Part shown: piece by piece, positions 1 through 64,000 of the stretch
Position numbering within the stretch: position 1 is the stretch's first letter
Layout of the letters: the number at the start of each line of letters is the position of its first letter
Assembly: GCA_020062545.1 (NCBI GenBank)
Contig: JAGUWD010000001.1
Location: forward strand, 62,001-126,000
Source: Thermodesulfovibrionales bacterium
Lineage (GTDB): Bacteria; Nitrospirota; Thermodesulfovibrionia; Thermodesulfovibrionales; Dissulfurispiraceae
Length of the DNA stretch: 64,000 nt
Direction of reading: 5' to 3'
Translations under genes and position numbers: made by a program
Notes under the pieces: generated by a model
What the model was told of the DNA's origin: nothing
Databases searched by the model: none
Seen by the model: the letters and a program-made list of their open reading frames with translations, nothing else

Positions 1-1
1 C

Positions 2-172
2 ATTGTGTTTTATTCGTCCAATGATGAGGATAGCCTGAGAAAAGCCGCATCTGAGTATGGAGTAAGAGGATATATATGCAAAGGAGATGTCTGTAACATG
101 CGGAGGAAGATTGCTGTTTACCTGAGCCAGAATCAATATGAACAATTTCAGGCAAATTTAACCTTAGCTTAA
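2..172 (+). CDS. C-terminal fragment of a response-regulator receiver-like protein (truncated by window start)
   Basis: Open frame from base 2 to TAA 170-172: IVFYSSNDEDSLRKAASEYGVRGYICKGDVCNMRRKIAVYL..., resembles the end of a REC domain. Confidence 0.5.
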   Translation: MVFYSSNDEDSLRKAASEYGVRGYICKGDVCNMRRKIAVYLSQNQYEQFQANLTLA

Positions 173-200
173 TACTCGTGTAACATCCTTTTGTTATGCT
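157..200 (+). promoter_or_regulatory. Pho-box-like promoter: 3 hexamers at 11-bp spacing plus -10
   Basis: TTTAAC(157) CTTAAT(168) TGTAAC(179), then TATGCT(195) as -10. Confidence 0.7.
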
Positions 201-223
201 TTATGAAAAAACGGAGGTGCACG

Positions 224-415
224 ATGAGTTTCATGACATCAAATACAGCAGTACTTGAGGCCCTATGCCCATACTGCAATACCGAGGCAGAAATATGCAA
301 TGCTTCATGCTCGGCATTAGAGGTCGACGACAGAATGAAAATGAAATACTGTGCAAACGAGGATTATGACGACTGTCCAATATTTTTAGTAAAAAAATTA
401 CAAAAGAGGAGGTGA
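224..415 (+). CDS. Small Cys-rich protein
   Basis: ATG at 224 preceded by GGAGGTG; CPYCNTEAEICNASC...YCANEDYDDCPIF. Confidence 0.65.
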   Translation: MSFMTSNTAVLEALCPYCNTEAEICNASCSALEVDDRMKMKYCANEDYDDCPIFLVKKLQKRR

Positions 416-420
416 TGCCG

Positions 421-588
421 ATGTGTCCAGAATTCAGAGAAGGCGTTTGCGAAATAGCAGGAATCGAACCTGCCGAGATAAAATGCACCAGCAAAGATTG
501 CTGTCTAAGCAATGACTGGGAAGAATGTTCGGTCTATATTTCACAGTTTTTCTTCGACCCTGAAAAAGAGTTTGCAACTGCAGTCTAA
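421..588 (+). CDS. Small Cys-rich protein (55 aa)
   Basis: Hand translation: MCPEFREGVCEIAGIEPAEIKCTSKDCCLSNDWEECSVYISQFFFDPEKEFATAV; GAGGTG upstream. Confidence 0.6.
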   Translation: MCPEFREGVCEIAGIEPAEIKCTSKDCCLSNDWEECSVYISQFFFDPEKEFATAV

Positions 589-610
589 CTTCACAACACT
601 CCCCCAACTC

Positions 611-647
611 AAAGGCCATGGAGACAATCCCGTGGCCTCTTTTTTTA
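611..647 (+). terminator. Intrinsic terminator
   Basis: AGGCCA...TGGCCT stem followed by a T tract. Confidence 0.65.
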
Positions 648-660
648 CTCTTCTTTTAAA

Positions 661-705
661 TTTAACGCTGATTTAATAATCCTGTAACAAAATAGTTGCT
701 AATCT
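661..705 (+). promoter_or_regulatory. Pho-box-like promoter upstream of phoH
   Basis: TTTAAC(661) TTTAAT(672) TGTAAC(683), TAATCT(700). Confidence 0.7.
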
Positions 706-924
706 ATTCAAAGATAGATACAATTAAGGCAAAAGATATAATAAGGGAGGCGCAACAGTACCGAACTTGGAAAGATGGTCTAAAAAAGGCTATCAGAGAT
801 TTAGCCAGCCTTCATCCCCGATAAAGGTTATTTTATCCCTTTTTAATAAACAACCGTTTTTCTTTGAATCAGCTCGCTCAAATAAAATTAAAAATATCTG
901 CCTTTTAAAATCAGGAGGTGCGCC

Positions 925-2223
925 TTGAGAAAAACCTTTGTCCTTGACACCAATGTCTTAATCCACGACCCTGAGAGCATATTTAAATTCGAAGAAAATG
1001 ATGTTGTTATTCCAATGATTGTCATCGAAGAACTGGACAGATTGAAAAAAGGACACGGTGAGATAGCCTACTCTGCAAGGCATGCATTAAAAAATATAGA
1101 TAGCCTTCGGGAAAATGGCAATATTGCAGCAGGAGTACCGCTGGAAGCAGGAGGAACCATAACCATAGAATACATCCCTCACTTCAGCGACATCCTTTCC
1201 CCTGACAATGCAATCATCAAGACAGCACTGCATATCATGGAAAATACAAATAAAGACAAGTACAAACCTGTCATTCTGGTCTCAAAGGACACTGCTGTAA
1301 GAATAAAGGCTGAATCTGTGGGACTTTATACGGAAGATTATAAAAATGACAAGACAGTCATATTCCAAAGTTATGGAATTGTACTTAATGACAATGACTA
1401 TACAAACGGCATATTGTCCGTAAGGTATAAACAAACAGGGGAAGACATTTACAGATTGCAGGGAGAAGATAAACAAACAAAGATAAAAAGGGGCAAGTCC
1501 CTCGAAAATATCCTCCCTAAGAACATCGAGCAGGAGTGCGCCATAGACGCTCTAACCAATCCCAATGTAGAAATAGTAGCGTTGACCGGATCTGCAGGAA
1601 CAGGCAAGACACTGCTTGCGCTGGCTGCAGGAATACACCAGACAACAAAAAGATCTCCTCTTTATGAACAGGTGCTTGTGGCAAGGCCTGTTGTTCCCAT
1701 GGGCAATGACCTCGGTTATTTACCTGGAGATATCGATGACAAACTCGCACCATGGATGCAGCCGATCTTCGATAATCTGGAAGTCATTGTCAACACACCT
1801 GCAGGACAGTTCAAGGACAACACAGCCATATCCAAATATAAAAATTATCAGTACCTCATTGATTCAGGGGTTTTGCATGTAGAGGCGCTAACATACATCA
1901 GGGGCAGGAGCCTTCCTAAAAGGTATTTCATTATAGATGAGGCGCAGAATCTAAGACCCCTTGACATCAAGACCATTATCACAAGGTGTGGAGAAGGCAC
2001 AAAGATAGTATTCACAGGTGATTTAAACCAGATAGACACACCATACCTCGATGCCATGAGCAACGGGCTCTCTTATCTCATAAGCCGTTTTATAAATGAA
2101 GAAAATTTCTGCTACCTTAATTTGAAGGACAGTGTCAGGTCAAGGCTGGCTGAACAGGGTGCAAGGCTGCTCCAGAGCTTTTCAGCATCCATTAATATTT
2201 CACGCTATATGAATAAAGAATAG
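925..2223 (+). CDS. phoH: PhoH family protein: N-terminal PIN-like domain plus PhoH ATPase
   Basis: TTG start after AGGAGGTG; FVLDTNVLIHDP (PIN) and ALTGSAGTGKTLLALAAG / FIIDEAQNL / FTGDLNQID (PhoH). Confidence 0.93.
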   Translation: MRKTFVLDTNVLIHDPESIFKFEENDVVIPMIVIEELDRLKKGHGEIAYSARHALKNIDSLRENGNIAAGVPLEAGGTITIEYIPHFSDILSPDNAIIKTALHIMENTNKDKYKPVILVSKDTAVRIKAESVGLYTEDYKNDKTVIFQSYGIVLNDNDYTNGILSVRYKQTGEDIYRLQGEDKQTKIKRGKSLENILPKNIEQECAIDALTNPNVEIVALTGSAGTGKTLLALAAGIHQTTKRSPLYEQVLVARPVVPMGNDLGYLPGDIDDKLAPWMQPIFDNLEVIVNTPAGQFKDNTAISKYKNYQYLIDSGVLHVEALTYIRGRSLPKRYFIIDEAQNLRPLDIKTIITRCGEGTKIVFTGDLNQIDTPYLDAMSNGLSYLISRFINEENFCYLNLKDSVRSRLAEQGARLLQSFSASINISRYMNKE

Positions 2224-2232
2224 CATTTCAAA

Positions 2233-2288
2233 TTTAACAAATTTTTCATCTGCCTGTAATAATTCTGTAATAAAGTTATTGTTATTAT
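2233..2288 (+). promoter_or_regulatory. Pho-box-like promoter, four repeats
   Basis: TTTAAC(2233) TTTCAT(2244) TGTAAT(2255) TGTAAT(2266), TATTAT(2283). Confidence 0.75.
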
Positions 2289-2332
2289 TTAATAAGTAAT
2301 CCACAGATATTCATACTTCTTTGGAGGGAAAA

Positions 2333-2521
2333 ATGAAACTGCAGGAAATCAAGGTAATTGCTAAAAGCAAGGGTGTTAAAGACATCAATACAAAAAAGGC
2401 TGATCTCATCAGAGCTATCCAGAAAATAGAAGGAAATTCAGATTGTTTTGGCAGTATAAAGGCAAATGGATGCAGTCAGATGGACTGCCTCTGGAGAGAA
2501 GATTGTTTAACAACATCATAA
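2333..2521 (+). CDS. Small SAP/Rho-N-like Cys-rich protein
   Basis: MKLQEIKVIAKSKGVKDINTKKADLIRAIQ (Rho_N/SAP-like) plus DCFGS..CSQMDCLWREDC; GGAGGG upstream. Confidence 0.65.
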   Translation: MKLQEIKVIAKSKGVKDINTKKADLIRAIQKIEGNSDCFGSIKANGCSQMDCLWREDCLTTS

Positions 2522-2533
2522 ACAGGAGGGATC

Positions 2534-2794
2534 ATGTTCAGGGCTATTGTATTTAGGTGTCCTCATTTAAAAGGAAGCAATGATGGTGCAAGGTGCGATG
2601 CAGCATTATGCATTGCTGAAAACAATCTCATAAAACATATGGAAGATGCCGATATAAAGCTGTGCATCAATAAAAAAAGACGCTTCGAGGCATGTTATAT
2701 CTATTTCGATGAATTAAGAAGAACAGCCATTAGCAGACTTCCCATAGAAACCCGATCACTTGACAGCCGTCCACACACCTTCAGCAGTCTATGA
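2534..2794 (+). CDS. Small Cys-containing hypothetical protein
   Basis: Tight spacing after the preceding gene; RBS AGGAGGG; MFRAIVFRCPHLKGSNDGARCDAALC... Confidence 0.55.
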   Translation: MFRAIVFRCPHLKGSNDGARCDAALCIAENNLIKHMEDADIKLCINKKRRFEACYIYFDELRRTAISRLPIETRSLDSRPHTFSSL

Positions 2795-2796
2795 GA

Positions 2797-2852
2797 TGTA
2801 ACAAAATTTTAACAATGCCTTAATAAATGTGTAACCATTGTCTTTATATAAT
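2797..2852 (+). promoter_or_regulatory. Pho-box-like promoter, four repeats plus consensus -10
   Basis: TGTAAC(2797) TTTAAC(2808) CTTAAT(2819) TGTAAC(2830), TATAAT(2847). Confidence 0.85.
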
Positions 2853-2857
2853 TAAGT

Positions 2858-3154
2858 ATGACTACATTGCAAATACCAACAGAAACCTCAGTAAGTTGCC
2901 CTATCTGTAATTCAGAAGCCATTTACAAATATGGGAGAACAAGGACCGGAAAGCAGAGATTCCAGTGCCTTATGTGCGGAAGGCAATTCAGTTATGGTGC
3001 AAAAAAACAAGAAATACAGGGCAAGCCAATCTGTCCTGTATGCGGCAATCCCATGCATCTCTATAAAATCGAGGGCGAGGTAATAAGGTTCAGGTGTTCG
3101 GATTACCCTGTGTGCAAGACATTTAGAAAATTCAGAATAAAGGAGGAGGATTAA
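2858..3154 (+). CDS. Two-zinc-ribbon protein; N-terminus resembles IS1-type InsA transposase zinc ribbon
   Basis: CPICNSEAIYKYGRTRTGKQRFQCLMCGRQFS ... CPVCGNPMHLYKIEGEVIRFRCSDYPVC. Confidence 0.75.
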   Translation: MTTLQIPTETSVSCPICNSEAIYKYGRTRTGKQRFQCLMCGRQFSYGAKKQEIQGKPICPVCGNPMHLYKIEGEVIRFRCSDYPVCKTFRKFRIKEED

Positions 3155-3156
3155 TT

Positions 3157-3528
3157 ATGAGCTATTACATGCACAATGTCCCGGGAAGGCTGAGGATTAA
3201 AAGCCCTGTTATCAAAAACAACAAGAATGTGGCAGACGAACTGAAAAAGACCCTCAGTATGCTTCATGGTATTGCTACTGTTGATATAAACCTCACAACC
3301 GGCAGTCTCCTCGTAAATTATAATTCCATGTCGGTAAAGCACACCGATATCGTGGACATCTTGCAGAGAAAGGGCTACTTCGATGCATCAAAGGCTGTGA
3401 ACAACGATGAATATTTACATAAAGCAGCATCAAAGGCAGGCGCTGTAATCGGGAAATCAATCTTCGGCGCATTTGCAGGAATGGCATTGGAAGGAACACC
3501 CCTGGCGTTTCTGGCCATCTTGATATAA
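3157..3528 (+). CDS. HMA-like domain protein lacking CXXC, with C-terminal hydrophobic segment
   Basis: VPGRLRIKSPVIK...LSMLHGIATVDINLTTGSLLVNY; C-terminal GKSIFGAFAGMALEGTPLAFLAILI. Confidence 0.75.
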   Translation: MSYYMHNVPGRLRIKSPVIKNNKNVADELKKTLSMLHGIATVDINLTTGSLLVNYNSMSVKHTDIVDILQRKGYFDASKAVNNDEYLHKAASKAGAVIGKSIFGAFAGMALEGTPLAFLAILI

Positions 3529-3542
3529 GTCTTTTTGCCTTA

Positions 3543-4079
3543 TTATTTTTCCTCTTTTTTCGATAGATACCATATGGCTGCTGCGCCTGCCAGTGCAGTT
3601 GCACCGGCGCCTATCCCGAATTTCCAGAGTTTCTTTCTGTTTTCAATCCTTCGCTCCATCATCTCTCTGTATCTATCTGCAACCATATCGCATCTTTTAA
3701 TATCATTTTCACAAAAATCAAATATATCCTTAAAGAGTTCGATTCTTTCTTCTAAAATCGTTTCCAATCTATTCCAGTATTTGTACTTATCCGTCTTGTC
3801 CTTTTCCTCTTTTAATGCCTTTTCCTCTTTTATGTTTTTTATAAAGCGGTCTAAGAGCGACCTGTCGGCTTCCTTGTAAATAGGAAGCTCTGGATTGTCA
3901 ATCCTTTGCAGTATAGGCCACTGGCACTTTTCTTCCAGCTTAAACAACTCAGGCAGAGACCTTTTACCAAAGTATCGGAGGATTATTGATTTTTTAATTG
4001 AGCGGTAAAAGATCTTTAATTCTTCTTCCCTGAAGTTCATGCCTTTAAAGGTCTTTAAGAATTCTTTAAGATTAATCAT
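3543..4079 (-). CDS. Hypothetical charged protein with C-terminal TM
   Basis: 178-aa ORF overlapping the upstream gene by 4 nt; C-terminal [25 protein letters not shown]. Confidence 0.6.
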
Positions 4080-4504
4080 TTACTCTCCTGAAGCCACTCA
4101 TCTATTTTCATTTTGATTTTATCTCTGACCTCCCTCGTCTTTGTCAGTCTTTCTTCATAATCGCCTGTAAATGAAGAGGGGTCTTCAAAGTTCCAGTGAA
4201 ACCTCTTGGTATGGCCTGGAAAGATTGGACATTTTTCTGCACTCGTCTCATCGCAAACCGTTATCACATAATGAAATAATTTCCCCTGCTTAAAAAGTTC
4301 AAAAGTACCCTTTGTTTTATTTTTTGATATATCTATCCCGGCTTCCTTCATTACCTCAACTGCCAGAGGATTCAAGATCCCCGGCTCTAATCCTGCACTC
4401 TCCGCCTCGAACCTGTCACCTCCAATAATGTTTAAAAAGGCTTCAGCCATCTGACTCCTTGCACTGTTATGTACGCACACAAAAAGAACTTTTTTCTTAT
4501 TCAT
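4076..4504 (-). CDS. arsC: Arsenate reductase, low-molecular-weight phosphatase-like
   Basis: [37 protein letters not shown]. Confidence 0.9.
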
Positions 4505-4820
4505 TGAGTATCCTCCTGTTTTTCCTCACATTCAGCAAATACTCGGCCCTTCTGCTTACAAGAATGGGCAGAAAGTCTTTAACCTTAGCCCCTTTCTTAA
4601 ACCGCCTCAATACTATCTCATAGACTCTTTCCACATCCTCAACAGAGTCCCCGATGCGCTGGGCAAGCATCTCAACTGCATTCAGATGCAGTTTTCTCTC
4701 GGTCTCGTCATCGTATAAACAGAAAACAGACGACAGACTTTTAGAAGACAGATTTTTTTTATCTGTTTTCTGTTCCCTGTCTTCTGTCTTCTGATCTCTG
4801 AAAGTCTCCGTCACAGCCAT
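4497..4820 (-). CDS. DUF3562-like protein with a repeat-derived linker
   Basis: [49 protein letters not shown]; likely start MAVTET at 4820. Confidence 0.6.
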
Positions 4821-5800
4821 CTCAACCTCTTGAATACGATGTACATCAAAAACACAGGCAAAATCGAGACAATAACAATCACCCAGAATGTAGTATACGG
4901 ACCCATGAATGTCCATGGATTGCCCGTTCCTCCCGGAACATTTACATTCATGCCAAAGAATGTGCCTAAAATGGTAGCAGGAATGGAGAGTGTAAAAACA
5001 ATGGTCAAAAGGGCAAGTATTTTGTTTGTCCTGTCAGAACTGATGATAAAGTCCGTATCCTTGTAAATTTCTATTGTCTCCTTGCACTCCTCAAGGATTG
5101 CCCATGCCTTGTCAATATAGTCCGAAAGATCGCTGAAATAAACACCTATGTCGCCGTTCGAAAATTTATGAATCATCTTCTCAAGGTCGTGGACAACAAC
5201 CCTCAGAGATGAAACCACCCTTCTGATGTTTGCTATATTGTGCCTCAGTTCTGTAACTTCCCTGACAGCATCCGTCTTTTCATCAAAGACCTTATCCTCT
5301 ATTTCTTCAATCTCGGAGATTACCCTGCGGAGCATGAGCATGATGTTTTCAATGAGGGCATGGACTATCTCATAAAGCAAGAATGTGGGCGAACATCCCA
5401 TGTATTCATCATGGGCTTCTTCGTCTTTTTTGCAGTTCTGGAAAATCCTGTTTATCGGCTTCAACTCGCCTGAATGAACGGTAACCAAGAAATCCCTGCC
5501 TAAAAATATGCCCACCTGTGACGGTATGGAAAACTTTTTTTCCTTCAGGTATCGTGGGAAATGGAGGATTATAAATAGATAGTCTTTATATTCGTCTATC
5601 TTTGGAAGCTGGGTCTTTGATATGCAGTCCTCCACATCGAGGTGGTGAAAGTGATACATCTCCAAAAGGGAATTCAATATGGACGGCGTTGGGTTATCTA
5701 TGTTTATCCATACAAAGTTTTTCCCTTTTATGCTCTTTAATTGCAGTTCCTGCACTCCTGCTGAACTAATACCTTCGCCTTCCCTATGGTAATCGGTCAT
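4811..5800 (-). CDS. corA: CorA-type magnesium/metal transporter
   Basis: 329 aa, C-terminal TM pair with GMN motif (GTFFGMNVNVPG). Confidence 0.92.
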   Translation of the reverse strand: MTDYHREGEGISSAGVQELQLKSIKGKNFVWINIDNPTPSILNSLLEMYHFHHLDVEDCISKTQLPKIDEYKDYLFIILHFPRYLKEKKFSIPSQVGIFLGRDFLVTVHSGELKPINRIFQNCKKDEEAHDEYMGCSPTFLLYEIVHALIENIMLMLRRVISEIEEIEDKVFDEKTDAVREVTELRHNIANIRRVVSSLRVVVHDLEKMIHKFSNGDIGVYFSDLSDYIDKAWAILEECKETIEIYKDTDFIISSDRTNKILALLTIVFTLSIPATILGTFFGMNVNVPGGTGNPWTFMGPYTTFWVIVIVSILPVFLMYIVFKRLRWL

Positions 5801-7009
5801 TTACATCGCCTCTTGCCTCAATATTTCAGCCTTATCCGTCAATTCCCATGGAAGACCTATATCCATTCTTCCTACATGTCCGTAGACTGCGAGCTTTCTG
5901 TAAAATCCGCCTTTAATAATAGATGGGAGGTATCTCAGGTTAAACTGTTTTATTATTCCTGCGAGTCTGAAGTCAAAATATTTCTCTAATCTTGCGGCAA
6001 TCTCCTCGTCAGGAATCCTGCCTGTGCCAAATGTCTCTACCTGGATGCTCACAGGCATTGAAAGACCTATGGAATAGCTGAGTTGAACCTCGCACTCATC
6101 GGCAAGTCCTGCTGCAACCACATTCTTTGCTGCATAGCGGGCTGCGTAGGCGCCTATCCTGTCAATCCTCAAAGGGTCTTTGCCGCTCAGCGCTGAACCG
6201 CTGTGCCTTGAATATTCTCCGTATGTGTCAACGGCATTTTTCCTGCCTGTAAGACCGGAGTGTACGGATGGGCCGCCCGTGATAACCAAACCTTCGGGAT
6301 TTATGAATATCCCTGTCCTGTTATCTGCTTTTATATCTTCATCATATAATACGGGACCGATCACATGCTCTACCATGTCATCCCGCAATCTCTTCAGATC
6401 AGGACCTCCAGATGCGGCCGGCATGGACTGACTTGCAATTATGGTTATGGAGTGAATGCGATATGGCCTGCCATTTTTATACTCCACCCCAACCTGTGTC
6501 TTTCCGTCGGGCTCAAGATAAGGGAGAACGTGCTGAAATCTGACGGATGTAAGACGTCTTGCCAGCTTGTGGGCAAGCCATACAGGCATAGGCATATACG
6601 AGGCAGTTTGATTGCACGCAAACCCGAAGACCGTTGCCTGATCATAGGCTGGTATCCTGTCTATCTCCTCTTCGGAGAGGGTTCTCTCATCGATAAAATA
6701 TTCTCTTTCCCGCCTCGATTCTTTAAGTCCTGTGAGAATACTACATGTCTTTGCGTTGAAGGTATTCCCTGTGTATCCAATCTGGCTGATCACCTGTCTG
6801 GCTATATTCGGAAAATCCACGGCAGCGCCAGATTCAAACCTCGCTGCTATAAATACAATGTTTGTAAAGACCGCACACTCTGCCCTTATCCTCGAATAAG
6901 GGTCCTGCTGGAGAAAGTGGTCAACAATTGCATCGCTTATCTGATCGCAGAGTTTGTCAGGATGCCCCTCTGTCACAGACTCGGATGTAAACATAAAGTC
7001 CTTCTTCAT
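5801..7009 (-). CDS. metK: S-adenosylmethionine synthetase
   Basis: FTSESVTEGHPDKLCDQISDAIVD; full-length 402 aa. Confidence 0.96.
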   Translation of the reverse strand: MKKDFMFTSESVTEGHPDKLCDQISDAIVDHFLQQDPYSRIRAECAVFTNIVFIAARFESGAAVDFPNIARQVISQIGYTGNTFNAKTCSILTGLKESRREREYFIDERTLSEEEIDRIPAYDQATVFGFACNQTASYMPMPVWLAHKLARRLTSVRFQHVLPYLEPDGKTQVGVEYKNGRPYRIHSITIIASQSMPAASGGPDLKRLRDDMVEHVIGPVLYDEDIKADNRTGIFINPEGLVITGGPSVHSGLTGRKNAVDTYGEYSRHSGSALSGKDPLRIDRIGAYAARYAAKNVVAAGLADECEVQLSYSIGLSMPVSIQVETFGTGRIPDEEIAARLEKYFDFRLAGIIKQFNLRYLPSIIKGGFYRKLAVYGHVGRMDIGLPWELTDKAEILRQEAM

Positions 7010-7017
7010 TTTTCACC

Positions 7018-10000
7018 TCATTTTTTCGTACTTTCATTCACCAATAACGGCACTGCCGCACTTCCTCCGATAACAATGCCATCAATAAGGCTGATTGGAG
7101 CAATCCCCAAAAGACTTCTCAAACCCGGAACCACCATAGACAAGACCTGTAAAGCAAAAGAGCCTCCAAGGGCAAGATTTAAATATTTGTTAGGTGGTAA
7201 TTTTCCCCTATCAAAGATAGAATGTTTTTCTGAACGGCAGCTTATGGCATGGAGAAGCTGCCCCATTGTCAGACTTAAAAACGCCATTGTGCCTGCCCTC
7301 TGTCCCATACCATATCTCATGATTCCATAGCCATAGGCTCCTAATGCACCGGCAGACAGCATTGTAGACTCAAAGGTTATTCTCTTAAAATCCGAGGGCC
7401 TTATAATTGGATCATCGGGGTTCCTCGGAGGACGGCTCAATACATCGGGCTCAGGCGGTTCGAGGGCAAGGGCAAGGCCAGGCGCTATATCAGACATGAG
7501 ATTAATCCAAAGCAGTTGCATTGCACTGAGCGGCTGGCCAAGACCACCTGCAATGGCTGTAAACATAACCATAATCTCGCTCAGATTCGTAGATAAAAGA
7601 AAGTGCACAGACTTCCTGATATTGTTATAAATAGTCCTGCCCTGGCTTATGGCGATAATCATGGTCTCCATGTTGTCGTCTTCAAGCACCACATCTGCAA
7701 CCTCACGGGCAACATCTGTTCCTGTGTGCCCCATTGCAATACCAATATCAGCAGCCTTAAGTGCTGGCCCGTCATTGATGCCATCGCCTGTCATAGCAAC
7801 AACCCTTCCTGCACTTTGCAGTGCCTGAACTATCTGGAGCTTGTGGGCAGGGCTTACTCTCGAAAATACATGTACCCTCTTGCACATAGCCTTCATTACA
7901 TCACGGTCTATATTCGTCAGATGTGTTGAGTCGAGTATCTCAAGTTGTTCTCCCCTGCTCAGATCCAGTTCTTTGCCGATTGCATATGCGGTAGGGCTCT
8001 GATCTCCTGTTATCATAACAGTGTCTATATCTGCTCCATGAAATCTACCTATTAATTCCTTCACACCATCCCTTACCGGATCTGCCATACCAACAAGACC
8101 AAGCCAGATGAGTTCAGAGTTAAGAGTTGAGAACTCAGAGTTAATTTCAGAGTTTAGAGTTTGGAGTTTAGAGGACTCTATTCCCTCGTCTATAAATACA
8201 TAAGCAACACCAAGCACTCTTAGTGCATTGCCTGCCATTCTCTCATTTTCCACATCTATCCTCAGCCTGTCTTCTTCTGAGAGAGGAAGCTTTTTCCCAT
8301 CTCTCATATAAAAAGTACACATGGACAGGACTTCTGTGGGGCTTCCCTTTACAGCAATGACCTTCCCATGATGGTTTTCACTGCCGTGAACTTTAATATT
8401 ATGGATAGTGACCATATAATTGCGGTTTTCTGAACGGTGCTGGATTTTTAAAAGAGGGAATTTTTCTCTGAGCATGAATATGTCAATGCCCGAGCTTATC
8501 GCTGCATGAATGAGGGCATTCTCTGTTGGAGATCCGTTGACAATATATTCGCCTTCACTTTTGATAGCTTCGCTCTCATTGCAAAGGACACATACATGGA
8601 TAAGCCTGAGAAGTTCGTCACAGTAGTAAGGACTTACACAATTCCCTGCATATCTCTGATTGCTCTGTATAGTCTGATTATCTACTTCTGATACAAAAAA
8701 TTTACCGTCATGCAGATTTAAGCGTCTCATGCCTGTGTGAACCTCTATCACAGACATCCTGTTCATCGTGATGGTCCCTGTCTTGTCGAGGCATATGGTC
8801 TGAACAGAGCCGAGTGTCTCCACAGCATCGAGATGTCTTATGAGGACATTATGACGGCGCATCTTTCTTATGCCAAGAGCAAGGGTTGTGGTAGCGATTG
8901 TTGGAAGACCTTCAGGAACAGCAGCAACAGCAAGGGATATGGATGTCTTGAGCATCTGCAGGAATCCGTATCCCCGAATAAGTCCTATTATGAATACAAC
9001 TCCGCATACAGCGCCGCTTATCAATACAAGCTGGCTTCCCATGGTGTTTAACTGCCGCTCCATGGGAGTTTCCGGAGGCTTTGCCTCTCCAACAAGTGTC
9101 TGGATCTTCCCTATTTCGGTGAACCTCCCTGTTGCAACAACTACTGCAATGCCCTGTCCACCTGTAACGAGTGTTCCCATGTAAACCATATTTACCCTGT
9201 CAGCAAGGGGGATGTCATCACCAACTCTTAACTCTAAACTCTGAACTGTTTTAAGCACAGGCATACTTTCACCTGTAAGTGCAGACTCGTCGACGCTGAG
9301 GTGGTGTGCCTCTATAAGCCTTGCATCCGCAGCCACATAGCTGCCCGGTCTAAGAACCAAAATATCGCCCGGAACAATATCCTCTGCACCGATTTCTTTC
9401 AGGCTTCCTTCTCTCATTACAAGGGCAGATGGTCTTACGAGGCTCTTCAACGAATGAATGGTTTTCTCTGCCTGACTCTCTGTGGCATAGCCGATGGTTG
9501 CATTGATAGTCACAACGCCCATGATAACAAGAGCATCCGCAATGCCTCCGGTAAGGACTGAAATGCCTGCTGCAACACCTAAAAGGGCAACGGGAAGAGA
9601 CTTAAACTGGTCAACAAAGATGCTTAATCCAGAGCGGGGAACTGATTCGGGCAGTATATTCGGTCCATATTTCTTAAGTTTCTCTTTTGCGGTCTCACAT
9701 AACAATCCTGAATCTTTTGAAGTTTCCAATAAATCGGTGGCATCTGACGCCTTCATAAGATGCCATGGCTCAAGTATCTGATCTTCGGCGTGTATAACAG
9801 CCCTTCTTACTTTCCTTCTGCTATTTATTCTTTTGTTTCTATGGTGCCGTCGTTCTACAACCGATGAGATGCCCGCACTTCTAACAGAAGACCGTTGACT
9901 GCTGACTTCTTTATGGTGTTCCAGTACAATCCCCTCGATAACCGAGGCTACGGCGTGAACATCATTGCCTGAATTGAAAAATACGAGGACATTTCCGGTA

Positions 10001-10143
10001 AGTGCATTTACCGAAAAATGGCTTATCCCTTCCCTTCCCGAAAGCTTTGATTCGAGATGTTTTTTAAGAGACTCCGAGCGATGGAGTCCCTTAACTTTAT
10101 AGCGGGCCCTTCCTTTTACAGAGGCGTGTATTGCCTGAACCAC
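7018..10143 (-). CDS. P-type cation ATPase (P2-like core) with N-terminal HMA-like domain lacking CXXC
   Basis: DKTGTIT, TGES, MTGDGINDGPAL, TM4 PEGLP; N-terminus ASVKGRARYKVKGL...GISHFSVNALTGNVLVFF. Confidence 0.93.
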   Translation of the reverse strand: MVQAIHASVKGRARYKVKGLHRSESLKKHLESKLSGREGISHFSVNALTGNVLVFFNSGNDVHAVASVIEGIVLEHHKEVSSQRSSVRSAGISSVVERRHHRNKRINSRRKVRRAVIHAEDQILEPWHLMKASDATDLLETSKDSGLLCETAKEKLKKYGPNILPESVPRSGLSIFVDQFKSLPVALLGVAAGISVLTGGIADALVIMGVVTINATIGYATESQAEKTIHSLKSLVRPSALVMREGSLKEIGAEDIVPGDILVLRPGSYVAADARLIEAHHLSVDESALTGESMPVLKTVQSLELRVGDDIPLADRVNMVYMGTLVTGGQGIAVVVATGRFTEIGKIQTLVGEAKPPETPMERQLNTMGSQLVLISGAVCGVVFIIGLIRGYGFLQMLKTSISLAVAAVPEGLPTIATTTLALGIRKMRRHNVLIRHLDAVETLGSVQTICLDKTGTITMNRMSVIEVHTGMRRLNLHDGKFFVSEVDNQTIQSNQRYAGNCVSPYYCDELLRLIHVCVLCNESEAIKSEGEYIVNGSPTENALIHAAISSGIDIFMLREKFPLLKIQHRSENRNYMVTIHNIKVHGSENHHGKVIAVKGSPTEVLSMCTFYMRDGKKLPLSEEDRLRIDVENERMAGNALRVLGVAYVFIDEGIESSKLQTLNSEINSEFSTLNSELIWLGLVGMADPVRDGVKELIGRFHGADIDTVMITGDQSPTAYAIGKELDLSRGEQLEILDSTHLTNIDRDVMKAMCKRVHVFSRVSPAHKLQIVQALQSAGRVVAMTGDGINDGPALKAADIGIAMGHTGTDVAREVADVVLEDDNMETMIIAISQGRTIYNNIRKSVHFLLSTNLSEIMVMFTAIAGGLGQPLSAMQLLWINLMSDIAPGLALALEPPEPDVLSRPPRNPDDPIIRPSDFKRITFESTMLSAGALGAYGYGIMRYGMGQRAGTMAFLSLTMGQLLHAISCRSEKHSIFDRGKLPPNKYLNLALGGSFALQVLSMVVPGLRSLLGIAPISLIDGIVIGGSAAVPLLVNESTKK

Positions 10144-10149
10144 ACCCTG

Positions 10150-10842
10150 CTACTCTCCCCTTCTTCCTCTGCCCTTTGTTGTGATTTCAGAAGACTCAGG
10201 TGGCGTCATTGCCGGTGAAGATGGCGCTACTTCGGGCGATATTTTTGGCTTCGGCAGGGCAGCGCCTGCAATCTCCTTTACGCCTTCAACAACTCCTACG
10301 AGCATGTCTTTAACAGCCTTTACAGCAGTATTTCCTATTGTTCCTGCTGTCTCTATTGCACCACCTACAGCAACCTTAGCCACTTCCTCCACATTGCCTC
10401 CTATCTCCTTTGTGGCTTCTATAACTCCATCCACAGCCCTTCTGGCAACGAGGGCAACATCTGCACCTATTTCTGCAGCACCTTTAACAGCGCCCCTTAC
10501 AGTCTGACCTGATGCGGAAACAACATCGCCTCCCACATCTGCCACGCCCATTACAATGCCCTTTGCCACACTCTTTGTGCTGAGGATAAGCCCTGTGCCT
10601 ACCTCTTCTGTAGCCTGAATCGCTCCTTTCATTACGTCTTTAATAATGCCGACGCTCTCATTGGCCACAGAGCCTGTTGCCCTGAGCGTGTTCGATACCG
10701 TATTTTTTGCAAGGCTTACAATCTCTGCCTCGATTTCATTAATACCCTTGAGGCTGCTTACCACACCCTCTTTGACTGCTGTTCCTGTCCTGCCCATGGT
10801 CTCGCCTGCAACTGTGCTGCCTGCTACTGTTTCGTTTGACAT
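10150..10842 (-). CDS. 22-residue-repeat, probably amphipathic-helical protein
   Basis: Five consecutive 22-aa units, e.g. KGIVMGVADVGGDVVSASGQTV / RGAVKGAAEIGADVALVARRAV / DGVIEATKEIGGNVEEVAKVAV. Confidence 0.75.
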   Translation of the reverse strand: MSNETVAGSTVAGETMGRTGTAVKEGVVSSLKGINEIEAEIVSLAKNTVSNTLRATGSVANESVGIIKDVMKGAIQATEEVGTGLILSTKSVAKGIVMGVADVGGDVVSASGQTVRGAVKGAAEIGADVALVARRAVDGVIEATKEIGGNVEEVAKVAVGGAIETAGTIGNTAVKAVKDMLVGVVEGVKEIAGAALPKPKISPEVAPSSPAMTPPESSEITTKGRGRRGE

Positions 10843-10899
10843 CTTAATCCTCCTTCTGTCCCGGTATAATGAAATTTACAACAGGGACAATGTTGTTTT

Positions 10900-10954
10900 A
10901 TTTTAATTATCATTAATTACAGGGTCTTTAAACCCTGGTTACACTTCGGTTAAA
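10900..10954 (-). promoter_or_regulatory. Pho-box-like promoter (minus strand), four repeats
   Basis: On minus strand: TTTAAC(10954) TGTAAC(10943) TTTAAA(10932) TGTAAT(10921), TAAAAT(10905). Confidence 0.75.
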
Positions 10955-11437
10955 TTATTCCCCTCCCTTATTCCCTGATTTTAAAAATATGTTCAATGCA
11001 TACCAGAAGGCGGTATACCATGCCGGCGCCGCAAGATTGCCTCTGCTAATCTGGTAAATACCAAGACCCAAAAGGGTCAGAAAGGCTGCACCGGCAATAT
11101 CCATATCGCCTCCAGTAATGCCTTTTATCTTTCCGTTTATATCTTGAAAAGTCTTCGACACCGTGGAGTGCATATCCGTTGGATCGGGTCTGTTGTTTTT
11201 AAGATTGAAGATGTTCCTGCCCCGTGCATATTCCGCGATTTTTCCTATATCAGATGCATGAACGATGAGAATGCTTCCAGACACAGGATTAACCTCCACT
11301 GTTTCGATGCCGCTGCATTTAGTCATCTGTTCTTTTAAGGACTTAAAATAATGAAAGTCCCCTTTTTTTGAAGGTATCTTCAGCCTTGCCCTGCCGGAAA
11401 TCATGTGGCTCAAAAAGGCATCCGGAAGGTCAAGCAC
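10955..11437 (-). CDS. HMA-like domain protein lacking CXXC, with C-terminal TM (start uncertain: GTG 11437 or ATG 11404)
   Basis: MISGRARLKIPSKKGDFHYFKSLKEQMTKCSGIETVEVNPVSGSILIVH; TM AAFLTLLGLGIYQISRG. Confidence 0.7.
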   Translation of the reverse strand: MLDLPDAFLSHMISGRARLKIPSKKGDFHYFKSLKEQMTKCSGIETVEVNPVSGSILIVHASDIGKIAEYARGRNIFNLKNNRPDPTDMHSTVSKTFQDINGKIKGITGGDMDIAGAAFLTLLGLGIYQISRGNLAAPAWYTAFWYALNIFLKSGNKGGE

Positions 11438-11738
11438 CGGCTTCGCCTCCCGGAGTTCCTGAAAAGGTTCCTGCAGATGATGCCTCTTTCTGCGCCTCTG
11501 CCATCTCTGCCTTTGCCTCGGCCACAATATCCTCAACAACCTCTCCCACCTCTGCTACTGTCTCTTTGCCCTTTTCATACAGTATCATTCCGCCTTTTAT
11601 GGCTGCCTTTGCTAAAGGCTTCACAACACTTGCCACAACAGGCATTACTGCAGGTGCAAGGACTGCCGCACCAATGCCTATGGCAAGGCCACTTAAAATA
11701 TTTCCCTTCAATCCATTGTCAAAAAGTGCCATTACCAA
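11430..11738 (-). CDS. DUF5132-like small membrane protein
   Basis: MALFDNGLKGNILSGLAIGIGAAVLAPAVMPVVASVVKPLAKAAIKGGMILYEKGKETVAE. Confidence 0.7.
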   Translation of the reverse strand: MVMALFDNGLKGNILSGLAIGIGAAVLAPAVMPVVASVVKPLAKAAIKGGMILYEKGKETVAEVGEVVEDIVAEAKAEMAEAQKEASSAGTFSGTPGGEAGA

Positions 11739-11938
11739 CCTCCTATTTTTAGTTGATAGTTCATGTTTTATTGTTCATAGTGGTGACGACGAACTATGAA
11801 TGTAATTAAATATTACTTTCATGAAAATGAATGTGTCCATCAATTTTTTAATTACTTGCCTACAAAAGCAAAGGTGAATGGGTGATAGGCTATAGGCGTA
11901 TAGGGTCCCCAAAGAACTTTCCTGAGATTTCACCAAAA

Positions 11939-11982
11939 TTTAACCTGACATTAATAATGCTGTAATATTGGTATGTTTTAAT
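11939..11982 (+). promoter_or_regulatory. Pho-box-like promoter, three repeats
   Basis: TTTAAC(11939) ATTAAT(11950) TGTAAT(11961), TTTAAT(11977). Confidence 0.7.
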
Positions 11983-12003
11983 CAATAAAAAAGCAGGAGA
12001 GCC

Positions 12004-12273
12004 ATGATTACCTATAAAATCATTCACCATATTCCGGGCCGCATCAGGATAGAAGTTCCTGCTATCAAACATCTCTCCATGTCTGGACTATTACAGATGT
12101 CAAAACAACTCTCTACTATTGCCATCCCTGAAGGAATAAAAGACATCCGTCCCAATCCGCTATCAGGAAGCGTAGTGATAACATACAAGCCGGAAAAGAT
12201 AAACATTATTGAATACTTAAAAGACATTGTGTCCAGCGCAGAGATGCAAAAACTCATGGGAGGGCAAGATTAA
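12004..12273 (+). CDS. Stand-alone HMA-like domain protein lacking CXXC
   Basis: IIHHIPGRIRIEVPAIKHL...GIKDIRPNPLSGSVVITYKPE; RBS AGGAGAG. Confidence 0.75.
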   Translation: MITYKIIHHIPGRIRIEVPAIKHLSMSGLLQMSKQLSTIAIPEGIKDIRPNPLSGSVVITYKPEKINIIEYLKDIVSSAEMQKLMGGQD

Positions 12274-12410
12274 AAGAAACAGCACAAAATGCCCTCACCT
12301 GATAAAGTGGCTGACATTAACCTGTAAAGCTGGAGATAAGCCATATATACCGAGTCCTTTCCAGTTAAAACAATATTGCAAGAGCAATAATCACAAGAAA
12401 TGTCCTTTCT

Positions 12411-12482
12411 ATGCTCATAGCTCATTGCTCATTGCTCATTGCTCATAAATGCTAATTTAAATACCATGAGCTATAAGCTATC
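12411..12482. repeat. Short tandem/palindromic tract (GCTCATA/GCTCATT units)
   Basis: ATGCTCATAGCTCATTGCTCATTGCTCATTGCTCATAAA...CATGAGCTATAAGCTATCAG. Confidence 0.85.
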
Positions 12483-12494
12483 AGAGATTGCCTT

Positions 12495-12550
12495 TGTAAC
12501 ATAAATTTAACATCAGCTTAATATTAGATTAACCTCAGCCGGTTTATAAT
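12495..12550 (+). promoter_or_regulatory. Pho-box-like promoter 1 of pst operon
   Basis: TGTAAC(12495) TTTAAC(12506) CTTAAT(12517) ATTAAC(12528), TATAAT(12545). Confidence 0.85.
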
Positions 12551-12586
12551 AAGCGCAATTTGAAATTAAAAATGAGGAGGTGGTGG

Positions 12587-12641
12587 TGTAACAAAATTTT
12601 AACATTGCTGTAACATTGTTGTAACAATAAAACCCTATTCT
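12587..12641 (+). promoter_or_regulatory. Pho-box-like promoter 2 of pst operon
   Basis: TGTAAC(12587) TTTAAC(12598) TGTAAC(12609) TGTAAC(12620), TATTCT(12636). Confidence 0.88.
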
Positions 12642-12667
12642 AAATAGGGAAATTAAGAGGAGGAAAC

Positions 12668-13678
12668 ATGAAGAAGATTTTAAGTTTGATATTGGTATTA
12701 GCTGTTGCACTGTCATTCTCCATTGCAAATGCCGAGGAGACATTGAACGGTGCAGGTGCAACATTCCCGTACCCTGTTTATTCTGCATGGGCATATGACT
12801 ATCATAAGACAACAGGTGTAAAACTTAACTACCAGTCAATAGGGTCTGGTGGAGGCATAAGACAGATTGTAAACAGGACAGTAGACTTTGGTGCATCGGA
12901 CAATGTCCTGACCCCACATGACCTTAACAAAGACAGTCTGCTTCAATTTCCGGCAGTAATGGGCGGGGTTGTCCCTGTGGTTAATATTCCTGGAATTAAA
13001 GAAGGCCAGCTTAAGCTCGATAGCGATGCGGTATGCAAGATATTCCTTGGCGAAATAAAGAAGTGGAACGACCCTAAGATAAAGGATATGAACCCGAATC
13101 TAAATCTCCCTGATAAAGAGATAACCGTTGTACACAGGTCAGACGGATCGGGAACAACAGCCATTTATACGCACTACCTGAGCGGCGCATGTAGTGCATG
13201 GAAAGATAAGGTCGGCTATGGAACATCTGTTAAGTGGCCGGTAGGCATAGGCGGCAAAGGGAATGAGGGTGTTGCCAACTATGTCAAGAGGACAGCAAAT
13301 TCCATCGGATATGTGGAATTTGCCTATGCAAAACAGAATAAACTTGCACACACACTCCTGAAGAATCCAGCTGGCAACTTTGTTGTGCCATCATTCGACA
13401 CCTTTGAGGATGCAGCAGATACGGCAGATTTCGATGCCAAAAACCATTTTGCCACATGGCTTACCAATGCACCGGGCAAGAACTCATGGCCCATAGCAGG
13501 CGCTACCTTTATACTCCTCGCAAAGGAGAAAAAGGACTCCAATATGAAGACCGTAAAATTCTTTGACTGGGCATTTAAAAATGGTGATGCAAAGGCAAAG
13601 GAACTCATTTATATACCTCTGCCGAAGTCTTTAAAGGATAAAATCAGGGCATACTGGAAGGCAAACGGAATATATTAG
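12668..13678 (+). CDS. pstS: Phosphate ABC transporter substrate-binding protein PstS
   Basis: ETLNGAGATFPYPVYSAW; HRSDGSGTTAIYTHYLS. Confidence 0.96.
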   Translation: MKKILSLILVLAVALSFSIANAEETLNGAGATFPYPVYSAWAYDYHKTTGVKLNYQSIGSGGGIRQIVNRTVDFGASDNVLTPHDLNKDSLLQFPAVMGGVVPVVNIPGIKEGQLKLDSDAVCKIFLGEIKKWNDPKIKDMNPNLNLPDKEITVVHRSDGSGTTAIYTHYLSGACSAWKDKVGYGTSVKWPVGIGGKGNEGVANYVKRTANSIGYVEFAYAKQNKLAHTLLKNPAGNFVVPSFDTFEDAADTADFDAKNHFATWLTNAPGKNSWPIAGATFILLAKEKKDSNMKTVKFFDWAFKNGDAKAKELIYIPLPKSLKDKIRAYWKANGIY

Positions 13679-13684
13679 AAATAG

Positions 13685-13785
13685 TTCGATTGTCGATAGA
13701 GCGACAGTGCGGCAACTGTGCATTTGCCGTAAAAACTGTCGCTCTGTCGTTCTGTAGCACTGTAGCGCTATGTCAATTGAAATAG
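13685..13785. repeat. Inverted and 8-nt-period tandem repeat between pstS and pstC
   Basis: AGAGCGACAGT / ACTGTCGCTCT arms, then CTGTCGCT CTGTCGTT CTGTAGCA CTGTAGCG. Confidence 0.8.
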
Positions 13786-13839
13786 ACAACTCTGATGTGT
13801 ATTATATATTGACCACTAACTGCAAGGAGTATTATTGTT

Positions 13840-14781
13840 GTGATTTTTTCGAAAAAGAAAAACCCCATTGATTTGATTTTTTCATTTATTACAGGTGTCG
13901 CATCGATATCTGTCATTTTAATCACTGCAGGCATTTTATATGTGCTTTTTACCGAATCTTCACTATCAATAGAAAAATTTGGCTTTTTTAAATTCCTTAC
14001 ATTGGTGGACTGGGATCCTGTAAAAGAATCCTTTGGGGCCGCTGCAGCCCTTTACGGAACACTTATAACCACTGGTTTAGCCCTTATTATTGCCATACCC
14101 ATTGCCGTCGGAGTCGCTATATTTATTACAGAAGTCTCTCCCAATTTCCTGAAAGGTCCTGTGGGGATTGCCATAGAACTTCTGGCAGCCATACCAAGCA
14201 TCATTTACGGCATGTGGGGGCTCTTTACCCTTGCCCCGATTATGGCCAAATATATCGAACCCTTTTTGCAAAAGACCATCGGGGAATTGCCCTTAGTCGG
14301 CATACTGTTTGAAGGCACCCCATTAGGTATAGACCTTCTGACGGCAAGCATGATACTCGGAATAATGATAATTCCCTTTACGGCAAGCATTTCGAGGGAT
14401 GCCTTTAATCTCACGCCAGCAGTTGTGAAGGAATCCGCCTATGCAGTGGGTGCAACAAAGTGGGAGGTAGTAAAAGATATAGTGCTGCCATATTCCAAGC
14501 TGGGTGTCTTTGGAGGGATCGCCATCTCTCTCGGAAGGGCATTGGGTGAGACAATGGCAGTGGCCTTTGTCCTCGGAAACAACAACCAGATAACCACATC
14601 CCTCCTCGATGCAGCAGCCACTGTTACTGTAAAACTCGCAAACGAGTTTACGGAAGCGGATAAAGACATTTATCTTTCCTCATTATACTATCTGGCGCTC
14701 CTGCTCTTTATTATGAGCTTTATTGTTCTGGCTATCGCAAAGTTCCTTATATTAAAGGCAGAAAGGAGATACCAGAGGTGA
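13840..14781 (+). CDS. pstC: Phosphate ABC transporter permease PstC
   Basis: Position after pstS; multi-TM permease with SRDAFNLTPAVVKESAYAVGATKWEVVKDIVLP. Confidence 0.95.
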   Translation: MIFSKKKNPIDLIFSFITGVASISVILITAGILYVLFTESSLSIEKFGFFKFLTLVDWDPVKESFGAAAALYGTLITTGLALIIAIPIAVGVAIFITEVSPNFLKGPVGIAIELLAAIPSIIYGMWGLFTLAPIMAKYIEPFLQKTIGELPLVGILFEGTPLGIDLLTASMILGIMIIPFTASISRDAFNLTPAVVKESAYAVGATKWEVVKDIVLPYSKLGVFGGIAISLGRALGETMAVAFVLGNNNQITTSLLDAAATVTVKLANEFTEADKDIYLSSLYYLALLLFIMSFIVLAIAKFLILKAERRYQR

Positions 14782-15620
14782 GGCGCGAAAGATTGAGGGT
14801 TATACAGAGCCGTATCGCCTTTGTTCTAAGCACCCTTACCGCCCTGTTTGGTATTTTCTGGCTCGTGTTCATTATCGGAGATGTCCTTATTCACGGCATA
14901 GGAGCGCTGAATATAAATTTATTCATAAAAGACCCGGCCCCGGCAGGTGTAGAGGGAGGCGGCTTGAGGAACGCATTTGTAGGGCATCTGCTGATAACCC
15001 TGTTTGCAACATTGATAGGTGTACCTGTAGGAGTGCTCGGCGGAACATTCCTTGCGGAATACGCCAGGGGAAAAAGGATTGCACAGATTATAAGTATCCT
15101 TTCGGACATAATGGTCAGTGTTCCTGCCATTGTGGTCGGTACATTCGTATATGCCATCATCGTAAAACCTCTCGGTCATTTCAGCGGCTGGGCAGGGGCT
15201 GTTGCACTCGCAATGATAATGATTCCAGTTGTCCTGAGGACAACGGAAGATATGCTCTCACTCGTATCGTGGACAGTCAGGGAGGCCGCATTTGCCCTCG
15301 GCGCACCATATTATAAAGTAATTATACAGGTTGTTTACCGCGGCGCAGCTACTGGAATACTCACAGGAATACTGCTTTCCATCGCAAGGGTGACGGGTGA
15401 GGCAGCGCCCCTTTTATTTACAGCATTTAACAATTCATTCTTCTCTACTAACATGAATGAACCGATAGCTTCCCTTACGGTATCCATATTCCAGTATGCC
15501 ATGGGGCCCTATGAGAGCTGGCACACACAGGCATGGGCTGCGTCTCTGATGATTACGGTATTCATTCTCATTATTACAATACTTGGAAGGCTCATAATAA
15601 AATGGAGGTATAAGAAGTGA
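14778..15620 (+). CDS. pstA: Phosphate ABC transporter permease PstA
   Basis: 4-nt overlap with pst[28 protein letters not shown]. Confidence 0.95.
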
Positions 15621-16381
15621 CAGGACAGATAGAGATCGAGGCCAAAAATCTCAACTTTTATTATGCAGGCGACATCCATGCCCTGAAGCAGGTAAGCCTC
15701 TCTGCCTATAAAAATAATGTTACATCATTAATAGGACCTTCCGGCTGCGGAAAAACCACACTCCTCAGATGCTTTAACAGAATGCATGACCTGTATCCTA
15801 AGAACAGATATGAGGGTGAAATAATCTTTCAGGGCACGAATATCCTTTCCAATGACATCGACATCATCAACCTCAGGAGCCGTATTGGAATGGTCTTTCA
15901 AAAACCGACTCCATTCCCCATGACCATATTCGATAATATCGCATACGGCCTCAGATTGAAAGGAATAAAAAATCGGTCTGAACTTTCAGGGAAAGTGGAA
16001 AAGGCCATTAAAGACGCAGCGCTATGGGACGAAGTGAAGGATAAACTCAATGTCAGCGCTTACGAGCTTTCAGGCGGACAGCAGCAGCGGCTTGTTATCG
16101 CACGGGCATTGGCTGTGGAGCCTGAGGTTCTCCTCTTTGACGAGCCCACATCGGCCCTCGACCCCATATCCACAGCCAAGATAGAAGAACTTATTGTCCA
16201 GTTGAAAAGCAAGGTTACCATAATTATCGTTACCCACAACATGCAGCAGGCAGCAAGAATATCGGACTGGACGGGATTTATGATGCTGGGTGAATTGATC
16301 GAGTTTGACAAAACCGACAAGATTTTCACAGCCCCCTCTGAAAAGCTTACAGAGGACTATATCACAGGGAGGTTTGGATAA
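15617..16381 (+). CDS. pstB: Phosphate ABC transporter ATPase PstB
   Basis: [47 protein letters not shown]. Confidence 0.97.
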
Positions 16382-17043
16382 TGACCAGGTTTGACGAAGA
16401 GTTAATGCATCTCAAAGAGATGGTCCTTAGGATGGGTGCAATGGTGGAGAGTTCTATTAAAGATTCGGTAAAGTCCCTTGTAGAAAGGAATGACGACCTC
16501 GCAAAGGCCGTTATAGAAAGGGATCATCAGATAAACGCCCTCGATGTGCATATAGATGAGGAATGCATCAGGCTTATAGCATTGATGCAACCCATGGCAG
16601 GGGATCTAAGATTTCTAACAACGGCAATGAAGATAACTACAGACCTTGAAAGAATGGGAGATAATGCTGTTAATATAGCAGAGAGGGCACTTGAACTCAA
16701 CAGGGAACCTATACTTAAACCTTACATTGACATCCCCCATATGAGCCAGATAGCACAGGGAATGACGAGGGACGCCCTTGACGCATTCGTGCGCAGGGAC
16801 AAGAAGCTTGCAATGGATGTGATAATGAGGGATGACGAAGTAGATGACCTGAAATACGGGATACTTGAAGAACTGATCTCCTTTATGATAAGGGATCCCA
16901 ATACCGTATACAGGGCAATGAAGATAAGTTTTATTGCACAGTACCTCGAAAGGATCGCTGACCATGCCACAAATATTGCCGAGATGGTTGTATACCTTGT
17001 GGCCGGAAAGATTATAAGACACATGACATTGCCAACAGAATAG
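16381..17043 (+). CDS. phoU: Phosphate transport regulator PhoU
   Basis: [23 protein letters not shown]...DLERMGDNAVNIAERA. Confidence 0.95.
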   Translation: MTRFDEELMHLKEMVLRMGAMVESSIKDSVKSLVERNDDLAKAVIERDHQINALDVHIDEECIRLIALMQPMAGDLRFLTTAMKITTDLERMGDNAVNIAERALELNREPILKPYIDIPHMSQIAQGMTRDALDAFVRRDKKLAMDVIMRDDEVDDLKYGILEELISFMIRDPNTVYRAMKISFIAQYLERIADHATNIAEMVVYLVAGKIIRHMTLPTE

Positions 17044-17115
17044 CTCATGGCTGATAGCTCATAGTCTTTAATTACCATCCATAATCGTGAACTATGAGCT
17101 ATCAGCCATGAGCTA
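17041..17115. repeat. Perfect 25-bp-arm inverted repeat joining phoU and cheB ends
   Basis: TAGCTCATGGCTGATAGCTCATAGT ... ACTATGAGCTATCAGCCATGAGCTA. Confidence 0.92.
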
Positions 17116-18154
17116 ATAAAGATGCTATTTCCTCCAGCGATGCAACCTTGTCCGCAGCACCCAGTTCTATCGCCCTTTTTGGCATACCGAATACAACAGA
17201 GGACGCCTCATCCTGGGCAATAGTAATTGCCCCTGCCTCTTTCATTTCGAGCATTCCCCTCGCACCGTCTTCACCCATACCTGTCAGAATAACACCCACG
17301 GCATTTCTGCCTGCATATTTTGCTACCGACCTGAAAAGCACATCCACAGAAGGCCTCACAAAATTAACCATTGGCCCGTCAATAATCTCCACATAATACA
17401 TTGCGCCGTTCCTTTTTACTGTCATGTGGTGATTCCCCGGTGCTATAAATGCAGTACCCCTCATTACCCTGTCTCCTGAAACCGCCTCTTTCACATCAAT
17501 CTTCGATATGGAATTAAGCCTTTCTGCAAAAGAACTGGTGAAAACCGGAGGCATATGCTGGACTATAACAATCCCCGGCGTTGATTCAGGCAGTGAGGTT
17601 ATTATCTCGGTAATCGCCTGTGTTCCTCCTGTTGATGCTCCTATGGCAATTATTTTGTCTGAGGTCGAGGTTAAGGCTGAGGTTGAGGAAGACGTCTTAA
17701 CCTTAGTCCCAACCTTAACCTTCCTCACCTTTGCCTTTGCAGCAAGCCTCACTTTTTTAATAATCTCGTTACCGAGGTTGATAACACCATTTGATACATC
17801 AATTGACGGCTTGGTCACATAATCAATTGCTCCCAACTCAAGTGCTTTCAGAGTAGTCTCGCATCCCTTCTGTGTTAATGCGCTCACCATAACAACAGGG
17901 ATGGGGTCTGTCCTCATTAACTCTTCAAGAAAGATAAGTCCATCCATCCTCGGCATCTCCACATCAAGGGTAATTACATCGGGCTTTAAATCCCTGACCT
18001 TGTTTTTCGCAAAAATAGGGTCTTGAGCAGTTCCGATAACCTCGATATCATCTGCCTGATTCAGTATCTCTGTCAGCAGATGCCTTATAACTGCCGAGTC
18101 GTCTATTATCAAAACCTTGATTTTATTGACTGATATCATCTTTTGCATCCTCAA
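17102..18154 (-). CDS. cheB: Chemotaxis response regulator methylesterase CheB
   Basis: REC domain plus IIAIGASTGGTQAI and GMGEDGARGM. Confidence 0.96.
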   Translation of the reverse strand: MRMQKMISVNKIKVLIIDDSAVIRHLLTEILNQADDIEVIGTAQDPIFAKNKVRDLKPDVITLDVEMPRMDGLIFLEELMRTDPIPVVMVSALTQKGCETTLKALELGAIDYVTKPSIDVSNGVINLGNEIIKKVRLAAKAKVRKVKVGTKVKTSSSTSALTSTSDKIIAIGASTGGTQAITEIITSLPESTPGIVIVQHMPPVFTSSFAERLNSISKIDVKEAVSGDRVMRGTAFIAPGNHHMTVKRNGAMYYVEIIDGPMVNFVRPSVDVLFRSVAKYAGRNAVGVILTGMGEDGARGMLEMKEAGAITIAQDEASSVVFGMPKRAIELGAADKVASLEEIASLLAHG

Positions 18155-18596
18155 GTTTTTTTACAAATACCCGTCCTGTTGCAGTATAGAAAACTATCTT
18201 TACGGCAAATTCAGGACATAAGAGTTCCTTTACAATAGGAATGCCGTATTTCTTAAGCATCTCTTTTGCTGTTTTGACATTTTCCGCACCAACATCGAGG
18301 TCTTCGCCCATGCCCTTTGTTACCTTACCTCCACCAAATACCTTAGCCTTGATGTATGAAGAATTTGCTCCGATGCTAACAAAATCTTCAACCAATCTTT
18401 TTATTGACTCCTGTCCAGAATAAGCAGGATTTTTCAACCCGGACATAACATAAGGAACCATGAAATGGTTCATCCCACCAGCCTTTAAAGATTCATCATA
18501 GAGGCATACAGAAACGCATGAGCCGAGGACAGTCTCCAGTACAGCAGGCTCCCTGCAAACAACTATATCACCAATATTGAGCGTTATTTTTCTCAT
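18123..18596 (-). CDS. cheD: Chemoreceptor glutamine deamidase CheD
   Basis: VLGSCVSVCLYDESLKAGGMNHFMVP. Confidence 0.93.
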   Translation of the reverse strand: MRKITLNIGDIVVCREPAVLETVLGSCVSVCLYDESLKAGGMNHFMVPYVMSGLKNPAYSGQESIKRLVEDFVSIGANSSYIKAKVFGGGKVTKGMGEDLDVGAENVKTAKEMLKKYGIPIVKELLCPEFAVKIVFYTATGRVFVKKLEDAKDDISQ

Positions 18597-18617
18597 AAAT
18601 CAAGCCAAATTGAGCGG

Positions 18618-19508
18618 TTATATCTTCTTATACACAGTTATGAAAACAGGTTTAAATCCATTGCTGCCGAGCATGGTTTCCGAGTGCCCTAAAAAAAGAT
18701 AGCCGCTGTCGGACAGATGCCTGTGAAACATCGAGAGCACATGCTGCTTCATGCCCTCATCGAAATATATCATTACATTCCTGCAGAATATAACATCGAA
18801 CTTCCTCTTAAACGGATATGCCCCTTCTTTGAGGTTTAGCCTCCTGAATCTTATCATGTCTTTCAAAAAATCCCTGACTTTTACCTTTCCGATATTCTCT
18901 CCTGTACCTCTTAAAAAATATCGGCGCACAATATCTTCGGGCATGTCCGAAACAGCTTCATATTCATAGATTCCGCTCCATGCTGCATCCAATACCTTTG
19001 TAGATATATCTGTGGCAAGGACCTTTATATCCCAGCCTCGCATATCACCTAAAGCTTCGCACAATGTAATCGCAATTGAATAAGGCTCTTCTCCTGTAGA
19101 ACAGCCAGCGCTCCATATCCTTATAGTCTTTTCGGAGGACTTTATTCTCAACAGTTCCGGCATAGTTTTGTTCTTCAGGTATTCGAAATGATGGTTTTCC
19201 CTGAAAAAATGCGTGGTGTTGGTGGAGATACAGTTAAGCATCTCCACCAGTTCGTCGCTGTCATCTTCCACCATTCTGTAGTATTCGTGAAGGCTGTCGA
19301 TGCCTAATTTCTTCAGCCTCCTCAAGAGTCTCGATGAAAGAAGACCCTTTTTCTGACTGCTGAGCCTTATCCCCGCAGTTTTGTATATCAGATTCTGAAA
19401 CAATCCGAATATCTCATCGCTCAGGGGAATTTCACAAGGGGGACTTTGTCCCCCTTGTGCTTTAAAACTCTTCAAACCCTCCATTTGATTTTCCTTCTGC
19501 TTCTGCAT
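18618..19508 (-). CDS. cheR: Chemotaxis methyltransferase CheR
   Basis: [32 protein letters not shown]. Confidence 0.95.
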
Positions 19509-21207
19509 GAACTACTCCCCTGCGTGGAGCGGCTGAAGCATGAGCCAGAACAGGCTGCGCCACCTTTTCTGCCCTTTTCGGCTCTAAGCGTTGAATCGTC
19601 TTTTTTGCAGGACTAACACTTTCGCCTTTCACCTTTGCCTCCCTTTCAGCACCAAATGCCTCATCAACCTTAAAGAATGATATAAGATTCATCAGTTCCT
19701 TTGCCTGTGCTGCCAGCTCCTCTGCTGATGCAGACGTCTCTTCTACAAGGGCTGCATTCTGCTGCGTCATCTGGTCTATCTGCGTTACTGCTGTGTTGAC
19801 CTGATTTATCCCTGCTGCCTGCTCCTGTGCCGATGCTGCAACCTCATCCATCAGATCAGCTACCTTTTTTACGCCGAGGCTTATTTCCTCGAGCTTCTTG
19901 TTCAGTTCCTGCGCAAGCTGCACTCCCTTTCCTGTCTTCTCCACGCTGTCTTCTATAAGCACTGTTATCTCTTTTGCTGACTGTGATGCCCTCTGTGCAA
20001 GATTCCTGATTTCAGAAGCAACAACCGCAAAACCCTTGCCATGCTCTCCTGCCCTTGCTGCCTCAACCGCTGCATTCAACGCAAGCAGGTTTGTCTGGAA
20101 TGCTATCTCTTCTATCACATTCGATATGTTCGCTATTTTGCTGGATGATTTGTTTATTTCGTCCATCGCGGTTATCGTATCGCCCATCACCTTAATACCC
20201 GACTCTGCCGAGGTCTTTGCCGATTGTGCAAGCTTATTTGCCTCTCTTGCATTATCCGCAGTCTGCCTGATCGATGCGGACATCTCTTCCATAGTGGAAG
20301 ATGTCTCTTCAACAGAGGCTGCCTGCTCGGTTATCCTCTGCGAAAAGTTCTGATTCACCTCTGCTATTTGGTCCGCTGCTACAGATACCTGATTCGATGC
20401 CTCTATGGTCTGAGATGTAATCCTTTTAAGATTTTTGACCATGTTTTCCATTGCTGTCAGCAATTGTCCTGTCTCATCCTTACCGGTAATCTCTATCTTT
20501 GCTGTCAGATCCCCTCCTGCTATCTGATTTGCTGCAACAACCGCCCTGCTTAATGGGAGCGTGATGCTGCGGGTGACTAAAAAAATAATTGCAACAGCCA
20601 TTGCCAGTGCAATAACTCCGAGAATAATCATAAGATTTCGGGCGTTCAGGTATCCCTGCTTCGCCTCCTTGCCGCCAGTTTCCATCAGGTCATTCTGGAA
20701 TTTAATAAGCTTGTCAATTGCATCCATGTAGGACAACTGCACAGGACGAATCTTGGTTAACAGCGATGTCTTTGCCTCGTCCTTTTTGCCATTTTCTATT
20801 AATTTCATAAAACTTTCCTGCTCATTGATATAGGCAGAACGAAGATCTTTAACAGCCTTAATGATTTCCTTTCCTTTTTCGGACTTGATTGTCTTTTCAA
20901 GCTTATCGATATTTTCCCCAATACTCTTCCTGGATTCTCTTATTCCTTCAATTTCTTTTATCACGCTGTTTTTGTCATCCATAATAATGATGTTGCGCAT
21001 AGACCTTGCAATACGGTTAACACCATCAATGATATTGTTTGCCCACACGGTTTTTGGATACCTGTCATGCACAATAATATCTAACTGCTTATCAATGGAT
21101 GCAAGCCTCGTAACCCCTGTAAATGCAATGACCAGCATCAGCATAATAAGCATGCCAAAGCCCAGCACTAACCTTGTCCCGATTTTCATGTTCTTGAACA
21201 CTGACAT
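19462..21207 (-). CDS. Methyl-accepting chemotaxis protein
   Basis: Two TMs, [46 protein letters not shown]. Confidence 0.96.
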
Positions 21208-21249
21208 TTTTACCTCCTTTAAATTCGTTCATTATTCATCGACTATAAA

Positions 21250-21765
21250 CTATGAACTGACTTGTTCGCTCACTGTTAACTGTTCATTGATAACCGATGC
21301 CTCTTCCTCTGTGAGGACTTTATTAACATCCAGAATAAGCACAAGCCTGTCTCCTACCTTTCCCATTCCCTTAATGAAATCTGTTCTTATCTTTGTCCCA
21401 AAGGATGGCGTAGCTGAGATGGATTCATCAGACAAATACATCACATCGGATACGGCATCTACAATAACTCCCATTACACCCTTTGAAAATTCTGTAACAA
21501 TTACACATGTGTGCTTCTGATAGTTTCTGGATCCCATCCCGAATTTCTGCTTCAAATCAACAACAGGGATTATTGTGCCCCGAAGATTAATAACGCCTTT
21601 GAAAAAATCAGGGAGATGGGGAACCTTTGTGACATTGCCGAATTCAATAATCTCCCTGATATTCAGGGCATCAAAGGCATACTCTTCATCATTAAGGCTG
21701 AATGTTACATACTCCTGACCTTCTGAACGGATTCCTGTTTCCCTTTCTGCCAATACCTGCGTCAT
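21250..21765 (-). CDS. cheW: Chemotaxis coupling protein CheW
   Basis: YVTFSLNDEEYAFDALNIREII; GVINLRGTIIPVVDL. Confidence 0.95.
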   Translation of the reverse strand: MTQVLAERETGIRSEGQEYVTFSLNDEEYAFDALNIREIIEFGNVTKVPHLPDFFKGVINLRGTIIPVVDLKQKFGMGSRNYQKHTCVIVTEFSKGVMGVIVDAVSDVMYLSDESISATPSFGTKIRTDFIKGMGKVGDRLVLILDVNKVLTEEEASVINEQLTVSEQVSS

Positions 21766-21803
21766 AAAGACCTCCTCCCTTTTCTTTCTAAGTAATCAAG
21801 GGA

Positions 21804-23921
21804 TTAAGTAGTTACTTGTTTTTTTACCATTTCTGCAATCCCAGGCACATCTAAAACCAGCGCCACCCTGCCGTCACCAAGTATTGTCCCTCCTGCTATG
21901 CCTCTAACTTTAGGCGTTGCAGTACCCAGATTCTTTATAACAATCTGTTGTTCTCCAAGAAGCTCATCAGCCAGAAGGCCGTATTTTCTGCCTTCATGCA
22001 TTGTAACTATCACAATCGCATCCCACGGGTCTTTCTTCCACGATGTTATGCCTAAAATCTCATAGAGTCGCATCAACGGAATATATTCGCCTCTCACATT
22101 TATCACCTCTACCTTTTCATTAAGCGACTTGACTTCCATCCTGTTCGGTCTGAGGGACTCCACAACCGATGTTATAGGTATTACAAAAATTTCTTCGCCT
22201 ATGAGCACCGTAAGGCCGTCTATTATTGCGAGAGTCAGGGGGAGCTTAATTGATATAGTTGTGCCAGTGTCCTGCCTTGTCCGGATATATACCTTCCCGT
22301 TAAGGGACTCTATATTCTTCTTGACCACATCCATCCCCACCCCTCTGCCGGATACATCCGTTACGGTATCCGCGGTCGAAAAGCCGGGCATGAATATCAG
22401 ATTGCATATCTGTTCGTCAGTAAGGCCCTGGTCGTTCGTTATTATTCCTTTCGACATTGCGTTTTGAACTATCTTTTCCTTATTAAGCCCCCTTCCGTCG
22501 TCTTCCACATCTATGTAAACAGCGTCTCCCATCTGATAGGCGCTGAGGTGGATCGTCCCTTTTTCGGGTTTTCCTTTATTCAGCCGTTCTTGAGGCGTTT
22601 CGATCCCGTGGTCTATGGAGTTGCGTATCAGATGCACCAGTGGGTCCGCTATCTTCTCGAGCACGCCCTTGTCGAGTTCCGTATCTTCGCCTGTAATAAT
22701 AAGCTCTATATCTTTGTTTTTCGATGCTGAAAGCTCTCTAACAAGCCTTATGAACCTCTGAAAAATCTCTCCCACAGGTAGCATCCTGAGAGACATTGCG
22801 CTTTCCTGAATATCCTTCCCTATCCTCTGGAGCTGGGAAAAGAGCGCCTCCATATTTTGCGCTGAATTATGAGTCATGAGAGATCCGTTTTTGCCGTTGC
22901 CGCCATTATCCGTTACCGACAACCAATTGCCGCCTTGAATGGCCTGCTGGAACATAGAGTGTATTATTACCATCTCGCCGACGATGTTTATAAGGTGATC
23001 GAGCTTGCCGAGGTCGACCCTGATAGTGGACGAAACCGATTTTTTGAATGAATCCATCTTGATGTTTCTCTGTTTCTCCAGCGCCTTCTCTACATTAACA
23101 GGAGAAACTTTGCCCTGTTCTGCAAGTATCTCGCCCAATCTTTTTTGGCTTTTCAAGGCATCCTCCACATCTTCTGCCTTTACAACGCCTTCATCTATAA
23201 GCATCTTGCCTATAAAAGGCACGTCCTTTCCAGTGGTTGATACAGGGAATATCTTTATCTCGCTTCCTTCCTCGACAAACTCAAATACATTCTTTATTTC
23301 TGACGCATCTTTATCTGTTCTAAGCTGTATGTCCCATCTGAGATACAGGTTTTCAGGGTTCATATCTGAAAGTGCGGGAACGGCCTCCGTAAGGCACTTG
23401 ATGCTCACAATCTCGCCAATGCCTCTCAGATCATCTATTATCATCGCGGGGTCTATTCCCCTTTTAAATAGGTCGTGGGACGGGGCAAAGATAATCTTAA
23501 ATGTCTTTATCTCTTGACTCTTGCCCCCTGACTCCGGACTCTTTTTTATCTCTTCCATACGTTTCAGCAGCCCCTCGCATCTGCCGAAATCGAAGACTGT
23601 TTCCGATGCCACGCATCCAACCATCTCCTTTATCATATCTGTGGCATCAAGGAGGGTATTAATTAATTCTTTATCAGGGCTCAGCTTCTCCTGCCGCACC
23701 ATATCGAGTATCTCTTCCATGTGATGGGTGAATGCAGATATATCTTTCAATCCTATGCTTCCGCTTGAGCCCTTTATTGTATGCGCGGCCCTGAAAATGG
23801 TGTTCAGCAGTTCTTTGTCTTCAGAAGATTTTTCGAACTGCAGGAGTCCGTCCTCAAGCTCTGCTATCCTTTCCATTGCCTCATCAACAAAGATAGAGTA
23901 AAGTTTTTTGAAGTCAACCAT
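21804..23921 (-). CDS. cheA: Chemotaxis histidine kinase CheA with internal MshEN-like segment
   Basis: P1 AAHTIKGSSGSIGL; HATPase LIRNSIDHGIETP; C-terminal CheW-like domain. Confidence 0.95.
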   Translation of the reverse strand: MVDFKKLYSIFVDEAMERIAELEDGLLQFEKSSEDKELLNTIFRAAHTIKGSSGSIGLKDISAFTHHMEEILDMVRQEKLSPDKELINTLLDATDMIKEMVGCVASETVFDFGRCEGLLKRMEEIKKSPESGGKSQEIKTFKIIFAPSHDLFKRGIDPAMIIDDLRGIGEIVSIKCLTEAVPALSDMNPENLYLRWDIQLRTDKDASEIKNVFEFVEEGSEIKIFPVSTTGKDVPFIGKMLIDEGVVKAEDVEDALKSQKRLGEILAEQGKVSPVNVEKALEKQRNIKMDSFKKSVSSTIRVDLGKLDHLINIVGEMVIIHSMFQQAIQGGNWLSVTDNGGNGKNGSLMTHNSAQNMEALFSQLQRIGKDIQESAMSLRMLPVGEIFQRFIRLVRELSASKNKDIELIITGEDTELDKGVLEKIADPLVHLIRNSIDHGIETPQERLNKGKPEKGTIHLSAYQMGDAVYIDVEDDGRGLNKEKIVQNAMSKGIITNDQGLTDEQICNLIFMPGFSTADTVTDVSGRGVGMDVVKKNIESLNGKVYIRTRQDTGTTISIKLPLTLAIIDGLTVLIGEEIFVIPITSVVESLRPNRMEVKSLNEKVEVINVRGEYIPLMRLYEILGITSWKKDPWDAIVIVTMHEGRKYGLLADELLGEQQIVIKNLGTATPKVRGIAGGTILGDGRVALVLDVPGIAEMVKKQVTT

Positions 23922-24312
23922 TTATATACATCTCCATTCTTTCCATCCAGTCTTCGCATCTATGAAAATCAAATTGTTTCTTAGATACGGCAAATTCAAC
24001 CATCTCGGTTATTAAATCAACCGATTCAAGGAGTGAATCAATAAGGTTCCTGTCCGGAATGAGTTTTCCCTGCCGCACAAGAGAAAGTATATCTTCAACC
24101 TTATGGGTAAAATTATAAATATCTTCCAGCCCGACAGTTCCGCTTGTGCTCTTGATATTATGGGCTATTCTGAATATGTTATTAATCAACTCTCTATCGG
24201 CAGGATACTTTTCAAGCCTTAATAGTCCGTTCTCGAGTTCAAGAACCCACTCCCTTGCATTGTCGATGAATAAGCAATACAGCTTGTCGTATATGTCCGT
24301 TGAATTGATCAT
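23914..24312 (-). CDS. Stand-alone Hpt (CheA P1-like) protein
   Basis: RIAHNIKSTSGTVGLEDIYNFTHKVEDILSLVRQGKL, parallel to the CheA P1 sequence. Confidence 0.85.
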   Translation of the reverse strand: MINSTDIYDKLYCLFIDNAREWVLELENGLLRLEKYPADRELINNIFRIAHNIKSTSGTVGLEDIYNFTHKVEDILSLVRQGKLIPDRNLIDSLLESVDLITEMVEFAVSKKQFDFHRCEDWMERMEMYING

Positions 24313-24316
24313 AAAC

Positions 24317-24658
24317 CTATCCCTCTGCAGCGATGCTGCTCACGTCACTGCTCATTAGACGAGTGATTGGAATGTCATAGCCTATAAATTCTTCAACCCT
24401 TTTATACATCTCTGGACTTATGCCTGTAAGTGTCAGGCGTTTCTTCAACCTTGCCAGCATCCCCCACGTCGTATAAAACAGAAAAAGGCAGTCCACATCT
24501 ATCTCTGATACCTTCTCAAAATTAACCACCACATGTTCGGCGTTATCGAGAGATACCATCAATGCCTCCTTAAGCCTGTCTGCATGCTGCGCTGTGAGTT
24601 CGCCGTCAAAGCTCAATATCCCGAAATCTCCTGCCTTTTCAAACTTGAAATTAAGCAT
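24317..24658 (-). CDS. STAS-domain protein
   Basis: FGILSFDGELTAQHADRLKEAL...VVVNFEKVSEIDVDCLFLF. Confidence 0.8.
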   Translation of the reverse strand: MLNFKFEKAGDFGILSFDGELTAQHADRLKEALMVSLDNAEHVVVNFEKVSEIDVDCLFLFYTTWGMLARLKKRLTLTGISPEMYKRVEEFIGYDIPITRLMSSDVSSIAAEG

Positions 24659-24676
24659 CTGTCAATTCCTTTCTTT

Positions 24677-25042
24677 TTATCTTGCGAATTTCTTAACAAT
24701 ATCTATTAACTGCTCCGGTGTAAATGGCTTCACAATCCAGCCACTCGCACCTGCCTGCTTGCCTTCCTGTTTCTTGGACTCCTGTGATTCCGTTGTAAGC
24801 ATAACTATGGGTGTAAATTTATATCCCGGGTTGTTTCTCACCTGTTTTATGAATTCGATGCCGTCCATCTCGGGCATATTGAGGTCTGTTATTACCATTT
24901 CTATCTTTGTACCGTTGAGTTTGCTCATGGCATCTTTCCCGTTTATAGCATCGATTACATCATACCCTGCATCCCTCAAAGCAAAAGAAACCAGTTGCCT
25001 CATAGATGCAGAATCATCCACTATCAACACTGTCTTACCCAT
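24677..25042 (-). CDS. cheY: CheY-type response regulator
   Basis: [27 protein letters not shown]...[12 protein letters not shown]. Confidence 0.93.
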
Positions 25043-26240
25043 TTTTCAACACCTCCTTTAAAACTTCCCTTTCCGATTCCATCGTATACATCTTTTCGAG
25101 CCATTCCGCGCTACTATTGCCTTCCCATTCATGGATCTTTTCACTCATGCTCCTTGCCTTTTGCGTTATGTCTTCGAGTTCTGCCTTAAAAGACATAAGT
25201 GGCTCTATCACATGCTCTATGCGCTGCCTCGTTATGTCCTGAAACTGCATGGATATGACTATGCTGCTTATATCCTTTGCAAGGGATTCTGTTTCTGCGC
25301 CGAGTTCGTCGAGCTGTTTTTTTACCTCGCCGATAACATCATCGATTTTTCTTAATGTGTCGTTCACTACGGTCTCCGCCTCCAAAGACCTTGCACTGCT
25401 CTCTGTTATGCTCTTTTCTGTCTTCGAATAAATACCCTTGATGTCTGTCTCGACCCTGCTGATGAGCTTCCGTATGTCATCGGCAGCAGCGTTTGACCTG
25501 TCTGACAGCTTTCTTACTTCATCCGCAACAATGGCAAAGCCCCTTCCTTGTTCTCCTGCATGGGCTGCCTCGATGGCTGCATTCAGTGCAAGGAGGTTTG
25601 TCTGCTCTGCTATGTACTCTATCTCTGTCACTATCCTTTTTATATTCCCGGCATCTTCTATAATTACTTCCATATTCTTCAATGTTTGAGATGTTACGCC
25701 GACCATATCCCTGAGGCTTTCTATCACGTCAGAGAGTGCCTTTTTGCTTAAGTCGGTGAGGGATTCGCTGCTGCTCCCTCCGTTTCCTGCAAACCTGCCG
25801 AATGCCCCGGATGCCTTCTTTGCCTGATTCCTTGCCCTCTGCACAATGCTCATAAACTTTTCGCCTATATCCAGTGCTGCGGATTCTGTCTGTTTGGTCA
25901 CCTCGTTAAGCTGGTTTGTCAAGACAGGGATGATCAGTGCCCTGTTGTTAAGATGTGTTGTTATGGGCTGTACCAGCATCGCTATCTCCGAAAGGTGTTT
26001 CTTCTCGCTTTCCCTGTGTTGTGCATTTAGAATACCCACATACCTCTTAACAAATGCCCATGCCATGATAATCGCTGCTGCATACACCAGTACAGCAGCG
26101 ACTACCCGTGCTGTTTCAGAGACTATAAAAGATGTCAATACAACAGGCAGCATGACAGCAGCCATTCCCCCGGTTGCTGATAAAACAAGCCTTCTATCCA
26201 TTTTTAAAAGTTCATCCGGTCTCATATCATTCTTTCTCAT
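25035..26240 (-). CDS. Methyl-accepting chemotaxis-like transducer, N-terminal TM pair and no evident sensor domain
   Basis: [43 protein letters not shown]. Confidence 0.9.
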
Positions 26241-26256
26241 GCTCCTATTGCTCCAC

Positions 26257-26511
26257 TTATAATTGAATCCCTATCAATGAAAGTATCCTGTCCACTTCCC
26301 CGGAAGTCATGAAACTCAGGCTCTTGCCGCACTCCTGACATTCCTTTTCCGCTGCAATGAGCATCTGTATGGCTGCCGTGTCTATCTTTCTCACATTGGT
26401 AATATCTACTTTCACTTCATCCCATTTTAAAAATGCATCTCTGAGCGTGCTTACATTTTTGTAAAGCTCATCAATTGTCAGTTCATCATTAAAGGTTATG
26501 AGCGTTGACAT
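26257..26511 (-). CDS. STAS-domain protein
   Basis: [38 protein letters not shown]. Confidence 0.8.
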
Positions 26512-26680
26512 ACCGCACCTTCTGCTAATTTATTGACAGGCAGTCACTGTTTACATAAGTGTTATAGTTTTTGGTTAGAAAGCAGTTGAAAACCTGTTTG
26601 GAATTATGATATGCAAGAGTGATACCAGAATTTAATTCTTTGTTTTTCAAAGGATTTTAAATCAAGACAGTAAAAATTAT

Positions 26681-26716
26681 CTGGAATTCGTTCCATAATT
26701 ATGGAATGAATTCCAG
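26681..26716. terminator. AT-rich palindrome, possible terminator of the NtrC-type gene
   Basis: CTGGAATTCGTTCCATAATTATGGAATGAATTCCAG; one pair of arm mismatches; on the minus strand followed by ATAATTTTTA. Confidence 0.5.
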
Positions 26717-26721
26717 AATTA

Positions 26722-28074
26722 CTAAATGCCGTATTCCTTTATTTTTGTAAGGAGGGTCTTGTAGTCAATCTGCAATATAGACGCTGCCTTTGTTTTATTG
26801 CCGCCTGTGGCCTGCAGGACTTGCTTTATAGTCCTTTTTTCCACGTCCCTTACCGCAATAGCAGACAGTTTTTTAAGGGGCAGCAAAGACAAATCACCTT
26901 CATCTTCCTGTTTGTCCCCGACTAAAAAGTTTAAGTGCTCTGCCTTTATTACGTCATCGCAGCAAAGCAGCACTGCCCTCCTTATTGCGTTTTTTAATTC
27001 CCTCACATTGCCTGGCCATGGATATTGCTTCAAGAGACTTACGACGCTATCATCAATCCCGTGCATCCGTTTGTTCAGTTCTTCACATGCCTCTATAAAA
27101 AATCTCTGTGCAAAGAACGGTATATCGTCGACCCTTTCCCTTAATGGAGGAAGAGTGATCTCAAATTCCCTAAGGCGAAAGAATAAATCCTCCCTGAACA
27201 GTTTCTCTTTAACAGCCTGCTTTATATCCGAATTAGTCGCTGCTATTATGCGAACGTCTACTTCCACGGGCCTGGTACTACCCAAAGGATATATCCTCTT
27301 TTCTTCCACAGCCCTCAAAAGCTTGCCCTGAACATAAAGGGACATATTCTGTACTTCGTCTATGAGGATAGTGCCGTGGTTGGCAATTTCAAAAAAACCC
27401 TTTCTGCTTTTTTCAGCGCCGGTAAAAGCACCCTTCTCGTATCCGAAGAGCTCGCTCTCAACAAGGGTCTCGGGGATTGTACCCATATCTACTGTTATAA
27501 ACGGGCCTGTTGCCCTCGTGCTCAGGTTATGTATTGCTCTGGCAACAGTGGTCTTCCCTGTGCCTGTCTCCCCCTGAATGACTATAGAGAAATCGCTCTG
27601 AGCAACCTGATGTATCTGTTCTATGATCTTTTTGATGGGATAACTCTTCCCCAACAACCATTCAAGAGATGTCTCCACAGCAGTATTCAGCCGCCATACG
27701 GTCATCTCCAGTCTGGATTTTTCGATTGCCCTTTTCAGCGTAAGTATCAAACGGTCGAATTTCGGGGGCTTAACAATAAAATCATATGCACCGAGCTTTA
27801 TGGCCTCGACCGCAGTTTCTATGTCGCCGTAAGCAGTTATCAGTATTACAGGCACATTGGGGTCTATCCTCTTAAGTTCCTGCAGTACCTCGATGCCGTC
27901 CATGTCCGGCATTTTAAGGTCAAGGATTACTGCAGAAGGTTTCTCTTTCCCAAAAAATCTTATGGCCTGTCTTCCGCTGGACACATCCACCGGCAAAAAA
28001 CCGTTATTCTGCAGCATTTCGCATAAGGCAAGCCTTATGACCATATCGTCATCTACAATCAGTATCTTATTCAT
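26722..28074 (-). CDS. NtrC-family sigma-54-dependent response regulator
   Basis: REC domain, GETGTGKTTVARAIH, ELFGYEKGAFTGAEKSRKG, C-terminal Fis-like helix. Confidence 0.96.
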   Translation of the reverse strand: MNKILIVDDDMVIRLALCEMLQNNGFLPVDVSSGRQAIRFFGKEKPSAVILDLKMPDMDGIEVLQELKRIDPNVPVILITAYGDIETAVEAIKLGAYDFIVKPPKFDRLILTLKRAIEKSRLEMTVWRLNTAVETSLEWLLGKSYPIKKIIEQIHQVAQSDFSIVIQGETGTGKTTVARAIHNLSTRATGPFITVDMGTIPETLVESELFGYEKGAFTGAEKSRKGFFEIANHGTILIDEVQNMSLYVQGKLLRAVEEKRIYPLGSTRPVEVDVRIIAATNSDIKQAVKEKLFREDLFFRLREFEITLPPLRERVDDIPFFAQRFFIEACEELNKRMHGIDDSVVSLLKQYPWPGNVRELKNAIRRAVLLCCDDVIKAEHLNFLVGDKQEDEGDLSLLPLKKLSAIAVRDVEKRTIKQVLQATGGNKTKAASILQIDYKTLLTKIKEYGI

Positions 28075-28406
28075 GGCATATTAACGGCTATTTCATAGCT
28101 GCCGACGCCGACCCTGTCTGCAATCCCTTTCTGCCACAGGAGTTCCATTGCCTTCACCTTTGCATTCTTTGGAACCATCAGTATGAGCTTGGAACCGGCC
28201 TGTATCATCCCTTTCCATTTATCCGCCTTTTCAGGCGTTATGCTGCCTTCTGTCTCCACCTCAAGCACAGCAAGCATGAGTCCATGATTGGAAAGTGTAA
28301 GGTCAGGGTTCCCTGCCGGGTTAATCTTTATCTCCTTGTATTCCTTTGAGAGTTTCTGTTTTAAATAATCAACGATCAAGTCATGCAATAGCTTTTCGTT
28401 ATCCAT
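28071..28406 (-). CDS. Hypothetical protein
   Basis: 4-nt overlap with the NtrC-type gene; MDNEKLLHDLIVDYLKQKLSKEYKEIKINPAGNPDL. Confidence 0.6.
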   Translation of the reverse strand: MDNEKLLHDLIVDYLKQKLSKEYKEIKINPAGNPDLTLSNHGLMLAVLEVETEGSITPEKADKWKGMIQAGSKLILMVPKNAKVKAMELLWQKGIADRVGVGSYEIAVNMP

Positions 28407-28422
28407 GCAAACCTCATGACAT

Positions 28423-28884
28423 CTATTTTCGTTTTTTAGTGAAGTCCACTTTAATCACATGCCCCTGTTTTTCGTATTTCTTTATCTTTTGCCCCTTTTC
28501 AGGCTCGATCTTCTTAAAAGGCTTTTCTCCCTCTTTCTGACTGCCTATAGGCTGTGGCCCGCTCACTGCTGAGGGCTGAGGCGATGCCATAAACTGGGCA
28601 TTCAGATCTGGAGAATACACAGCCATTATATCGTCCACTGGTATAAAACATTTCTGGGGCGATGTGCCGAAAACCAGTGTGGCGGTTATGCCATAATCGT
28701 CCCATAGAAAATTCATTCTCGAGTTAAAAACAAGGATAATCCCGTTTTCCTTCTCTTCTGCTGTAAATCCCCGATTACCCAAAACCACATTATCGGAATA
28801 TCTGACAAGAACAAATGCCCTGCCCACAAGATTCAGGAATTCAAAAAATATATGTTTCTTAAGACTGTTCAGATTACCATCCAT
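28423..28884 (-). CDS. sspB: SspB-like ClpXP adaptor
   Basis: ILVFNSRMNFLWDDYGITATLVFGTSPQKCFIPVDDIMAVYSPDLNAQF; start MDGN at 28884. Confidence 0.75.
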   Translation of the reverse strand: MDGNLNSLKKHIFFEFLNLVGRAFVLVRYSDNVVLGNRGFTAEEKENGIILVFNSRMNFLWDDYGITATLVFGTSPQKCFIPVDDIMAVYSPDLNAQFMASPQPSAVSGPQPIGSQKEGEKPFKKIEPEKGQKIKKYEKQGHVIKVDFTKKRK

Positions 28885-28948
28885 TTTTATATTTTTATAT
28901 CCTTGACAAAAAAGACATATTAATAAAAGTATATCATATAAAGATACC

Positions 28949-29896
28949 ATGGACACGATAAAAATACCCCCATTTACAGACACGCATATACACTTTGCTG
29001 TTGAAGGCAGGCCTGTGCAGCCAGATAGGCTGCCCGGAATAATGCACGAGCTTATAAAACACGGAATCTTTTCTGTTAATGATATGGGATATAAAACAGG
29101 TATTGGATTAGAGGCAAAACAACTTGCCGGAGCAACAAAACTCCCGTTAAAAATAAAGTCCGCAGGCTATGCTATTTACAGGAAAGGAACATATGGTGTC
29201 TTTATTGGCAAAGGTGTTTCTGGAATAGAGGAAATCAGAAAGGCTGTAAGATATATGGCAGATTCAGGTGCCGATTTTATAAAGGTTGTAAATTCAGGCA
29301 TAGTCTCTTTCAAGGGGACAATGCATATAACCCCCGGAGGATTTCCTCCCGATGAATTAAATGCGATTTGTGATGAGGCAGGGGAGAGCAATCTGGAGGT
29401 GGCATGCCATGTAAATGGAGATGCCGCTATAATGAACGCTATACAAGCTGGTGTAAAATCAATAGAGCATGGATATTTTATATCGGATGAAACCTTGCAC
29501 GCCATGAAAGAAAAAAATGTATCATGGACGCCCACGGTGTTTGCATTGTTGAGCTATGCATCCGAACTCCGGTTATCTGAGAGAAGATATATGGAAGAGG
29601 TTATAGGAGATCACCTCTCATCCATCAACTATGCTGCATCGATAGGCGTGAAGTTAAACATCGGCACAGACAGCGGGTCAAAGGGAGTAAAGCATGGCTG
29701 GTCATTCTTCGAAGAACTAAGATTATTCCAAAAGGCAGGATTGTCTTTAGAGCAGATATTATCCGCTGCATGCATGGGCGAACACGAGATTGATAAAGGG
29801 AATTACTTAATAGTGAAAGAGGACTTTATAAACACGAAAAAATTAGAGACAATTTTCTCAGGCGGAAGGCAGATATTTTTCAGACAACTTTTCTAA
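28949..29896 (+). CDS. Amidohydrolase-family protein
   Basis: FTDTHIHFAVEG; CHVNGDAAIMNAIQAGVKSIEHG; LNIGTDSGS. Confidence 0.85.
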   Translation: MDTIKIPPFTDTHIHFAVEGRPVQPDRLPGIMHELIKHGIFSVNDMGYKTGIGLEAKQLAGATKLPLKIKSAGYAIYRKGTYGVFIGKGVSGIEEIRKAVRYMADSGADFIKVVNSGIVSFKGTMHITPGGFPPDELNAICDEAGESNLEVACHVNGDAAIMNAIQAGVKSIEHGYFISDETLHAMKEKNVSWTPTVFALLSYASELRLSERRYMEEVIGDHLSSINYAASIGVKLNIGTDSGSKGVKHGWSFFEELRLFQKAGLSLEQILSAACMGEHEIDKGNYLIVKEDFINTKKLETIFSGGRQIFFRQLF

Positions 29897-30653
29897 GATA
29901 CATAATCCCCATCCCCAGAAATACCATTGCTGCGCTGAGTATCTGCCCCATTGTGAATATGCCTAAAATAAAGCCAACCTGCACATCAGGCTCTCTGAAG
30001 AACTCCACAAAGAATCTGAATGCACCGTAAAGGACAAGGAACATTGAAGCGACAATACCAGACCTGAAGCCCTTATCCTTCAATATCCATAATATTGTAA
30101 AAAGCACTATGCCTTCCAGAAAGAATTCATAAAGCTGGGATGGGTGTCTTGGAAGGGGGCCTCCTGTGGGAAATATCATTGCCCATGGAACATCTGTTAC
30201 CCTTCCATAAAGCTCTCCGTTTATGAAGTTTCCAAGCCTTCCGAGTCCAAGCCCGATGGGTGCTGTAGCAATAACAATGTCTGCTATCTGCCAGACATCT
30301 ATCTTCAGTTTTTTGCAGAACAAAATACCTGCGATAACACTGCCGATTAGCCCTCCATGAAAGGACATGCCACCATGCCATACAGCAAATATCTCAAGCG
30401 GATGCTGAACATAGTAGGAGAGATTGTAAAAGATTACATAGCCCAGTCTTGCACCCAATAGAAGTCCCAGAATGAGATATGAATAAAGGGATTCCACAAA
30501 ATCCCTGCCGAGATCGAGCCCTTTCTTTTTTATCTGGTATCTGACCAAAAGGTAGGAAGATGCAAAACCTATGAGATACATCATGCCGTACCACCTGACA
30601 GCAAAGGGGCCTATTCTCACAATCTCAGGACTGATATTCGGATACGGAATCAT
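29880..30653 (-). CDS. lgt: Prolipoprotein diacylglyceryl transferase
   Basis: FHGGLIGSVIAG; GLGLGRLGNFINGELYGR. Confidence 0.95.
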   Translation of the reverse strand: MIPYPNISPEIVRIGPFAVRWYGMMYLIGFASSYLLVRYQIKKKGLDLGRDFVESLYSYLILGLLLGARLGYVIFYNLSYYVQHPLEIFAVWHGGMSFHGGLIGSVIAGILFCKKLKIDVWQIADIVIATAPIGLGLGRLGNFINGELYGRVTDVPWAMIFPTGGPLPRHPSQLYEFFLEGIVLFTILWILKDKGFRSGIVASMFLVLYGAFRFFVEFFREPDVQVGFILGIFTMGQILSAAMVFLGMGIMYLRKVV

Positions 30654-30663
30654 CTATGCCTCT

Positions 30664-30972
30664 CTAACACCCAATTACCTTTTTAATTTTAATAATAACA
30701 TTCTTTCCATCTTCCTGTTTATATTTGATAAACACAAAATCCCTTTCAACAATCTCTTGCTTTTCAATCAGCTTAATTGTCTCTTCATCAAAAACCAGCG
30801 TCTTTTCCCTCCCATCGCTTACATTGACAACCATGGTATGATTTGGTTTATCCAGCTTTACTATCCTGCCGTGCAATTTCATCGTTTCGGCCTCTGCAAA
30901 GACATTGATAGAGGCAAGGTTGAAAAGAGCCACAATGAACATATATACAATAAATCTCTTTTTGTTTCTCAT
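30664..30972 (-). CDS. Exported hypothetical protein
   Basis: Signal peptide-like N-terminus; MKLHGRIVKLDKPNHTMVVNVSDGREKTLVFDEE. Confidence 0.6.
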   Translation of the reverse strand: MRNKKRFIVYMFIVALFNLASINVFAEAETMKLHGRIVKLDKPNHTMVVNVSDGREKTLVFDEETIKLIEKQEIVERDFVFIKYKQEDGKNVIIKIKKVIGC

Positions 30973-31001
30973 TATGTTCCTCCATTGTTTTGCCCATCAT
31001 T

Positions 31002-31033
31002 ATGAGAAGTCTGCCTTAAGGCAGACTTCTCAT
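31002..31033. repeat. Perfect 32-bp palindrome
   Basis: ATGAGAAGTCTGCCTTAAGGCAGACTTCTCAT. Confidence 0.85.
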
Positions 31034-31056
31034 GTCAGACCGGTAAAATTTTAAAT

Positions 31057-31773
31057 CTAAATTGAAATCATAGTCATATACTGACTTAACACATTGAACG
31101 TACCTGTAAAAAGCATGATACCCACAACCACAAGAAACAACCCGCTCACAACAGATACCACCCTCATATAGCGGTTTATCTTTTTGAAATAAGAAAGGGC
31201 TGTGTTTATGGCAAGGGATGTGATAAGAAAGGGTATCCCGAGACCCAGTGCATACGCTGTTAACAGCTCTATACCTGATGTAACAGAATTTGCAGTGCTC
31301 GCATAAAGAAGTATCGAGCCTAAAACAGGTCCTATGCATGGTGTCCATCCGGCTGCAAAGGCTGTTCCCACAAGGAAGGAACCTAAAAGCCCTGCGGGCT
31401 TGTTCTGCAGGTGCAGCCTTTTATCCTGCATCAGGAACCCAATCTTCAAAATACCTGCTATATAAAGCCCCATTATCACAATCATCACCCCTCCGACTTT
31501 CCTGATAATATCCTGATAATCAGAAAGTATCCTTCCGAGGAAGCTTGAGGACGCGCCGAGAAGGATGAATATTAATGAGAATCCGGCTATGAAGAATAGG
31601 GAGTTTTTAAGGGTTACTTTTCTTATTCTTCCTTTGTCCTGCTCTCCTGTAAGGTCCTCAAACGATATGCCTGTGATATACGAGACATAGGATGGGATGA
31701 CAGGCAAAACACACGGTGAAAAGAAGGACAGGAGACCTCCGCCAAATGACATTATTAAAGATACATTCTCCAT
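31057..31773 (-). CDS. ccdA: Cytochrome c biogenesis protein CcdA
   Basis: FFSPCVLPVIPSYVSYITG; AFAAGWTPCIGPVLGSIL. Confidence 0.93.
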   Translation of the reverse strand: MENVSLIMSFGGGLLSFFSPCVLPVIPSYVSYITGISFEDLTGEQDKGRIRKVTLKNSLFFIAGFSLIFILLGASSSFLGRILSDYQDIIRKVGGVMIVIMGLYIAGILKIGFLMQDKRLHLQNKPAGLLGSFLVGTAFAAGWTPCIGPVLGSILLYASTANSVTSGIELLTAYALGLGIPFLITSLAINTALSYFKKINRYMRVVSVVSGLFLVVVGIMLFTGTFNVLSQYMTMISI

Positions 31774-31783
31774 TCCTGCCCTC

Positions 31784-32305
31784 CTATCTCTTGTTTTTTA
31801 AAGCGTTTTCCAGATCGCTTTTGAGGCTACCTTCAAAATACATCCCCATTACCTTCTTTATTATCCTGCCGTCCCTGCCGACTAAAAATGATGTGGGAAT
31901 TCCTGAGATATTTCCATAGTCCCTGATTACCTTATCATCGGCCATAACAACCGGATAAGTCATTCCCATATCCTTGATGAAAGACGGTGATACGTCATCG
32001 GTTGAAATGCCGATAATCGTAAAACCTTTGTCTTTATACGCCGTATAAATTTTCTGGAAGCCTGGAATTTCCATCTTGCACGGAGGACACCAGCTTGCCC
32101 AGAAATTCACAAGGACAACCTTACCTTTGAAATCGGAGAGACGCACATTTTTGCCGTTTAAATCCTTCAGAGAAAATTCCGGCGCCATTTCATTTAGTGC
32201 CGGCTTATTTCCTGCAAAGGCTACCCTGTTTTTAATCGTAGGGAACAGATAGATCCCCACCGCCAAAATTACAATAACCCATATGATGTTTCTTTTTGAC
32301 TTCAT
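31784..32305 (-). CDS. TlpA/ResA-type thioredoxin-fold protein
   Basis: GKVVLVNFWASWCPPCKMEIPGF. Confidence 0.93.
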   Translation of the reverse strand: MKSKRNIIWVIVILAVGIYLFPTIKNRVAFAGNKPALNEMAPEFSLKDLNGKNVRLSDFKGKVVLVNFWASWCPPCKMEIPGFQKIYTAYKDKGFTIIGISTDDVSPSFIKDMGMTYPVVMADDKVIRDYGNISGIPTSFLVGRDGRIIKKVMGMYFEGSLKSDLENALKNKR

Positions 32306-32350
32306 ACGAAACCTCCTGAATGATTTAAATTATGATTTAGATTAAAAAAA

Positions 32351-32659
32351 TCAGGAGACGACTTTTGGCGGATGGAATATGGAAGACACCAGTTCCTGGC
32401 GATGTATTACATCTGAATTGGCATAAAATTTTGCATAACCTTTATCTGGTGCGATAATTGTCGGACTGGCATTTATATAAAACACAAAGTTAAAACCACT
32501 GCACACAAATGACCTGTCCTTCGTGCAGAGGCTTGCTGAAGATGAAACTCCTGCAAACAAAATCGCAAGGCAAATAGCCATAAATACAATACAAGAAAGA
32601 AGTCCTTTTTTCATAACGACCTTAATATAATTAAACCCTAAAAACTGTCCCGATGTCAA
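32351..32659 (-). CDS. Small membrane/exported protein ending in SSIFHPPK; paralog of 39486-39761
   Basis: CTKDRSFVCSGFNFVFYINASPTIIAPDKGYAKFYANSDVIHRQELVSSIFHPPKVVS. Confidence 0.65.
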   Translation of the reverse strand: MTSGQFLGFNYIKVVMKKGLLSCIVFMAICLAILFAGVSSSASLCTKDRSFVCSGFNFVFYINASPTIIAPDKGYAKFYANSDVIHRQELVSSIFHPPKVVS

Positions 32660-32702
32660 TTTTGAGACTTAGCTTATACATGAGGCCCTCCCAGATAGCT
32701 GT

Positions 32703-33578
32703 TCAGTTTGTGCTTGATCCCATCAATATCCGGACGAACTGTAGCGGTAAGCTGTCAGACAACCGTGTATTGCTCCAGATTACAAAGAGGTCTTTTTGCA
32801 GGGGTTGGCCTTCAATCGGGATTGCGCGCAAAGTGCCGCTCCTATGCTCCTGTGCCACTGTTCCGGCCAATACCACTGATACACCCAATCCAGCCTTCAC
32901 CCCTTGTTTGACCGCCTCAGTACTCCATAGATGCATATAAACCTGGATGTCTTTTGCATATTCTCCAAAATGTTGCTTCAGCAGTCTACCGGTTCCAGTG
33001 CCAGGCTCACCACCGAGCAATTTAGCCCCTTTAAGCAGGTGTTTCGGGATGTAAGGCAGATTAGACCACGGATGTTGTGGTGGCACGATGACAACCAATT
33101 CCTCTTTACGCCATAGCTGTGCAGTAAAACCGGGCCGATTGTCCCACCACTCCATAACAGCCACATCGATCTCACCACTGTGCAGTTTGTCCGCGATGAC
33201 CTGATTACGGTTAATCACTAGGTCTACGTCACGGGAATGATTGTGATGTTCCAGATATGCCTTCACATAAGGTTGCAGCAGGTAAATACCGATATTTGAG
33301 CTGGCGCCGATGGCAATGCTGGGCCGCTGGAATACGCTCATAGTGCGCTCGGCCATTCTTAACAGGCTTTTCGCATAAGGAATAAATGCCCTGGCTTCCT
33401 GAGTCGGCTGGCAGCCGGCATTGTCCCTTATGATTAATCTGACCTTGAAGAACTCCTCCAATTTTCTGATATGTTGCGATACTGCTGGCTGAGAGAGGCC
33501 GCATTGTTTTGCCGCCTCTCTGAAGCTTCCGGTGTGAAGCACCGCAAGGAGTGTTACTATATGTTGCAGGTTCACCAT
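32703..33578 (-). CDS. ptxE: LysR-family regulator, PtxE-like
   Basis: N-terminal HTH GSFREAAKQCGLSQPAVSQHIRKLEEFF; adjacent to ptxD. Confidence 0.8.
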   Translation of the reverse strand: MVNLQHIVTLLAVLHTGSFREAAKQCGLSQPAVSQHIRKLEEFFKVRLIIRDNAGCQPTQEARAFIPYAKSLLRMAERTMSVFQRPSIAIGASSNIGIYLLQPYVKAYLEHHNHSRDVDLVINRNQVIADKLHSGEIDVAVMEWWDNRPGFTAQLWRKEELVVIVPPQHPWSNLPYIPKHLLKGAKLLGGEPGTGTGRLLKQHFGEYAKDIQVYMHLWSTEAVKQGVKAGLGVSVVLAGTVAQEHRSGTLRAIPIEGQPLQKDLFVIWSNTRLSDSLPLQFVRILMGSSTN

Positions 33579-33581
33579 AGC

Positions 33582-34611
33582 TTACGAGATGGTCAGCCGG
33601 GTCGGTTGGTTGATTGCGCCCTGCGGCGTTTTGCCATTGAATGCTTGCAGAATATTACGAGCTGCTTCCATGGCAATTTCACGGCGCGCGTTGTCCACGG
33701 CAGAACCGAGATGGGGGGTAAAGAAAGTTTGCTTTACATTGTCAAGCAGTGCCTGTGGGATACTGCGCGGGCGGTTCGTCCGAGCCCAATCTTCCATTTC
33801 AAAGACATCAGCAGCATAGCCTGCGAGATGACCAGACGCTAATGCGTCAGCCACAGCCTGTTCATCCACTACAGAGCCACGACACACGTTAATAAGAAAA
33901 CTGCCCGGTTTCATCTGAGATATGGTTATTGCATTTATCAAATGTATGGTTTCCGGTTTCAACGGTACCAAGGGCACTACAAAATCACTGCATGCCAGAA
34001 GGTCATTGAGAGGAATACGGGTTAATCCATAGGCTTCCTCTTTTTCCTTTGCGAGGGGGATCGGGTCGCTGTAGATTATATTCATTTCATAGCCCACCAG
34101 ACGCCTTGCGATCGCCTGGCCGACAGCACCCATGCCGATGATGCCGAGAGTATGCCCGACCAGACCAGTGCCATACAATTCCGGACGCCATCCCTTGAAC
34201 TTACCGCTGCGGATAAAATAGTCACCTTCCAGCATACGGCGGGTCAGACCGATCAGAAGGCCGATAGTGATCTCCGCTGTGGGAGTGGTGAGCAGGTCAG
34301 GCACGATGGTAAGCCAGACCCCGCGACACGTGCAGGCGTCGATGTCAAAATTGTCATAACCCTTTAGTGCACAGGCAATGATTTTCAGATTCGGGCAGGT
34401 GAACAGAAAATCCTCATCCACGATGTCGGGCATAAACACCATGATTGCATGAGCATCCATGGTACGCTCCAGGATTTCTTCACGCGGCAGCGTTTCTCGC
34501 GTGGTATTGGGAATGACCTCACAGCTTTGACTTAAAAACTCAATGACTTCAGGATGAACCCAATGGGTAATTACTACACGATGCTTTATCAATTCTTTCT
34601 CCTTAGAAAAT

Positions 34612-34640
<29 letters not shown>
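33582..34640 (-). CDS. ptxD: Phosphite dehydrogenase PtxD
   Basis: [67 protein letters not shown]; matches PtxD motifs including the Lys, Arg, Glu and His catalytic positions. Confidence 0.9.
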
Positions 34641-36319
<1,679 letters not shown>

Positions 36320-36422
36320 TTAAATTAAGAGTTATTTTACAGCTTATAGGCACCCTAAAAATTAAGTTTCAGCCTTATCTTTTTTACTCTAACCCCATTT
36401 TCTACCCCTCCCTTTCCCGTTG

Positions 36423-37235
36423 TTACTGCTCCAGTGTCACAAGCTTGTGAAGAATGTTTGATGGTAAGCCTGCCTGTGAATCGGCAGGCTTGCTGGATTG
36501 CGGCTTGTGATTGTGGTAAATATCATCCAAAATCTCCGCTGTCAGATCTGCCGGGCTGCCGTCGAATACGATTCTGCCATCGGCCAGACCGATTAAGCGG
36601 TCAGCATAGGTTTGGGCGTGGTCAACTTGGTGCAGGCTGACCACGACGGTGATACCATCCTCTTTACAGATTGTGTGTAACAACGACAGCACATTGTTTG
36701 ACGTGGCAGGATCCAGGCTTGCTACCGGTTCGTCAGCCAGTATGAGTCGCGGCTTTTGCGCCAGAGCGCGGGCAATGCCCACACGTTGCTGCTGGCCACC
36801 ACTCAGGCTGTCCACCCGTTCCATGGCCTTGTCTATCAATCCGACACGCTCTATGCTCTCCATTGCAATCAGTTGTTCTTTCTCTGGCAGGGGGAACAAG
36901 CTGCGTAATGTGGTATGGTAACCCAGGCGGCCCATCAATACATTTTGCAGTACGGAATGCCGGCGGATCAGCTGATGTTGCTGAAAGATCATGCCGGTGC
37001 GTCTTCTGTGCTCGTGCAGCAGCTTGCGGTTATGCAGTTCACCCAGACCATCAACTGATATCAGGCCTGTAGTGGGCTTATTAAGAAAGTTCAAACACCT
37101 TAGCAGAGTGGATTTGCCCGCACCCGATGCCCCCAACAGAACAGTAAACCGGCCACGTGAAAAATTTATGGATGTGGGATGTAAGGCGGTGACCCGGCCC
37201 GGAAAGGTCATACTTACATTGTCTAAGCAAATCAT
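36423..37235 (-). CDS. ptxA: Phosphite/phosphonate ABC transporter ATPase (PtxA/PhnC-like)
   Basis: [47 protein letters not shown]. Confidence 0.9.
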   Translation of the reverse strand: MICLDNVSMTFPGRVTALHPTSINFSRGRFTVLLGASGAGKSTLLRCLNFLNKPTTGLISVDGLGELHNRKLLHEHRRRTGMIFQQHQLIRRHSVLQNVLMGRLGYHTTLRSLFPLPEKEQLIAMESIERVGLIDKAMERVDSLSGGQQQRVGIARALAQKPRLILADEPVASLDPATSNNVLSLLHTICKEDGITVVVSLHQVDHAQTYADRLIGLADGRIVFDGSPADLTAEILDDIYHNHKPQSSKPADSQAGLPSNILHKLVTLEQ

Positions 37236-37263
37236 ATAATACTCCCCCTGTGAGTGGAATTAA

Positions 37264-37282
37264 TGATTACATTATGTAATCA
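37264..37282. promoter_or_regulatory. Palindromic operator candidate upstream of ptxA
   Basis: TGATTACATTATGTAATCA, perfect 9-bp arms around one central base; fits LysR T-N11-A. Confidence 0.6.
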
Positions 37283-37306
37283 AAATCTAAAATTGATTAT
37301 GTTTTA

Positions 37307-37362
37307 TGAATACATCCAATTTTACTTCCTGCTTGTTACAAGAATATGACGTCCTTGTTAAG
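37307..37362 (-). promoter_or_regulatory. Pho-box-like promoter upstream of ptxA
   Basis: On minus strand: CTTAAC(37362) CGTCAT(37351) TGTAAC(37340), weak GGAAGT(37329), TATTCA(37312). Confidence 0.6.
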
Positions 37363-37543
37363 GTTTGATGAAATTGGGTTCACGCTGAGGTTATATCCTG
37401 CTTACCTTGCCTCACATTTCGTTGTTGACAATGTACTCGGATTCAGAGGAGTACCGTAAGGTAGTGCATTCATCAATTTTTAGATTGCTTTGGATTGCGC
37501 TGGTGGGCAAAAGGGGCTGACATTTTTGCCGGTCCACATTTCC

Positions 37544-37585
37544 CTCCCTGAGAAAATTCTACAAAAATTTTCTCAGGGAGTTTTT
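37544..37585. terminator. Strong intrinsic terminator hairpin
   Basis: CTCCCTGAGAAAATT / AATTTTCTCAGGGAG perfect 15-bp stem followed by TTTTT. Confidence 0.85.
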
Positions 37586-37611
37586 CTAAAACTTATTGGT
37601 TACCAAAATTT

Positions 37612-39471
37612 TTATTTATGATAAGTCTCCCCTGTCTTTATCGCATTCTCATACCTGCTTTGTTCTTTTCCGTATACTGCCTTTTTCTTGATAATCGGGA
37701 TAGAGAAGTTGCCTTTAACCTGCCACTTATCCTTCAGGTAATACCAAGGCGCAAAGTCCTCTATCTTCCATCCTTCCTTCAGCTTTATCTCTGTGGTGGC
37801 CTGCATGTCCTTAATGAACAACCCATTTTTATTGGCTATTACAGTATGCTTGCCCTCGAAAGGCTCTGCACCTGCATCAGCATACTTCCATGAAACATCC
37901 TGACGCTGCTCTCCATCCTTTGTGTGGCAGCTTTCACACTTCCTTGCCTTTCCATACTTATGTGACATCTTATCCATCTGTATCCATGCAAGGGCATTGT
38001 CATTTGTGGGCAGACCGCTCAGCAATCCCACAAAGGCATATGCATCGTCAGTCCTTTCGAGGTCAGGAAGATTTTTAGGAAATCTCCATGCAAGACCGGG
38101 CCTTAATCCTCCATCCGCCTTCTGATTCATAACAGCCATTGCATAAGGTTTCACAGGTATCCATCTGCCCTTCTGGTCTTTAATGAGAATCGGCTCTCTC
38201 ATAACGCCATAGTATTCTTTATATTTGAAGAATGGTGTTTTTATTCCAGCCATTTTACCGGGTCCCCAGAATGTTCCGGTATACGCGCCCACATCCTGTA
38301 CATGGCACGCCTCGCACGAGACCTTTCTGTGGACAGATTTTGCAACCGATTTTACCGCACTGTCATGGCATTTTGAGCAGCTTGCCTGTCTCTTCACCTG
38401 CCCGTGCAGCAGATTTTTGTCCCTTGCAGCCGTGTCATGGCAGTCGGTGCACAAAAGCCCCTTCGAATAGTGAATGTCGGGCGATGCGCCTGCGGGATTG
38501 GAATAATGCCCTCCTATATACCCTGCTCCTCTCCTTCTGTCCTCAGGCCCTGCATGACAGACCGATCCCCTGCCACCGCCATAACATGATTGTGCTGATA
38601 CATTCTTCGTGAATGTATGGGAACCAAGTGTGGGGTCGCTGGGGTCTTTCTTTTTAGGGGCATAATGACAGTCGAGACATCCAACATGACAGATATTACA
38701 TGCCTTTTGATTGATTGCTGACATCTCCTTTGTAAAAGGAACCTTTGTATTCTTTGCTATCTCATCGTATCCATTCACAAACCAGACACCACAGTTATGA
38801 GGGCCCACCTTTTTGTCTGTCCATGTCTTGTAAAGCATCTGCTTTGCATTATGTCCCATGGCTGTCTTTCTGAGTTCCTTTACCTGTTTCGGATGACATG
38901 CCCCGCAGGTCTTTTCCTGTACAGGATAGTTAAAGGAAAGATCTTCAGGGTTTTTATCATGGAATAATATGGTCGCAACTTCAGGGTCTTTAACTGATTT
39001 CCCGTCTTTTTCTACTTTGGGAAGAAGCTCAACCACAGGGTTTTTCCCCCTCGGCTCTATGGATTCCGGCTTGTATTTTTCCAATTTATCCCTTGTCACA
39101 GCCTGAAGCCCCTTTGACTTCACATAATAAAGCCTGAGCAGCCCTTTGTGCGCACCATCCTTTGTCTGGTCGGATGGATTGCCGAGATGGCAGTCAGTGC
39201 AGGATGCCGGCATCTTTGCCTGCTTCTGAGCGTCCTCATTTGTTACCGTAAATTGCGGGAAACCCAACTCTTTCATCTTTGCCGCATTGCCGTGGCAGTC
39301 AAGGCAACTATTGACATCCTGCGGCTTCTGCTGGGCGTTTGCTTTATTGCTTACAATGAATAATGTGGCAATGATAAATAACAGTGCTAATATTATCCGC
39401 TTTTTCATCTTTTCCTCCTTAAAAATATTTTTATTTAGAAAGGCATAATGCATTTCTAATCTCTCAAACAA
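37612..39471 (-). CDS. Exported multiheme c-type cytochrome
   Basis: Nine CXXCH motifs plus CYGGGRGSVCH; signal peptide MKKRIILALLFIIATLFIVSNKANA. Confidence 0.92.
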   Translation of the reverse strand: MFERLEMHYAFLNKNIFKEEKMKKRIILALLFIIATLFIVSNKANAQQKPQDVNSCLDCHGNAAKMKELGFPQFTVTNEDAQKQAKMPASCTDCHLGNPSDQTKDGAHKGLLRLYYVKSKGLQAVTRDKLEKYKPESIEPRGKNPVVELLPKVEKDGKSVKDPEVATILFHDKNPEDLSFNYPVQEKTCGACHPKQVKELRKTAMGHNAKQMLYKTWTDKKVGPHNCGVWFVNGYDEIAKNTKVPFTKEMSAINQKACNICHVGCLDCHYAPKKKDPSDPTLGSHTFTKNVSAQSCYGGGRGSVCHAGPEDRRRGAGYIGGHYSNPAGASPDIHYSKGLLCTDCHDTAARDKNLLHGQVKRQASCSKCHDSAVKSVAKSVHRKVSCEACHVQDVGAYTGTFWGPGKMAGIKTPFFKYKEYYGVMREPILIKDQKGRWIPVKPYAMAVMNQKADGGLRPGLAWRFPKNLPDLERTDDAYAFVGLLSGLPTNDNALAWIQMDKMSHKYGKARKCESCHTKDGEQRQDVSWKYADAGAEPFEGKHTVIANKNGLFIKDMQATTEIKLKEGWKIEDFAPWYYLKDKWQVKGNFSIPIIKKKAVYGKEQSRYENAIKTGETYHK

Positions 39472-39485
39472 AATTTTGTATATGT

Positions 39486-39761
39486 TTAAATAGTTCTCGG
39501 AGGATGAAAGATGGATACTACAAGGTCTTTCAGAAAAGTGATATCGGATGTGACGCCTATGTTTGAGAAGGTTTTATCAGCAATAATAATATTTATTCCG
39601 CTCTTTGGGTTTATCACAAAAGAATATGCGCTGCACAAATATGAGCGGTCTTTAATGCAGAGTTTTTTTGAGAAATGGAATCCCGCTGACAAAATCGAAA
39701 CGCAGACCACAATTAAGATAATACTGACCAAAACGGTTCTTTTTAAATAGACGCTGCACAT
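39486..39761 (-). CDS. Small membrane/exported protein ending in VSIFHPPR; paralog of 32351-32659
   Basis: CIKDRSYLCSAYSFVINPKSGINIIIADKTFSNIGVTSDITFLKDLVVSIFHPPRTI. Confidence 0.65.
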   Translation of the reverse strand: MCSVYLKRTVLVSIILIVVCVSILSAGFHFSKKLCIKDRSYLCSAYSFVINPKSGINIIIADKTFSNIGVTSDITFLKDLVVSIFHPPRTI

Positions 39762-39809
39762 TCTGTAAATTCCTCACAATTGTAAAAGTATCATATTTCA
39801 GAGAGGTAA

Positions 39810-40289
39810 ATGCGTCCAATGATTTTTTCTTATACTATGATAAAATACAGACAAATGATAATCGTCAGCGCATGTCTTGCAGGAATGAACACAAGATATG
39901 ACGGCACAAATTGCGGACATCCTGAAATAATAGAGCTTGTGGCATCCGGAAAGGCCATCCCTTTATGTCCTGAACAATTGGGAGGACTTCCAACACCAAG
40001 GCCTGCCATAAGCTTTGTTGATGGCGATGGGAATGAACTTATAAAAGAAACTATTGGGGTAAGGGCAATAGGCGCAGACGGTGTTGACTATTCAAAAAAC
40101 CTGATAAACGGGGCAATGGAGACATTGAGGATTGCCAGGATGTTTAACATCAAAAAGGCAATCATGAAAGAAGGAAGCCCCTCATGCGGCGTATTTAGGG
40201 TATGGGTAAATAGCCGGAAAGTTGAAGGATGTGGAGCAACAACCGCTCTTCTAAAGAAAAACACTATAATGATAGAAGCAATGGAGTAA
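39810..40289 (+). CDS. DUF523-family protein
   Basis: IIVSACLAGMNTRYDG; LCPEQLGGLPTPRPA; IMKEGSPSCGV. Confidence 0.88.
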   Translation: MRPMIFSYTMIKYRQMIIVSACLAGMNTRYDGTNCGHPEIIELVASGKAIPLCPEQLGGLPTPRPAISFVDGDGNELIKETIGVRAIGADGVDYSKNLINGAMETLRIARMFNIKKAIMKEGSPSCGVFRVWVNSRKVEGCGATTALLKKNTIMIEAME

Positions 40290-40301
40290 TGGTATTAAAA
40301 C

Positions 40302-40982
40302 ATGATTCCTTATAGGGACGACAACCCAACACGGACATTCCCATTTGTTACAATCGGACTGATTGTTATAAACTGCCTTATCTTTATCTGGGAATTCGTA
40401 TCTCCAATGGAAGGGGCAAAAATAGCCTACCTGTATGGTGCAATTCCTAACAGTTTAATCTCCCTTGAAACAACACAGCCCATACATCCTGTTTTCACCG
40501 TCTTTACATCCATGTTTCTGCACGGGGGCTTTCTTCACCTTGCAGGCAATATGCTCTACCTCTGGATATTCGGAAATAATATAGAAGATTCCATAGGACA
40601 CTTCAGGTTTATTTTATTCTATTTATTTTCAGGGATTGTGGCTGCATATGCCCATGCCCTTACAGAATCCCAATCCACAATACCCATGATAGGCGCAAGC
40701 GGCGCTGTCTCTGGGATATTAGGCGCATATCTTTTACTGTTCCCCCATGCAAAGGTCTATACTATCCTCTTTTTCGGATTCTTCTGGCAGGTAGTCAGGA
40801 TTCCAGCCATAATTGTGATCGGTTTCTGGATAGTGATACAGATAATCAATGGCATTGTGAGCAAAGGCATGCTAAATCAGGGCGGAGTGGCATGGTTTGC
40901 CCATATAGGCGGCTTTTTAGCAGGAATATTAACTATAAAATTATGGCTGCCAAAGATAAGATACAGAAAATCTAATTTTTAA
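40302..40982 (+). CDS. Rhomboid-family intramembrane protease
   Basis: MFLHGGFLHLAGNMLYLWIFG; MIGASGAVSGILGAYL. Confidence 0.92.
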   Translation: MIPYRDDNPTRTFPFVTIGLIVINCLIFIWEFVSPMEGAKIAYLYGAIPNSLISLETTQPIHPVFTVFTSMFLHGGFLHLAGNMLYLWIFGNNIEDSIGHFRFILFYLFSGIVAAYAHALTESQSTIPMIGASGAVSGILGAYLLLFPHAKVYTILFFGFFWQVVRIPAIIVIGFWIVIQIINGIVSKGMLNQGGVAWFAHIGGFLAGILTIKLWLPKIRYRKSNF

Positions 40983-41085
40983 TTCTAAAAAATCTTAAAA
41001 AGTCTTAAAAAATTGTAAAAAATCAAAATAATCTAAAATATTTAGCCATAATGACCCTTGCCTCCATGCCCTCTTTATAGATATA

Positions 41086-41112
41086 TTAGCACTCGTCTTA
41101 GGTGAGTGCTAA
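41086..41112. promoter_or_regulatory. CIRCE element (HrcA operator)
   Basis: TTAGCACTC-GTCTTAGGT-GAGTGCTAA, exact consensus. Confidence 0.97.
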
Positions 41113-41151
41113 CAAAAAACTAAACACTAAAACTAACGAAGGAGGTATCGT

Positions 41152-41415
41152 ATGAAGATCAAACCACTCAAAGACAGGGTAGTTGTGAAGTACTCTGAGG
41201 AAGAAATGGAAAAGACATCGGGCGGCATCTATGTGCCTGATGTGGCCAAGGAGAAACCCCAGAAAGGAACAGTGGAAGCCGTGGGATCAGAAGTCAAAGA
41301 GGTAAAGAAAGGCAACACAGTGCTCTTTGACAAGTATTCAGGATCAAAGATCAAGCTCGATGACACTGAATATTTAATCATCAAAGAAGAAGACATCTTA
41401 GGAATCATTGAATAA
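41152..41415 (+). CDS. groES: Co-chaperonin GroES
   Basis: MKIKPLKDRVVVKYSEEEMEKTSGGIYVPD. Confidence 0.97.
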   Translation: MKIKPLKDRVVVKYSEEEMEKTSGGIYVPDVAKEKPQKGTVEAVGSEVKEVKKGNTVLFDKYSGSKIKLDDTEYLIIKEEDILGIIE

Positions 41416-41428
41416 AAGGAGGAGATAA

Positions 41429-43063
<1,635 letters not shown>

Positions 43064-43073
43064 AAGACAAATA

Positions 43074-43145
43074 CCCAAGTAGTCAAGTAGCAAAGGGGTC
43101 AAGGGAACAGAATTTCTAACCCTTGATCCCTTTACTACTTACATA
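43074..43145. repeat. Imperfect inverted repeat downstream of groEL
   Basis: AAGTAGCAAAGGGGTCAAGGG ... CCCTTGATCCCTTTACTACTT, with a further AAGTAGTCAAGTAG direct repeat. Confidence 0.75.
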
Positions 43146-43243
43146 TGGTGCTTGTAGTTTCAACCCCCGATCTGTTATGCTAAGAGTATCGTTTTAAAAG
43201 TCATGTCTAAATAACATCCCGGAAAATACTCGCAAGAATTACA

Positions 43244-44314
43244 ATGCTAAAGGCATTCAAGATGAAAAAAAATATCATACTAATAGTACTATCACTATCT
43301 TTCCTTCTTTTATCATACATAGGTATCCAGCTCTTTGTGCCTTCAAACAGGGGAGGCAAACAGATAGAAATAGAGATACCCGAAGGGGCATCGTACAGGC
43401 AGGCAATAGATATACTTGCAAAAAACAATCTCATAAGGGACAGAAACCTCTTAACGCTTGTTGGCAGGATAGCGCGGCTCGACAAAAGGATAAGGGCGGG
43501 TTACTATGTTTTCTGGGGAAACATGAGTCCGATTCAGGTCCTCATGAAATTAAAAAGCGGCAGGATCATCGAGTACGAAATAACCATAGTCGAAGGCGAC
43601 AGCCTTCTTGAAATAGGTAGAAAGCTTGCTTACAACAAAGTCATGCCTTCGGAGGCATTTAATTCGCTCACAAAAGACAGAGGTCTTTTAAGTTCCCTCG
43701 ACATAGATGCGCCGAGCCTCGAGGGATATCTGTTTCCCCAGACATACAAATTTGCAAAAGGTGCAAAGCCGATTGCCGTATTAAAGTTGATGGTCAATAA
43801 AATGAGGGACGAGTTTAACAATAAACTAAGAGAGCGTGCAGAAGAGATCGGATGGAGCGAAAATCAGGTTTTGACACTGGCATCCATCATCGAGCGGGAG
43901 GCCAAGACCGATGAAGAAAGGCCCCTGATATCCGCTGTTTATCATAACAGGATTAAAAAGGGCATGCCACTTCAGGCTGACCCGACAGCAATCTACGGCA
44001 TAAAAAGTAACAGACATAAAATAACGAGGAATGACCTGAAGAAAAAAACAGACTACAACACATATGTCATAAAAGGATTGCCGCCAGGGCCTATTGCATC
44101 TCCGGGGATAAAATCAATAGAAGCAGCATTATATCCTGCAAAAGTGCCCTATCTTTATTTTGTCTCTAAGAATGACGGGACGCATTATTTCTCAAAGACA
44201 TTATCGGAACACAATGCGGCCATAAAGCGGATTAAGGCAATGAAAGAGTCTGCAAGGCTCGAAAAAGAGAGACTCTCTGTAAATAATATTTCAGAAGAGG
44301 ACAAAGAAGGATAA
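43244..44314 (+). CDS. mltG: Endolytic murein transglycosylase MltG
   Basis: LASIIEREAKTDEERPLISAVYHNRIKKGMPLQADPTAIYG; GLPPGPIASPG. Confidence 0.94.
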   Translation: MLKAFKMKKNIILIVLSLSFLLLSYIGIQLFVPSNRGGKQIEIEIPEGASYRQAIDILAKNNLIRDRNLLTLVGRIARLDKRIRAGYYVFWGNMSPIQVLMKLKSGRIIEYEITIVEGDSLLEIGRKLAYNKVMPSEAFNSLTKDRGLLSSLDIDAPSLEGYLFPQTYKFAKGAKPIAVLKLMVNKMRDEFNNKLRERAEEIGWSENQVLTLASIIEREAKTDEERPLISAVYHNRIKKGMPLQADPTAIYGIKSNRHKITRNDLKKKTDYNTYVIKGLPPGPIASPGIKSIEAALYPAKVPYLYFVSKNDGTHYFSKTLSEHNAAIKRIKAMKESARLEKERLSVNNISEEDKEG

Positions 44315-44316
44315 AA

Positions 44317-45384
44317 ATGATTGAAAGGAAGCAAACAAGACGGATTAATGTAGGCAATGTCGCTGTGGGCGGAGGAAGCCCCATCTCTGTACAGTCCATG
44401 ACAAAGACAGACACGAGGGATGTGAATGCAACTGTCCAGCAAATACTCGCCCTTGAGTCTGTCGGCTGCGAAATTATAAGGCTCGCTGTTCCTGATATGG
44501 AAGCGGCCATTGCCCTCGGAAAAATTAAATCTCATCTCTCAAATCTTAAATCTCAAATTCCCATGATTGCCGACATACATTTTGACTGGAGATTAGCACT
44601 CGAGGCAATTAAACAGGGAGTTGATGGATTAAGACTCAATCCCGGAAATATCGGCGCAAAATGGAAGGTCAAAGAGGTTGTTGCAGCAGCTAAAGAAAAA
44701 AATATTCCCATAAGAATAGGTGTAAATGCAGGCTCTCTCGGGAAAGAGCTTCTTGAAAAATACGGCCATCCGACGCCGGAGGCGCTCGTTGAAAGCGCTG
44801 AAGGGCATATAAAAATCCTGGGAGAACTGAATTTCCATGACATCAAGGTATCCCTTAAGGCATCAAATGTAATGAAGACAGTGGATGCATACAGATTGTT
44901 TTCTGAGAAGTATGATTATCCCCTGCACATTGGCATTTCAGAGGCAGGGCCTCCATTCAGCGGAATGATAAAGAGCGCTGTTGGTCTTGGAATGCTTCTT
45001 TCCGAAGGCATAGGCGATACCATGAGGGTTTCTCTCACCGCAGAGCCGGAAGAAGAGATAAGAGTCGCTTACGAAATACTGAAGTCCCTCGGAATAAGGC
45101 GGAGGGGGCCTGAACTAATCTCCTGCCCCACATGCGGAAGATGTCAGGTTGACTTGAGACCCCTTGCGCAAAAGGTTGAGGATATCCTCAAAAATGTGAG
45201 CAAACCTATCAGCGTTGCCGTAATGGGATGCGTTGTCAATGGACCCGGAGAAGCAAGGGAAGCGGATTTCGGAGTTGCAGGCGGCAAAGGCATGGGGCTC
45301 GTGTTTAAAAAAGGGGAAGTGGTGAAGAAGGTGAAGGAAGAGGAGTTGCTCAAAGCTCTTATTGATTTGATTAATGAAGAGTAG
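44317..45384 (+). CDS. ispG: 4-hydroxy-3-methylbut-2-enyl diphosphate synthase IspG
   Basis: GGGSPISVQSMTKTDTRD; SCPTCGRCQVD; VMGCVVNGPGEAREADFGVAGG. Confidence 0.96.
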   Translation: MIERKQTRRINVGNVAVGGGSPISVQSMTKTDTRDVNATVQQILALESVGCEIIRLAVPDMEAAIALGKIKSHLSNLKSQIPMIADIHFDWRLALEAIKQGVDGLRLNPGNIGAKWKVKEVVAAAKEKNIPIRIGVNAGSLGKELLEKYGHPTPEALVESAEGHIKILGELNFHDIKVSLKASNVMKTVDAYRLFSEKYDYPLHIGISEAGPPFSGMIKSAVGLGMLLSEGIGDTMRVSLTAEPEEEIRVAYEILKSLGIRRRGPELISCPTCGRCQVDLRPLAQKVEDILKNVSKPISVAVMGCVVNGPGEAREADFGVAGGKGMGLVFKKGEVVKKVKEEELLKALIDLINEE

Positions 45385-45390
45385 GCTACA

Positions 45391-46131
45391 ATGCCGATGC
45401 TTACCCTCGACAGCATAAGGGACATCCAGATATATCAAAACAAAGACGGCTACCGTTTTTCTGTAGACGCACTCCTTCTCTTCTCATTCATTAGTTTACC
45501 GAGAGTCAAGAAGATCGCTGATTTAGGCGCAGGCTCAGGAATCATCGGCATACTCCTCGCAAAGAAATATCCGCATGCAGAAGTCACACTAATAGAACTC
45601 CAAAAAAGCCTCGCAAGGCTTGCAGAGAAGAATGTCGCTCTGAATAAACTTGAAGAGAGGGTAAAAGTTATTCGAGCAGATTTAAAGGAATTATCAAAAA
45701 CCCGCCTGTTCACCCATTTACCCATTCCCCCATTCACTGATTTTGACCTTGTCGTCTCAAACCCGCCTTTCAGAAAGGTAAAGACAGGCCGCCTAAGCAT
45801 TGGCGATGAAAAGGCAATCGCAAGACATGAGATTAAATTATCTCTAAAAGATATGATAACAGCAGGCTCCACGCTCTTAAAACATCACGGAAGGCTCTGC
45901 ATTATACATCTGCCCGAGAGGCTGATAGAGATAATAGATGCCTTGAAGGAAAACAATTTGGAGCCTAAACGTATGCGCTTTATCCATTCCACCATATCAT
46001 CTGAAGCAAAAATGGTATTGATAGAGGCAGTCAAGGGAGGCAAGGCCGGACTTAAAACAGAAAGGCCTTTTTTCATTTATAATGAAGATGGAAGTTATAC
46101 GGATGAGATGAGAGAAATCTATAACGAATGA
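45391..46131 (+). CDS. SAM-dependent methyltransferase, TrmN6-like
   Basis: IADLGAGSGIIGILLAKKY; DLVVSNPPFRK. Confidence 0.85.
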   Translation: MPMLTLDSIRDIQIYQNKDGYRFSVDALLLFSFISLPRVKKIADLGAGSGIIGILLAKKYPHAEVTLIELQKSLARLAEKNVALNKLEERVKVIRADLKELSKTRLFTHLPIPPFTDFDLVVSNPPFRKVKTGRLSIGDEKAIARHEIKLSLKDMITAGSTLLKHHGRLCIIHLPERLIEIIDALKENNLEPKRMRFIHSTISSEAKMVLIEAVKGGKAGLKTERPFFIYNEDGSYTDEMREIYNE

Positions 46132-47126
46132 CCAGCTTTTTCAATTCCTTGTTCAATTCCTATTTTGGCATGTTTATGGCACAGGCATTCTGCCATTCGA
46201 TAATAGCCTTCATTGTCGTTGACAGGGCCGTGTATCTATGGAGCATAAACAATCCGTTGATAAGGCAGAGATTCCATCTCATAGTGGTCTTACTGCCTGT
46301 CTTTTCATTCCCTCTTTATCAGGCAATAAATCCTGACAGGGGCTCTGTATCATTCAGGATGGAGTCCCTTTTCGATATCAACCGATGGCTGAATCTTGAG
46401 CTGTGGGGGGCTATTCCACTGGGATTATTTTTCATAGCCATCATGATCATTACAACCATAATCTTTATTTTTCAGGAGATGCTGCCGATCTTAAAACACA
46501 CCGTGGAGTCGCGAAGGTCAGACATCGAGGCTGAAGAGGCCAATGATAATTCAGTTGCAGGTCAGGCCATAAAAAATCTGCCTGTAGAAAAACCCGATAT
46601 CTTCATACTGAACGATGACGATCATGTCCTTTTTTCGACAACGGGCAGAAATGCCGCTGTATTCATATCAACAGGACTCATAAATACTCTCGATAAAGAG
46701 CAGTTACAGGCAGCCATCGCCCATGAGATAGCGCACATTGCAAGAAACAAAAAGCCGCTGCTCATAGCCGTATTCCTTTTCAGGATAATCATGTTTTTTA
46801 ACCCTGTGGCTCTTCTGGAATTCAGAAGGCTCGTTCAGGAAGAAGAAAAGATATGTGATGACATGGCAGTGGCTTTAACCCAAAAACCACATGCCCTGTC
46901 CGGGGCCCTTAAAAAATTCTACCATAAAAACGAAGATGCCAATCCGCTAAAGCTGAAAAAACTCTCGGAGATGAGGGATTCCATCGAAGAATACAGTCAT
47001 AACGCCCATATTGAGAATAGAATACACAGACTGGAAAGCAGAGGAATCTGCAAGACAGACGAAGAATGGCTTAAGTTCATACTCACAGTCACTGTAATCA
47101 TGGGGATAAACTACTTTGTAGTATGA
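46128..47126 (+). CDS. M56/M48-like membrane metallopeptidase
   Basis: QAAIAHEIAHIARNKKPL (HEXXH), multiple TMs. Confidence 0.85.
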   Translation: MTSFFNSLFNSYFGMFMAQAFCHSIIAFIVVDRAVYLWSINNPLIRQRFHLIVVLLPVFSFPLYQAINPDRGSVSFRMESLFDINRWLNLELWGAIPLGLFFIAIMIITTIIFIFQEMLPILKHTVESRRSDIEAEEANDNSVAGQAIKNLPVEKPDIFILNDDDHVLFSTTGRNAAVFISTGLINTLDKEQLQAAIAHEIAHIARNKKPLLIAVFLFRIIMFFNPVALLEFRRLVQEEEKICDDMAVALTQKPHALSGALKKFYHKNEDANPLKLKKLSEMRDSIEEYSHNAHIENRIHRLESRGICKTDEEWLKFILTVTVIMGINYFVV

Positions 47127-47144
47127 TATATACATGGAGAAGCC

Positions 47145-47672
47145 ATGAATAAAAAATTTCTCAGCTTTTTTTATTTCGCACTGACTGTTGTAATACTCAT
47201 TGCAGCATTGAAGATTTTCAACTATCTCCCCATGATGATCCAGAAAGATACAATGAGGAGGTATCACAGCATCGAAGATGTGAAGTCGCAATTAAACATT
47301 AAGGAAATCCCCGTTCCCTCCTATTTTCCCCAGAGCCTTGTATGGCCTCCGTCAGAGATATTTGCACAGAACAAGCCCTTTACCGCAGTGGTAATAGAGT
47401 TTAGACATGCCAGGACCGGGGACATCGCCCTCATTATAACCCAGGCAGACTCCAAAGACTTTAAGGCCGATGAGAAGATAAAAATAGTTCAGATCAAAGA
47501 AAAAATCAGTTACCCTTTAAAGGGAACGACTGTAGCGCTTGAGGCAGGCATGTGCAAAAACGAAGAGCCGTGCAGCAGGATTGCATGGGATGATGGAAGA
47601 TATAGAATAACCGTCACGGCAAAGACAAGCCCACCTGAACTGCTGAAAATCTCAGAGAGCATGATACGATAG
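47145..47672 (+). CDS. Membrane-anchored hypothetical protein
   Basis: N-terminal TM; follows the peptidase gene by ~18 nt. Confidence 0.65.
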   Translation: MNKKFLSFFYFALTVVILIAALKIFNYLPMMIQKDTMRRYHSIEDVKSQLNIKEIPVPSYFPQSLVWPPSEIFAQNKPFTAVVIEFRHARTGDIALIITQADSKDFKADEKIKIVQIKEKISYPLKGTTVALEAGMCKNEEPCSRIAWDDGRYRITVTAKTSPPELLKISESMIR

Positions 47673-47810
47673 CCTCTCATACAACTTTCGCCTCCACCTA
47701 AGAAAAAATTCCTGCCAAAATAGGAAGTTCTTCCAATTTTATTCCTTTGAATTATCCACTATAGTGTAATCAGGTAAAAAAGAAATTTTCAAAAAAGAGA
47801 CCTAAAGGAG

Positions 47811-48068
47811 GTGAGAAAGATGCTCGCATACTATGAAGAAAAAGGCACGGGAAAAGGAATAGCCGCATTGTTGTTAGGTCCGATTTTAGGGCTGGTATAC
47901 GTGATAGCCCTGCCCTTCATCGCCATTGCAACAATAGTGATATTAATCGGGAAAAAGGCGCTGGGTGGAATCCTCAGCCTGATGAGAAACCTCGTATCCT
48001 TTGGATGGAGGCCTTCAGAGGCTTACCTGTCAGGGAAAAAGAAGAAAAAAAACACAAAAAAGAATTAG
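47811..48068 (+). CDS. Small membrane protein with SFGWRPSEAYLSGKKK C-terminus
   Basis: Two hydrophobic stretches; LVSFGWRPSEAYLSGKKKKKNTKKN; AGGAGGTG upstream. Confidence 0.7.
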   Translation: MRKMLAYYEEKGTGKGIAALLLGPILGLVYVIALPFIAIATIVILIGKKALGGILSLMRNLVSFGWRPSEAYLSGKKKKKNTKKN

Positions 48069-48077
48069 GAGGAACAT

Positions 48078-48485
48078 ATGCATACACTGTTCGATTTCAT
48101 AACCTACATCAAAGGAGTGGAGTACATAGTAGCGATTTCGGCCATCGGGCTTTATATGCTTTATTGGGAGATATTGAAGCCAAAACCCTTTAAGTCCGTA
48201 GTTGAAACAGGCAGGGATGACATGCGCCATATCAGGAGAATGGGCTATGCCAATGCTATGAAGACCATCGGCAAAGTAATGGCAGCTCCATTTATCGGTC
48301 TTGCATACATTGTCGCACTCCCCATTGGTTTTGCATATGCACTCGGCTCTGCAGCAATCAACGGCATACTCGGCCTTGCCGGCAAAGAAGCATCCTTTGG
48401 ATGGAGGCCTTCGGAGGCATATCTGTCAGGCAAGAAAAAGGAGAAAAAAGAAGGAGAAGAAAAAAAAGAGAATGAAGTCGAGTAA
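48078..48485 (+). CDS. Small membrane protein, paralogous C-terminus
   Basis: EASFGWRPSEAYLSGKKKEKKEGEEKKE. Confidence 0.7.
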   Translation: MHTLFDFITYIKGVEYIVAISAIGLYMLYWEILKPKPFKSVVETGRDDMRHIRRMGYANAMKTIGKVMAAPFIGLAYIVALPIGFAYALGSAAINGILGLAGKEASFGWRPSEAYLSGKKKEKKEGEEKKENEVE

Positions 48486-48505
48486 TGTTCTTAAAATCTT
48501 AAAAA

Positions 48506-48601
48506 TGTCATTGCGAGGAGCGGAGCGACGAAGCAATCTTATTACAAGAACTGATAGCTAACTGCCAAAACAGGGATTGCTTCGCCATGCTCGCAATGAC
48601 A
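48506..48601. repeat. Palindromic dispersed-type repeat (TGTCATTGCGAGGAGC...GCTCGCAATGACA)
   Basis: TGTCATTGCGAGGAGCGGAGCGACGAAGCAATC ... GATTGCTTCGCCATGCTCGCAATGACA. Confidence 0.9.
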
Positions 48602-48618
48602 TATCAAGGAGGGTAATA

Positions 48619-49086
48619 ATGAAAAGATTAGCAATCCTTATTATTTTAACCATAATCTGCATTTTCTTTACGGCATCCCTCTATGCAGAAATTACGAATT
48701 CAAATCTATTCTTCAAGCTGGACAGCATATCGGATAAATATGAGCCGGTAAAATTCAACCACTCAAAGCATATATCCATAGCAGGCAACTGCGGCATATG
48801 CCACCATCAGCATGGAAACAGCAGCACTCTTCCATGCAGGGACTGCCATTCTGTCAGTCCGTCCACATTCCAGAATTCTGTCGTCAACGGCTTTATGTCA
48901 TGCAAAGACTGCCATGGAGTTTTTAATCCCAATATGCCGGGTATACCGGGACTCAAAGTCGCATACCACCGCACATGCTTTCAGTGCCACAGGGGAATGG
49001 GCAATGTGGGAATAGACCCGAAAGGCTGTACCCAGATGTGTCATGCGAAAAAGGAACAAAGGGTAAGCATGAAGACAAAAAAGTAA
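48619..49086 (+). CDS. Exported pentaheme-like cytochrome c (four CXXCH plus one CX3CH)
   Basis: CGICH, CRDCH, CKDCH, CFQCH, CTQMCH; start MKRLAIL at 48619. Confidence 0.88.
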   Translation: MKRLAILIILTIICIFFTASLYAEITNSNLFFKLDSISDKYEPVKFNHSKHISIAGNCGICHHQHGNSSTLPCRDCHSVSPSTFQNSVVNGFMSCKDCHGVFNPNMPGIPGLKVAYHRTCFQCHRGMGNVGIDPKGCTQMCHAKKEQRVSMKTKK

Positions 49087-49099
49087 AGGAGGACTATTT

Positions 49100-50056
49100 A
49101 TGAATAAATCGAAAGACAACAAAAAAGACAGTCCAGCAATAAGCCGCAGAAACTTTTTAATCAGCAGCGCTGCAGCCATCGGAGGCACTGCGCTTCTCGG
49201 AAGCTATAAGGATGCATCTGCATCAAAGGAATTCGCCGGCTGGCCTGACCGCTTTGGATGCCTTACTGACCTGACAGCATGTGTCGGATGCAGGAGCTGC
49301 GAAAAGGCATGCAATGAGGCAAATAACTTGCCCAAGCCTGGTGTCCAATTTGACGAAGGCTCTGTCTTTAAAGAAAAGAGAAGGCCGACTGCACAGGCAT
49401 ATACCGTAGTTAACCAGTACAAAAACCCAAAAGACGTGAGCAAACCCATTTACAGAAAGATACAGTGCAACCACTGCAATGAGCCTGCATGCGCATCCGC
49501 ATGCCCAATTCATGCATATACAAAAACGCCTGAAGGCGCTGTGCTCTACGACCCTGAAAAGTGCTTTGGATGCAGGTACTGCATGATAGCATGTCCTTTC
49601 TATGTCCCTGCATATGACTACGAAAGCGCCTTTGAACCGAAGATCGTAAAGTGCGTCATGTGCCATGACAGGATTAAAACCGGAGGCATACCTGCATGTG
49701 CAGAGGCATGTCCTGTTGGTGCAGTGACATTTGGCAAAAGAAACGATCTCCTAAAAGTTGCACGGAAAAAGATAATGGAAAACCCTGACAGGTATATCGA
49801 CCATATCTATGGCGAACACGAGGCTGGAGGCACAAGCTGGATGTATATATCCGGAGTGCCGTTCGAGCAACTGGATTTCCCTGTAAATCTCCCGAAGAAG
49901 CCGCTAATCGAAGAGACAAAAGGATTCCTCAGTGCAGTGCCTGTTGTCTTTACTGTTTGGCCTGCCATGTTCGGTATGGTCTATGCAGCACTGAGACACA
50001 GGGAGGAGATTGAAAAAAATTCAAGACATAAAAAAGAGGAGGACAGACATGAGTAA
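49100..50056 (+). CDS. Tat-exported 4Fe-4S ferredoxin subunit (HybA/DsrO-like)
   Basis: SRRNFLISSAAAIGG Tat motif; CVGCRSCEKAC, CNHCNEPACASACP, CFGCRYCMIACP. Confidence 0.92.
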   Translation: MNKSKDNKKDSPAISRRNFLISSAAAIGGTALLGSYKDASASKEFAGWPDRFGCLTDLTACVGCRSCEKACNEANNLPKPGVQFDEGSVFKEKRRPTAQAYTVVNQYKNPKDVSKPIYRKIQCNHCNEPACASACPIHAYTKTPEGAVLYDPEKCFGCRYCMIACPFYVPAYDYESAFEPKIVKCVMCHDRIKTGGIPACAEACPVGAVTFGKRNDLLKVARKKIMENPDRYIDHIYGEHEAGGTSWMYISGVPFEQLDFPVNLPKKPLIEETKGFLSAVPVVFTVWPAMFGMVYAALRHREEIEKNSRHKKEEDRHE

Positions 50057-51287
50057 TGGTTCATTGACAAAAACCGAAAACTTCAGGTCATGGTTTATGA
50101 ATAAGCTGCTCATGGGAATGTCTTGGTCGGAATACAGCAGAAGGCTCATCACTCCCTTCAATATCGCTGCTGCCATTATACTGAGCATAGGCATTCCTGT
50201 CATCGCAATACGTTTCATAAACGGCCTTGCCTCGGTCACACACGCATCAAATGAATATCCATGGGGAATTCTCCTCGGCTGGGGACTCTTCGGCGGCGTC
50301 CCTCTCTCAGCAACAGGATTTGTAATGGGAACAGCCTATTACATATTCGGATTCAAGGGATATAAGCCCCTTGTGAGGCTCGGCATACTCACAGGATTTA
50401 TGGGCTATTTGTTTGCCGTAATCTATCTGATGACAGACCTCGGAAGGCCCTGGCGCATCTACTATCCCATGATAATTGGCTTTGGAACAGCATCTGTCCT
50501 GTTCCTTGTGGCATGGCATGTTGCAACCTATCTGACCGTTCAGTTCATAGAATTCAGCGAGGCAATACTTGAATGGCTCAAATCAAGAAGGGTCTACAAG
50601 TGGGCGACGATGGTCGTCATCGGCATGACTATCGCAGGCATAATACTCTCGACGCTCCATCAGTCGGCACTCGGCGCATTATTCCTTCTTGCCCCCGGAA
50701 AGATGCACCCCCTATGGTACTCATCGTATCTGCCCCACCTCTTTCTCAGCTCAAGTATTTACGCTGCCCTCGCCATGGTAATTGTTGTAAGCACCCTTAT
50801 TGCAAAATTCATGAGGAGCGCTGCAGACAATAATTTTCTCGGAAATATCGACAGACTCACCATCGGTCTCGGAAAGGGTGCATGCATTGGCATGTTCGTC
50901 TATTTTGCATTAAAGATTGTGGGCATTGCCCATGACAACAACTGGCATCTCCTCGCTACGCCTTATGGAAAGTGGTTCACAATGGAGATACTCGGCTTTG
51001 TGCTCATGCCTGCAATGATCCTCACATACGGCGTTAAGAAATCCAGCGCCGGCATAGTAAGGTTCGGAGCCTTTTACGCTGTTTCAGGCGTTATATTGAA
51101 CAGGATCAATGTCTCCATAATAGCATTCAACTGGAATCTGCCCGACCATCTACACCACATTATTCCTCCATGGCAAGAAGTGGCTATTGTGGCTGCCATA
51201 GCAACAATACACATCCTCATCTTCAGATGGATAGTAAATCGCATGCCTGTTGTGCGCGAACATCCGGAATACAGGGAGTTTCATTAA
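50049..51287 (+). CDS. NrfD/HybB-like membrane quinone-interacting subunit
   Basis: Multi-TM; WGLFGGVPLSATGFVMGTAYYIFG; start MSNGS at 50049. Confidence 0.88.
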   Translation: MSNGSLTKTENFRSWFMNKLLMGMSWSEYSRRLITPFNIAAAIILSIGIPVIAIRFINGLASVTHASNEYPWGILLGWGLFGGVPLSATGFVMGTAYYIFGFKGYKPLVRLGILTGFMGYLFAVIYLMTDLGRPWRIYYPMIIGFGTASVLFLVAWHVATYLTVQFIEFSEAILEWLKSRRVYKWATMVVIGMTIAGIILSTLHQSALGALFLLAPGKMHPLWYSSYLPHLFLSSSIYAALAMVIVVSTLIAKFMRSAADNNFLGNIDRLTIGLGKGACIGMFVYFALKIVGIAHDNNWHLLATPYGKWFTMEILGFVLMPAMILTYGVKKSSAGIVRFGAFYAVSGVILNRINVSIIAFNWNLPDHLHHIIPPWQEVAIVAAIATIHILIFRWIVNRMPVVREHPEYREFH

Positions 51288-51288
51288 G

Positions 51289-52731
51289 ATGCTTTCAAAA
51301 AACACACATACGGGGATTATAGTGGCGCTTCTTTTATTGATCTTTGCAGCCTCGCCTGCAGAACCACAGAGTAGCGCTCTTTCTGACGAGGCGCAGAAAT
51401 GCCTTTCATGCCATTCGCAGCATGGGCTGGTCAAGACATTCGAGAATAGAGACACGTTGGAGGCATATGTGGATTCTGAAAAATTTAAAGCCTCTGCCCA
51501 CGGTTCACTGAAATGCTCGGACTGCCATGTCGATTTTGCAGGAGAGAAACATCCACAGAGAAGATTCAGGAGCAAGGAACAGTACAAGACAAAGTCTGCA
51601 ATGACCTGCAGAAAATGTCACCGTTGCGAGCAGATAAAGACAAAATCTATTCATTCCAGGCTATTGAGCGAAGAAGATTCTGGAATATCCCATCTATGCA
51701 CCAACTGCCACGGCTCACATTCAATAAAGCCGGTCAGCAGAAAGACATTCAAGAATGAAGAACAGTATTGTTTGAAATGTCATGGACATAAATTAAATAT
51801 GGGCTTTAAAAGCGGCGAAAACCTGTCGCTGAAAATAGACCTGTCCCTGCTGCAAAATTCGGTGCACAAAAGGCTGAGTTGCTCTGACTGCCATTTTGGC
51901 TTCTCCAATTCTCAGCATCCCCAGAGGAACTTCAAGGGCATGAGGGATCTTTCCATTGCAAACTCCGAAACCTGCAGGCGCTGCCACTTCGATAAATATA
52001 CAAAGACAATGGAAAGTATTCACTATACCATGCTCAGCCAGGGCAACCTTAATGCGCCTGTATGCACCGACTGTCATGGCTCGCATTCGATACTGCATTT
52101 TGGAAAAGAAAGAACTATCATTGCCCAGAGATGCAGGAAATGCCATACAGGGATATTCGAGGTGTATTCGGAAAGCGTACACGGCAAGGCCCTCTTTGAC
52201 GAGCACAATCAGGATGTGCCTGTGTGCATAGACTGCCACACAGCCCACGACATAAAAAACCCGCTCACGCTGGATTATCGAGAAAAGATACCGGACATGT
52301 GCAGCAACTGCCACGCAAATGAGGCAGTGGTGAGAAAATACGGACTTTCAACTGATGTGGTAAAGACATATCTATCCGACTTTCACGGAGTAACACTGAG
52401 TTTTTACAGAAAACAAAGGGAGGAGTTCAACAAGCCTGCACGCCAGATAGCAGTATGTACAGACTGCCACGGCACCCACAATATAGTCAGCACAAGGAGC
52501 ACAGACCCTGCAACAGTAAAGACAAATCTCGCCAGGAGGTGTCAGCAATGCCATAAGGATGCGGCAAAGAATTTCCCTGATACGTGGCTTTCACATTATG
52601 AACCAACCCTTGCAAACGCACCGCTGGTATTTATTGTCACAATGATATACAAGATATTTACACCTGTCATGGTAATAGGCATTATCCTGCAGATTCTTTT
52701 GCATATCTGGCGATATGCCGTAAACAGATAA
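51289..52731 (+). CDS. 13-CXXCH multiheme cytochrome with C-terminal TM
   Basis: 13 CXXCH motifs counted in the translation; C-terminal VMVIGIILQILLHIWRYAVNR; start MLSKN. Confidence 0.93.
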   Translation: MLSKNTHTGIIVALLLLIFAASPAEPQSSALSDEAQKCLSCHSQHGLVKTFENRDTLEAYVDSEKFKASAHGSLKCSDCHVDFAGEKHPQRRFRSKEQYKTKSAMTCRKCHRCEQIKTKSIHSRLLSEEDSGISHLCTNCHGSHSIKPVSRKTFKNEEQYCLKCHGHKLNMGFKSGENLSLKIDLSLLQNSVHKRLSCSDCHFGFSNSQHPQRNFKGMRDLSIANSETCRRCHFDKYTKTMESIHYTMLSQGNLNAPVCTDCHGSHSILHFGKERTIIAQRCRKCHTGIFEVYSESVHGKALFDEHNQDVPVCIDCHTAHDIKNPLTLDYREKIPDMCSNCHANEAVVRKYGLSTDVVKTYLSDFHGVTLSFYRKQREEFNKPARQIAVCTDCHGTHNIVSTRSTDPATVKTNLARRCQQCHKDAAKNFPDTWLSHYEPTLANAPLVFIVTMIYKIFTPVMVIGIILQILLHIWRYAVNR

Positions 52732-52743
52732 AGGGAGGATTAT

Positions 52744-53433
52744 ATGGCAGACCACAAAATAAAACGTTTCAGCACATATCGAATTGCCGAACACTGGGTA
52801 CATATGGCAATTTTTATTGTCCTCGTTGTCACCGGACTATCCCAGAAATTTTATTATCTCGATATCTCCCTCTGGCTCATCTTTCACCTCGGAGGGATCG
52901 ATTACGTGAGATTAATCCACAGGTATACCGGCATTATATTTTTAATCGCAATATCCATGCATGTTATAACAGGGATAGCAGGCATTGCGTTCAGGAGATG
53001 GAAACCCACCATGGTTATAAACAAAAAGGATTTTATCGATGCCGTATACAACATAAAATACTATCTCGGCATGGAAGACCATCCTGCAATCTGCGACCGT
53101 TACAGCTACAGGCAGAAATTTGAATACTGGGGCGTTCTCATCGGCTCTATTATAATGGTATTTTCCGGCCTTATACTCTGGTTCCCGGTATTCGTCACTC
53201 GCTTCCTCCCCGGAGAGGTTATTCCTGCGGCAAAGGTGCTGCACACCAATCAGGCGCTTTTGATATTCGTCATTATCGCGCTGTGGCATATCTACAACTC
53301 CATATTCAGCCCCGAGATATTTCCCATCGACAAGAGCATATTCACAGGTTCGATATCGAGGGACAGGATGCTCCGTGAACATCCTGTCGAACTCGCACGA
53401 ATGGAAGGCAGACCCATAGATGAGATGCAATGA
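52744..53433 (+). CDS. Cytochrome b subunit (FdnI/HyaC-like)
   Basis: FSTYRIAEHWVHMAIFIVLVVTGLSQKF; LIHRYTGIIFLIAISMHVITG. Confidence 0.85.
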   Translation: MADHKIKRFSTYRIAEHWVHMAIFIVLVVTGLSQKFYYLDISLWLIFHLGGIDYVRLIHRYTGIIFLIAISMHVITGIAGIAFRRWKPTMVINKKDFIDAVYNIKYYLGMEDHPAICDRYSYRQKFEYWGVLIGSIIMVFSGLILWFPVFVTRFLPGEVIPAAKVLHTNQALLIFVIIALWHIYNSIFSPEIFPIDKSIFTGSISRDRMLREHPVELARMEGRPIDEMQ

Positions 53434-53489
53434 TAGATAAAAGTTTAGAAATCAATGAACATCTATCCTAAAGTTGTATTTTTAGATTT

Positions 53490-55358
53490 TTGCTTTATAA
53501 TTCCATCATGGGTGAAGAAAAAGGAAGTTTGCGAAAGAGAATAACCCTATCAGTGACGCTGGGCATGTCCATAATACTGTTGAGCCTCGGAATTGTAAGC
53601 TATTACATAATCCAGAAAAACATAGAGGATTCCCTGAATAAAAAGCTCGCCCTCGCCCGCCTCATCAGAAACAATATAGACAATATCATAAAGGACAACG
53701 TGAACCGCCTCTACGACATATCCCTATCGGGCAGCGTAAACCTCGAAGACAATGACTTAACCCCTGAAAGGGAAGCCCTCAGCACGGCATACAGGTATTC
53801 CATATTCACCGATGGAATATTCCTCCTCGATAAAGTAGGTAATGTCATCCTGAATTATCCGGAGAAGATAAAGGATACCAACCTCAATATGTTGAGCATC
53901 GAGCCCATAAGCAGAATGATCTCTACGGGAAGGCCTGTTGTATCAAACATCTACAGCAGCGATACGGCAAATAGAAAGGTACTGTTTGTACTGGTGCCGC
54001 TCAAGGACAAAAACGGGAACCATGTGGGAATAGCAGGAGGCGAGGTCGATCCCACCAATCCGATCCTCACAAATATGCTGAGGTTTACCGATATAGGGGA
54101 GAATACATTCATTGACATCATAGACTCCAACGGCATAGTCATAGCCTCATCAAAGCCTTCACGCACGCTTACATACTGCGACTACAACAAATTCTTCAGC
54201 ACCATAATAAATTCTAAAAAAGAACGGGTAACAACATGCCACCAATGCCATGATCAGGAGAAGAAAAAAAAATCCACAAATGTCGTGGCATTTGTACCCC
54301 TTGAAATGGCTCCATGGGGCATATCCATACAGGAACCCGAAGTCGATGTCTTTGAGCCTTCCATGCATATGAAGAAGACCTTTGTCACCCTCGGAGCGAT
54401 TTTTATAGGGACTGCATTTATGCTCGCAATGGGGATAAGCAGGAGCGTGGTCGATCCAATAAAGGAATTGATAAAGGCAACAGACCGGATATCAAGGGGG
54501 GACCTTTCAGAGCCTGTTGCGGTTCAGGGCAGCGACGAGATAGGGGTACTAAGCCGGAGTTTTGAGACTATGAGGGAGAAACTTGACAGGTCTATAGAGA
54601 GCATAAAAAATTATAACCTTGAGCTCGAAAAGAGGGTTAAGGAAAGGACGCGGAAAATAAAAGAAGGACAGCAGAGGATCGAGAACCTGCTAAACAAGAT
54701 AATCTCCACAGAGGAAGAGGAAAGGAAGAGGATAGCGCGAAACCTCCATGACGATACAATACAGGACCTCTCGGCGCTTCTCATGAAGATCGATATGTGC
54801 AAACTCTATCCTGAACAGATTTCGGCAAATAAAATTGATGCCATCCGGGAAATAGTTATCAAAACCCTCGATGGACTCAATGCAGCCATACAAAACCTCA
54901 GGCCATCCCTTCTCGATGACCTTGGACTGGAAGCAGCAATCAAATGGCTCCTCGACATCCATTTGGGAGAAAAGGGGACAAACATCTTTTACAATATCAC
55001 CGGGGCCAAGAACAGACGGTTCAGTCAGGATATAGAGATAAGGCTCTTCAGGATTATACAGGAGGCGATTGCGAACATATCGCGCCATGCAAATGCCGAA
55101 AATGTCTTTGTGATTCTTAAGGCTGACAATAATTACATCAGCGTAGATGTGGAGGATGACGGAGAGGGATTCGATGTCAACACCCTGTTTCAGCAGGCCG
55201 TTCATGCAAGAAAAGACTTCAGGGGACTTGGGCTTTTAGGCATGAAGGAAAGGGCATCCCTTATGGGAGGCAGCGTGGATATACATTCAGCGCCTGGCTG
55301 CGGCACAAGGATAAGTCTTAAAGTTCCAATGAAGGCAGAGGGAGAAGAATATGTCTAA
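53490..55358 (+). CDS. NarX-type sensor histidine kinase with Cache-like sensor, CXXCH motif and HAMP
   Basis: KKERVTTCHQCHDQEKKK; HAMP RISRGDLSEPVAVQGSDEIG; RIARNLHDDTIQDLSALL; HATPase motifs. Confidence 0.92.
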   Translation: MLYNSIMGEEKGSLRKRITLSVTLGMSIILLSLGIVSYYIIQKNIEDSLNKKLALARLIRNNIDNIIKDNVNRLYDISLSGSVNLEDNDLTPEREALSTAYRYSIFTDGIFLLDKVGNVILNYPEKIKDTNLNMLSIEPISRMISTGRPVVSNIYSSDTANRKVLFVLVPLKDKNGNHVGIAGGEVDPTNPILTNMLRFTDIGENTFIDIIDSNGIVIASSKPSRTLTYCDYNKFFSTIINSKKERVTTCHQCHDQEKKKKSTNVVAFVPLEMAPWGISIQEPEVDVFEPSMHMKKTFVTLGAIFIGTAFMLAMGISRSVVDPIKELIKATDRISRGDLSEPVAVQGSDEIGVLSRSFETMREKLDRSIESIKNYNLELEKRVKERTRKIKEGQQRIENLLNKIISTEEEERKRIARNLHDDTIQDLSALLMKIDMCKLYPEQISANKIDAIREIVIKTLDGLNAAIQNLRPSLLDDLGLEAAIKWLLDIHLGEKGTNIFYNITGAKNRRFSQDIEIRLFRIIQEAIANISRHANAENVFVILKADNNYISVDVEDDGEGFDVNTLFQQAVHARKDFRGLGLLGMKERASLMGGSVDIHSAPGCGTRISLKVPMKAEGEEYV

Positions 55359-56010
55359 AATAAAGGTTCTTATAGCAGATGACCATGCCCTTGTGAGGGA
55401 AGGCATTACAGCCTTTTTGAAAACATGCGATGACATCGAGGTGGTTGCCGAGGCATCTGACGGCATCGAGGCAATAGAAAAGGCAAACAAGTTTTACCCT
55501 GACATAATTATAATGGACATAAATATGCCTAAACTCGGAGGATATGAGGCAACAATCGAGATGAAGAAAATGAACCCTGACACAAAGATACTTGTGCTTA
55601 CGCAGTATGAAGACAAGGAGTACATATCGAGGTTTTTAAAGGCCGGCGTATCAGGATATCTGCTTAAAAAGGCAGTGGGAAGCGACCTCATTGCAGCTTT
55701 AAGGGCCATCAACAGGGGAGAATTATATCTCCATTCATCAATTACTTCGGAGGTTGTTGCAGGCTATCTTGGCAAAGACAGGCAGACAATGGTGGAGGAC
55801 CCTTATGAGAAACTGACCGACAGGGAAAAACAGGTCTTGAAACTGATAGCAGAAGGATATACTCATAAAGAGGTGGCCGATATGCTCAATATCAGCACCA
55901 AGACCGTTATAGCACATCAGACAAATATAAGCGAAAAGCTCGACATCCACAGCCGTTCGGCTCTTATTAAATTCGCCATCCAGAGAGGGATAATAAAAAT
56001 AAATCAGTAA
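55351..56010 (+). CDS. NarL/LuxR-family response regulator
   Basis: KVLIADDHALVREGITAFL; LTDREKQVLKLIAEGYTHKEVADMLNISTKTV. Confidence 0.95.
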   Translation: MSKIKVLIADDHALVREGITAFLKTCDDIEVVAEASDGIEAIEKANKFYPDIIIMDINMPKLGGYEATIEMKKMNPDTKILVLTQYEDKEYISRFLKAGVSGYLLKKAVGSDLIAALRAINRGELYLHSSITSEVVAGYLGKDRQTMVEDPYEKLTDREKQVLKLIAEGYTHKEVADMLNISTKTVIAHQTNISEKLDIHSRSALIKFAIQRGIIKINQ

Positions 56011-56048
56011 GCATTGACTTTAATCCTTTCATACATTAATTTACATAT

Positions 56049-57710
56049 ATGCCTTTGTATATCCTTAAACGCCTTTTATTGATGATTCCCATTATATTCG
56101 GGATAACCCTTATAACATTCACCGTTATTCACCTTACACATGGAGACCCTGCGGGAAGAGAGATGGAATCCATGGAAACTGCAGCATATGGCGATGCCGT
56201 TATAGAAGGCACCATAGGCGAGCCAAGCACTCTCATTCCCATGCTTGCTGGCGATAGCGCTTCTCATAGCGTGGCAGGAATGATTTTTAACGGCATTGTA
56301 AAATATGATACGAACCTGAAGGTTATAGGAGACCTTGCAGAGTCATGGACAATCTCATCCGATGGTATGGTTATTACCTTTCGATTGAAAAAAGGGGTCA
56401 AATGGGCTGACGGAGTCGAGTTTACAGCAGACGATGTGCTGTTTGGATACAAAACCATTATTGATGAAAAAACACCGACACCTTACAAAGAGGATTACAT
56501 GCAGGTCAAAAAGTTCGAAGTCCTTGACAGATATACATTCAGGGTTACATATAAAAAACCTTTTGCGCCTGCACTCACATCGTGGGGGAATTTGGTTGTT
56601 CTTCCCAGACATCTACTTGAAGGCAAGGACATAACGAAAAGCGACTTTGGAAGGAATCCTATCGGGACAGGTCCTTACAAGCTCAAGAAATGGGTTTCGG
56701 GTCAGGAAGTGGTGCTTGATTCAAACAGGGGTTATTTCGATGGAAGGCCATATATAGACAGGTATATCTACAGGGTGATACCTGACCCGGCAACGCTTTT
56801 TTTAGAACTGCAGGCAGGGGGAATCGATATGATGGGACTTACTCCGATTCAGTATACGAAACAGACCAATACCGATTTCTTCAGAAAAAACTTCCAGAAA
56901 TTCCGCTACCCTGTATTCAACTATACCTATATGGGTTTTAATCTCAAGCATCCATGGTTTAAAGATAAGCGTGTGAGGCAGGCAATAGCGCATGCCATAG
57001 ATAAAAGTGAAATCATTGATGTTGTTCTCTTTGGACTTGGCAGCCCTGCTACAGGTCCTTATGTTCCAAACACATGGCCGTACAATCCATATGTAAAAAA
57101 ATATGAATTCGACCCGGAGAAGGCAAAAAGGCTTCTGAAAGAGGCAGGATGGGAAGATACCGATGGAGATGGAATTATAGACAAGGACGGCAAGCCGTTC
57201 CAATTCACTATTCTTACCAATATGGGCAACCGCCAGAGAATCAATACAGCTACTATTATTCAATGGAGACTCGCAAAGATAGGTATAAAAGTGGAGATAA
57301 GACTGCTTGAGTGGAGCACTTTCATCAACGAGTTTATCGATAAAAAACGGTTTGAGGCGGTCATACTCGGCTGGAGCATCGGCCTTGATCCCGACCAGTA
57401 TGATATCTGGCACTCCAGCAAAACAAGGGAAAAGGAATTTAATTTTGTCAGTTATAGCAATCCACTGGTTGACACGCTCCTCGAAAAAGGCCGGAGGACA
57501 TTCAATATAGAAGAAAGAAAAAAGGTATACTATAAAATCCAGGAAATACTTGCCGATGATCTGCCGTATATCTTTCTGTACGTGCCAGATGCCATTCCGA
57601 TTGTACATTCAAGGATTAAAGGCATCAAGCCTTCGCCTATAGGTATAAGTTATAATCTCCCTAAATGGTATGTGCCGGAAAAACTCCAGAGACATAGAAT
57701 AGAGCCCTGA
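56049..57710 (+). CDS. Family 5 oligopeptide-binding protein fused to a permease-type first TM
   Basis: N-terminus [35 protein letters not shown] is DppB-like; the remainder is SBP_bac_5 ([18 protein letters not shown]). Confidence 0.9.
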
Positions 57711-57712
57711 AG

Positions 57713-58711
57713 ATGCTGATCTATCTCATTAAACGACTCCTCGAGATGATCCCAACGCTCTTTGGGATTACACTGCTTTCATTTTTTATTATCCATCTTG
57801 CCCCTGGAAAGCCGACAGATATACTCACAGAACTGAATCCCAAGATCACGCCCGAGGCAAGGCTGAAGCTCGAAAAATACTATGGGCTCGATAAGCCAAT
57901 AGTAGTTCAATACGGCATGTGGCTTAAAAGGATTGTAAGACTGGATTTCGGCGAATCCTTCTCAGGCGACAGAAGACCTGTTATGGAAAGGATATGGGAT
58001 ACGAAAAAGCCTCTGCTTGAAAGAAGGCTGTTTATCACATTTCTGATCAATGTGCTTTCCATGCTTATAATTTTTACCATTGCGATACCTGTCGGCATAT
58101 CTTCTGCAACTCATCAGTATTCACTGTATGACAAGATTACAACCACATCTGTCTTCATAGGCTTTGCCATACCCTCATTCTGGCTTGCACTCCTGCTGAT
58201 GATGCTTTTTGGTGTGCATCTTGGCTGGCTTCCAATATCAGGGCTAAAGTCCATGAACTATGACTCGCTGACACTCATGCAGAAAATATGGGATAGAATC
58301 CTTCATCTTTTGCTCCCTGTCTTTGTCTCTTCATTTGGAGGTCTTGCGGGTCTTTCAAGATACATGAGGGGCAGCATGCTTGAGGTGTTAAGGCAGGACT
58401 ATGTTACAACAGCGAGGGCAAAGGGATTATCCGAAAAGAGGATTATATACGGACATGCCCTGAGAAACGCACTTTTGCCTATCATCACATTGCTCGGACT
58501 TTCTATCCCCGGACTCATCGGCGGAAGTGTTATATTCGAAAATATATTCGGCATTCCGGGCATGGGCCAGCTCTTCTTTATGGGTGTGATGACAAGGGAT
58601 TATCCGCTGATAATGGGTATTTTGACAATCGGGGCAATATTGACATTGATAGGAAACCTGCTGGCAGATATCGGCTACATGCTCGCAGACCCGAGGATAA
58701 GGGTGAAGTGA
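57713..58711 (+). CDS. dppB: Oligopeptide ABC transporter permease DppB-like
   Basis: [60 protein letters not shown]. Confidence 0.93.
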
Positions 58712-58714
58712 TAT

Positions 58715-59554
58715 ATGAAGATATTTTGGAAGAGGTTTAAAAGGAATAAACTTGCAGTAGCAGGTGGGGTTATCGTGGTTGTCCTTTTTGTTATTGCGGT
58801 GCTTGCGCCTTTCATTTCTCCATTTAATCCCAACGATATTGACAGAAAACACATCCTTGAGCCCCCGGGCGCGAGGCACCCCCTTGGAACCGATGACCTC
58901 GGTAGAGATGTTTTATCACGAATGGTGTATGGCAGCCGGATATCACTATCAGTCGGCTTTATTGCTGTAGGCATAGCAACAATTATAGGCATGCTGCTCG
59001 GTGCAGTATCAGGATACTATGGCGGCTGGACCGACAGGGCAATAATGCGGTTTATTGATATAATGCTTTCTATTCCGACATTCTTTCTGGTCCTTGCTGT
59101 CATAGCCTTTGTCGGCCCGAGTATCTGGAACATTATGATAGTTATAGGGTTTACATCATGGATGGGAGTAGCGCGACTTGTAAGGGCAGAATTTCTATCA
59201 TTGAAAGAAAGGGAATTTGTCCTTGCTGCAAAGGCGCTGGGGGCAAGCGATATGAGGATAATCTTAAGACACATTATGGTAAACAGCATGGCTCCTGTGT
59301 TCGTTTCTGCTATTCTTGGTGTGGCAAGCGCAATACTGGTGGAATCGGCTTTAAGTTTTCTCGGCATAGGGGTTCAGCCTCCTACACCCAGCTGGGGTAA
59401 TATGCTCACATCAGGGAAGGACAACATAGAGATAGCATGGTGGCTGTCCCTTTTCCCAGGCGTTGCCATTCTTATCACCGTGCTCAGCTACAACCTCTTT
59501 GGAGAAGGATTGAGGGATGCCCTTGACCCGAGGTTATGGACCAGTGAGAGATAG
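58715..59554 (+). CDS. dppC: Oligopeptide ABC transporter permease DppC-like
   Basis: HPLGTDDLGRDVLSRMVYGSRISLSVG; PTPSWGNMLTSG. Confidence 0.93.
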   Translation: MKIFWKRFKRNKLAVAGGVIVVVLFVIAVLAPFISPFNPNDIDRKHILEPPGARHPLGTDDLGRDVLSRMVYGSRISLSVGFIAVGIATIIGMLLGAVSGYYGGWTDRAIMRFIDIMLSIPTFFLVLAVIAFVGPSIWNIMIVIGFTSWMGVARLVRAEFLSLKEREFVLAAKALGASDMRIILRHIMVNSMAPVFVSAILGVASAILVESALSFLGIGVQPPTPSWGNMLTSGKDNIEIAWWLSLFPGVAILITVLSYNLFGEGLRDALDPRLWTSER

Positions 59555-59645
59555 CTGTTGGCTCATAGCTCATGGCTCATAGTCTTCAGTTGATGGTATT
59601 ATTGTATTGCTATGAGCTATCAGCTATCAGCATTGAGCTATCTGC
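59552..59645. repeat. Short tandem/palindromic tract at dppC-glnE junction
   Basis: TAGCTGTTGGCTCATAGCTCATGGCTCATAG ... CTATGAGCTATCAGCTATCAGCATTGAGCTATC. Confidence 0.88.
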
Positions 59646-62404
59646 CCGACCCTGAAAGGGCAAAGAATAATATAAAATCGTTTTTATCGGAAAATCCTGC
59701 TTACACCGAAAGACTAACTGCTCATTATTCTCAAGTCGCGACCTTATTTTCATATAGCCAGTTTCTCGCCAATTATTCTGTAAAAAATCCTGATGCACTG
59801 TTTTATGCCATTGATAATCTCAATATACCCTTTGATGCCGAACAACTGAGGGCTGAATTAAATGAACTGCTCTCTTCTTGCAATTCCATAAATGAAGGTA
59901 TGAAGGCAATTCGTATTTTCAAAAAAAACAAACTGATGATTATCACCCTGAAGGATATTCTTAAGCAGGCAGAACTTCAGGAGATAATGCTCGATATGAG
60001 TAATCTTGCTGATGCGATTCTGTGGGAATCATTGGAATTTGTCCAATCATTTCTCAAGCAGAGATATGGCACTCCTGAAAACAATTCCGTTGTTGTTATA
60101 GCCCTCGGAAAGCTGGGAGCTCAGGAACTCAATTACAGCTCTGATGTGGACATAATCTTTGTTTACAGGGAAGAAGGTGAGACAAGCGGGGTATCTGCAA
60201 TTCAAGGCATAACCATGAATAAAATCTCTGCCTTAGAATATTACACAAAGCTTGTTGAAGAATACACGCGATTCCTCTCTGCAAATACAGAGGACGGCTT
60301 TGCCTACAGGGTTGATCTGAGATTAAGGCCACAGGGGCAGCGCGGCAGTCTGGCCATGTCATTAAGAGGTTATGAGGAGTATTACGAGTCATGGGGACAG
60401 TTGTGGGAAAGGGCTGCACTTCTCAGGGTAAGGCCGATAGCAGGAGACATGCAGTTAGGACAGGATTTTTTGAATACAATAAAGCCCTTTGTCTACAGAA
60501 AATACCTTGACTTTGAAGCCATTGACGAAATCAGGAGGATGAAGTCACAGGTTGAACAGATAAAGGCAGGAACATTGAGCAGGGATATAAAACGGGGATA
60601 TGGCGGGATTCGAGAGATAGAATTTTTCATACAGATATTCCAGTTGATTTATGGAGGCAAAGAGCCGTCTTTAAGGGAGCGGAGCACATTCAAGGCCTTA
60701 CATAAACTCCTGCAAAAGGGATTTATAGGTTATGAAGACTTCGGCCAGCTTTTGGACAATTATATCTTTCTGAGAACACTTGAACACAGGCTCCAACAAT
60801 TGAACGATATCCAGACACATGCCCTTCCATCCAGCGACATGGAACTGGATATTCTCGGGAAAAAGATGGGATTTCCGGACAGGTCGGTCTTTCTGTCAGA
60901 GCTTAACAGGAGAAGACATAAGGTAAGGACAATATACGATTCACTTTTGGAATCCAGAAAAAAACCACCTCAAGGCTTATTGAGCAGCATTTTCTGGGAT
61001 ATGGAAACACCTGTTGAACACCTCATGGCAGAAGAGCTTTCAAAGACGAAGATAACGGATATGAAGAGGACCATGCACCAACTCACCAGGATAAGAAACA
61101 ACATATACTCCTTCCAGACAATAAGGGGAAGGAGGCTCCTCGAGGATATTCTTCCGAGATTTGTGGATGAAGCGATCAAGGGCATAAACCCTGACCTCGC
61201 CCTGCTTCAGTTAGTCGATTTCTCCAGCATTTTAGCCTCAAAGGAATCCTATCTGGAAGCCATAGCACAAAGACCTGAAATAATCTCTGTCCTTAACTTC
61301 ATCTTCTCCCAGAGCGAATACCTTTCAAAGATACTCATGGGCAGTCCTGAATATATCGAGTCCATTGTTGGTGGTGAAATAACAAAAAAATCATTGAGGG
61401 CATTAAGGAATGAACTAAAGCTGTTAATTGACAGACATGGAGAATCCACTGCCATAAGGTTATTAAAAAGGTTCGAGGAGATAAAGCTGGGAATCCTGTT
61501 TCTGGATAAAAAAATAGGGGTAATAGAAATAATGAAAGGGCTGAGCAAGACGGCAGATGCAATCTTGTCAGCACTGCTTGAACGACATGGGACATCATTG
61601 AATATTATTGCCTTCGGGAAACTGGGAGGCAGGGAGATTATTTTTAATTCTGACCTTGACCTGATATTTATAACATTAGAAGAACCTACAGAAAACGATA
61701 TTAAGACAGCAGAGGGGTTGCTGAGGGTCTGCATGTCCTACACAAAGGACGGGATAGCATACAGGGTTGACACCCGCCTGAGACCTGAAGGCAGCAAAGG
61801 CCCTCTCGTGAGTTCCATAAAAGGCATTCGAGATTATTACCTGAAGCATGCACAGGTTTGGGAACTACAGGCACTTTTAAAGGCAAGGCCCATCTGTAAT
61901 TTCAAATTTCAAACTTCAAATTTCAAATTTATGGAACTGAGAAGAGAGATTTTAATGGAAAGGGGAGGTGAAATAACCTTAAGCGACATAAAAAAAATGA
62001 GGGGAAGGATTCAGAAAGAATTATCAAAGGAAGTCCCCGGCACTTATGATATAAAGCTCGGCGCAGGAGGGCTTGGGGAACTGGAGTTTATAGTTCAATA
62101 TCTGCAGCTCAAAAACTGCATGGACAACCAACAGATACTTGTTCAGGGAACTCTTGATGCAGTTAACCGCCTCAGCAAAAGAGGCATACTGGAGGATAGC
62201 GATGCAATGATGTTCAAAGAGACTTACATGTTTTACAGGACCATCGAAACCATGCTCAGGCTAAGGAATGAATTCCTTCTAAAAGAGGGTAGCACCATTG
62301 TGCAGAGCCTTGCAGGTTTTCTGCGCATGAATGAAAATAAAATCTTAAGCTCCCTGAATGAAAAAAGGGAGTGGGTCAGAAACTTCTGGGATATTTTAGA
62401 CTAA
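59612..62404 (+). CDS. glnE: Glutamine synthetase adenylyltransferase/deadenylase
   Basis: Two nucleotidyltransferase halves: ALGKLGAQELNYSSDVDIIFVY and AFGKLGGREIIFNSDLDLIFI; RVDLRLRPQG, RVDTRLRPEG. Confidence 0.95.
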   Translation: MSYQLSALSYLPDPERAKNNIKSFLSENPAYTERLTAHYSQVATLFSYSQFLANYSVKNPDALFYAIDNLNIPFDAEQLRAELNELLSSCNSINEGMKAIRIFKKNKLMIITLKDILKQAELQEIMLDMSNLADAILWESLEFVQSFLKQRYGTPENNSVVVIALGKLGAQELNYSSDVDIIFVYREEGETSGVSAIQGITMNKISALEYYTKLVEEYTRFLSANTEDGFAYRVDLRLRPQGQRGSLAMSLRGYEEYYESWGQLWERAALLRVRPIAGDMQLGQDFLNTIKPFVYRKYLDFEAIDEIRRMKSQVEQIKAGTLSRDIKRGYGGIREIEFFIQIFQLIYGGKEPSLRERSTFKALHKLLQKGFIGYEDFGQLLDNYIFLRTLEHRLQQLNDIQTHALPSSDMELDILGKKMGFPDRSVFLSELNRRRHKVRTIYDSLLESRKKPPQGLLSSIFWDMETPVEHLMAEELSKTKITDMKRTMHQLTRIRNNIYSFQTIRGRRLLEDILPRFVDEAIKGINPDLALLQLVDFSSILASKESYLEAIAQRPEIISVLNFIFSQSEYLSKILMGSPEYIESIVGGEITKKSLRALRNELKLLIDRHGESTAIRLLKRFEEIKLGILFLDKKIGVIEIMKGLSKTADAILSALLERHGTSLNIIAFGKLGGREIIFNSDLDLIFITLEEPTENDIKTAEGLLRVCMSYTKDGIAYRVDTRLRPEGSKGPLVSSIKGIRDYYLKHAQVWELQALLKARPICNFKFQTSNFKFMELRREILMERGGEITLSDIKKMRGRIQKELSKEVPGTYDIKLGAGGLGELEFIVQYLQLKNCMDNQQILVQGTLDAVNRLSKRGILEDSDAMMFKETYMFYRTIETMLRLRNEFLLKEGSTIVQSLAGFLRMNENKILSSLNEKREWVRNFWDILD

Positions 62405-62655
62405 TGCCTGTGAATGGGCATAAGCACACAATAGAGCGCCAATCACTACAAAGCTTCATTTAAACGCCTGTTCTATCTTTAGAAAGACTAATCCATATTA
62501 TTCATAAATTCCGAGAATGAAGCGGAAATACTTTGTCTTCCAGCATAACAACGTTTATGAATAATGTGGGCTAACTTCTTGACTTTAAGTGTCAAAATGT
62601 AGTATTCATCTTGGGCTATATTTATAGCTTTAAAATTTCTTATAAGGGGGATTTT

Positions 62656-63354
62656 ATGTTCAGAAGGAGTTTTTGGGTCTCGGCAGTTTTAGTATTCATG
62701 GTCTCCATCAGTCTTGCCTTTGCCAGTGAACAGAAGGGCGATGAGGCATTCGGCAAACTCATGGACGGCAATAAGAGATTCGTTTCGGGAAGTCTTGCTC
62801 AGAAGGATGTGGGCAATTCAAGGAGGAAAGAGCTTTTAAAGGGCCAGAGTCCATTTGCAATAGTGGTAACATGCTCAGATTCAAGGTTATCACCGGAAAT
62901 TATATTTGATCAGGGGTTGGGAGATATATTCGTAATAAGGACTGCAGGAAATCTCCTCGATCCCATTGCCCTCGGAAGCATAGAGTATGCAGCAGAACAT
63001 CTACATTCTCCTCTGTTGCTCATTCTCGGGCATGAACAGTGCGGTGCGGTGACAGCAGCAATGGATGCAAAGGGGAAACCCGAAGGCAATATAGGGGCAA
63101 TAGTAAGGAAGATCATGCCGGCAGTCAAAGCAGCAAAGACAAAGGGCGGAACAAAGGACGATATTTTCAACAATGCAATAAAAGAAAACGTATCGGTTCA
63201 GGAAAAATATATAATGAGTAAAAGCCCAGTATTAAAGCATTTGATCGAGAAGGGAGAGCTTAAGGTGGTTGCAGCCGTATACCATCTCGGCAGCGGCGAA
63301 GTGGAGATATTGGGCAAGGGCAGCAGTGCGCCTGCACACATGCATCACCATTAA
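62656..63354 (+). CDS. Exported beta-carbonic anhydrase
   Basis: Signal peptide MFRRSFWVSAVLVFMVSISLAFA; VVTCSDSRLSPEIIFDQGLGDIFVIRTAGN; LGHEQCGAV. Confidence 0.93.
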   Translation: MFRRSFWVSAVLVFMVSISLAFASEQKGDEAFGKLMDGNKRFVSGSLAQKDVGNSRRKELLKGQSPFAIVVTCSDSRLSPEIIFDQGLGDIFVIRTAGNLLDPIALGSIEYAAEHLHSPLLLILGHEQCGAVTAAMDAKGKPEGNIGAIVRKIMPAVKAAKTKGGTKDDIFNNAIKENVSVQEKYIMSKSPVLKHLIEKGELKVVAAVYHLGSGEVEILGKGSSAPAHMHHH

Positions 63355-63374
63355 TTTAACAGACTTCTATAGAT

Positions 63375-63415
63375 AAACAGGACTGTCTTGAACGAATTGG
63401 CAGTCCTGTTTATTT
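63375..63415 (+). terminator. Intrinsic terminator downstream of carbonic anhydrase
   Basis: AACAGGACTG / CAGTCCTGTT followed by TATTT. Confidence 0.65.
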
Positions 63416-63488
63416 AAAGATTATAATAAAGAACTCTGCGGCAGAGACCGCAGGGTATCAAAGAATCCGATGTTTGTGTTGTTGTCAT

Positions 63489-63545
63489 TGTCATTTCCGC
63501 TTGTCGGGAATCCTTCAGAAAGATTCTGGACAAGCCAGAATGACA
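63489..63545. repeat. Palindromic dispersed-type repeat (TGTCATTTCCGCTTGTC...CAAGCCAGAATGACA)
   Basis: TGTCATTTCCGCTTGTCGGGAATCCTTCAGAAAGATTCTGGACAAGCCAGAATGACA. Confidence 0.8.
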
Positions 63546-63586
63546 GAATATGGAAACCCTGTGGCACGCCACACGGAATTATCAAG

Positions 63587-64000
63587 TTACAGCCAGTATT
63601 CCGGATACTTCCTGTTTTTCGAGAGATTATTCACTAAAAGAGCAACGATTAATAATATAAGCGCACCTGCTCCAGCAGGTAAAAGTACGTACAAAAAACC
63701 GAGGTCATGGATCTTTTTACCTCCTATAACAGCAATCAATGCAGTTGCGCCGCCTGGCGGATGAACCGTTTTTGTTGCGAGCATCGCCACAATGGCAAGG
63801 GATACGCCAAGTGCAGCGGCCATCCAGATAACATCACCGAACAATTGATAGCATGCAACGCCAACAAACCCTGATATTATATGACCTCCGATCAGATTTC
63901 TCGGTTGGGCAAGGGGGCTTTTGATTGCGCCATAAACAAGCACTGCTGAGGCACCGAAAGAGCCTATTATCAATGTCAAATCCCTCGGCTCAAAATACTT
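63587..64000 (-). CDS. HPP-family membrane protein (truncated by window end)
   Basis: VAMLATKTVHPPGGATALIAVIGG; frame remains open to base 64000. Confidence 0.88.
   Translation of the reverse strand, partial: KYFEPRDLTLIIGSFGASAVLVYGAIKSPLAQPRNLIGGHIISGFVGVACYQLFGDVIWMAAALGVSLAIVAMLATKTVHPPGGATALIAVIGGKKIHDLGFLYVLLPAGAGALILLIVALLVNNLSKNRKYPEYWL

Follow-up and report, generated by a model that had tools for sequence, protein, structure and literature searches.

Several described systems provide points of comparison for a bacterial operon in which a helical-repeat protein is encoded beside a cation pump. In Mycobacterium, small PacL proteins are co-encoded with P-type ATPases, which they cluster and stabilise (PMC9374683, PMC13043812). 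In PacL, which partners P1B ATPases, Glu/Ala repeats are found together with a transmembrane segment and a metal-binding motif. In the ferrosome (fez), too, small membrane partners accompany a P-type ATPase, and cations may be stored; the FezC component is DUF4405-like (PMC11334425). At the level of protein architecture, alpha-synuclein and the apolipoproteins share a 22-residue (2 x 11) period, and the designed helical repeat DHR4 (PDB 5cwb) is a regular alpha-solenoid of short helices. The locus described here lies in a 64,000-nucleotide stretch of a Thermodesulfovibrionales genome (the window), and its central gene encodes a 22-residue helical-repeat protein, hereafter REP (10150..10842, minus strand). 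The REP family is strongly associated with divalent-cation transport, and we tentatively favour, with slightly less than even confidence, a cytosolic role for REP in which it serves as scaffold or adaptor to complexes that transport divalent cations.

The REP gene is a 230-codon open reading frame with an ATG start and a strong AGGAGG ribosome-binding site, and 72 homologous loci were recovered. A sequence-only reading of this DNA had quoted five consecutive 22-residue units, all of which are present, exact and contiguous at residues 72-181 (10300..10629, minus strand); each consists of one helix and one G-x-[D/N/T] turn, and a partial sixth unit, VGVVEGVKEIAGAALPKP, follows. The 22-residue period is borne out by BLOSUM autocorrelation over residues 61-196, which has its maxima at lag 22 (z=8.3) and lag 44 (z=7.1); neither score was matched in 2000 shuffles, none of which attained that maximum at any lag, and the signal at lag 11 is weaker (z=3.9). 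Ahead of the repeats, a long N-terminal helix defined by alignment and AF2 (residues 11-56; 10675..10812, minus strand) contains the near-invariant core LKGINEIEAEI, which has the lowest entropy in the whole protein. The C-terminus comprises a Pro/Ser-rich disordered linker and a basic tail (10153..10242, minus strand; pLDDT below 60) that ends TTKGRGRRGE in the window copy, and a net charge of at least +2 over the last 14 residues is found in 49 of 71 homologues. Searches against Pfam and NCBIfam profiles placed REP in no curated family above cut-off. REP is an uncatalogued but real repeat-based bacterial protein family.

Structure prediction assigns a compact fold to these repeats. A first AF2 run with 24 sequences gave a mean pLDDT of 67 (79-88 in the repeats), and a second run with 77 sequences reached 79.7 overall and 91-95 over most repeats, with a pTM of 0.69 and similar confidence across all five models; the model describes a lipid-free monomer only. 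The repeats are predicted as discrete helices, one to a unit and about 15-19 residues long, at residues 63-81, 88-102, 107-125, 129-147, 151-169 and 171-187, and the breaks between them coincide with the motif [E/D]-[V/I]-G-x-[D/N/T]. The turns G104/G105/D106, G126/D128 and G148/N150 are near-invariant, as is G82, where the first turn reads G82-T-G84 instead; among the 77 sequences, the turn glycines are conserved at 86-100% and D106, D128 and N150 at 96-100%. Helix-turn-helix connections classically place a glycine where one helix ends and an N-cap residue after it; the sequence therefore provides backing for the AF2 model that is independent of it. The top Foldseek match in the PDB, and the closest fold found, was DHR4 (E 6.5e-4, TM 0.56/0.64), an artificial design whereas REP is natural; a PDB search by sequence found no solved natural homologue. 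A compact alpha-solenoid of short helices behind a conserved N-terminal helix is thus well supported by prediction. REP would represent a repeat family outside Pfam and NCBIfam. Its predicted solenoid, with a single helix in each 22-residue repeat, is unusually regular, and the structures nearest to it are artificial designs.

The same repeats had been taken to form apolipoprotein-, perilipin- or synuclein-like amphipathic helices coating a lipid or granule surface. Their helical and overall amphipathic nature stood, with a hydrophobic moment of 0.38 at 98.2 degrees compared with 0.07 +/- 0.04 in shuffles, but the long lipid-coating helix did not, given the discrete helices and near-invariant turns. 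The moment itself fits a solenoid and a coat alike, because that angle brings every exact 22-residue repeat into phase. A coat, formed by a long 11/3-type helix or by hairpins that unfold on a membrane or on a polyphosphate or mineral granule, can draw on this phase, on the 22 = 2 x 11 period and, indirectly for a polyphosphate granule, on frequently adjacent pst genes, as well as on faint resemblances to alpha-synuclein (E 3), to apolipoprotein in one long relative (E 0.016) and to phasins (Phasin_2 profile matches at E <= 0.5 in 14 of 24 REP members, best E 0.039, none over the cut-off and none for the window REP). However, no phasin, synuclein or apolipoprotein match passes a curated cut-off, and the suggested kinship with the apolipoprotein, perilipin and synuclein families failed to emerge above noise (alpha-synuclein, E=3-4 in the PDB). 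Alpha-synuclein and the apolipoproteins do resemble REP in period and in their Gly/Val/Ala-rich composition, but their long helix is induced by lipid, whereas REP is predicted to be a folded solenoid with fixed turns. Against a coat also stand the confidence of the 77-sequence solenoid prediction, the N-capped helix-breaking turns, an identity of about 50-93% between phyla, far above that expected of a lipid coat, and the failure to recognise any PHA or polyphosphate genes within the operon. Given the 77-sequence model and the capping-turn statistics, neither a long amphipathic helix nor a lipid coat was retained as the preferred reading, and a coat of either form appears unlikely; a docking part for ion pumps is more likely than a fat-droplet or granule coat.

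The genomic setting of REP points to cation transport. The minus strand carries, in this order, a DUF5132 gene (11732..11430), which is the first gene of the operon, an HMA_2 gene (11437..10955), REP, a P2-type cation ATPase (10143..7018), the S-adenosylmethionine synthetase gene metK2 (7009..5801) and a CorA-family Mg2+ channel gene that abuts metK2 (5800..4811; the orthologue matches Pfam CorA at E 3.6e-57). The co-transcription with a cation ATPase suggested previously is strongly supported by gaps of 6 nt between the REP stop and the ATPase start and 8 nt between the ATPase and metK2, together with the conserved gene order; the HMA_2 start also overlaps the DUF5132 stop. Among the 72 REP loci, the DUF5132-HMA_2 pair lies immediately 5' of REP in 54 of the 63 with room, the ATPase followed by metK lies immediately 3' in 42 of 49, and the full order is kept in 33 of the 41 with room on both sides. 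The operon occurs in Nitrospirota, Desulfobacterota, Brocadia and others, and the pairwise distances among its five proteins correlate (r 0.71-0.87), as expected if the genes travel jointly.

Co-occurrence in related genomes follows the same pattern. The REP gene was present in 22 of 60 genomes searched, including its own, at 70-100% identity, the orthologues in related genomes being 70-94% identical. The same 23 of these 60 relatives encode both the ATPase, at 56% identity or more, and MetK2, at 63% or more, and the other 37 have neither; REP was present in 21 of the 23 plus one other genome (p=7e-13 for co-occurrence with either protein). Two loci (L159 and L160, in genomes G010 and G032) retain an intact DUF5132-HMA_2-ATPase-metK2 series from which the REP gene is missing, and could be either natural deletions or pre-insertion states; since the operon is intact there, REP would be an accessory that is not essential to the pump. 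A pstS-pstC-pstA-pstB-phoU phosphate uptake operon (12668..17043, plus strand), its open reading frames named by recognisable sequence, adjoins the operon in the window, and pst genes do so at about fifteen other loci, mostly in Nitrospirota and often in divergent orientation. A Pho-box promoter, also claimed for the operon, found no backing: a PhoB-box scan allowing up to 3 mismatches gave 10 matches in the window compared with 6.8 expected, and none in the intergenic region upstream of the operon.

The ATPase is an SPCA/PMR1/LMCA1-like pump with an N-terminal HMA_2 domain, as judged from the TIGR01522 profile, solved matches and motifs, and its sequence places it in the P2 class. The PMR1-type profile TIGR01522 scores 612 bits, which is under the strict cut-off of that model, and the nearest solved chains are human SPCA1 (best) and Listeria LMCA1. 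The DKTGT, PEGLP, TNxSE and LLWINLxSD motifs and the TM6 NxxxD cation-site residues are kept in 52 sequences; from the conservation of PEGLP, TNxSE and LLWINLxSD, the pump is predicted to be a Ca2+ or Mn2+ exporter. FezB of the ferrosome is a P1B-6 ATPase. Membership of the ferrosome group was rejected, as the ATPase here is P2 rather than P1B-6 and its operon partners are DUF5132, HMA_2 and MetK proteins, with no DUF4405 gene.

For three of the neighbouring families, DUF5132, PF19991 and DUF3562, literature searches returned nothing relevant. The membrane protein encoded directly upstream of REP (10955..11437, minus strand; PF19991, E 1.4e-19) has an HMA_2 domain that lacks CxxC, a motif found in only 1 of 62 homologues, and conserves a basic GRxR...K motif. 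Two further HMA_2 proteins without CxxC are encoded on the plus strand, namely a divergent 89-aa protein (12004..12273; PF19991, E 2.8e-8; CxxC in 0 of 27 homologues) and a 123-aa protein that recurs near the operon (3157..3528; CxxC in 0 of 36), and a conserved basic motif is common to all three free-standing families. Counting the ATPase N-terminus, four HMA_2 domains lie within 10 kb. HMA domains of this kind, devoid of CxxC and with conserved basic residues, may correspond to those termed CoBaHMA, which is a lead only. No calcyanin is encoded here, and the glycine pattern of REP is unlike the glycine-zipper domain of that protein. The DUF5132 protein (11430..11732, minus strand; PF17195, E 3.9e-18) shows, in a 61-sequence alignment, a hydrophobic Gly-rich N-terminus followed by a Glu/Ala-rich helix.

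The closest functional parallel is the PacL/DUF1490 effluxosome, in which a small accessory protein with helical repeats is encoded with a P-type ATPase and is proposed to cluster or stabilise it. REP differs from PacL in having no obvious transmembrane segment, no DUF1490 match, a P2 ATPase partner and a different fold, and the two are best regarded as analogous, not homologous. In architecture, DUF5132 is nearer to PacL than REP is, without detectable homology. A Pfam scan for DUF1490 gave no match in REP or in the 61 DUF5132 proteins, and homology between DUF5132 and PacL was rejected on this basis, the DUF5132 set showing weak YtxH matches in 20 of 61 members (best E 0.0015).

Copies of REP outside the operon extend the association with transport. 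Divalent-cation transporters from several unrelated families are encoded close to solitary copies and to longer relatives (about 318-366 aa): Mntp at L058 and L060, a CDF transporter at L161, Nramp, an MgtE-N/CBS protein and an RND transporter at L082, MgtE at L115, L116, L118 and L121, and CNNM at L115 and L116. The MgtE neighbour at L121 counts little, because the REP match in that genome (G401) is weak (E 5e-5). MgtE also lies upstream of two full operons (L064 and L090). Transporters of these families occur in 8 of 15 neighbourhoods of non-operon REP copies and in none of the control sequence (20 stretches of 16 kb from genome G169 plus 44 kb of the window), a comparison in which the families were picked after the neighbourhoods had been seen and several lineages are related rather than independent. 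MgtE is encoded 2-3 times per genome, yet in each of the three genomes checked one of these genes is no more than about 4 kb from the REP gene. No recognised cation transporter was found near the solitary copies L125, L126 and L128. A small DUF3562 protein is encoded just 3' of the solitary REP genes at L058, L060 and L126, and of metK2 in many operons.

In the favoured scaffold reading, REP would be a soluble solenoid, probably located in the cytosol, serving divalent-cation transporters at the inner membrane as a docking surface and gathering them into clusters. It would do so by binding the ATPase or an HMA_2 protein, and its disordered basic tail may contact the membrane. In this operon, the transporter would be the SPCA/PMR1-like P2 ATPase, the predicted Ca2+ or Mn2+ exporter, with the HMA_2 and DUF5132 proteins as probable membrane partners. 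The scaffold role is plausible and unproven. The family is tied to divalent-cation transport in several phyla, and the scaffold role, if true, would mean that dedicated pump-clustering scaffolds reach past actinobacterial PacL to P2 ATPases, and also to anammox bacteria and those of groundwater and the subsurface.

A rather low probability attaches to REP as a cation buffer or chaperone, whose acidic turn residues would bind Ca2+, Mn2+ or Mg2+ and pass the ion to transporters or sense it for them. The neighbours do move divalent cations, repeat position 8 is E/D in 81% of cells, and D/N/T are common at position 12, next to each turn; however, position 12 is accounted for by helix capping, the helices have near-zero net charge, and REP contains neither His/Cys clusters nor a known metal site.

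The second enzyme of the operon invites a further alternative to a pump scaffold. MetK2 (5801..7009, minus strand) is a divergent second S-adenosylmethionine synthetase, recognised as a paralogue because another metK lies on contig C3. A set of 50 operon copies keeps the ATP/Mg motifs EGHPDK, GLTGRK and SGKDP with little or no variation, whereas the E of GExTT has become R in 43 of the 50 and the D of GAGDQG has become N in 37, the window copy keeping D. We take these two residues to be methionine-contacting in E. coli MetK; a changed substrate or activity is possible on this sequence evidence, and the replacement of two acidic residues in a linked paralogue poses a directly testable enzyme question. 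That REP scaffolds or regulates this divergent MetK and not the pump is improbable: the two share an operon and a set of genomes, but non-operon REP copies lie beside transporters with no metK2 nearby, and two metK2 operons have no REP gene. An LEA-like protein for general stress or desiccation, acting without a specific partner, would fit helical repeats of low complexity, rich in Ala, Gly and Val, and weak matches that lack specificity, but is very hard to reconcile with the fixed operon place, the strongly constrained sequence and near-invariant motifs, GINEIEAEI among them.

A long shot for the operon as a whole is that it specifies a transport platform, or a compartment for cation/phosphate storage, of a kind that is so far undescribed and has spread horizontally. 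Its components would be a P2-type Ca2+/Mn2+ pump, CxxC-less HMA_2 proteins at the membrane surface, DUF5132 as a scaffold in the membrane, a lattice protein with a solenoid fold, and a MetK repurposed to make a product other than ordinary SAM.

The distribution of REP is broad and patchy. In a collection with one genome per species, the 72 loci span several phyla, with carriers in Nitrospirota, several Desulfobacterota lineages, Methylomirabilis, Brocadiaceae, Thermodesulfatator and some Proteobacteria, and within Nitrospirota the gene is found in 42 of 396 genomes. One carrier, Thermodesulfatator autotrophicus S606 (L087), is a cultured bacterium. In the REP tree, which has rough support values and may include some wrongly labelled MAGs, Brocadiaceae and some Desulfobacterota sequences fall inside mixed groups, which suggests horizontal transfer. 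A phage or plasmid origin was rejected: searches of phage and plasmid collections gave no REP matches in either, and weak PHROG tape-measure matches (E 9e-5) were taken as compositional. A weak match in G318 and a 44-aa relative in G015 (L024) were excluded as family evidence. The latter (G015:C62:2990-3124) corresponds to approximately two repeat units and lies a few kb downstream of a full-length REP gene. Among the longer relatives, those at L115-L119 belong to other Nitrospirota families, and several of them lie beside M14/AstE-like, RimK-like ATP-grasp, MgtE, CNNM and MscS genes. In the window, positions 2534..3154 encode a small Cys-containing protein and a zinc-ribbon protein, both of which recur beside the gene for the 123-aa HMA_2 protein in relatives.
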